A stretch of DNA of 35,719 nt, taken from NCBI GenBank assembly GCA_003671275.1, contig QWPB01000182.1, positions 1-35,719 of the forward strand, written 5' to 3'. Source of the DNA: Planctomycetota bacterium. GTDB lineage: Bacteria > Planctomycetota > Planctomycetia > Planctomycetales > Planctomycetaceae. Numbering within the stretch: position 1 is the stretch's first letter; each line of letters opens with the position of its first letter. Under the pieces are notes generated by a model. That model did no database searches and had not been told where the DNA came from. It saw only the letters and a list, made by a program, of their open reading frames with translations. Of this stretch, positions 1-35,719 are shown piece after piece. A program made the translations under genes and the position numbers.

Positions 1-1974
1 ATCGTACCTCAAGAAGACCAGCGGCCAAAGGGCCGCTTTGTGCGGATCGAGTCTCCGGGAGAGAAGCGTTTTATCCATCTGGCTGAAATTCAGGTCTTCA
101 GCGGTGCCGATAATCTTGCCTTAAAAGGCAAGGCATCACAGAGCAGCACCGGGTTTGGAGGTGTCCCCGAACGGGCCATCGATGGGAATACCAACGGTCA
201 CTACTTTGAGGGAAACTCGGTCACCCATACTGAGGAGCAGAACGATCCCTGGTGGGAAGTGGACTTGCAATCCACGGTCGCGGTGGATCGTGTCGTGCTT
301 TGGAACCGGACCGACGGAGCGGCCGAACGGTTGTCCCCATCCCGGATTGTCCTGCTGGATGAGAACCGTCAACCAGTCTGGGAACAAGCCATTCCAGACG
401 CCCCCAAGGTCAGTCAGGAATACCCTGCCAGTGCCGTGCGGCCCATCGAATTCTCCGTCGCAATCGCGGATTACACTCAACCGAACTTCAATCCCGAGCA
501 GGTGCTGGCCGTCAAAACCGATCCTGGTAAAGGCTGGGCCGTGGGCGGACGTCAAAGTGAAGCCCACTGGCTCGTTCTCGTCCCGCGGACGGTCGCCGAG
601 ATTCCTGCGAACAGTCGGATTGAACTGGTCATCGAGCAAAACTCGCAGTTCGAAAACCATCTGCTCGGCAAATTCCGGCTTTCCGCGTCGGCCTCTTCAC
701 GGGCCGTCGAAGTGGCCCGGACGCCCAGTGCCATTCGCCAGATTCTGGCACTCGCCGCAGCCGACCGGTCCGCCGAGCAATCGACCGAGTTGATGAACTG
801 GTATCTCGAAACTACAGCTCCTGAACTCAAGACCCCTCGGGCCCGCAAAGCCCAGCTGTCCACGAATCTAGCCACTCTGAAGCCCGCGACGAGCGTGCCC
901 GTCTTCAGGGAATTGACGGGGGACAGCCGCCGTAAGACACAGGTCCAGCTTCGCGGCAACTTCCAGGATCTGGGAGATGCGGTGAGCGAAGGAGTGCCCA
1001 CTGCTTTTCTGCCGTCCGGGGCTGCGGCTCCACAGGATCGACTAGCGATGGCCCGCTGGCTGGTCAGCCGGGAAAATCCGCTCACCGCGCGGGTTCTGGT
1101 GAACCGGTTCTGGGACGCGTTGTTTGGACAGGGGATTGTGTCGACCAGTGAAGACTTCGGGACGCAGGGCGAACTGCCCACCCACCCGGAATTGCTCGAC
1201 TGGCTGGCCGTCGATCTGATGGATTCCCAATGGAACATACAGCGTTTACTGAAGCAGATGGTGATGTCCGCGACTTATCGACAGTCGTCGAAAGTGACTT
1301 CGGACCGACTGGAGAAGGATCCCGACAATCGCTGGCTTTCCCGGGGCCCCCGGTTCCGCATGTCCGCCGAAATGATCCGCGACCAGTCACTGGCGGTGAG
1401 CGGGCTGCTTAGTCCCAAGATGTACGGGGCTCCCGTTCGCCCCCCCCAGCCAAAACTGGGGCTGAGCGCTGCCTTTGGTGGGTCGACGGACTGGGAGACC
1501 AGTTCGGGCGAGGACCGCTACCGACGGGCTCTGTACACGCAATATCGTCGTTCGAATCCATATCCCTCGATGGCGGCGTTTGACGCCCCGAATCGCGAGG
1601 TGTGTACGCTCCGTCGGATTCGAACGAACACACCGCTTCAGGCGCTGGTCACGCTCAACGATCCCGTTCATCTGGAGGCGGCCCAGTCGCTGGCTCGCCA
1701 GGTGATCCAGTGGGAAGGCTCGGTCGATGTCCGGGCCGCCCGGTTGTTCCGCCGCTGCACCTCTCGGGAAGCACACCCGGCTGAGCTGGCCCGGCTGACC
1801 GAATTGCTGGAAACCGTACGCCAGCAGGCGATCAAAGCTCCGGAACAGGCTCGGCTGCTGGCCAGTGAACCGCTGGGGCCCCTTCCCGAAGGGGCTGACG
1901 CCACCGAACTGGCAGCGTGGACCGTGGTCGGGAATGTCATCCTGAATCTGGACGAGATGCTGATGAAGCGGTAG
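1..1974 (+). CDS. F5/8 type C + DUF1553 (PSD1) surface protein, 5'-truncated
   Basis: The reading frame is open from base 1, so the true start lies outside the window; the GTG at 40 is internal. The first ~130 visible residues resemble a discoidin (F5/8 type C) fold, with HLAEIQVFSG, an AIDGNTNG loop and WWEVDL followed by VDRVVLWNR. The C-terminal ~300 residues are a DUF1553 domain: RLAMARWLVSRENPLTARV, NRFWDALFGQGIV, EDFGTQGELPTHPELLDWL, and a late NTPLQALVTLNDP segment. In this planctomycete family a heme-type PSCyt1 domain and DUF1549 normally precede these parts, so they are probably upstream of the window. The product is expected to be exported. Its biochemical role is unknown; the discoidin module suggests glycan binding. 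It ends about 300 bp before a second DUF1549/DUF1553 gene on the same strand. The domain call is confident; function is not assignable. Confidence 0.85.
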   Translation: MVPQEDQRPKGRFVRIESPGEKRFIHLAEIQVFSGADNLALKGKASQSSTGFGGVPERAIDGNTNGHYFEGNSVTHTEEQNDPWWEVDLQSTVAVDRVVLWNRTDGAAERLSPSRIVLLDENRQPVWEQAIPDAPKVSQEYPASAVRPIEFSVAIADYTQPNFNPEQVLAVKTDPGKGWAVGGRQSEAHWLVLVPRTVAEIPANSRIELVIEQNSQFENHLLGKFRLSASASSRAVEVARTPSAIRQILALAAADRSAEQSTELMNWYLETTAPELKTPRARKAQLSTNLATLKPATSVPVFRELTGDSRRKTQVQLRGNFQDLGDAVSEGVPTAFLPSGAAAPQDRLAMARWLVSRENPLTARVLVNRFWDALFGQGIVSTSEDFGTQGELPTHPELLDWLAVDLMDSQWNIQRLLKQMVMSATYRQSSKVTSDRLEKDPDNRWLSRGPRFRMSAEMIRDQSLAVSGLLSPKMYGAPVRPPQPKLGLSAAFGGSTDWETSSGEDRYRRALYTQYRRSNPYPSMAAFDAPNREVCTLRRIRTNTPLQALVTLNDPVHLEAAQSLARQVIQWEGSVDVRAARLFRRCTSREAHPAELARLTELLETVRQQAIKAPEQARLLASEPLGPLPEGADATELAAWTVVGNVILNLDEMLMKR

Positions 1975-2171
1975 CTCACGAACCTCCGCGATTTCATTTT
2001 CGCGACTTTCGCCACGGGCCATGGATTAAATCTAACCGTTTCTGCCAAAAAGGTTGTGACTTTTCAGGAACTGCCTCGGAACCCTTTCTGGGGGCTCCAG
2101 GTGCGAATCTGACGAACCGACAACCACGAATTCCCAAACATCGTTCCACCGGAACAGTTCCGGGAGATTTA

Positions 2172-2201
2172 TTGCATAGGGGACACCCGATGAATTAGTA
2201 T
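2172..2201 (+). promoter_or_regulatory. Possible sigma-70-like promoter
   Basis: TTGCAT (2172-2177) and TAGTAT (2196-2201) are separated by 18 bases; each matches four of six consensus positions. Transcription from here would start near 2208 and give a leader of about 66 nt containing the 2222-2253 hairpin. Planctomycete promoters are poorly defined, so this is only a candidate. Confidence 0.25.
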
Positions 2202-2221
2202 TGATGGATGCGTTTGCGAGG

Positions 2222-2253
2222 CTGTCGCAATTTCCTTGGGGAAGTTGCGACAG
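2222..2253 (+). promoter_or_regulatory. 14-bp-stem hairpin in 5' leader
   Basis: CTGTCGCAATTTCC is followed by the four-base loop TTGG and then GGAAGTTGCGACAG. The arms pair over 14 positions, with a single G-U pair in RNA. It ends 20 nt before the proposed ATG at 2274. No T-run follows, so it is not a standard Rho-independent terminator. It could be a regulatory leader structure, an mRNA-stabilising stem or a protein-binding palindrome. Confidence 0.55.
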
Positions 2254-2273
2254 TACGCGTCCCGCGAGACAGC

Positions 2274-4505
2274 ATGATGACGCAGCTTCTTCACCGACGA
2301 ACTCCCTGGGCGGTCTGGATCAGCGTCTGGGGACTGATTCTGGGGGGAAGCCTGGCGGAGGCTGAAGATCGCCCCATCAGCTTTGTGAACGACGTCATGC
2401 CGGCGATGACCAAAGCGGGATGCAACATTGGGGCGTGTCATGCCAAGGCGGGCGGCGGACGGAATGGTTTCCAGTTGTCATTGCTGGGCTTCGAACCGCT
2501 CGACGACTACGAACAGCTGACCAAGTCCGATCGCGGACGACGGGTCTCACCGGCATCGCCGGACAAAAGCCTGATCCTGCTCAAAGGCTCGGGGCAGCTG
2601 CCGCATGGCGGCGGTCTCCGCCTGAAAGCGGATGGTGAAGGGTACGCAATCATCCGTGAATGGGTTCGTCAGGGAGCCCTATACGACAAACCGGGGACGC
2701 CGACGCTGGCGACCTTCACGATCCAGCCACAACGGGGAACAGTTCCCCGAAAGACGCAACAACAACTAACAGCAGTGGCGACCTACTCCGATGGCACGAC
2801 ACGAGAGGTGACGAAGCAGGCGCTGTTTGAATCCAATGACTCTTCGATGGCCGAGGTGAGCGACGGAGGAATGGTGTCGATTCAGGATCTCTCCGGCAAA
2901 GTGTCGGTCATGGTCCGGTATCAGGGGCAGGTTGCCGTGTTTAGTGCCTCGGTTCCGCTGGGAGCCCCGGTCGAGCAGCTCCCCCCATCGAACAACTTTG
3001 TGGATGACCTTGTCTTTGGCAACCTGAAGGAACTCGGCATCCCCCCCTCTCCGGTCTGTGACGACGCAACGTTTCTGCGGCGAGTCACACTCGACATTAC
3101 CGGGCGTCTGCCGACGGAAGAGGAGTCCGCGAAGTTCCTGGCCAACGTTGCGGCGAACAAACGCGATCTGGTCATCGACGACCTCCTGAAAAGCCCCGAC
3201 TATGCGGACTTCTTTGCCAATAAGTGGACCGCCCTGTTGAAGAATCGGCGGGATGATGCCAGCGATACGATTTCCAACTTTGCTTTCCACGCCTGGGTCC
3301 GCGACAGCCTGCTGGCCAATAAGCCATACGATCAACTCGTTCGCGAGCTCCTGGCCGCGACCGGCACCGTGATCGGCAACCCGCCGGTCGCGTGGTACAA
3401 GCGGGTGAAAGAGCCCAAGCAACAACTGGAAGATGTCGCCCAGCTGTTCCTGGGAGTGCGGATGCAATGTGCCCAGTGCCACCACCATCCCTTCGAACGC
3501 TGGAGTCAGGACGACTACTACTCGTTCGCGGCCTTCTTCAGCCAGGTAGGTCGCAAGCCGTCGGCCACGCGAGGAGAAGACTTAATCTTTCATCAGCGCG
3601 GAGTGGCCCAGATGGCCAATATGAAGACCGGCGTGCCGATGAAGCCCGCAGCCCTGGGGGACGTCATCCCGGCAATCCCGCCGGACGTAGACCCTCGGCT
3701 CAAGCTGGCCGACTGGATGAGTTCGCCCCAGAACCCATTCTTTGCCAAGAGTGCGGTCAACCGATATTGGAAGCACTTCTTCCAGCGTGGGCTGATCGAG
3801 CCCGAGGATGACATCCGTGATACCAACCCCCCCACCAACCCCGAGTTGCTCGCAGCCCTGGAGAAGCATTTCATCCAGAGCCAGTTCGATCTGAAGGAAC
3901 TCATCCGGGTGATCACACGATCGAACGCCTATCAGCTGAGTGCCTCTCCGAATTCTCACAACCTCGTCGACCGCCAGAACTATTCGCGTTATTACGCACG
4001 GCGATTGCAGGCGGAAGTGCTGCTCGATGCCATCGATCGACTGTCCGGAACGCAGACCGACTTTGCCAATCTCCCCCCCGGAACGCGAGCGGTCTCCCTG
4101 CCCGACAACAGCTACAACCGCTCGTCACAGTTCCTTCGTGTGTTCGGGCGTCCGGAAGCGGAGAGCGTCTGCGAGTGCGAACGTGTTCAGACATCCAGCC
4201 TGGCGCAGAGCCTGTATCTGGTGAACTCGGCGGAGTTGCGGAGCAAGCTGGCCGATGGCAAAGGACGCGCGGAACGGTTGGCCAAAGAGGATCGACCTGC
4301 CGAGGAAAAGATTCGAGAACTGTACCGGGTGGCCTATTCCCGCGAGCCTCGATCGGATGAACTCCAGCATGCGATCGCCTTTCTCACCGAACCCCGGTTG
4401 AACGCAGAGGGCAAACCACTCGACACCGCCCAGGCGGCCCGTGAGAACTACCAGGATCTGATCTGGGCTCTGACGAATACAAAAGAGTTCCTGTTCAACC
4501 ACTGA
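2274..4505 (+). CDS. BIG2-DUF1549-DUF1553 protein with two heme-type motifs
   Basis: This is a 743-residue exported protein. From ATG 2274 there is a signal peptide (RR near residue 8, hydrophobic stretch 12-28). Residues 50-56 read CNIGACH, a CX4CH heme-type motif, in a planctomycete cytochrome-like domain that continues FQLSLLGFEPLDDY. Residues ~145-230 form a BIG2 Ig-like domain (YSDGTTREVT). DUF1549 runs ~243-450 (FLRRVTLDITGRLPTEEE) and contains a second motif, CAQCH, at 399-403, followed by HHPFERWSQDDYYSFAAFF. DUF1553 runs ~490-740. The family is abundant in planctomycetes but its reaction is unknown; covalent heme binding is an inference from the two motifs. A PPC-domain gene follows after 49 bp and then a DUF1501 gene, probably one transcript. 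The upstream in-frame ATG at 2208 is less likely as a start. Confidence 0.88.
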   Translation: MMTQLLHRRTPWAVWISVWGLILGGSLAEAEDRPISFVNDVMPAMTKAGCNIGACHAKAGGGRNGFQLSLLGFEPLDDYEQLTKSDRGRRVSPASPDKSLILLKGSGQLPHGGGLRLKADGEGYAIIREWVRQGALYDKPGTPTLATFTIQPQRGTVPRKTQQQLTAVATYSDGTTREVTKQALFESNDSSMAEVSDGGMVSIQDLSGKVSVMVRYQGQVAVFSASVPLGAPVEQLPPSNNFVDDLVFGNLKELGIPPSPVCDDATFLRRVTLDITGRLPTEEESAKFLANVAANKRDLVIDDLLKSPDYADFFANKWTALLKNRRDDASDTISNFAFHAWVRDSLLANKPYDQLVRELLAATGTVIGNPPVAWYKRVKEPKQQLEDVAQLFLGVRMQCAQCHHHPFERWSQDDYYSFAAFFSQVGRKPSATRGEDLIFHQRGVAQMANMKTGVPMKPAALGDVIPAIPPDVDPRLKLADWMSSPQNPFFAKSAVNRYWKHFFQRGLIEPEDDIRDTNPPTNPELLAALEKHFIQSQFDLKELIRVITRSNAYQLSASPNSHNLVDRQNYSRYYARRLQAEVLLDAIDRLSGTQTDFANLPPGTRAVSLPDNSYNRSSQFLRVFGRPEAESVCECERVQTSSLAQSLYLVNSAELRSKLADGKGRAERLAKEDRPAEEKIRELYRVAYSREPRSDELQHAIAFLTEPRLNAEGKPLDTAQAARENYQDLIWALTNTKEFLFNH

Positions 4506-4554
4506 CCATCATCGTCCGAACCTCCCCCATCGGATGACCAAGAGAGAAACGCAG

Positions 4555-6858
4555 ATGACCACGCAACAACTTCTCGCCTCCCTTCGGGATGCATGGAATG
4601 GACGGTGGCGTTCCGGCGGTGTCGCCGCGATCCTCGCACTCCTGCTGACGAGCAGTGTGCCGGCTCAATCGGTCGGTCTCCCAACACCGCGACTCCTGAC
4701 CACCATGCCGATGGGAGGCCAGGTCGGAACGCAGGTCGACATCACGATCACCGGCGAAGAACTCGACGATGCGGGGGAGATCCTCTTCTCGGACCCGCGC
4801 CTTTCCGGCACGCCAAAACTTGACGGCAGTGGCCAACCGATTGCGAATCAATACACGGTGTCGATTGCGGCTGACTGTCCCATCGGCGTCTACGAGACCC
4901 GTATTCGCACACGTCTGGGCCTGTCCTCCTCTCGCATTTTCTCCGTCAACAATCTGCCTGAACGGGTCCAGAAGCCCGGCCACACGACCGTTGCCAATGC
5001 GATGGAACTACCGCTGAATTCGATCGTTAATTCCGTGATGAGCGGACGATCGGCGGACCATTACTCGTTCTCTGGCCGCAAGGGGCAGCGCGTGTTCGTG
5101 GATGTCGCCTCACGCGGGATCGACTCCAAGCTGGAAGCGGTCGTTGTGATTGGCGATTCGCTGGGGCGTGACCTGGTCGTCGAACGCCGGACAGGTTCTC
5201 TCGATTACACGCTGCCCGAGGATGGCAAGTATGTCATCAAGGTTCATGAGCTGACCTATCAGGGGGGCCCCGCCTTCTACTACCGGCTGGCTCTGCGTGA
5301 ACTGGCAGCTGACGCCGTCGCGGTTCGCCAGCCAGCGACTCGTCGCGTGAATGCATTCTCCTGGCCCCCCGAAGGACTGTCAGAGCAGGCCGCACTTGCC
5401 GAAATTGAACCCAACAACACGCGGACTCAAGTCCAGAAGATCACACTCCCCTGCGACATTTCGGGAGCGTTCGCCACTGCTGCCGATGTGGATCTGTATG
5501 AGTTTGAAGCCCGGCAGGGTGAGGTCTGGTGGATCGAAGTTGCCTCGGAACGATTGGGACTGCCGACCGACACGAATGCCATCGTTCAGCAAGTCACCGG
5601 GTCGAGTGAAACAGAAATGCTCACCGACGTGGCGGAATTCTCGGACATCCCGCATCCCGTCAAAGTCTCCAGCAATGGCTACGCCTACGATGGTCCGCCG
5701 TATCACGCGGGTTCCGCGGACGTGCTGGGATCTATCGAAATCAAAGCGGATGGTATCTATCGCCTTCAGCTGACAGACCTGTTTGGCGGGACACGAAACG
5801 ACCCCAAAAATGTCTATCGTCTGGTCATTCGCAAGGCGACGCCCGACTTTGCGGTGGTTGCCTGGGGGCTGCATCAGGAGTTGCGTAATGGGGACCGAAA
5901 CGCCGTGTCGAAGCCTCTCGCCCTGCGCGGCGGAACGACCCAGGCTCTGGAAGTTGTGGCCATCCGCCGCGATGGGTTCAATGGAGACATTGAGCTGTCG
6001 ATGGATCATCTTCCGCCAGGAGTTACCGCCCAGGGGATCAAAATCCCCGCTGGAAAGAATCGCGGGCTGATGTTGATCACGGCCCGCGCCGATGCGCCCC
6101 GTGGACTCAGTTTTGTCAATTTCATTGGCACGTCCAGCATGGACGGCCAGACCGTCACCCGCCCGTGCCGTGTCGCCTCTGTAGCGTGGCCGATTCTTGA
6201 CTCCTGGGGTGAGATCCCCAGTCCACGCCTGACAGCGGATATCCCGGTATCGGTCAGCGGTATCGATCAGTCCTCGATCACCATCGCTCCCGCCGCTCCG
6301 ATGCTTGAAGTCATCGCCGGGCAAACCCTCACCGTCCCGTTCAACGTCACGCGCCGCTGTGAATTCCAGGGAGCCTCCGCTCCGCTGCGAGCCATCGGTT
6401 GTGGCCTTGAAGCCGTCAAGGCCCTGGAGATCAACTTCTCCTCTGAAAAAGCCGAAGTCGCCATCGATACTGCAGCCCTCAAGTGCGCCCCGGGTGATTA
6501 CGTGCTGGCCTTCCACGGCCCGGCCGTTGCCAAGTACCGCCACCATCCAGAGGCGGTGACAGTTGCCGAAGCGGCCAAGGTCGAAGCCGAGAAGACGGTC
6601 GCCGCCGTCGAGACCGAGGCCAAGCAAGCGATGGAACTGGCAGCGTCCGCCGGCGCGGCAGCCACCCCCGAACAGAAGGCCGCCGCCGATAAGTCGCTGG
6701 CGGAAATCGCCGAAAAGCAAAAGGCCGCCCAAGCCGTCCTGGCCGCAGCGACCGAGAAGCTGAAACAAGCCACAGCCACTGCCCAGCCACGCGATATCGT
6801 CGATATTGTCGTGGCCGAACCGATCACGATCCGAATCCAACCCGCGGAGGCAAAATGA
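4555..6858 (+). CDS. Exported PPC-domain (pre-peptidase C-terminal) protein
   Basis: From ATG 4555, preceded by AGAGAG, this encodes 767 residues; ATG 4534 is an alternative start. A signal peptide is clear (VAAILALLLTSSVPAQS). An Ig/IPT-like module follows (GGQVGTQVDITITGEELDD), then at least two PPC-type beta-sandwich modules, seen as DHYSFSGRKGQRVFVDVAS and, later, EIEPNNTRTQ with DVDLYEFEARQGEVWWIEV. Such domains are common on planctomycete secreted proteins and usually act as binding or folding modules; no catalytic domain is seen. The C-terminal ~100 residues are an Ala/Lys/Glu-rich segment predicted to be a coiled coil, ending in a short beta-type tail (VVAEPITIRIQP). The stop overlaps the next start by ATGA, so it is probably translationally coupled to the DUF1501 protein. 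It may be a scaffold or ligand-binding partner of the DUF1549/DUF1553 protein. Confidence 0.8.
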   Translation: MTTQQLLASLRDAWNGRWRSGGVAAILALLLTSSVPAQSVGLPTPRLLTTMPMGGQVGTQVDITITGEELDDAGEILFSDPRLSGTPKLDGSGQPIANQYTVSIAADCPIGVYETRIRTRLGLSSSRIFSVNNLPERVQKPGHTTVANAMELPLNSIVNSVMSGRSADHYSFSGRKGQRVFVDVASRGIDSKLEAVVVIGDSLGRDLVVERRTGSLDYTLPEDGKYVIKVHELTYQGGPAFYYRLALRELAADAVAVRQPATRRVNAFSWPPEGLSEQAALAEIEPNNTRTQVQKITLPCDISGAFATAADVDLYEFEARQGEVWWIEVASERLGLPTDTNAIVQQVTGSSETEMLTDVAEFSDIPHPVKVSSNGYAYDGPPYHAGSADVLGSIEIKADGIYRLQLTDLFGGTRNDPKNVYRLVIRKATPDFAVVAWGLHQELRNGDRNAVSKPLALRGGTTQALEVVAIRRDGFNGDIELSMDHLPPGVTAQGIKIPAGKNRGLMLITARADAPRGLSFVNFIGTSSMDGQTVTRPCRVASVAWPILDSWGEIPSPRLTADIPVSVSGIDQSSITIAPAAPMLEVIAGQTLTVPFNVTRRCEFQGASAPLRAIGCGLEAVKALEINFSSEKAEVAIDTAALKCAPGDYVLAFHGPAVAKYRHHPEAVTVAEAAKVEAEKTVAAVETEAKQAMELAASAGAAATPEQKAAADKSLAEIAEKQKAAQAVLAAATEKLKQATATAQPRDIVDIVVAEPITIRIQPAEAK

Positions 6859-8282
6859 CCCACTCATCACATACCGGAAAGCCCTGCTGCCAGGGACCGT
6901 GGGACTGGGGAACTGGAAGTCGCCGGACCTTCATGCAAATGGGGCTGGCGGGATTTGGCAGTCTCAGCCTGCCCGGCATTCTGCGGATGCGGGCCGAGGC
7001 CGGGCCGACCAGCCGCGAGAAGACCGCCGTCATCCTGGTCTGGAAACCGGGCGGCTGCTCCCACATCGACACCTACGATCCCAAACCACATGCCGCAGCC
7101 GAGTATCGCGGCCCGTTTGGCGTCATCGACACCAAGGTTCCGGGGCTTCAATTTACCGAACTGCTGCCCCGGCAAGCCTCCATCGCGGACAAGTTTGTAG
7201 TCGTCCGCTCCATGCATCAGAAAGCCGGTGGACATCCCGCTGGCTCCATGCAGCTGCTCTCGGGCGATCCAGACACTCGCGACAAACCCAAACCCAAGCT
7301 CCCGGATTGGATGACCGTAACCAACTACATGCGGTCACTGGAAGGGCCCCGTCAGTGTCCATTGCCCGCCTACGTGGGGATCAATCCTCCCCTGGAGTAC
7401 AACGGCCCGGCCTATTTGGGAGATGCCTACAATCCATTCACAGTGAGTGGTGACCCGAACCAGCCCAACTTCTCGGTGCCGAACATTGGCCTGTCGAATC
7501 TGGGAGAGGTCCACCGCTATAGCCGTCGCTCTTCGTTGCGACAGACGCTCGACACGCTGGAGCGGACTTTCGACCAGCAACGTGAACTGGCGGCCCTGGA
7601 CGAGTTCGAAACCCAGGCCATGACGCTCCTGACCAACCCCCAGGCCAAAGAAGCCTTCGACCTGTCCCAGGAAGATGCCCACACTCGCGATCGTTACGGA
7701 CGAAACGCCTGGGGGCAGCAACTTCTTTTGGCGCGTCGTCTGATCGAAGCTGGGGTGGATGTCGTTACGACCAGTCTCAACGGGCCACTCTGCGGACGAG
7801 TCAGCAACTGGGATGATCACGCTGTCAATCACCACGTCTTCGATGCACTCAGATTTCGAGCGGATGCCTATGACCAGGCGGTCAGTGCCTTGATCGAGGA
7901 CGTTTTTGCGCGCGGTCTCGACAAGCGAGTGCTGGTTGTCGTGACGGGCGAGTTCGGTCGTACGCCGAAGATCGAACACTCTCCCAGTACGGGAGCAGGC
8001 AACGCCAGTGCCCCGGCGGGAACCGTTCAGCCAGGTCGCGACCACTGGCCGCGAGCCTTTTCCAATCTCTGGGCGGGTGGCGGTATGACCCCCGGACGAG
8101 TCATCGGAGCGACCGATCCGCGCGGGGAGGATGTCATTTCCGCCCATGCCGGGCCAGGGGACTTTCTGGCCACGATCTATCACCATTTGGGAATTGACCA
8201 TACCACCCCCATCCGCGACTTCACCGGTCGTCCGACACCGATTGTCGATCAGGGCCGACCAATTCCGGAGCTGCTGGTGTAG
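6855..8282 (+). CDS. DUF1501 protein with Tat-type signal
   Basis: This 475-residue protein has GGAGG four bases before its ATG and overlaps the preceding stop by ATGA. The N-terminus carries SRRTFMQMGLAGFGSLSLPG, a twin-arginine-type signal. The body is typical DUF1501: VILVWKPGGCSHIDTYDPKP near the start, then GGHPAGSMQLLSG, NAWGQQLLLARRLIEAGVDV, VVVTGEFGRTPKIE and GRDHWPRAFSNLWAGGG. The fold belongs to the alkaline-phosphatase/sulfatase superfamily, but the activity is unproven. Planctomycete DUF1501 genes very often sit beside DUF1549/DUF1553 genes, as here, implying a shared extracytoplasmic process. A GC-rich inverted repeat lies 16 bases after the stop. Confidence 0.88.
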   Translation: MTHSSHTGKPCCQGPWDWGTGSRRTFMQMGLAGFGSLSLPGILRMRAEAGPTSREKTAVILVWKPGGCSHIDTYDPKPHAAAEYRGPFGVIDTKVPGLQFTELLPRQASIADKFVVVRSMHQKAGGHPAGSMQLLSGDPDTRDKPKPKLPDWMTVTNYMRSLEGPRQCPLPAYVGINPPLEYNGPAYLGDAYNPFTVSGDPNQPNFSVPNIGLSNLGEVHRYSRRSSLRQTLDTLERTFDQQRELAALDEFETQAMTLLTNPQAKEAFDLSQEDAHTRDRYGRNAWGQQLLLARRLIEAGVDVVTTSLNGPLCGRVSNWDDHAVNHHVFDALRFRADAYDQAVSALIEDVFARGLDKRVLVVVTGEFGRTPKIEHSPSTGAGNASAPAGTVQPGRDHWPRAFSNLWAGGGMTPGRVIGATDPRGEDVISAHAGPGDFLATIYHHLGIDHTTPIRDFTGRPTPIVDQGRPIPELLV

Positions 8283-8639
8283 ACATTCCTGGCGTGTCTC
8301 GGGTGGCCCGATGAAACGAAGTTTTTCAGGCCACCCCGAGGGCGATCGCGCATGGCGGGCCGCCGTTCCTTGACCGATTGCCGCCTGAACCGAACAGTTG
8401 CAGATCACCGGCTGGACTTGGAACTGTCCATTTTTAGATTTCTTCGCGGACGCGGACGGCGCCTCACACCCAATGGTGATTCCGGGGACGGGACGCCGCT
8501 GAAAGTGAATTGTCCCTGAAAAAAGATCGATCGCGCGGGCACTCGAGATCGGACTTCGGTTTTCCCTCCGGGACCACCCGGTGTTACACTCGGCATGACA
8601 ACAGCGAGTCCCATTCTGCGGAATGGGAAGGTGGCATGG
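8283..8639 (+). other. Intergenic region, hairpin then no gene
   Basis: These 357 bases hold an inverted repeat at 8298-8340 and no supported gene. A TTACACT box at 8584-8590 could be a -10 element for the FG-GAP gene, but no good -35 box is visible. A 9-base purine-rich ribosome site (GGAAGGTGG) occurs at 8626-8634. Confidence 0.4.
8298..8340 (+). terminator. GC-rich inverted repeat, possible terminator
   Basis: CTCGGGTGGCC pairs with GGCCACCCCGAG: 8 perfect pairs, then three more across a one-base bulge, around a 20-base loop. It lies just after the DUF1501 stop. There is no T-run after the stem, so it would be an atypical terminator; it could instead be a copy of a dispersed palindrome. 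Confidence 0.4.
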
Positions 8640-11009
8640 ATGAGGTGTGGCATGCGTCGAGTAATGGTGGTCGTGGGCTGGGCTCTGGTATTGGCATGTG
8701 GTATAGCGGAGGCCCAGGAAGAGGAAGGCTATCCGCTGGCGGGTTACTACGGATTTAAGCCTGTCGAGATCACCAAGATCGATCCCCGGGCGCACTCCAT
8801 TGTCAGTGGAGACTTTAACCACGACGGACGTCACGATCTGGCCATCGTTAACAACGGCCATAGTCGGATTGATCTGTTGCTCCAGAGGGCACAGCCGGAT
8901 ATGGCCAAGGTCGCCGATAAGAATGATCGCACCGTCAACGCGGTCGAAGATCACTGGCGGATGAATCTCAAGAAGGTGGCCGTGGACCGTCCGATTTCGG
9001 CGCTCGCAGCGGGGGATCTGAACGCCGATGGGCGAACCGATCTGGTCTACTTTGGGGCTCCGGACCGGCTGGTCATTCTGCTGCAGGACGAAAAGGCCGA
9101 GTGGAAGAACCGCCAGGAAATTCGCATGGCTGACATCGAGGGGAAACCCTGGTGTGTGGTCATCGGAGACTTGAACCATGACACGTTGCAGGATCTGGTT
9201 GTGCTGGGAAAACGGTACACATCGATCCTGTATCAGCAAGCCGACGGGACGCTGGGGGCTCCTTCGAATCTTCGGAACACGGGAGGAGAACTCGGACTCG
9301 CCATGATTCAGGATCTGGATGGAGATGGTCGCAATGACCTGTTCTACACATCGACGGAAAAGGAGGCCCAGCTACTCAGCGCGCGGTTGCAGAATTCCCA
9401 GGGGCGTCTCGGGCCGGAATTGCGATTCGATGCGGTCCAGGTTCCCCGGGGCGTGACGCTGTTTGACCTCGACGGCAAGCCCGGTTCCGAAGTCCTGGTC
9501 ATCGATGGGCAAACGAATCGCGTGCGGGTCATGCAGGTCCGTCGACCATTTGAAGGGGATCTGGGAGCCAAGCTGATTCAGTACGGGATCGGCGGCGGGG
9601 CCGACGCTGGCGAACTGGTCACCGGGGATCTGGACGGGGATGGCCTGCAAGAGGTCGTGACAGCCAATCCGGAACTGGCCAGCGTGGTGGTCTTTCATCA
9701 GCGTGCCCAGAGCGGTCTCGATCTGGGCGTGGACACGCCGAGTTATCTGGGGATTACTCAGTTGCAGGCGGCCGACCTCGATGGCGACGCGAAGTCGGAG
9801 ATTGTGCTGCTCAGCCCCAAGGAAAACTCGTTGGGAATCAGTCGCTTTGAGCAGGGCAAGCTCGCGTTTCCTGAGTCCCTGCCCGTGGGTGGTAACCTGA
9901 AAGCGTTTGCCATCGCCGATCTCGACCAGGACGCCAAACCCGAGATCATCGCCGTCACGGAAATTGCCGGACGGGGAATGGACCGAAAGACCGCCTTGTC
10001 GTTTGGGAAACGTGATACCGCCGGTGCATGGTCCTTTGAAACTGCCGATCGCCCCGCAGTCGAGATTAAGCTCGCCAGTTCGCCCGAGCGGCTCAGCATG
10101 ACCGATGTGAATCTGGATGGTCGTCCGGATTACCTGTTTTTCATGAGCGGAAAACCGCCGCAGGTGTTCGTGTCCGATGAAAAGGGGCTGCCTAAAAATC
10201 TGACCGCCGGTATCTCCATGACCGAAGCGGGATTTGGTGCGGTCAATGCCTGTAAACTGGAAGAACCGGCGCTTCTGGTTTCACAGGGCAACTTTGTCCG
10301 CAGCATCCGCCTCGATGACACCGCCCGGTGGCAGGTTGTCGAGCAGTTCAATGCCGACGACTCCACGGCCAAGGTGGCGGGGTCGGCGGTTCTCGACCTT
10401 GATGGCAAGCCGGGGGATGATCTGGTCATGATCGACACCGGAGCGGCCAAGCTGCGTGTCTACCAGAATGTGGCGGGAGAATTCCAGCCCTGGAAGACGG
10501 TCGATCTGGGCCGGTTTCCGTTCAAATCCAGCTCTGTAGCGGATCTGAATGGGGATCGGCGGTTGGATCTGCTGCTGAATGGCGGGACCAAGTTCGCGGT
10601 GTTGTATGCGGGACAGTCCGACCCAGAATTGCGCGAGGTGGCCACCTACGAATCGCCGCGTCGTGAGGTCTTCCTCATGGATCTGGTTGCGGGAGATCTC
10701 AATCACGATGGTCGACCCGAGGTTTGCTTGCTCGACACGACCGCACATCTCGTCGAAATTGTCGCCTACCGTGCGGAACAAGGTCTCCAGCCTGGCCTGA
10801 ACTTCAAAGTCTTTGAAGAGAAGTCATTCCAGGGACCGGGACGCGGCGGCGTGCAGCCCCGCGAAGCTGTCATTACGGAGGTCACCGGAGATGGGCTGCC
10901 GGATCTGGTCCTGTTATGCCACGATCGAATTCTGGTCTATCCCCAGGACAGCCCGGATGCGGCAGCGGTCCCGGTAAAGGCCCCCGAACCGGTCACTGCC
11001 AAGCCCTAG
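8640..11009 (+). CDS. Exported FG-GAP/VCBS repeat beta-propeller protein
   Basis: From ATG 8640, five bases after GGAAGGTGG, this gives 789 residues; ATG 8652 is also possible and the ATG at 8595 would add an implausible N-terminus. A signal peptide ends near CGIAEAQ. At least twelve calcium-loop-like motifs are spread along the protein, for example GDFNHDGRHDLAIV, GDLNADGRTDLVYF, QDLDGDGRNDLFYT, GDLDGDGLQEVVTA, TDVNLDGRPDYLFF and GDLNHDGRPEVCLL. This is the FG-GAP/VCBS pattern of integrin-like beta-propellers, so one or two Ca2+-bound propellers are expected. Several repeats are degenerate (LDLDGKPGDDLVMI). No enzyme domain is present. It is likely a secreted or surface-bound adhesion or binding protein. 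It is flanked by its own upstream gap and a convergent kinase, so it appears monocistronic. Confidence 0.87.
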   Translation: MRCGMRRVMVVVGWALVLACGIAEAQEEEGYPLAGYYGFKPVEITKIDPRAHSIVSGDFNHDGRHDLAIVNNGHSRIDLLLQRAQPDMAKVADKNDRTVNAVEDHWRMNLKKVAVDRPISALAAGDLNADGRTDLVYFGAPDRLVILLQDEKAEWKNRQEIRMADIEGKPWCVVIGDLNHDTLQDLVVLGKRYTSILYQQADGTLGAPSNLRNTGGELGLAMIQDLDGDGRNDLFYTSTEKEAQLLSARLQNSQGRLGPELRFDAVQVPRGVTLFDLDGKPGSEVLVIDGQTNRVRVMQVRRPFEGDLGAKLIQYGIGGGADAGELVTGDLDGDGLQEVVTANPELASVVVFHQRAQSGLDLGVDTPSYLGITQLQAADLDGDAKSEIVLLSPKENSLGISRFEQGKLAFPESLPVGGNLKAFAIADLDQDAKPEIIAVTEIAGRGMDRKTALSFGKRDTAGAWSFETADRPAVEIKLASSPERLSMTDVNLDGRPDYLFFMSGKPPQVFVSDEKGLPKNLTAGISMTEAGFGAVNACKLEEPALLVSQGNFVRSIRLDDTARWQVVEQFNADDSTAKVAGSAVLDLDGKPGDDLVMIDTGAAKLRVYQNVAGEFQPWKTVDLGRFPFKSSSVADLNGDRRLDLLLNGGTKFAVLYAGQSDPELREVATYESPRREVFLMDLVAGDLNHDGRPEVCLLDTTAHLVEIVAYRAEQGLQPGLNFKVFEEKSFQGPGRGGVQPREAVITEVTGDGLPDLVLLCHDRILVYPQDSPDAAAVPVKAPEPVTAKP

Positions 11010-11040
11010 ATGTGGATTCTGAATCGGTCTTCAGAACGCC

Positions 11041-11109
11041 CAGGCAGGAATGTCCATGCCATGGAAAATGTCTGTACCACAGGATCAGTGGTGCAGGCAT
11101 TCCTGTCTG
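11041..11109. terminator. Three-way-junction-like inverted repeat between convergent genes
   Basis: An outer 12-bp stem (11041-11052 with 11098-11109, one G-U) encloses a small hairpin (TCCAT-GCC-ATGGA, 11053-11065) and a second 8-bp hairpin (TGTACCAC-AGGATCA-GTGGTGCA, 11073-11095). It sits between the convergent FG-GAP and kinase genes, so a bidirectional terminator is the simple reading. The branched shape would also fit a small structured RNA or a mobile palindromic element. Confidence 0.45.
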
Positions 11110-11182
11110 CTTGACCTGTGAACCACTTCTAAAACGACGCTCGATACGGGTGAACTTCACCTTCCGTTGCAGCCCGTCGGAA

Positions 11183-13258
11183 TCACATTGATAGCCGCCG
11201 CAGCAGCAGCCAGAACGCCAGCAACATCGCGCTGAACACTCCGATCGCAATGGAACCGAGACGGACGAATACGTTTTTCAGGTCATCAATCGGCTTCAGC
11301 GCGATATCACGCCGCTCTTGAACAATGGCGATCCATTGCGTGTTCTGAACACGAGACCAGGCAGCGAGCCAGTTCCCCTGGTAATTCGGATCGAATTCGC
11401 CGATCGGGTCATGGTACCGATCCGTCCTCTCGGTTTCCGAGCGTTGAATGACGGACGCCTGAGTCTCATCGATGTACGGTGGCTCGGTCCGTTGGGCCAT
11501 GTTGGCCGCTGTCATCCAATGATGATCGAGCAGCGCCAGGCGTTTCCGTCCCTGTTCCCCGATTTCGACAAACTGCGCCAATGCGAGGAACCGCTGGTCA
11601 GCGCGGGCTTCGCCTTTGAGCTGATCTTCCCAGGGATTCAGCAAATCAGTCAGGTGGAGCGAACGGCCCAGCACGCCCAGCACCTGCTGGTGGGATTCAT
11701 CCCACACGGGGACGGCAATCGCGATTGCAAACTGCCCGGTGGCCGAACTCTGATAGGCCGCCGAGACGCCACTGACCTTTCGCGGCATCAGCGATCCGAT
11801 GGTGGCCGACTCCGGAAAATCACGCCCCTGTCCATGGAAATAGTCGCGGTGATGGAAGTGACTTCCAACGGTTCCGCCTTCGACCGGATTGCGGTAGATC
11901 TGCCGCCCCTGAGCATTGGTTAAAAACCAGCTACGGTCCTGATGGCGCTTTCCGGATTTTTCGCGGACGGCATTCAGTCTCTGAACAACGGAAACCAGAG
12001 TCTCCTGGCCCGGAGCCTTCTCGCTACAGATGGCCACCAGTTCCGGTTCGGCGAGCGCGGTTGCGGCAGTAATGTATTGTCGGACATCCGGGTGAACGGC
12101 CTCGGCCTCCAGTTCTTCGATGCGGTTGAGGATCTCTTGATTCACACTCTCCGCCAGAATGCGAGCACTGATGACCTCCCCGGCCAAGGCCCGCTGCAGC
12201 AGGTTCTCTTCAGCCGTCTTTACGATGCGTGAGGTGGCTGAATCGGCCATCCAGTACATCGCGATCAGAAACAGTATGGGCCCAAACAGTGCCAGCAGGA
12301 CGACCTGTCTCCGCGACCGGGCTCGATCACGCTGCTCAAGCAGCTCAAAGACCAGCTGGGCATTGGCCAATCGCCGGGCGGGATCGCGTTCGAGACATCG
12401 ATCGACAATCTCGATCAAACGCCGGTCGATCCCCGGGATCTCGCGATGGGCCTGCGGTGGGGGGATCTCCAGCAGCAGACGGCGATAGGTTGCCAGGCGA
12501 TCTTCGGTAGTCGTGGCCCGCTGTAACTGGGCTTCCAGCGCGGGGGAGCGTCCGGGAGGGGAGCCCGTCAGCATCTGATACAGCAATGCTCCGAGAGCAT
12601 ACACATCCCACCGGGCATCCGGTACGCCATCCAGAACGGCCTGCTCGGGAGCCATGTAGAACAGTGTTCCAAGTGAAGGAGTGCGTTCGCTGGAAAGTCG
12701 CGACTGGCCAAAATCACAGAGTCGCGCATCCCCCCCGGCATCGAACAACACATTGGCGGGCTTCAGATCACAATGCAGCACTCCACTGCCATGGGCGTGG
12801 ATCAACGCCTGTGTCATCACACGGGCGATCCGCACGGCATCTTCGATGGGCAGCCGCCCCCGTTCCAGCCGCTGGGCCAGCGAACCGTTCTCCAGATACT
12901 CCATCACAAAGTACGGCGGATCATGATCCCAGGCCACATCCAGCAACCGGACGATATTGCGAGACGTATACAGAACAGCCAGCTTCTCGACTTCGCGACT
13001 GAGCAACGACCAATCCACGCCGCGACCACGGGCATAGAACTTGATGGCCACCTTCTTCCCGGTTCGCAGCTCACGGGCCAGCCAGACCGAGCCGAACGAT
13101 CCTTCGCCGAGACACTGCTCAATCTGATAACCCGGCACCGCCCCCGGAGTCTGCAGGGAGCGCAGGCTTAAAGTCTGGGAGACCTCGCGCGCCGTGAGAT
13201 CCTGAACCTCAGTCCCATCGAGTGGCGTTTCGGAAACGGGCTCAGGCAACGAATTCAC
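11183..13258 (-). CDS. Membrane Ser/Thr protein kinase with Cache-like sensor
   Basis: I place the start at GTG 13258, eight bases after GGGAGA, giving 691 residues. The frame stays open up to 13480 but that part looks non-coding. The N-terminal half is a Hanks-type kinase: glycine loop GEGSFGSV (51-58), catalytic Lys in VAIKF (73), HCDLKPAN (162-169), DFG (182-184) and an APEQ segment. The catalytic-loop residue before Asp is Cys, so this is a non-RD kinase. One membrane helix (~318-338) leads to a ~320-residue extracytoplasmic region with dCache-like features (SWFLTNAQGRQIYRNP, HHRDYFHGQGRD, IAIAVPVWD), closed by a second helix near the C-terminus (VFSAMLLAFWLLLRR). The expected role is sensing an external ligand and phosphorylating cytoplasmic proteins. 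It is convergent with the FG-GAP gene and divergent from the oxidoreductase. Confidence 0.88.
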   Translation of the reverse strand: MNSLPEPVSETPLDGTEVQDLTAREVSQTLSLRSLQTPGAVPGYQIEQCLGEGSFGSVWLARELRTGKKVAIKFYARGRGVDWSLLSREVEKLAVLYTSRNIVRLLDVAWDHDPPYFVMEYLENGSLAQRLERGRLPIEDAVRIARVMTQALIHAHGSGVLHCDLKPANVLFDAGGDARLCDFGQSRLSSERTPSLGTLFYMAPEQAVLDGVPDARWDVYALGALLYQMLTGSPPGRSPALEAQLQRATTTEDRLATYRRLLLEIPPPQAHREIPGIDRRLIEIVDRCLERDPARRLANAQLVFELLEQRDRARSRRQVVLLALFGPILFLIAMYWMADSATSRIVKTAEENLLQRALAGEVISARILAESVNQEILNRIEELEAEAVHPDVRQYITAATALAEPELVAICSEKAPGQETLVSVVQRLNAVREKSGKRHQDRSWFLTNAQGRQIYRNPVEGGTVGSHFHHRDYFHGQGRDFPESATIGSLMPRKVSGVSAAYQSSATGQFAIAIAVPVWDESHQQVLGVLGRSLHLTDLLNPWEDQLKGEARADQRFLALAQFVEIGEQGRKRLALLDHHWMTAANMAQRTEPPYIDETQASVIQRSETERTDRYHDPIGEFDPNYQGNWLAAWSRVQNTQWIAIVQERRDIALKPIDDLKNVFVRLGSIAIGVFSAMLLAFWLLLRRLSM

Positions 13259-13534
13259 GCAGGCATTCTCCCTGAGAACAGCTTCAGAATTGGCATCAGG
13301 AAGGAAGGCGGGCTGGCATGCCCCACCGACCAATGGCACGAACATTCCTGCTTGAGCCAACGGAAGACAGAATCTGAGTCGGATCTCGTTGACACATAGG
13401 ATATCACTCCCCGAGCGCCGGGTCAGTACGAGGCCCTCGCGTTTGCCAACTCGTCGTGACACTTGCGTTCCTCCGCCCACCGGAACACACTCAATTCAAC
13501 CGCCCTTCATGGTTCCCCCGCAGCGAGCAATACC

Positions 13535-14833
13535 ATGGCACAATCCCGCAGAAGCTTCCTTTCGCAATCCCTCACGGCTGCCGGGGCGATGGCAGCCGCG
13601 CCCCTGTTCATTCCAGGGCATGTTTTGGGAAAGAATGGGGCCACGCCGCCGAGCGAGCGGATTCACTTGGGAGTGATCGGCATCGGTCCTCGGGCCACCT
13701 ATGACTTGAAACCGATGCTGACATTTGGGGATGTCCGCTGTGTGGCTATCGCCGATGTGCAGGCCACGCGGCGGGAGGCTGGCAAGAAGCTGGTGGATAC
13801 CGCCTATGGAAATGCCGATTGCCAACTGCACCGGGATTTCCGTGAACTGCTCGATCGCAAGGAGATCGATGCCGTGCTGATTGGTACAGGAGATCGCTGG
13901 CATGCTCCGGCGGCGATGCTGGCTGCGGAAGCGGGTAAGGACATCTACTGCGAGAAGCCGTGCGGCATCACGATTGGATTGTGCCAGGAACTGGCGGAAA
14001 CGATTACCCGAACGAAGCGTGTCTTTCAGGCGGGCACACAGCGAAGGAGCGTCCCGAATTTTCAGAAGGCGGTCGAACTGGCCCACACGGGAAAACTCGG
14101 AAAGCTCCAAACGCTGGTCGCTTCGGTCTATCTGCCATCGATTGAGACCACCTGGCTCCCCGGCGAACCGACGCCGCAGCGTGACGTTTGCGATTGGAAT
14201 CTGTGGCTTGGCCCCGCTGCCTGGCGTCCGTACAACAACAAGTATGTCGCCGGACAATGGCGGGGATATTGGGACTTTGATTCGGGAGCCCGGCTACTCG
14301 ACTGGGGTGCCCACACGGTCGATCTGTGCCAGTGGGCCAATCAGGCGGATGACACGTTACCCGTGGAATACGAACCCGGCGAGAACAAGATTACCGCGAC
14401 CTATGCCAATGGGGTGAAACTCGTTCTCGACTGTTTGAAGACCCCCTTTGGGGAACGAACGGGCTGGATTCAGCACTTGAGCACGTGTCCCGTTCGATTC
14501 ATTGGCGAAGAGGCCACCGTGGAAACCGGCGACAGCGGTGACATCGAAGTCACGCGGGAGAGTCTAAAACGGGAACTGCCTGATCCCTCAAAGAAGGTCA
14601 TCGGGCTGGACGTTTCCGCGCATGCGAGAAACTTCTTTGACTGCATGCGAACTCGCGAGAAGACCCACGCCAACGAACAGGTGATGCGCCGATCACATAT
14701 CGCTTGTCATGCTGCCGCGCTCTCGTGGATTCTGCAACGCAAGCTGCGGATTGACCCGATGACAGAGCTCTTTATCGAGGATGACGAGGCCAACAGTGTT
14801 CGGACCCGTCCCTCTCGTTCCTGGCAGGGATAG
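13535..14833 (+). CDS. Tat-exported Gfo/Idh/MocA family oxidoreductase
   Basis: ATG 13535 begins MAQSRRSFLSQSL, a twin-arginine signal, giving 432 residues; an in-frame ATG at 13463 adds a poor extension. A Rossmann nucleotide-binding segment GVIGIGPRA (46-54) and the family's catalytic EKPCG (140-144) are clear. The C-terminal half matches the planctomycete sub-family of this fold (CDWNLWLGPA, DSGARLLDWGAHTVDLCQWA). Members use tightly bound NAD(P) to oxidise or reduce sugars and related alcohols; the substrate cannot be read from sequence. Tat export fits folding with cofactor in the cytoplasm. The gene is divergent from the kinase gene and convergent with CCA nucleotidyltransferase, 17 bp apart, so it is probably transcribed alone. 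Confidence 0.9.
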   Translation: MAQSRRSFLSQSLTAAGAMAAAPLFIPGHVLGKNGATPPSERIHLGVIGIGPRATYDLKPMLTFGDVRCVAIADVQATRREAGKKLVDTAYGNADCQLHRDFRELLDRKEIDAVLIGTGDRWHAPAAMLAAEAGKDIYCEKPCGITIGLCQELAETITRTKRVFQAGTQRRSVPNFQKAVELAHTGKLGKLQTLVASVYLPSIETTWLPGEPTPQRDVCDWNLWLGPAAWRPYNNKYVAGQWRGYWDFDSGARLLDWGAHTVDLCQWANQADDTLPVEYEPGENKITATYANGVKLVLDCLKTPFGERTGWIQHLSTCPVRFIGEEATVETGDSGDIEVTRESLKRELPDPSKKVIGLDVSAHARNFFDCMRTREKTHANEQVMRRSHIACHAAALSWILQRKLRIDPMTELFIEDDEANSVRTRPSRSWQG

Positions 14834-14850
14834 TGCCGCCTCCGAACGGT

Positions 14851-16140
14851 TCAAGCGGGTGCAATCATCTTCCGCAGCCGCTCTAGAGCCGTCTCGCGAT
14901 CCCGCAGTTCACCGTTCAGCTGGGCATCTCGTAGCGTATCCAAAATCTCTTTGAAGCGTGGTCCCGGACGAAGTCCAGACTCGATCAGATCGCGCCCGCT
15001 GACGAGTTCCGGAGGATGGATCTGTTCATGGGAATGTTCCGCGAGGTAGGCATCGATAAAATCGGATGACAGCTGTGAGGCTCCCCGGGATGCGGCAAGG
15101 GCCCGCACCAGATGCCGAAGATCTGTTGCCAGTGGATGAGCCAAAATACGCTTTAGCTGGGCATCTGTCTGAAGGATTGCCGTGTGCCACTGGTTCTGGT
15201 GACTGACAAGCCACGCAATCGATTGCATCTCATGCACTGAAAGTTTGAGACGGCGGGCGATATCCCAGACAGTTCCGGCGGCTTCCTGGCGGGTGCGTGG
15301 TTCGTGCGGCGTCGCCGGAAGGGTGTGCCACATGGCTGCGGCGGCCAGTTCGAAGCGGGCGCACTTCGGCAGCACCGCCAACACCGCGGCTGCGGGCTGC
15401 GTTTCGTTTGTCAGCTCGGGAAACAGGACTGGGAGCAACCCGGTCTCGCTCATCAACTCGAATCCGCGAGCCCGCTGCGGGTGAGCCAGAACGCGGCGAA
15501 GTTCCTGGGCAATCCGCTCCGCACTGACCACCTGAATTTCGCCCGCCATCTGACGCACGGCGTCGCGTGTCTGCGGATCGAGTTCAAACTCCAGTGTCGC
15601 GGCGAACCGGACCGCCCGCAGCATTCGCAGTTTGTCCTCGGTCATCCGTTCGAGGGGATCGCCGATCGCCCGCAGCCGACGTACTTCAATATCTGCCTGC
15701 CCTCCCACGAAGTCCAGCACCCGCTGCTCCAGCGGGTCGTAGAACATTCCGTTGATCGTGAAATCCCGGCGGCGGGCGTCTTCTTCCGGCGTGGCAAAGG
15801 TGACTTGACTCGGGCGGCGACCATCGTGATATGGACCTTCGGTGCGAAAGGTGGCGACCTCCACCGGCTCCGCGCCCGGGACGGTCGGTAACACAACAAT
15901 GACTCCGAAGCTGGCCCCCACTGACAGCGTTCGCTTCTTGCCGAACAGCGTGCGTACGTGCTCGGGGGGGGCACTCGTGGCGACATCATAATCCTTTGCC
16001 CGCTGCCCCATCAGCAGGTCTCGCACGCATCCCCCGGCCCAATAGGCGACAGCCCCTGCCGCTCGCAGTTGGCGGACAACATCGATCGCGAACTCGCGCG
16101 AGGCAGTGGATTCACCAGAGAGGGGGAAGACGGAACTCAA
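14851..16140 (-). CDS. cca: CCA tRNA nucleotidyltransferase / poly(A) polymerase family
   Basis: This 429-residue class II nucleotidyltransferase would add or repair the 3'-CCA of tRNA in the cytoplasm. Motifs in order: GGCVRD (36-41), the metal-binding DYD in DYDVAT (50-55), RRRDFTINGM (123-132) and RAVRFA (175-180), followed by a helical body and tail domain. The start is TTG at 16140, six bases after AAGGA. It overlaps the stop of the upstream HlyD gene by TTGA, so translation is probably coupled to the export cluster. Poly(A) polymerase and A-only adding enzymes share the same motifs and cannot be excluded. The coupling of a housekeeping tRNA enzyme to an envelope operon is unusual. Confidence 0.9.
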   Translation of the reverse strand: MSSVFPLSGESTASREFAIDVVRQLRAAGAVAYWAGGCVRDLLMGQRAKDYDVATSAPPEHVRTLFGKKRTLSVGASFGVIVVLPTVPGAEPVEVATFRTEGPYHDGRRPSQVTFATPEEDARRRDFTINGMFYDPLEQRVLDFVGGQADIEVRRLRAIGDPLERMTEDKLRMLRAVRFAATLEFELDPQTRDAVRQMAGEIQVVSAERIAQELRRVLAHPQRARGFELMSETGLLPVLFPELTNETQPAAAVLAVLPKCARFELAAAAMWHTLPATPHEPRTRQEAAGTVWDIARRLKLSVHEMQSIAWLVSHQNQWHTAILQTDAQLKRILAHPLATDLRHLVRALAASRGASQLSSDFIDAYLAEHSHEQIHPPELVSGRDLIESGLRPGPRFKEILDTLRDAQLNGELRDRETALERLRKMIAPA

Positions 16141-17486
16141 GGCGCGTCCTTGTATCGCAACCAGACACCATGCACGACCCGATCACTCGGGAAGATGACG
16201 ACTCGGTCGTTCTCCGCCAGGCCATCGAGCACCTCGGCAAAGTCCGAGTTGTGATGCCCAATTTTCACAGTCTTACGCAGAGCTTTGCCCTCAGCGTCGG
16301 AGGTAAACACGGACCAGTCCCGATCATGGCGGAACAAGGCGCTCATCGGCACTCGCAGGACATTCGCTCGGTCCCAAGTCACGATTCGGGCTTCGAATCG
16401 GAACCGATCGCCAAAATGATCCGGAACGGGTGAAACCAGATCCCCAATCACATTGACCCGCTGCTCCTCCACGCCCAGTGCCGAAACTTTGGTAAATGCG
16501 CCCGGCTCAATCAACCGGACCTGTGCCTCCAGCACGCCGTCACCGCCCCAGTGTTCAATATGCATGTGGGCCCCCGGAGTGATCCGAACGGCATCCGTCG
16601 AAAGGACATCGATTTCCAGTTCAATGTCTCGCGGGTCACCAATCTCGATCAGAGGAGCCCCCGGTGCTACGACCGCCGCGCTTTCCTGAAAGACCCGGAG
16701 GACCTTACCTTGAATCGGAGCGACCAGATCCAGATGCCATTCGGGAGCGTCCGTGCTGTCATTGGGCTGGGTCCGCAGGAGCGAACTCTGGGCAACTTCC
16801 AGCTCAAAGGAGGCGATCTCCCGGGCGACATTGGCGGAACGATGCTCCTCCGTTCGCACCCGGTAATTGGTATTGGCATCCTCAACTTCCTGGTCAAAGG
16901 AGGCATCCCCCAACCGCAGACGCATGCGGCGGTCCAGCTGGGATTGGGCCGATTCCATCGCCGCCCTGGACGCTTCGGCATTGGCATCGGCTCGGCGGAC
17001 GGCAGCTTCGGCAGCCTTCACGCGGGCCTCGGCGGCGGTGCGATTGCGCGGGTCCAGCAGGTCAGGATTCGTTGGCAGGATAGTGGCCAGTAACGTTTGT
17101 CCCGCCACGAGCGGATCGCCGGGCTTCAGAATGACCCGCTGCAACTGCCCTGCCAACGGGGCCGACACCACGTACTTCTCGCGAATCCGCGTGCGACCAT
17201 CTTCGTTCACGGTCACTTCCAGAGGGCCACGCGTTACAACGGCGCCATCCACCTCGACCGGCTGTGGTCGAAACGAAAAACCGATCGCCACCAGAATGGC
17301 CCCCGCGATCAGCCACGTGATAACTCTCCGGACCCACACCATGTCATCGATCTTTACACCGGGATTCCGCCCGGTCGGTGGTTCGGCTGTCACACAACCG
17401 GATGGCCCAACTTCCCAGGACACCGCAATCGTCGTGGAAGGTTCACCGACTTCCGCCAAGGATTGATCTTCCTGGAAATCCCGCAC
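16137..17486 (-). CDS. HlyD-type periplasmic adaptor (second in cluster)
   Basis: This is a 449-residue membrane-fusion protein if translated from GTG 17486. ATG 17342 (401 residues) is an alternative that begins just before the membrane anchor (VRRVITWLIAGAILVAIGF). Lipoyl/barrel-sandwich halves are visible as YVVSAPLAGQLQRVILKPGD and LDLVAPIQGKVLRVFQES, split by a ~100-residue alpha-hairpin rich in Ala, Arg and Glu. A beta-barrel region with VNVIGDLVSPVP and RVPMSALFRHDRDW follows. Such adaptors bridge an inner-membrane pump and a TolC channel. No pump gene is present nearby; the neighbours are TolC (165 bp upstream) and CCA nucleotidyltransferase, which overlaps its stop. The GTG start has only a weak ribosome site. 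Confidence 0.87.
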   Translation of the reverse strand: MRDFQEDQSLAEVGEPSTTIAVSWEVGPSGCVTAEPPTGRNPGVKIDDMVWVRRVITWLIAGAILVAIGFSFRPQPVEVDGAVVTRGPLEVTVNEDGRTRIREKYVVSAPLAGQLQRVILKPGDPLVAGQTLLATILPTNPDLLDPRNRTAAEARVKAAEAAVRRADANAEASRAAMESAQSQLDRRMRLRLGDASFDQEVEDANTNYRVRTEEHRSANVAREIASFELEVAQSSLLRTQPNDSTDAPEWHLDLVAPIQGKVLRVFQESAAVVAPGAPLIEIGDPRDIELEIDVLSTDAVRITPGAHMHIEHWGGDGVLEAQVRLIEPGAFTKVSALGVEEQRVNVIGDLVSPVPDHFGDRFRFEARIVTWDRANVLRVPMSALFRHDRDWSVFTSDAEGKALRKTVKIGHHNSDFAEVLDGLAENDRVVIFPSDRVVHGVWLRYKDAP

Positions 17487-17651
17487 GCATACTCTAAATG
17501 CCTTTGACGGGGGTCAATCCTTCCCCACAGATTCTCAGGGCGGTCTTCCTGGGAATCAGCCGGAACGGCACTTCACGGGGCCACGGAGAACTCTGTTCTT
17601 GGATGGGGAAACTGTGATTCTGAAATTGATCACCGGTCCGGAATTCAGGGG

Positions 17652-19673
17652 TCAGGGCGTTGTCATAGGGGCCGTCGGCGATTCTGGAGGCAGTGTTTCG
17701 GTTTCGAGCGGCACTTCACCGAGTGGCGTGGCTGCGGGTAAGGGCGACAATGACAGCGGAATGAATGCATCCATGGGCGAATGCAGGGTGGGAGAACCAG
17801 CTCCTGGCTGTGGAGCCCTTCCGAACATCACCCCACGCAACTGCAAAAGTTGCCCCGTGCGATACTCGACCTGAGTGGTGCCCAGGGAATATTCGACCTG
17901 TCGCCGAAGAAAATCAGTCTCGGCATCCGTCAGCATTTGACGAGCCCGGTTGATACCATCCAATGACAGGTAGGCCCGTCCGTCACGATTCGAGTTGTAC
18001 TCCTCTTCGGCGGCGACCAGCCGCTGCTGGGCGTTCTCAACAATCGCCGCCTGTTTCCGCATCGCCTTGTACTGGCGATCCAGATCGTTAAACGCCTGTG
18101 TGAGTTGGTGCAGGACATCCATCTCCTGAGCTTCCAGGGTGCGAATCGCCTTAGTGAGCTTCAGTTCCTGATTCTTCACCTGGGTCTGGGCGAACCGCAT
18201 GCCCAGCGGCTGGGAATACTCGGCCCCGATGTTCCAGCCGTTCTCCGTTCCGTTGAACAGGCGATGATAAGCACTGCCCAGCGGACGGTTGGTCCCATCC
18301 GTATGTCGAGCCCCCATCAGGTCGTCTCCGAAGGCGTTGGACTGCCCGCTGAGCAGGAAGTCGAGACGGGGCCGGTTCAGATTCTCGGCGGCTTTTAATT
18401 GCAACTGGGCACTCTTGATGGCGAGTTTTTGCTTGCGCAGCTCCGGGCGACTGGACATTGCGATCCCGAGAGACAGATCCCAATTGGGATCGATCTCGGC
18501 CACCACGGGACGGTCGAGTGGGCGGATCAGAACATTCGCGTCGACCATGACGCTCATGATGTTCCGCAGGGCGATCTCCGCCGTGAAAATCCCATCCCAC
18601 GCCTCTTCCACGGCCGCTTCCGCCTGCAGAACCCCCTCCTGGGCTTCGACGTAATAGGAGAGATCCCCCCCGGGGCTGCCTTTTCGGTCCTTGACCAAAT
18701 CAAAAATCTGTTGTGCCTGCAGCAGGCTTAACTGCCGCAGCTCGTAAGATTCATAGGCCACATAGAGCTGCCAATAGTGGTTTTCGACTTCGCGAATGAA
18801 CTCGGCAACCGCCAGTTCGAAGTCGAGTAACGACTGGTCATTATTGATTCGGGCAATCAATAATCCCTGCTGCACTCCGGTAACGCCTTGGATATTCTCG
18901 GAGATCGGTCCCGCGATGGCTGTGTACTCTTCTCCCGCCCCGGCCAGCAAAGGCTGGCGAAATTCGACGCGGACGTTGCCGTCATAGACTGATGGAAACA
19001 GCCGACCGGGCGCGTTGCTGGAGGAATAATTGATATTGTGGCTCAATCCGATCTGTCCACCCGATTCAAGAGACTTCTGCAGGACCGCCTGGAACTGGGT
19101 GGTGTCTTCCACCAGAGGTAGACCGGCGGGAACGCCTCCCGACGTGAACTGGTTATTTTGGATTTGTGAGCTGTTTCCCCAGAGCATGCGAGTTGTGAAC
19201 TGCGTATCAAATTCCGAGAGGGCGGCATGCACGCCGCGCTGTCCAAACAGCACCCCCGATTCCTGAATGGCCTGGTCGTAAATCGAGGCGACACTTTCGG
19301 GTGAACGCAATAACGGATTCCCCGGCGACAAGAAGTCTCCGTTCTGTCGGATGACTTGCGCATGAGAAAGTGCTTCAAAGATGACATCCTGCAGCGTCAT
19401 CTCCCGAAACGTCGTTTCTTCGTAACTTGCCGGACAGATCGGTTCCTGGGCCATCAAGACCGACGACGGGGCCAGAACCTCCTCCTGGGCATACAAAAAT
19501 TCATCATCCAACGTGCTTGCAACAGATTGCGGGAGGTACTCGGACTCCCAGTAATTGGCCGGACGGAGGTATCGGCATCCCTGTTGATGCAACATCCCCC
19601 ACATCGCCAGGCAGGCGACGAATGCCCGCCAGCGACCGCGCGGACGCAGCCGTGGGATGATTTCCCCCCTCAT
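17652..19673 (-). CDS. TolC-family outer-membrane efflux protein
   Basis: This 673-residue protein begins with an export signal (FVACLAMWGMLHQQGC); the Cys could be lipidated but the lipobox is weak. After a ~70-residue linker come two TolC-like repeats. The first holds MTLQDVIFEALSHAQVIRQN and, further on, REVENHYWQLYVAYESYELR. The second has the family's typical SRPELRKQKLAIKSAQLQLK and AENLNRPRLDFLLSGQ, later LTQAFNDLDRQYKAM, ending in YRTGQLLQLRGVMFG. A Pro-rich tail closes the protein. It should form a trimeric barrel and periplasmic tunnel for export. It is longer than classical TolC because of its N- and C-terminal extensions. It lies between the M50-HlyD fusion (101 bp upstream) and an HlyD adaptor on the same strand. 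Confidence 0.88.
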   Translation of the reverse strand: MRGEIIPRLRPRGRWRAFVACLAMWGMLHQQGCRYLRPANYWESEYLPQSVASTLDDEFLYAQEEVLAPSSVLMAQEPICPASYEETTFREMTLQDVIFEALSHAQVIRQNGDFLSPGNPLLRSPESVASIYDQAIQESGVLFGQRGVHAALSEFDTQFTTRMLWGNSSQIQNNQFTSGGVPAGLPLVEDTTQFQAVLQKSLESGGQIGLSHNINYSSSNAPGRLFPSVYDGNVRVEFRQPLLAGAGEEYTAIAGPISENIQGVTGVQQGLLIARINNDQSLLDFELAVAEFIREVENHYWQLYVAYESYELRQLSLLQAQQIFDLVKDRKGSPGGDLSYYVEAQEGVLQAEAAVEEAWDGIFTAEIALRNIMSVMVDANVLIRPLDRPVVAEIDPNWDLSLGIAMSSRPELRKQKLAIKSAQLQLKAAENLNRPRLDFLLSGQSNAFGDDLMGARHTDGTNRPLGSAYHRLFNGTENGWNIGAEYSQPLGMRFAQTQVKNQELKLTKAIRTLEAQEMDVLHQLTQAFNDLDRQYKAMRKQAAIVENAQQRLVAAEEEYNSNRDGRAYLSLDGINRARQMLTDAETDFLRRQVEYSLGTTQVEYRTGQLLQLRGVMFGRAPQPGAGSPTLHSPMDAFIPLSLSPLPAATPLGEVPLETETLPPESPTAPMTTP

Positions 19674-19774
19674 CCGATATCGCCCCCTTCCCAGCCGGAA
19701 TCCGGCCGATCCCTTGGTCTATCGACCAGAAAGAGGCATGCAATTCACTACAATCGCTACACTCGCACTAACTG

Positions 19775-22006
19775 CTACAAGCGGAACCGAAACAGCGTTT
19801 GCAGATACCGCCAAATCCATTCGGCCAGTGAGCGGTTCTCCGGAAAGAATCGGGCGTTTCCTCGCATTCCGTTTCGCAGCAATGATTTATCGCACGAGAG
19901 CGGCGCAATGGCCTGATAGGTAATGCTGGTCAGTTTTTCCCGTCCCTGTTCATCAGAAACGGTCACCAAGGGGCCCTGGAACCGATTCGATAGCCCCTGA
20001 GGCGCGTATTCCAGATGCCGATGCGAGATCTCCGTCAGCCGTGAACTGAAGGTTTCTGCCGGTAGCTCCTCCAGCTTGAGCCGAACTTGACCAACAACGC
20101 CATCCGTTCGCAGTTCTTCCCGTTCCGTCTGATCCATCACAAGGACGGCCTGATACTCTGAAGAAGGAGCCACGGTCCCGATCTGCGTTTGCGTTTCGAG
20201 ATAGCCCCCCCGATTCCGATGGGCGGTGGGAACACTCGTCCAGCCGACCAGCCGCTCGCGTTCCTGCTCCAGGGTGGTTGCCGGAACCCGTGGCGGAGCC
20301 AGCCAGATGCCCGCCACAGGAGCGGTGACGGTCAACCGCCCCAGCAACTCATCGCTCTGTGCCAGCTTTCGCCGAGCCGAGGCCAATTTCTCTTGAGCCA
20401 CTGCCACTGCGGCGGGGTCCCGCTGACTGCTGGCTGACTTGAGTGCCACTTCGGCCACATTTAACTCAATGCGGGCCTGGTCCCGCTGGGCATCCAGCTC
20501 GGGATTCGACAGGGTCAGGATTACCTGGCCAGCAGTTACCGGATCGCCGGGCTGAACCGGTTGCGTCTCGATAAAACCTGGAACCTGGGTGTAGACGTGC
20601 ATGGCTCCAGCAGGTTCCACATAGAACGGGGCCTCGATGTACCAAGGGAACTCCATGAAGCAGATCAGGTAACCCAACACCCCCAGCAGCAGGGCGGACA
20701 CGGCCATCCGGGGCCGGCTGATTGAGTCTCGTCGCGGCTGTGAGATCAGCTTGTAGGTATTCCACAGGAACCCGCTCAGCGAGATCAGAATGGTCACGAT
20801 CGCCATGAGTACCCCCAAGCTCTGGAGCCGATACGGCTTGAGCACCGTGTAGAAGAACATAATGATCCCGGCAAAGACCATCCATCGGTAAATCGCCGAT
20901 GCCATCACATACGCAAAGAACCAGAACCGCCCGTGATCCGGCAGAAAGGCGGGGGCGGGCAGTTCAATCCCCAGACAGACCTTGGCCAGAACTCGCTGGG
21001 TAATCTGGTCCGCCTTCTGCCGCAGGTTGGGAATCTCCAGCAGATCCGACAGCATGTAGTAGCCATCGTACTTCAGCAGCGGATTCGCGTTGAAGATGAC
21101 CGTGGAAACCGTGGAGACAAAGAACGTATTGAGGCACAGGTAGTGCAGCATCCCCGGTTCGGTGTTCCACCAGACGATCAAAGCCAGCGTTGACAAGATG
21201 ACCTCAAAGTACATCCCGGCAGCACCAATCATGATCCGCTGCCACTTGTTCTTGAGCATCCATGAGTCGGTCACGTCGCAATACATTGTGGGACTGAAGA
21301 CCAGCAACATGACGCCGATCGAGTGACACTCGCTGCCGTAATACTTGCACGACAGCCCGTGCCCCAGTTCGTGAATCACCTTAATGAGCGCCAGTATGCT
21401 CCACAGATAAATCAGATTCGGCCACCCGAAGAACCGCTGAAACTCCGGAATCTGCTTCTGGACCTCGGCAAATCGCGACGCCAGAAACAACAGGGCAATC
21501 CCCACAGCTGACAACAGAGTGACAATCACGGCAGGCCGGAAGATCCATCCGACTACGGGCAGGGCCGCTTGCAGAAATCGCTCGGGGTCCCAGCCTGGCA
21601 ATTGAATCGTTAAGGGGTTCCGCAAGACGGAAATGATTTTCTTGCGGACGGCGTCGCGATGGGACTTGAGCAGTGCGGGGCCCTGCCCCAGTCGCAAGGC
21701 CACCAGCAGTGTCTTTTCCTGCAGATCGATTACCAGCCCCTGGATATCCACGAGTGAAAAGTGTTCCGTCGGGAACAGCGTCTGCACCTGCTCCCGAATC
21801 CCCCGCAGACTATTCTCACCGTTGAGCCGATCCAGCACGGCGAACTGTTCCGGGGACAACTGATGGTACTTCAGGCCGATGGGGTCCTTGATGACGGCAT
21901 GGTTCACGCCGCGATACTTGATCCACTCGATGGCCAGATCCTCCCGCTTCCGATACGGGATCGGGCGGTCAAATGAGGTTCCGGAGTCAGCAGTTTTGAC
22001 TTGCAT
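19775..22006 (-). CDS. M50 metalloprotease-HlyD fusion with PqqD-like N-terminus
   Basis: This 743-residue polytopic protein has three parts. Residues ~30-105 resemble PqqD (DPIGLKYHQLSPEQFAVLDR, LNGENSLRGI), a peptide-binding winged helix. Residues ~145-460 form a site-2-protease-like membrane core with the zinc motif HELGH (212-216) and a distal NPLLKYDGYY (308-317), the usual third-ligand segment. Residues ~460-740 are an HlyD-like adaptor: first lipoyl half GAMHVYTQVPGFIETQPVQPG (467 on), a coiled-coil hairpin ~503-555, and second half RLTVTAPVAGIWLAPP. The active-site residues are intact. It lies 45 bp after one HlyD gene and 101 bp before TolC. A peptide-handling export or processing role is inferred; the substrate is unknown. 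Confidence 0.88.
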   Translation of the reverse strand: MQVKTADSGTSFDRPIPYRKREDLAIEWIKYRGVNHAVIKDPIGLKYHQLSPEQFAVLDRLNGENSLRGIREQVQTLFPTEHFSLVDIQGLVIDLQEKTLLVALRLGQGPALLKSHRDAVRKKIISVLRNPLTIQLPGWDPERFLQAALPVVGWIFRPAVIVTLLSAVGIALLFLASRFAEVQKQIPEFQRFFGWPNLIYLWSILALIKVIHELGHGLSCKYYGSECHSIGVMLLVFSPTMYCDVTDSWMLKNKWQRIMIGAAGMYFEVILSTLALIVWWNTEPGMLHYLCLNTFFVSTVSTVIFNANPLLKYDGYYMLSDLLEIPNLRQKADQITQRVLAKVCLGIELPAPAFLPDHGRFWFFAYVMASAIYRWMVFAGIIMFFYTVLKPYRLQSLGVLMAIVTILISLSGFLWNTYKLISQPRRDSISRPRMAVSALLLGVLGYLICFMEFPWYIEAPFYVEPAGAMHVYTQVPGFIETQPVQPGDPVTAGQVILTLSNPELDAQRDQARIELNVAEVALKSASSQRDPAAVAVAQEKLASARRKLAQSDELLGRLTVTAPVAGIWLAPPRVPATTLEQERERLVGWTSVPTAHRNRGGYLETQTQIGTVAPSSEYQAVLVMDQTEREELRTDGVVGQVRLKLEELPAETFSSRLTEISHRHLEYAPQGLSNRFQGPLVTVSDEQGREKLTSITYQAIAPLSCDKSLLRNGMRGNARFFPENRSLAEWIWRYLQTLFRFRL

Positions 22007-22051
22007 GGAAGTCCATGAAAGCGGAGAACGGCAGTGAGTCGTCGACCGCCA

Positions 22052-22984
22052 TTACAACGAGCGGAGCAACATCCGGGCGGGCAATCCTTCCCGCAGCTTG
22101 CCGTGGGCGTTGTCAACCTCGGCCCAGATGCGAACCCTCAAGGATGAGGGGTCTACCGTCGGGTCGATGAACTTCAACTGTGTCTCGTATTTTTCGGTAA
22201 CCACGGTTTGATCGGGGCCGGGAAAGTCGACGAGGAGTGTCACCGGAATCCCGACTTTCAGACGTGGGGCAATCGCCAGATCGATCTCCGCCTCAACACG
22301 AATCCGGCGGGTCGAGACGATCTCTACTACCGTTTCCCCGACCTGTACACCTTCTCCGGTCTGCTTGAAGGCGCGTGTCACCAACCCATCACGAGGGGCC
22401 TTGACCTCGAGGGAATCAAGTTCGGCCTGGGCTTGGTCACGAGCCCGTTCGTTGACGGCATGTTCTTTGACAAACCGCTCAATCTCGATCGTGGCGGACT
22501 CGCTGGCCAACCGCAATCGATCAATGGCAGTTTGAGGGTAAACCGGGTTCGCAGTTTTGGGGTTCCGTTCATTCGCCGCTTTCGCCGCCTGGTACTCCAG
22601 CGTGGCGGCTTCGGCCTGCTTGCGGGCGGAGTCAATCTCCGCCTGATTGAGAACCCGTGCCGCCGCGACCGCCACCGCCGCTGCCGCTGTCTCATTCCTG
22701 AGCCGCGCGATGACCTGCCCGGCGGTCACCGATTCGGCTTCCTCCACCACGAACTGCAAGACGCCGGGGCGGTCAAAGGTGATCTCATGTCGATCGACGA
22801 ACGTCAGGGCCACCTGATCTTCAATTTTGTCGAGCAGAATCTCCACTCCGACCGACGGCGGCGGGACCGGAGACTTGGCGACGGAAAGCCCCGGGGACTT
22901 CTCCTGTCCATGCAGTGCCCACGCCCCCCCCAGGCTGAGGGCGATTGTCAGAGCCAGAGGCCATCGACTCGAAACACGCGGCAT
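22052..22984 (-). CDS. HlyD-type periplasmic adaptor (first in cluster)
   Basis: ATG 22984, preceded by AAGGGAG at good spacing, gives 310 residues; the frame extends to 23206 but that part would run into the divergent GAF-HlyD gene. A signal peptide is seen (RWPLALTIALSLGGAWALHGQ). Residues ~60-300 form a compact membrane-fusion protein: ITFDRPGVLQFVVEEAESV, VTAGQVIARLRNE, an Ala-rich helical hairpin, LEVKAPRDGLVTRAFKQTGE and a beta-barrel with IPVTLLVDFPGPDQ. It should work in the periplasm as an adaptor for export. It is the first gene of the minus-strand group and is followed after 45 bp by the M50-HlyD fusion. Confidence 0.87.
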   Translation of the reverse strand: MPRVSSRWPLALTIALSLGGAWALHGQEKSPGLSVAKSPVPPPSVGVEILLDKIEDQVALTFVDRHEITFDRPGVLQFVVEEAESVTAGQVIARLRNETAAAAVAVAAARVLNQAEIDSARKQAEAATLEYQAAKAANERNPKTANPVYPQTAIDRLRLASESATIEIERFVKEHAVNERARDQAQAELDSLEVKAPRDGLVTRAFKQTGEGVQVGETVVEIVSTRRIRVEAEIDLAIAPRLKVGIPVTLLVDFPGPDQTVVTEKYETQLKFIDPTVDPSSLRVRIWAEVDNAHGKLREGLPARMLLRSL

Positions 22985-23113
22985 GGGGACTCCCTTCCCA
23001 ACATACGATCGTCGCAACTCGGCATCTGGCATTGCGAAACGTCGCTTGCATTGAACGCAGAGTTGCGGGGATGCTACGCCTCGAACGGCAACCAGTGCAA
23101 TAAGGAACATCCG
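22985..23113. promoter_or_regulatory. Divergent intergenic region of the export cluster
   Basis: These 129 bases separate the ATG of the minus-strand HlyD gene from the ATG of the plus-strand GAF-HlyD gene. Both operons must be driven from here or nearby, making it the natural control region of the cluster. No clear promoter box or operator was recognised by eye. AAGGAA at 23102-23107 serves the plus-strand gene. Confidence 0.45.
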
Positions 23114-25174
23114 ATGGCGGAGGCGAATCGATTTGGCGAATGGCTGGCGCGCGCCCGTCAGATCGGCGATCAAACCCGCGCCGCGGCACAACAGCCGCCG
23201 ATTCAACGTGCAAATCTCTTTCTAGAAGGTATTGCCGACGGCCAGATTCTCACGGCGGCGCTGCTTTGGACCGTCTCCTCCGAGCAACGGATTACGCCCG
23301 CGTCGGGGGGCGGTGTCTCTCGAATCTCGACATCGGACGGGGCTCTGAATCTGGACCCGACTCATTTAGATGCAGTGCGTGCCGCCTTCGGTGGGCAAAA
23401 ACCGCCGCTCGGCGCCTGGAAATCGGCGGGTGGCATCTCGCTCGTCCGAATTGTTCGGTCGGTCATCGTTCAACCACCCATCCCCCTGGTTGTGGAACTT
23501 TTCTTCCCTCCGGAGATTGCCCGGGACCGATCTGCGATCGAACTCGCGACCGACGAAGTGGTGGCCCTGCTTTCCCGTTCGATCTCCACGAAGCCCGTCG
23601 CTGCGGGCGCTCCGACCGCTGCAGACACGCTGAATTCCGACTTCTGGAAGCGAATGGACCAGTTTGGACTCGCTTTGCAGCGAAGCCTGTCGATTGCGGA
23701 TGTCGCCATGGTGGCGGCCAATGATGGGCGTGTCCTGCTGGAATGTGATCGCGTCAGCATTGCCATGAAGCATGGCCCCCGAGCCCGGATTGCCGCATGC
23801 AGCGGGCAAGAAAGCATCCAGCAGAGGGCCAATCTGATTCACCAGATGTCTCGGCTGGCGAATGCCGTTTGCGAACTCGGCGAGCCGGTCGTCTATCGCG
23901 GAACACAGGAAGGCTTTCCTGCCTCGTTTGCCGAACCACTGGCCAAGTATCTGGAGGAGAGCCGGTCGCGGATGGTCGGGCTCTATCCACTCCGCGAGAA
24001 CTTGCCCCACCATCAGGTGGAACAGGATCTCGCCGATCAGAAACGGATCAGTGCGGGCGCGGTCATTGGCTGTTTGATCGTGGAGCAGTCCACGGAAAGT
24101 GATCCCCAGCCGGCGGTGATCCAGCGTGTTCCTCTGTTAATCGATCATGTGTCCGCCGCGCTGAGCAACGCCCGGCACCAGGAGTCGATCTTTCTGCTGC
24201 CGCTGTGGCGGACCATCGGACGGACGCTGGGCTGGTTCCGGGGACGCCGTCTGGCGATTACGCTTGGGATACTGGCTGCGATGGGATTGCTGATTGGTGT
24301 ATTGGCCACCGTTCCCTGGGAATATCGCGTTGAAGCCTCGGGTCGGGCCATGCCGGTCGAGCAACACGATCTGTTCGCTCCGTGGGATGGTGTCGTGGTG
24401 CAGGTCCTGGTCGAAAATGGACAGACCGTCAAGCAGGGTCAGGAACTGCTGACCATTCGCAGTGATGATCTCGATACCGAGCTGCTGGCTGCGGAGAATG
24501 CCCGCGATGAACGCACCCAGCGGATCGCCGCCCTGATTCAGCAAAGTCGAGTCGCCGAACGCAACAACCAAAAGGAAGAATCGCTGCGTCTGACTTCCGA
24601 AATGCGAACCGCCGAGATCGAGCGAGCGGGAGCCGAACTGCAGATTAAGAAGTATCAGGAACGGAAAGCCGCACTGCAGGTTCGGTCTCCCATCAATGGC
24701 GTCGTGGCCTCATTCCAGGTGACTCAGAACCTGCTCGATCGTCCTGTGCGGCGCGGCGACCGGCTGATCGAAGTCATGAACGTCGATGGCCCCTGGCGGC
24801 TGGAACTGGATGTTCCCGAATACCGCATGGGGCACTTGCTGCATCGCATTGCTTCAGTAACCGGCCAGCCCGCACCGTCGCCCCATGAACCCCGTCACCT
24901 GCCCACATCCGGGCAGCTGACGGTCGATTACATCGCAGCCACGGCGGCCTCCCAGAAGCACCAGGGCCAGCTGATCGAGGTCGGCACCCGCTCCAATGAA
25001 TCACAGGAAGAAGGCACCGTGGTCGAATGTCACGTGCGGATCAATCCGGACGATCTTCCCGGACGCCGCATCGGAGCGGAAGTCACAGCCAAGATTCACT
25101 GCGGAGAGCAGAGCCTGGGGTACGTGCTGTTTGGCGATGTGGTGGAGTTCATTCAGCGAAAAGTGTGGTGGTAA
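23114..25174 (+). CDS. GAF-domain HlyD fusion, membrane-anchored adaptor
   Basis: ATG 23114, six bases after AAGGAA, gives 686 residues. The frame stays open from 22208 but that stretch is antisense to a well-supported HlyD gene, so I reject it. Residues ~1-165 are cytoplasmic and of unknown fold. Residues ~185-355 look like a GAF sensor (LQRSLSIADVAMVAANDGRV at the start, then GAVIGCLIVEQ and VPLLIDHVSAALSNARH). A membrane helix (~379-399) follows. The periplasmic HlyD part shows HDLFAPWDGVVVQVLVENGQ (418 on), a charged coiled coil (452-520) and VRSPINGVVASFQ. So the adaptor carries its own cytoplasmic sensor. It diverges from the M50/TolC operon and is probably the partner of the M50-HlyD protein. 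Confidence 0.85.
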   Translation: MAEANRFGEWLARARQIGDQTRAAAQQPPIQRANLFLEGIADGQILTAALLWTVSSEQRITPASGGGVSRISTSDGALNLDPTHLDAVRAAFGGQKPPLGAWKSAGGISLVRIVRSVIVQPPIPLVVELFFPPEIARDRSAIELATDEVVALLSRSISTKPVAAGAPTAADTLNSDFWKRMDQFGLALQRSLSIADVAMVAANDGRVLLECDRVSIAMKHGPRARIAACSGQESIQQRANLIHQMSRLANAVCELGEPVVYRGTQEGFPASFAEPLAKYLEESRSRMVGLYPLRENLPHHQVEQDLADQKRISAGAVIGCLIVEQSTESDPQPAVIQRVPLLIDHVSAALSNARHQESIFLLPLWRTIGRTLGWFRGRRLAITLGILAAMGLLIGVLATVPWEYRVEASGRAMPVEQHDLFAPWDGVVVQVLVENGQTVKQGQELLTIRSDDLDTELLAAENARDERTQRIAALIQQSRVAERNNQKEESLRLTSEMRTAEIERAGAELQIKKYQERKAALQVRSPINGVVASFQVTQNLLDRPVRRGDRLIEVMNVDGPWRLELDVPEYRMGHLLHRIASVTGQPAPSPHEPRHLPTSGQLTVDYIAATAASQKHQGQLIEVGTRSNESQEEGTVVECHVRINPDDLPGRRIGAEVTAKIHCGEQSLGYVLFGDVVEFIQRKVWW

Positions 25175-25307
25175 CCTCAGTTCGAAAAATATCTCGGCTC
25201 GGGAAATACTTGAATTGCGGCCTCCGTACCCGGCACAGTTGACCCCAGCCGCATCCCGGGGACAATCCGTGCTCTGCGGAATTACCCCCTTGTTCTGGAG
25301 CTGAATG

Positions 25308-25703
25308 ATGTCGGCGACTGTTGTCGAAGAAGTGTTGGCCGCCAGCCGGAAGTTGCTGGCCAGTATCGATGCGGGAAACTGGGCCGAGTATGTGAAGCTG
25401 TGTGACGAATCGATCACCTGCTTCGAGCCGGAAGCTCTGGGCCATCTGGTCTCGGGCCTGCCGTTCCACAAATTCTATTTCGATCTCCCTGCCAGTGGTC
25501 CGCCGTCGCCCAAGTTGTCATCAATGGCTTCGCCCCATGTGCGAGTGCTGAGTGAGACATCGGCGGTTGTGACCTACGTGCGTCTGGTACAGAAACTGGA
25601 CTCCCACGGTTCGCCCGTCACGGTTTCGGGGATGGAGACCCGTGTGTGGCAAAAGTTCGGCGACGTGTGGAAGCATGTGCATTTCCACCGCATGCCCTGC
25701 TAA
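25308..25703 (+). CDS. CaMKII association-domain-like protein
   Basis: This 131-residue cytoplasmic protein has two adjacent ATG codons (25305 and 25308); GGAG lies seven bases before the second. It closely follows the pattern of the CaMKII association domain (PF08332): ITCFEPEALGHLVSGL (36-51), FHKFYFDL (53-60), PHVRVL (76-81), YVRLVQ (90-95), ETRVW (110-114) and WKHVHFH (121-127). In animals this domain assembles CaM kinase II into rings; bacterial stand-alone copies belong to the SnoaL/NTF2-like superfamily and their role is unknown. No signal peptide is present. It sits 133 bp downstream of the GAF-HlyD gene and could share its transcript. A hairpin follows its stop. Confidence 0.85.
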   Translation: MSATVVEEVLAASRKLLASIDAGNWAEYVKLCDESITCFEPEALGHLVSGLPFHKFYFDLPASGPPSPKLSSMASPHVRVLSETSAVVTYVRLVQKLDSHGSPVTVSGMETRVWQKFGDVWKHVHFHRMPC

Positions 25704-25717
25704 AGTGAGATGCGGCA

Positions 25718-25752
25718 TTCACGGGGTGCGGACCAGCTTCGCCCCCCGTGAA
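25718..25752 (+). terminator. 9-bp perfect inverted repeat, attenuator or terminator
   Basis: TTCACGGGG and CCCCGTGAA are perfectly complementary around a 17-base loop, 14 bases after the CaMKII-like gene stop and just before the GGAGG of the next gene. No T-run follows, so partial termination or a stabilising stem are the plausible readings. Confidence 0.4.
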
Positions 25753-25775
25753 GGGGAATCTCGGAGGAAGTGGCG

Positions 25776-26801
25776 ATGCCCGGATATTCTCGCCGAACCT
25801 TCCTGAATCTACTGGCCATTACGGGGCTGAGCTCCCCGACCTGGGCCCAGGCTCCCAAACTGATTACCCCCGAGGCCCAGGCTTCCATCCAGCGGGGACT
25901 GCTCTGGCTGACGGGTCGCCAGCACGAAAACGGATCGTTTGGCAGCGTCAGCCGCTATCGCGAGAATGTCGGCGTCACCGCACTTTGTGGCCTGGCCTTG
26001 CTTTCTTCGGGCAGCACGCCCGCCCGGGGGCCCCACGGGGGGGCGCTCACGCGGGGCATCGACTATCTGCTCCATTGCTGTACGCCGACGGGGTATATCA
26101 TTGAGAATCAGAGCGAAGCGGAAAGCCCGATGTACGGGCACGGCTTCGCAACCATGTTCCTCGCCGAAGCCCTCGGCATGTCCGATCGCGAGGATCTGGC
26201 CAAGGCCGTGCGCAAAGCCGTGGCACTCATTATCCAGACGCAGAATGACGAAGGGGGATGGCGGTACTTTCCCACCCCCAAGGAAGCTGACATCTCGGTC
26301 ACGGTTTGCCAGTTGATGGCGCTGCGGGCCGCCCGCAATACGGGAATATCGGTCCCCAAGGAAACGATTGACCGGGGAGTCGACTACATTCAGAGATGTC
26401 AGAACCCGGACGGCGGATTCCGTTATCGGTTGTTCGAGTCTCAAGAGAGCCGTTTCGCCCGCTCTGCCGCCGCAGTCGCCGCGTTGTACACCTCGGGTGT
26501 CCATGAAGGCCCCGTCCTTGATAAGGGCCGAGCCTATCTGCGACGCTTTCTCCCCGGCCCCCGTGTCATGGCCGAAAGCGACTTTCACCAGTATGGACAT
26601 TACTACGCCGTCCAGGCGGCGTGGCACGCGGGAGGCGATTACTGGGACACCTGGTACCCCGCAATTCGCCAGGAGCTGATCCGGGAACAATCCCCCGATG
26701 GCAGCTGGCACGACATTTGGATCGGTAACGAATACGGCACAGCCATGGCCCTGATTGTTTTACAGACCCCCAATCACTTGCTGCCGATTTTTGATCGCTA
26801 A
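25776..26801 (+). CDS. Tat-exported prenyltransferase/squalene-cyclase repeat protein
   Basis: ATG 25776, eight bases after GGAGG, gives 341 residues. The N-terminus PGYSRRTFLNLLAITGLS is a twin-arginine-type signal. The body is an alpha/alpha toroid marked by four QW-type motifs: QHENGSF (49-55), QNDEGGW (156-162), QNPDGGF (209-215) and QSPDGSW (305-311). Squalene-hopene cyclases share these repeats, but the protein is about half their size and shows no DXDD motif, so cyclisation is unlikely. Planctomycetes have many such exported repeat proteins of unknown role. The Tat signal argues for folding before export. It may be co-transcribed with the gene upstream, subject to the hairpin between them. 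Confidence 0.83.
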   Translation: MPGYSRRTFLNLLAITGLSSPTWAQAPKLITPEAQASIQRGLLWLTGRQHENGSFGSVSRYRENVGVTALCGLALLSSGSTPARGPHGGALTRGIDYLLHCCTPTGYIIENQSEAESPMYGHGFATMFLAEALGMSDREDLAKAVRKAVALIIQTQNDEGGWRYFPTPKEADISVTVCQLMALRAARNTGISVPKETIDRGVDYIQRCQNPDGGFRYRLFESQESRFARSAAAVAALYTSGVHEGPVLDKGRAYLRRFLPGPRVMAESDFHQYGHYYAVQAAWHAGGDYWDTWYPAIRQELIREQSPDGSWHDIWIGNEYGTAMALIVLQTPNHLLPIFDR

Positions 26802-27045
26802 CCCCCGTCGCGAAAGTGGCAACAGCCCGTTTTTCGGGAAGAAACGGTGACACCGCGATCCCTCCTTCCGGTACGCCTTGCTTTCCAACCGGTGCCGGAG
26901 TGCGAGTTTTCGGTGGTCTGCTGTCGAACCGTTCTATCGGTGATCAAGGCGATCACGTGAGACCGGAACCAGACTTGTGTATAAAGTGATGCTGATCGGT
27001 CTGCGCGACGCGGGCCATCACCTCGCTCTTCCTGAAAGGACTTCC

Positions 27046-27750
27046 ATGATCCGTTTCCTGTCGGTGCTGACCCTGCTCGCGATTCCCGCTGTGGCCATGG
27101 CTGAAGAAAAGCAGTTGTTCAACGGCAAAGACCTGACTGGCTGGGAAGGTCGCAAGGATCTGTGGTCCGTCGAAGACGGGGCCATCACCGGTCGGACCGT
27201 GGCCGACAAGCCGATCAAGAACAACACGTTCCTCGTCTGGTCGGGGGAGGTGGCGGACTTTGAGCTGACGTTCCAGTACCGCATCGTGGCAGGCAATTCG
27301 GGGATGCAATACCGCAGCAAGGTCGTCTCACAGAATGATGAGACCGGGCCGATCGTCGGCGGATACCAGGCCGATTTCGAAGCGGGCAAGACCTACAGTG
27401 GGATCAACTACGAAGAGCGCGGTCGCGGAATCCTGGCGGCACGCGGAGAGCGGACCAAGCTGACGGCTGATCCGAGCGACAAGAACAAGATGGTCAAGAC
27501 CGTGACGGCAAAAACCGAGAAGACCACCGAAGAGCTGCAAGCCGCCATCAAGAACGAAGAGTGGAACACCTATCGCATTGTGGCCAAAGGGAACACGCTG
27601 CAGCACTACATCAATGGCAATCTGACCAGTGAAGTGGTCGACGAGCATGCCGAGAAGTCGACCGCCAAAGGCAAGTTGGCCCTCCAGCTGCATGCCGGAC
27701 CGGCGATGGTGGTACAGATGAAGGACGTGGTCCTGAAGACCGCCGATTAG
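27046..27750 (+). CDS. DUF1080 (3-keto-disaccharide hydrolase-like) secreted protein
   Basis: ATG 27046, five bases after AAAGGA, gives 234 residues with a clear signal peptide (FLSVLTLLAIPAVAMAEE). An upstream in-frame ATG at 26977 would place the signal peptide internally and is rejected. The mature protein opens with the DUF1080 hallmark LFNGKDLTGWEG and continues with a concanavalin-like beta-sandwich: DFELTFQYRIVAGNSGMQYR, GGYQADFEAG, NTYRIVAKGNTLQHYINGN and GKLALQLHAG. Related proteins are described as 3-keto-glycoside hydrolases or carbohydrate-binding modules; this one may act on glycans in the periplasm or outside. A sugar-isomerase-like gene follows on the same strand after ~300 bp. 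Confidence 0.87.
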   Translation: MIRFLSVLTLLAIPAVAMAEEKQLFNGKDLTGWEGRKDLWSVEDGAITGRTVADKPIKNNTFLVWSGEVADFELTFQYRIVAGNSGMQYRSKVVSQNDETGPIVGGYQADFEAGKTYSGINYEERGRGILAARGERTKLTADPSDKNKMVKTVTAKTEKTTEELQAAIKNEEWNTYRIVAKGNTLQHYINGNLTSEVVDEHAEKSTAKGKLALQLHAGPAMVVQMKDVVLKTAD

Positions 27751-27772
27751 CGCTGCGTCAATGTTCAAATTT

Positions 27773-27881
27773 GGGGTTAGCCTCTAACCGGGAGGGCGAG
27801 GCTCCTGCCAAGCCGCGACTGCGAGCGGACGTGTACTCTAACTCGCGGCTCAGCAGGAGCTTCGCCCCCCGTGTTAACCGC
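27773..27881. repeat. Dispersed-type palindromic element
   Basis: A short hairpin (GGTTAG-CCT-CTAACC) leads into an imperfect 28-29 bp inverted repeat: 27789-27817 (CGGGAGGGCGAGGCTCCTGC and on) with 27844-27871. Spurious translations on both strands give GEAPA[EK]PR. From general knowledge, elements producing such peptides recur between planctomycete genes; copy number here cannot be tested from one window. Confidence 0.55.
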
Positions 27882-27929
27882 ACGAGTGCATCTCACGATT
27901 GCCCATGCGCTGGAATGTTGTCGACCTGC

Positions 27930-28015
27930 CTTCCGGGTCCGCACCGCTCGGACCTCGAGGTCCAGGCGACGGAAGCTCACGCCGAATTGTGGAATGCAGC
28001 TGTGGGAATTCGGCG
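27930..28015 (+). promoter_or_regulatory. Nested inverted repeats before the isomerase gene
   Basis: Stem CTTCCG/CGGAAG (27930-27935 with 27970-27975) encloses GGTCCG/CGGACC (27936-27941 with 27949-27954) and an overlapping 14-bp perfect palindrome GGACCTCGAGGTCC (27950-27963). Downstream, CGCCGAATT and AATTCGGCG (27980-27988 with 28007-28015) pair perfectly. They lie 44 or more bases before the isomerase start and could form a structured leader or be palindromic repeat debris. Confidence 0.4.
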
Positions 28016-28058
28016 AGCAGTCGTTTGTCATTCACGAACAGTGTGAGAAGGAGCATCC

Positions 28059-28880
28059 ATGCGACTCGGACTCATCAACTCCGCCTGGGCCCAGGCGGGT
28101 CGCGGCACAGCCTGGGGGATTGCGAAGACCAAGGAGATCGGATTCGACTCCATCGATATCTTCACCGATCCGCTCGACATCGACATTCGCGAGCGGCAAT
28201 TGATCCGCCACGAGTGTGATCGCCACGGCTTGCCGATCGTCTCGCTGTGTTGCGTCGCGACCGGGCTGATCGACTTTAATCCCAGCGTGCAACGGTTCCA
28301 TCTGGAACGGTGCGAGGCCTTTCTCGATCTGGTCTACGAGTTTGGCGGCCAGAATCTGCTGCTGGTCCTCGGGGAATACATCTGGAATCAGGAAGTGATT
28401 CCGCCCGTTGAGCAATGGCGAACCGGTGTGGATAATTGTCGTCGGCTGTCCGACTATGCGGAATCACTCGGGTTGCAGATCGCCCTGGAACTGGAACCGT
28501 TTCCGCTCTCACTGGTGAACAACGTCGATTCCATAGCGCGGTTCATTGCCGATGTCGGGCATCCGGCACTAGGGGCCAACATCGATATTTCGCATCTGGC
28601 GCTCGCAAACGTCCCCCCCGAGGAATTGCCCCGACTGTCCGGAAAGGCGTTCCACGTCCATATCTCGGACTGTGACGGAGTGAAGCATGGTGATCTGCCG
28701 CCCGGGCGGGGAGTCGTGTCGTTTGAGCCGTATCTGGAACAGATCCGCGAGCTGGGTATCCCGGGAGCCGTCTCGATCGAATTGGAATACAGCCCCGAAC
28801 CCGACAAGATTGAGGACTGGGTCCGCGAGGCCTATCAATCGACCGCAGCGCTGATGAAGAAGTGCGGCCTCCGCGATTGA
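28059..28880 (+). CDS. Sugar phosphate isomerase/epimerase-like TIM barrel
   Basis: This 273-residue cytoplasmic protein starts at ATG 28059, just after AAGGAG. It fits the xylose-isomerase-like TIM-barrel (AP endonuclease 2) family. Metal and substrate positions are visible in the usual order: ELEP (144-147), NIDISHL (174-180), HVHISDCDG (199-207), GDLPPGRG (211-218) and a final ELEY (241-244). These residues usually bind a divalent metal and a keto-sugar, so isomerase or 3-epimerase activity is likely, but the substrate is not readable. The family is widely multiplied in planctomycetes, often next to DUF1080 and Gfo/Idh/MocA genes; a DUF1080 gene lies just upstream here. It converges with the methyltransferase gene 23 bp away. 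Confidence 0.87.
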   Translation: MRLGLINSAWAQAGRGTAWGIAKTKEIGFDSIDIFTDPLDIDIRERQLIRHECDRHGLPIVSLCCVATGLIDFNPSVQRFHLERCEAFLDLVYEFGGQNLLLVLGEYIWNQEVIPPVEQWRTGVDNCRRLSDYAESLGLQIALELEPFPLSLVNNVDSIARFIADVGHPALGANIDISHLALANVPPEELPRLSGKAFHVHISDCDGVKHGDLPPGRGVVSFEPYLEQIRELGIPGAVSIELEYSPEPDKIEDWVREAYQSTAALMKKCGLRD

Positions 28881-28903
28881 CCGGCGCAAACCATTCGAGA
28901 TGT

Positions 28904-29587
28904 CTACGTGGTCTGACGCCACGCAATGGTCCAGTGGCGGTCGGATGTCATCCGTACCGCGCTGGCGGGTATCCCCACCTGTTTCAGTAACTCCGCGACA
29001 TCGGCTACCGTCAGTGCCGCCTGAAATGATTGCCGGAACAGTTGCTGCTGACGCGATGTGGCCTCCGCTGCGTACTGCTGGACCAATTGCTCGACATCTT
29101 CCAGGGAGTCGGGTCGATAGAGATCCCGCACTAGGAGGACACCCCCCGGCGCCAGCGACTGAACCATCCTTTGCAGGCACTGTAGTGGTTCCGGAATGTG
29201 GTGGATGATACTGTTGGAAACGACGGTCTGATACTCACCCGATCGGCTCATCGACTGCTTGGCGTCAACGAATCTCAGATCGATTCGATCGGCGAATCCA
29301 GCGGCCGCGACGTTCATCCGCCCCCGCTGGAGCATCTCTTCGGCCAGATCGATGGCCACGATCGACAATCGAGGAAACTGGCGAGCAAATTCAATGGGAA
29401 TTAACGCTGTCCCCGTCCCAACATCCAACATCCGCTGTTCCGCGGTCGGATCGAGTCCCTGGCACTGACAGAATTGTCCCCAGTCCTCCACGAAGCAGCG
29501 ATTGACCGCCGCATGATCCATCGAATCATAGTCCGCCGCTTCTTCAGCGGTGTCCATGACCTCGGGTTCCAGCACGCGAGTCAGCAT
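28904..29587 (-). CDS. Class I SAM-dependent methyltransferase
   Basis: This 227-residue cytoplasmic enzyme has motif I LDVGTGTAL (54-62), an acidic residue at the end of strand 2 (SIVAIDLAEEML), and a post-II segment VSNSIIHHIPEPLQCL. The late LAPGGVLLVRDLYRP is typical of the methyltransferase-11/25 group. Substrate is unknown; the HHIPEP segment is common in small-molecule and quinone methyltransferases. It lies 33 bp downstream of the anti-sigma gene on the same strand, so it could be the third gene of that transcript. The start at ATG 29587 is reasonable but has no clear ribosome site. Confidence 0.83.
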   Translation of the reverse strand: MLTRVLEPEVMDTAEEAADYDSMDHAAVNRCFVEDWGQFCQCQGLDPTAEQRMLDVGTGTALIPIEFARQFPRLSIVAIDLAEEMLQRGRMNVAAAGFADRIDLRFVDAKQSMSRSGEYQTVVSNSIIHHIPEPLQCLQRMVQSLAPGGVLLVRDLYRPDSLEDVEQLVQQYAAEATSRQQQLFRQSFQAALTVADVAELLKQVGIPASAVRMTSDRHWTIAWRQTT

Positions 29588-29620
29588 ACCGCGTCCACCC
29601 CTGACAATGACAATGGTCGA

Positions 29621-31111
29621 TTACTTTGGTTCGGTAGCGGGGCGCGGCGGAGCCTGCGCTTTGGTCGGTCCAGCCTCATCGGCGACCGCCGCCCGCGAAC
29701 GAACCACAATCAGGGCCTTTTGCAGTTTGCGCTGGCCACCCTGATACGAGTTCTGCAGTTGTTCGGGCGTAAAGGGGGTATTCGCAGAGCCCCCCGCCAA
29801 CCCTTCGATGGCATTTCGAACCGCCGGAACCGGTGCCCCGCGCCCCGCTTGATTGGTTCGTCGAGGAGTCACCTGGTTGTAGGCCCCACTCTGGCGCTGA
29901 GAGAGTTCGGCATAGAACTGCTGACCGTCGTTTAACTCCACACAAATCCCATTCAACATCGGCGGCGACGGCAATGTGATCGACGGAGCCGGCGGAGCCG
30001 TTGCCTCTGCCACCTTGGAAATCCGTAAAGCTGCCGCCGACTGGGCAGGGCCTGCAAGCGATTCGCCAGCGGGTTTTTCCGGGGGGCCTGCGGGCTCTTT
30101 GTTGACCACTATGTTGGCTGGATCTGGCCCCCGATCCGAGGTGACATTGATGGCATAGACCTCACCCAGGTTGTTACTGAGCACGTCCTCGTTCGATGCC
30201 TCGAACGTGGAGTTCATGACTTGCGGGGTGGCCGCCACATAGATCACCCGCATTTCATCCTCTGACAGGTGGTTCTTCGCCACAGTGTCAGCGGTTACTG
30301 TTCCTCCGGGGGTCAGCGACTGTACGCCATTCTTGTGCAGCAGCACTTGGATGGAATTGGCCACACGGGCCACATCGACAACCTGATAGTCCAGCAAAAC
30401 CGGCACCGGGCCGTCCGATTCCAGCAGTGTCAGCTGCTCTCCATTCGTCAGAGAGCGATCACGGATAATTCGGGTAACGGTTCGGGTCAGCTGCTGCAAC
30501 TCCTGGGGGTCCGCCGATTCTTCCGTCACCGCCACTCCGGCTGGCTCCATCGCCCCCGCCACTGCTCGTGGATCAGCGGGAGCCATCGCCGGGACCGGTG
30601 ATCCGGGAACGTCATGAGCTGCGGAAACAGGGGGAAAAGTGTCATTCATCGCCATCACAGGCTGATCGGAGGCGACTGCCAGGGCCGAGGGCGATGCCTC
30701 GGTATGCCGCGAGTCGATCGCGAGATGGGGCGAGGGAACGGCGGGCAGACTTCCCACCTGATTGGGCACCGACATCAAAGGCCATGTCAATAAGGCCGCC
30801 AGCCCTAACCCCGCTACGGTCCACAACCACGCACCCAATCGCATTCGACGCTGTCGTGTTTCGGGGAGCCCCGCCGTCGAGGCGGCGGCCGTGGACGGAG
30901 GCAACTGAGACATCACGCGATCCACGAGACTAAACTCGGGCACAGCGTCCGCCAGATCATTCAAGCGGGTGCTCAGCTGTGTGATGGCATGTAATTCCCC
31001 TCGCAGCGTCTCACTTTCCGTGAGACGGCGTTCGACTTCCATACGCTCCGCAGCGGAGAGTTCTCCGTCGTGGAACGCCGAAAGCTGTTCGTCATGACCT
31101 GGGGTTTTCAT
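29621..31111 (-). CDS. Anti-sigma factor with long extracytoplasmic region
   Basis: From ATG 31111 this gives 496 residues; a GTG at 31126 is possible. The N-terminus (HDEQLSAFHDGELSAAERME, residues 6-25) is typical of planctomycete anti-sigma factors. The Cys pair of the zinc-binding ZAS form is missing, so it is a non-zinc variant. A membrane helix spans ~93-114 (WLWTVAGLGLAALLTWPLM). About 380 residues follow outside: a Pro/Ala-rich linker, a folded part with TRTVTRIIRDRSLTNGEQLT and VIYVAATPQVMNSTFEAS, then a low-complexity tail. The sigma factor gene ends 21 bp upstream. The expected job is to hold that sigma factor at the membrane and release it on an external signal. The outer part is not a family I recognise. 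Confidence 0.8.
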   Translation of the reverse strand: MKTPGHDEQLSAFHDGELSAAERMEVERRLTESETLRGELHAITQLSTRLNDLADAVPEFSLVDRVMSQLPPSTAAASTAGLPETRQRRMRLGAWLWTVAGLGLAALLTWPLMSVPNQVGSLPAVPSPHLAIDSRHTEASPSALAVASDQPVMAMNDTFPPVSAAHDVPGSPVPAMAPADPRAVAGAMEPAGVAVTEESADPQELQQLTRTVTRIIRDRSLTNGEQLTLLESDGPVPVLLDYQVVDVARVANSIQVLLHKNGVQSLTPGGTVTADTVAKNHLSEDEMRVIYVAATPQVMNSTFEASNEDVLSNNLGEVYAINVTSDRGPDPANIVVNKEPAGPPEKPAGESLAGPAQSAAALRISKVAEATAPPAPSITLPSPPMLNGICVELNDGQQFYAELSQRQSGAYNQVTPRRTNQAGRGAPVPAVRNAIEGLAGGSANTPFTPEQLQNSYQGGQRKLQKALIVVRSRAAVADEAGPTKAQAPPRPATEPK

Positions 31112-31132
31112 CGCCTCACCACACACGGCCAG

Positions 31133-31741
31133 TTAGGCCATCTCCTTTTTCAAGGCTCGATCCAGATGTCCCCGCAGTTCTTGTCGGGCGCGGTGAATCC
31201 GGCTGCGAACCGTTCCAATGGGGCTGTCAGTCAACGCGGAGATCTGCTCGTAGGACAGCCCCTCAATTTCCTTGAGCAGCAGCGCGGTTCGATAGTCTTC
31301 CCCGAGTTGCCCCAAGGCGACACGCAACAGTTCCTGATCTTCTGAGGTTTGCATCGACTGGGAGGGGTCTGAGGCAGGTTGGCTGTCTTCCGGCTCCATC
31401 CCCGTCTGCTCCCGCATGGAGTCCAGCGAGGCTCCCTGACGGACGCGTTGCTTTCTCCGAAGCGAAGCCGCTGCGTTCCAGGCAATCCGGAACAACCAGG
31501 AATAGAAGGCCGACTCGCCGCGAAACGAGTCCAGCTTCTGAAAGGCAAGCAGGAACGCCTCTTGCGCCACATCCAGGGCATCGTGCCACGACCCGAGAAT
31601 GACTCCCAGTGACCGTACCAGCCTCCGCTGATATTTTGAGACAAGCTCCCCGAACGCATCCGGATGGCCGGAGCGGCAGCGGTCGATCAGGAGTTGGTCG
31701 TCGGTGCTCACAGTCGATGCATCCGCTCGTTGGACGCTCAT
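31133..31741 (-). CDS. ECF RNA polymerase sigma factor
   Basis: This 202-residue protein is a group 4 (ECF) sigma-70 factor. Region 2 is seen in FGELVSKYQRRLVRS and DVAQEAFLLAFQKLDSFRG, followed by FYSWLFRIAWNAA. Region 4 is LGEDYRTALLLKEIEGLSYE with SPIGTVRSRIHRARQELRG as the DNA-contacting helix pair. The linker is somewhat long and acidic (MEPEDSQPASDPSQSMQ). It would direct RNA polymerase to a small regulon under control of the anti-sigma protein encoded 21 bp downstream. The start at ATG 31741 gives the normal family length. The regulon cannot be deduced from the window. Confidence 0.92.
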   Translation of the reverse strand: MSVQRADASTVSTDDQLLIDRCRSGHPDAFGELVSKYQRRLVRSLGVILGSWHDALDVAQEAFLLAFQKLDSFRGESAFYSWLFRIAWNAAASLRRKQRVRQGASLDSMREQTGMEPEDSQPASDPSQSMQTSEDQELLRVALGQLGEDYRTALLLKEIEGLSYEQISALTDSPIGTVRSRIHRARQELRGHLDRALKKEMA

Positions 31742-31800
31742 GCGCCCACAAGCGTTCCCGAATTCTGACCAGTTTCTGAGAAATCTCCCAAGGCGTTATG

Positions 31801-32222
31801 TTACCAGTGTTTCCCCTGACGACGCGAGGGTAATGCCCTGTATTCCCCGCCCCCCGACCCCGGCGGGGAGCACGGCCATTGGCGCGGATTATTCACGAGC
31901 ACATTTCCGATGGCCTTGACCTCTTTCTTGCAGGGGGGGCGCGGACGGTCAGGGGGCTCCGGCGGACGAGCGGTGCTCGAATCCAGGGAGTCGGGTTGGT
32001 TCGGGGGGGGGGCAGCGGGGCGAATCGGCGCTGCGGTCGTGTGCCGTATGAACCACTCGCTGGTACATCGCTTCGAACAGCAGCCAGTGAGAGTCGGCAG
32101 CTCCACCAGCATGCGGCGGATGCTCATCACGATCCGGGAGGCGACTTCGAACAGCTTCGAGCGCCACTTCGCGGGATGGGCAGACGCAGCTCAGGGGGCG
32201 TTTCTTCGGCATAGTGAAACTG
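31801..32222 (-). pseudogene. Decayed transposase C-terminus, frameshifted
   Basis: Read on the minus strand, transposase-like sequence is split over three frames: FHYAEETPPELRLP just after the ABC-F stop, then HPAKWRSKLFEVASRIVMSI with RRMLVELP in the next frame, then SHWLLFEAMYQRVVHTA in the third, and finally a Pro-rich tail ending KKEVKAIGNVLVNNP back in the second frame. The order and style resemble the C-terminal end of DDE (IS4/IS1380-type) transposases. A run of ten G (32003-32012, + strand) lies exactly where the last frame change is needed. The catalytic core is absent, so this would be a dead remnant. The alternative is chance open frames in GC-rich DNA; the family call is from memory only. 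Confidence 0.4.
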
Positions 32223-32225
32223 CAC

Positions 32226-34016
32226 TCAGGCGTCCTGCAGTTCCTCGCTCAGTTCGCACCATTTCTCTTCAGCAACGGTCAGTTGCGCGGTGATGGCGGT
32301 CAGTTCCTCGTGGACCTTCATCGCCTGCTTGGCGTCGGCGGTGTTGAGCATTTGCTCGTTGAGCTTCTTCTTCTCATCGTCGAGGCGGGCGATGAGCTTT
32401 TCGGTCGTGTTGAGCTCTTTGCGGATCTCGCGTTCGTTGCGGCGGGCGGCTTGTGGCACGGCTTTGGCAGCAGCCTTGCCCGCCGGGATCGGGGCCTTGG
32501 ACATTTTCGAGGCCAACTCCCGCTCTCCGTCCTCGATCTCCTTATTGACCGAGTACAGGTACGCTTCGTAGTCGCCGTGGTAGTTCACCACACTGCCGTT
32601 ACGAACCTCGATGATGTGGGTCGCAACCCGCTTCATGAAGTGCCGGTCGTGGCTCGTGAAGATCACCGTCCCCTTGTACCCCAGCAAGGCCTCGGCCAGT
32701 GAATCGACGGTATCCACGTCCAGATGGTTACCCGGTTCGTCGAGGATCAGGATGTTGCACTGGCTGAGCATGACCCCGGCCATACAGAGCCGCGCCCGCT
32801 CGCCCCCCGAGAGGACGGAAATCTTCTTGTAAACCGCATCCCCCCGGAACAGCAGCGAGGCCGCCGCGTTCAGGATTTCCTGCGTCTTGGCCCCCAGCGG
32901 AGCATGCTGCTCCAGGTATTCATACACCGTCTGCTTTTCGGGCAGGCTGGTATAAACGTGCTGAGCGTAAACCCCGACCTTGCAGCCGTGGCCCCAGCGG
33001 ACTTCGCCCGAAACCGGGGCGAGGGAGTCCACCAGCGTACGCAGAAAGGTCGTCTTTCCCTGTCCGTTGTCCCCCACGATCGCCGCGCGGCTTCCGTGGT
33101 CAACATCGACGGTAATATCCTTGGCAATCGCCCGCTCGGCGTACCCGATGGCCAGGTCCACGCAGCGGAGGGCCGTGCCCTTGCGAGGTTCGACCAGCGG
33201 AGCGCGAATCGAGACGGTCGGCTCATCGGCCTCGATCTCGTTAATTTCGAGGCGTTCGAGCTGCTTGGTCTTGTTGCGGGCCTGGGCGGCGGTACTGGCG
33301 CGGGCCTTATTCTTGGCGATGAAAGTTTCGAGCTGCTTCATCTTCATCTGAACGGTCGCGTTGGTCCGTTCGAGGCGTTCCTTGTGCTCCTTCTCGTACT
33401 CCAGAAAGGCATCGATCTTGCCGGGGAACATCGTGAGCTTGCCGCGTGACAAGTCCAGAGTCTGGGTGCAGGTGGCCCCGAGAAAGGCCCGATCATGCGA
33501 CACGATCAGGCACGCTTCCTTGTAGTTCCGCAGGAAGTGCTCCAGGAGGATTTGGGTGCGCAAGTCGAGGAAGTTTGTTGGTTCGTCGAGCAGCAACAAA
33601 TTCGGATCGTGCAGCAGTAGTGCGGCCAACTTCACGCGGGTCTGCCATCCGCCGGAGAGCTTCGATACCGGGCCGTCGAGGTAGTCGCCCTTGATCTCGA
33701 ACTGGCCCGCGACTTCTCCGCACTTCCAATCGGGCTGACCGCTGTCCCGCATCAGGAATTCCATCGAGGTCTCCCCCGGCAGAAACGGGTCATGCTGCCG
33801 CAAATACCCCAACCGCAACCGGGGATGACGAATCACCTCGCCGCGTTCGAGCTCTTCCTCACCGAGGAGAACCTTGAGCAGGGTCGATTTACCCGCCCCG
33901 TTGCGTCCGACAAAGCCGACTTTGACGTCATCGGTAATCGACGCTTCTGCACCATCCAACAGGACTTGCGCCCCATAGCTCTTGTGGGCATCCCGAATCT
34001 GCAACAACACTGCCAT
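32226..34016 (-). CDS. ABC-F family ATPase (ribosome-associated type)
   Basis: From ATG 34016 this gives 596 residues; the frame stays open to 34229 but that part looks like leader. There are two ABC domains and no membrane segments. Domain 1: Walker A GRNGAGKST (37-45), signature LSGGW (120-124), Walker B LLLDEPTNFLD (141-151). The ~220-290 linker (KMKQLETFIAKNKARA) is the P-site tRNA-interaction motif of ABC-F proteins. Domain 2: GDNGQGKTT (315-323), LSGGERARL (402-410) and LDEPGNHLD (425-433), where Gly replaces the usual Thr. A charged coiled-coil tail (~505-596) closes it. Such proteins act on the ribosome in translation or antibiotic protection; which applies here is unknown. The leader has a 16-bp palindrome. 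Confidence 0.9.
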   Translation of the reverse strand: MAVLLQIRDAHKSYGAQVLLDGAEASITDDVKVGFVGRNGAGKSTLLKVLLGEEELERGEVIRHPRLRLGYLRQHDPFLPGETSMEFLMRDSGQPDWKCGEVAGQFEIKGDYLDGPVSKLSGGWQTRVKLAALLLHDPNLLLLDEPTNFLDLRTQILLEHFLRNYKEACLIVSHDRAFLGATCTQTLDLSRGKLTMFPGKIDAFLEYEKEHKERLERTNATVQMKMKQLETFIAKNKARASTAAQARNKTKQLERLEINEIEADEPTVSIRAPLVEPRKGTALRCVDLAIGYAERAIAKDITVDVDHGSRAAIVGDNGQGKTTFLRTLVDSLAPVSGEVRWGHGCKVGVYAQHVYTSLPEKQTVYEYLEQHAPLGAKTQEILNAAASLLFRGDAVYKKISVLSGGERARLCMAGVMLSQCNILILDEPGNHLDVDTVDSLAEALLGYKGTVIFTSHDRHFMKRVATHIIEVRNGSVVNYHGDYEAYLYSVNKEIEDGERELASKMSKAPIPAGKAAAKAVPQAARRNEREIRKELNTTEKLIARLDDEKKKLNEQMLNTADAKQAMKVHEELTAITAQLTVAEEKWCELSEELQDA

Positions 34017-34344
34017 GATCGAACCTGTCCCGAATCGTCGACGATTCCCCGCCTGACCGTCGCCTGCCGGGGAAATGAGAGGCGAACAGTGTATCGGGTG
34101 AGCATCCTCCTGAGGAGGTTTGCGACCGCCCTTCCTGCGGCAACGCTCTTTGTGAAGTTGGGAGACTCTTTTCTCACCGAAAACTAATGGCTGAATACTG
34201 ATGGCCCACGCACGGTGAATACAGTGCATGGCCGTAGGTGGAGAGGCCTCCTCTTCTGCCGTTGCGTTCGGTTCGATAGGCTATGGCAGGATGGCGGAAC
34301 TTCACGCCAAGACCGCACTGGGCACCATGAGGATTCACGCAACG
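34017..34344. other. Divergent intergenic region with palindromes
   Basis: About 330 bases separate the ABC-F and YceH starts. Three inverted repeats stand out: the 16-bp palindrome at 34032-34047, TTCCCCG/CGGGGAA (34045-34051 with 34068-34074) and CCTCC-TGA-GGAGG (34106-34118). Both flanking genes could start further into this region, so part of it may be coding. Confidence 0.4.
34032..34047. promoter_or_regulatory. 16-bp perfect palindrome in ABC-F leader
   Basis: GAATCGTCGACGATTC reads the same on both strands and lies 16 to 31 bases before the ABC-F ATG. A dimeric regulator site or a short leader stem are the plausible roles; the next stem (34045-34074) overlaps its edge, so the two could be alternative structures. 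Confidence 0.45.
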
Positions 34345-35082
34345 ATGGATGCAACTCCGCCGGAAGATCAGGCCCCCGGTCCGAAGCAGTTTTCACGAGG
34401 GCAACGTCGAGTGCTGGGGACGTTGCTGGAGAAGGCGTTCACGACGCCGGATGTTTATCCGCTGACGCTCAAAGCCTGTACCACGGCTTGTAATCAGAAG
34501 AATAACCGAGATCCCGTGACCAACTACACTGAAGATCAGGTGCAGGTCATCCTGGACGAACTCCGCGAGTTGGGCGTGGCCGCTGTGGTACACACCGATG
34601 GTGGGCGGGCGGAACGCTACCGACATTTCATGCGAAAACGATATCCCTTCAGCGAGGTACAGCTCGCCATCCTGACAGAACTTTTGTTGCGTGGCAGTCA
34701 GCAGCCGGGTGAACTGCGGACGCGAGCCAGTCGGATGGTGTCGATCGACAGCCAGGAAGGGTTGCGGACAGCGCTCAACGAGTTGCAGGCCGCTGGCTAT
34801 GTGCGGTCCAGTGGTTCGCTGGATCGACGCGGGGTCGAGGTCGATCACACGTTTTATCGTGAAGGGGAAGCTCCAGCCTTCATGATTCCGACGGACGACG
34901 GGGACCGTGATTCCGCCCCTTCCCGGTCCGCAGTGATGGCCAGTGCCGGTGGTGACGCGGCGGGTCTGGCTCACCTGATGCGACTGCAGACCGAGATGGC
35001 GGAGGAGCTGACAACGCTCCGGGCGAAAGTCGAGGAACTGTCAGACCAGCTAGCGGATTTGCGGCGTGCCCTGGGATCGTAG
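34345..35082 (+). CDS. YceH-family protein (DUF480)
   Basis: From ATG 34345 this gives 245 residues; in-frame ATGs at 34228, 34291 and 34327 are possible, and only a distant GAGGA supports 34345. The DUF480 core is clear: RRVLGTLLEKAFTTPDVYPL, LKACTTACNQKNNRDP, then the second winged-helix repeat RYPFSEVQLAILTELLLRG and PGELRTRASRM. A C-terminal coiled coil (MAEELTTLRAKVEELSDQLA) closes the protein. The family has a tandem winged-helix fold and no firmly known function, although DNA binding or complex assembly is likely. It is divergent from the ABC-F gene and 42 bp upstream of the next gene on the same strand. Confidence 0.88.
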   Translation: MDATPPEDQAPGPKQFSRGQRRVLGTLLEKAFTTPDVYPLTLKACTTACNQKNNRDPVTNYTEDQVQVILDELRELGVAAVVHTDGGRAERYRHFMRKRYPFSEVQLAILTELLLRGSQQPGELRTRASRMVSIDSQEGLRTALNELQAAGYVRSSGSLDRRGVEVDHTFYREGEAPAFMIPTDDGDRDSAPSRSAVMASAGGDAAGLAHLMRLQTEMAEELTTLRAKVEELSDQLADLRRALGS

Positions 35083-35124
35083 GCAGGCCTTGGGATCGTC
35101 ATGGACTCCGTACAGGAGCGTTTT

Positions 35125-35719
35125 ATGCAAACCCCTCGCAGCCTTCCGGGTCGCTGGCACAGCCGATGTCTGGCAGTCGGTGTCGTTCTGTGGGGGGTGG
35201 CGGCTCTGGCCCAGCCCGCTCCAACGGATGGCACTTCCGGAGCCACGCTCAGTCGCACGCTCGTCATTCCGCATGACCGTGAACTGGAAGTCCGCCTGCG
35301 TTCCGTACAGACAGCTCTCAAGAATTCAGATCGCGTGGTGGCCGCCCAGGTTCTGGCCGAGCTGTTGTCCCTCTCAGCCCCCGCCGTGGTGCAGGTGGGT
35401 TCCGTCTACCGCGATTGCCAATTTGAAGCGGAACGAATCTTGCGACAAGGCCCGCCTGAATTGCGGGAAGCCTTTCGCCGGGACACCGAAGTGCGCGCCG
35501 CCGAAGAGGTTCGGGTCGCCCGCGAGAACGGCGAATTGGCGGGGCTGCTGGCTGTCGCCCAGCGGTATCCCCTGACCCCCGCCGCAAACGGGGCACTGCT
35601 TTCCCTGATGGAGCAGTTCTACGATCTGGGACGATTCGATGCGGTCGTCGCCTGTGGCCGCCGGTTGATTGAATCGCAACCCGATCCGGTGGCGACCGCG
35701 CGGGATTATCCCCTGGCGA
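35125..35719 (+). CDS. Exported protein, probable PQQ-propeller N-terminus, 3'-truncated
   Basis: The frame runs off the window end. ATG 35125 lies seven bases after AGGAG; an in-frame ATG at 35101 is less likely. The ~198 visible residues start with a signal peptide (CLAVGVVLWGVAALAQ) and continue with a helical region: LEVRLRSVQTALKNSDRVVA, LRQGPPELREAFRRDTEVRA, RYPLTPAANGALLSLMEQFY and LGRFDAVVACGRRLIE. This all-helical start, including the 'RYPLTPA..ALL' pattern, resembles planctomycete PQQ-binding (BamB-like) beta-propeller proteins, whose propeller would lie outside the window. That call is an inference from the N-terminus only. Confidence 0.65.
   Translation, partial: MQTPRSLPGRWHSRCLAVGVVLWGVAALAQPAPTDGTSGATLSRTLVIPHDRELEVRLRSVQTALKNSDRVVAAQVLAELLSLSAPAVVQVGSVYRDCQFEAERILRQGPPELREAFRRDTEVRAAEEVRVARENGELAGLLAVAQRYPLTPAANGALLSLMEQFYDLGRFDAVVACGRRLIESQPDPVATARDYPLA

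Follow-up and report, generated by a model that had tools for sequence, protein, structure and literature searches.

The locus of interest lies in a 35,719-nucleotide stretch of DNA from a Planctomycetota bacterium (contig QWPB01000182.1; hereafter, the window), and it raises the question of what a PqqD-like domain is doing at the front of a protein that joins an M50 membrane protease to an exporter-like half. An initial annotation placed the domain at minus-strand positions 21692–21919 (residues 30–105 of open reading frame 19775–22006, a segment containing KDPIGLKYHQLSPEQFAVLDRLNG), described the protease core as intact, and hinted that the domain recognizes a leader peptide or unfolded tail before cleavage or export.

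The two larger parts of the fusion protein are as that annotation described them. Both hallmarks of Peptidase M50—an HExxH motif (HELGH, at residue 212) and a second, aspartate-containing motif (NANPLLKYDGY, at residue 306)—are present, and the exporter-like half is matched by HlyD domains at residues 469–567 (Pfam HlyD_3 at 474–536; HlyD_D23 at 469–567, below its cut-off). Judged from its sequence, the protease looks live, because H212, E213, H216 and D314 are invariant in an alignment of 36 family members; R21, P42 and L95 of the N-terminal part likewise show no variation in that alignment, and D41, L61 and G63 hardly any. A crude hydropathy scan, which does not settle the topology, gives about eight membrane segments. 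A full-length AF2 model (four sequences) reached a pLDDT of 42 and was used only for the order of strands and helices at the N-terminus. The coordinates of these features, and of the neighbouring genes, are collected in Table 1.

Table 1. The fusion protein, its parts and the genes around it, in positions of the window.
Feature	Positions	Strand	Basis and remarks
PqqD/RRE - Peptidase_M50 - HlyD fusion, 743 aa	19775..22006	-	ATG start; ORF, Pfam M50 + HlyD, 36-member alignment
PqqD/RRE-like winged-helix domain (predicted), residues ~14-105	21692..21967	-	AF2, Foldseek, VIA, profile
HELGH zinc-protease core, residues 212-216	21359..21373	-	H, E, H invariant in 36/36 aligned
NANPLLKYDGY, second M50 motif, residues 306-316	21059..21091	-	D314 invariant in 36/36
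HlyD/membrane-fusion half, residues ~455-740	19787..20644	-	Pfam HlyD_3, HlyD_D23; ends approximate
HlyD-type adaptor	22052..22984	-	ORF reaches TTG at 23206, ATG at 22984 likelier; homologue in 19/24 other context loci
Homologue of GAF-HlyD protein, divergent	23114..25174	+	ORF opens 22208, likely start near 23114; HlyD domains; homologue in 19/24 other context loci
TolC-type outer-membrane factor (OEP)	17652..19673	-	Pfam OEP; homologue in 6/24 other loci
Further membrane-fusion protein (MacA/RND-like)	16137..17486	-	Module membership uncertain; no homologue listed in 24 other loci

The PqqD-like domain was confirmed by profile, AF2 and structure comparison, with one correction: it begins earlier than first placed, near residue 14. 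At E ≤ 1, the Pfam PqqD model (PF05402) misses the window protein; it matches 25 of the 36 aligned family members at that threshold (best, 1e-7), and its curated cut-off is passed by a paralogue on contig C50 of the same genome (31.1 versus 23.4 bits). When the N-terminal domains of all 36 members were searched as a profile against the PDB, PqqD (3g2b) came first (E = 0.0025) and TfuB1, the B1 protein of a lasso-peptide system, third (0.0078), with an apparently false match to saporin in second place and weaker PqqD and TbiB1 chains further down, among unrelated matches. A phmmer search of the PDB with the whole fusion protein returned nothing useful. The AF2 model of the N-terminal domain alone (four sequences; pLDDT 81, pTM 0.71) runs from strands through three helices to a short strand, and thus falls within the winged-helix PqqD/RRE group rather than outside it. 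Foldseek ranks PqqD (5sxy) and TfuB1 (6jx3_B) as the top two matches to this model, each with a probability of 1.00 and with E-values of only 0.011 and 0.022, respectively. By VIA, the best structural match is TfuB1 (Z 9.2), followed by TbiB1 (8.9), 5sxy (7.5) and 3g2b (5.8); these scores are to be read beside those of methyltransferase domains (7.2–8.6) and winged helices that bind DNA (6.9 at most), and beside the program's warning that a Z below 8 may reflect merely a common arrangement. On sequence and structure together, the N-terminal domain is predicted to be a PqqD/RRE fold, and the resemblance to PqqD exceeds chance. Some relatives of the fusion already carry the NCBI label "PqqD family".

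The genes of the module that surrounds the fusion are separated by gaps of 45–165 nt. Classical ABC type I secretion has an ABC exporter at the locus; there is none here, the sole ABC match being a distant protein with two ABC_tran matches (32226–34229). Nor was a SecA-like gene found, either among the window ORFs scanned with Pfam or in the similarity clusters. Directly after the divergent HlyD gene, positions 25305–25703 encode a CaMKII association-domain protein (E = 1.9e-34).

A module of this kind was described by Kamneva, Poudel and Ward (2015; PMC4452313), who report that secondary SecA_DEAD proteins adjoin M50/HlyD, HlyD and GAF-HlyD proteins, sometimes together with OEP, and that the SecA-like gene is adjacent or elsewhere in the genome. 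The paper calls the broader role of the module "completely unknown" and names no cargo in its abstract or in sections 16 and 17; the term PqqD is absent from its main text. Shared between the published module and the window are the M50 and HlyD protein and its HlyD partner. The SecA-like gene of the window genome is not adjacent, lying on another contig as in cases that the paper reports, and the third protein has HlyD domains and homologues at most other context loci (Table 1), with no Pfam match to GAF at E ≤ 1. Among the matches listed, the fusion (E ≤ 1e-20) occurs in 67 of 294 Planctomycetota genomes. A SecA-like gene is present in eight of 25 context loci, and a short SecA-like frame lies within 10 kb of 25 of the 103 M50-fusion places among the matches listed (28 if three longer frames are included). 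Of the 42 genomes for which a short SecA-like frame is listed, 38 have the fusion; the list comprises frames of up to 781 aa at 52 places, some of them possibly pieces of ordinary SecA cut off where a contig stops. The three SecA-like proteins from these loci that were scanned (L043:5949-7856, L047:13861-15774 and L055:8266-10302) have no SecA_SW match at E ≤ 0.1, and so may depart from the usual cooperation with SecY. A gene of ~100 codons for a DUF3467 protein recurs in Planctomycetota loci (L049 by Pfam, L046 and L051 by similarity); its product is a possible chaperone or signal-reading partner.

To this previously described module, the present analysis adds a candidate cargo: large exoproteins with an N-terminal LExRxLL motif. 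In the first planctomycetal loci, the only two called genes with the motif encode large proteins with LESR-LL near the start, at two module loci. Since the motif appeared in only these two called genes, co-occurrence was analysed genome-wide, with LEPR-8K (NF012209) as the marker. LEPR-XLL proteins are known as a domain family, including an ~8000-aa Vibrio protein with LEPR-XLL at its N-terminus and RTX at its C-terminus (PMC10868602); that they are cargo is proposed here. LEPR-8K matches 36 of the 294 genomes at E ≤ 0.05, 35 of them above its cut-off. Among the matches listed, the fusion (E ≤ 1e-20, a cut of our own choosing) is found in 33 of the 36 LEPR-positive genomes and in 34 of the 258 other Planctomycetota genomes (Fisher p = 1.3e-21). 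Kinship between genomes is handled only in part, by repeating the test per family (19/20 versus 10/72, p = 1.5e-11; matches listed). The corresponding counts are 33/36 versus 85/258 (p = 9e-12) at the loosest fusion cut (E ≤ 0.001), and 33/35 versus 34/259 when only LEPR matches above the cut-off are taken. As a control, PEP-CTERM, an unrelated exoprotein signal, was treated in the same way: the fusion is in 32 of 114 genomes with, and 35 of 180 without, it (p = 0.09; matches listed), while LEPR itself co-occurs weakly with PEP-CTERM (22/36 versus 92/258, p = 0.006; matches listed). LEPR and the fusion are also neighbours more often than expected, with eight of the 114 LEPR matches listed lying within 10 kb of a fusion versus 0.95 under a random placement that ignores contig breaks. 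Three LEPR-positive genomes lack the fusion, and 34 of the 67 fusion-bearing genomes lack a LEPR-8K match (among the matches listed).

The Fisher tests rest on NF012209 and are independent of a wider motif model (A6), which was made after the plasmid leaders described below were known and whose matches serve as illustration; genome G024 has the fusion and no match with this wider model. As background, across 364 ORFs of at least 300 aa in the loci under study, a similar motif near the frame start was seen in ten; seven of these ten are large frames of the cargo type that either are included in the counts given here or adjoin a fusion. A hydropathy scan of 18 LExR proteins for Sec signals found no strongly hydrophobic stretch in 15, the remaining three reaching 1.59–1.83; the window HlyD protein, with its signal-peptide-like start, scores only 1.83 itself, so that such a scan could miss Sec signals. 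No literature linking LEPR-XLL or PqqD to an M50-HlyD exporter was found in a search that left most subscription journals and bioRxiv outside its range.

Relatives of the fusion are also carried by plasmids. From 77 plasmid records with a relative, 16 loci were analysed, chosen for genus spread and, for the first six, partly by label. All 16 relatives at these loci are recognized by the profile built from the planctomycetal N-termini, with E-values between 8e-24 and 5e-7, against 0.99 for the best of 80 shuffled N-termini. HExxH is present in every one of these fusions, and the second M50 motif in ten by a strict pattern and in 15 by a looser one, Thalassospira being the exception. At 15 of the 16 loci, a large LExR gene lies 1.8–5.4 kb from the fusion; the 1412-aa neighbour of the Phyllobacterium fusion is without the motif. 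Thirteen of the 15 leaders fit [LMIF]-E-x-R-x-[LMFV]-[LMFV], and the other two (Pseudohalocynthiibacter and Cupriavidus) differ by one Tyr; in Alisedimentitalea, the motif is in frame, directly upstream of the annotated start. On three plasmids, LEPR-XLL is annotated beside the fusion, in proteins of ~4,000–12,900 aa by gene length. The genes that separate the fusion from the LExR gene at annotated loci are DUF3467, HlyD, adaptor or TolC (in Azospirillum lipoferum, also a toxin-antitoxin pair), and in Tistrella the LExR frame is on the opposite side of the fusion, 4.4 kb away. DUF3467 is annotated at five plasmid loci (L098, L100, L102, L103 and L113) and recognized by similarity at L109.

The plasmid leaders fall into two classes, named after the sequences had been inspected: (i) nine LLxAD-type leaders, from the eight of 16 loci that have a SecA-like gene by the fusion plus Thalassospira, and (ii) six xFDAA-like leaders, from the other loci with a leader (YDAA in Cupriavidus, FDGAA in E. 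coli). In the tree of the fusions, a branch with 100/100 support separates the two classes. Leader class follows protease clade in the plasmid loci, and this match is a single split, that is, one event and not repeats.

Within the window itself there is no LExR gene. The window genome contains three fusions and one SecA-like gene, with no match to the five window module proteins in the 20 kb around the SecA-like copy, and the wider motif model gives six matches in this genome at E ≤ 0.5, all outside the window. One of the six is in a 3751-aa frame with the motif FEDRQVL (L125, L038; G000 contig C50, 9445–20697), ~1.6 kb from the paralogous C50 fusion; an array of short plus-strand ORFs beside the same paralogue is an artefact, namely the opposite strand of this frame. 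Contig C101 (L126), on which no fusion was detected, carries a head-to-head pair of LExR frames (2132 and 804 aa). A DNA pattern for LExRxLL was also tried in the window genome and dropped as too coarse (15 matches versus 23 for the reversed control). Genome G266 encodes a close relative of the window protein (47% identity), with an LExR protein ~5.2 kb away from it, immediately beyond TolC.

RREs take RiPP leaders as an added beta strand. From the fold, the protease motifs, the module and the LExR association, we infer how binding, topology, energising, cleavage and export might proceed: (i) on the cytosolic side, the LExRxLL leader at the N-terminus of a large exoprotein would be captured by the RRE, probably by adding a beta strand to it, (ii) the short SecA-like ATPase, where present, would drive the chain, (iii) the membrane part of the M50 protein would pass the chain on to the HlyD half of the fusion, and to the HlyD partners and TolC, and (iv) the M50 site may cut the leader. 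Where no SecA-like gene lies near the fusion, the RRE and LExR proteins are both retained, which leads us tentatively to favour the fusion over the motor as leader reader. On balance, it seems probable that the domain is an RRE that receives the substrates of an ABC-less machine by which giant surface proteins are secreted. Evenly poised, in our judgement, is the broader proposition that LExRxLL is a general N-terminal export signal of such proteins, received by the RRE in an ABC-less, sometimes SecA-like-driven pathway with a membrane protease core, which would extend from Planctomycetota to Alpha-, Beta- and Gammaproteobacteria, E. coli plasmids included.

Association by itself would look the same whether the receptor is the RRE or a different component of the module. 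Winged helices serve as docking modules too, and the domain could have a docking or regulatory place within the machine while the LExR leader is read by the SecA-like ATPase, DUF3467 or HlyD; SecA-like genes stand by the fusion at half of the plasmid loci, and DUF3467 recurs at six of the 16 and in Planctomycetota. This arrangement is possible but rather unlikely, given that seven plasmid loci with LExR genes are without a SecA-like gene within up to 15 kb on each side (5 kb in E. coli), and that the RRE is found in all 16 plasmid fusions. Less likely still is a change of function in the clade of the window, where the module would now serve small-molecule or lipid efflux, or proteolysis in the envelope, and retain the RRE as a relic. 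The LExR protein near the fusion of G266 and the invariant and nearly invariant residues of the RRE part argue against such a change, even though the window copy escapes the Pfam PqqD model, the window has no LExR gene, and about half of the fusion-bearing genomes have no listed LEPR-8K match.

The proposal that the domain recognizes a leader before cleavage or export stands in part: the RRE fold and, indirectly, the association of the family with LExRxLL exoproteins support it, but the locus does not look like a RiPP system. A RiPP cluster would combine a modifying enzyme with a short precursor nearby; the 18 window ORFs scanned with Pfam include no RiPP enzyme, and the gaps within the module span 45–165 nt. 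The nearest named M50 family is the daptide protease MpaP (NF041824), which scores 182.2 bits against the fusion, below the curated 300, and in the C50 paralogue begins at residue 47, inside the RRE (31–367 of 379); YydH/LiaK (NF058609) scores 50.6 bits, below the curated 225. These NCBIfam scores and the PqqD fold speak for a protease-exporter in RiPP maturation, of the daptide, YydH/LiaK or lasso-like kind, with a short precursor that was overlooked. With both cut-offs missed, no RiPP enzyme in the scanned ORFs, such short gaps, and large exoproteins adjoining relatives of the fusion, we consider such a system highly improbable; the leader likely belongs to very large proteins rather than to short genes.

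The preferred reading, an RRE that receives the leaders of giant exoproteins, sets the fusion apart from the systems that it most resembles. PqqD serves PqqA and PqqE in cofactor synthesis; the window domain is like PqqD (5sxy, 3g2b) in fold and profile, but no such cofactor gene is among the 18 window ORFs scanned. In lasso-peptide systems the RRE is described as activating the leader protease (PMC10885120). The lasso protease is of the cysteine type and acts on short precursors, whereas the window RRE shares one chain with an M50 membrane protease and HlyD. If true, this reading would extend RRE domains beyond peptide natural products: a hallmark of the latter would gain a possible part in protein secretion, a module described in 2015 as having no known role would gain a testable cargo, signal and receptor, and the LEPR-XLL family, named for its N-terminal motif, would gain a proposed export route.

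Several of the plasmid loci show further features. On E. coli plasmid NZ_CP081687.1 (L118, L119), a 13.4-kb Ig-like gene that starts with LESRQLFDGAA is followed by TolC, an RND adaptor, HlyD and the M50-HlyD fusion, with no SecA-like gene in the stretch read. SapC-family genes occur in two plasmid module loci (L101, L104), and in Variovorax (L117) a series of gsp genes for type II secretion comes after the module.
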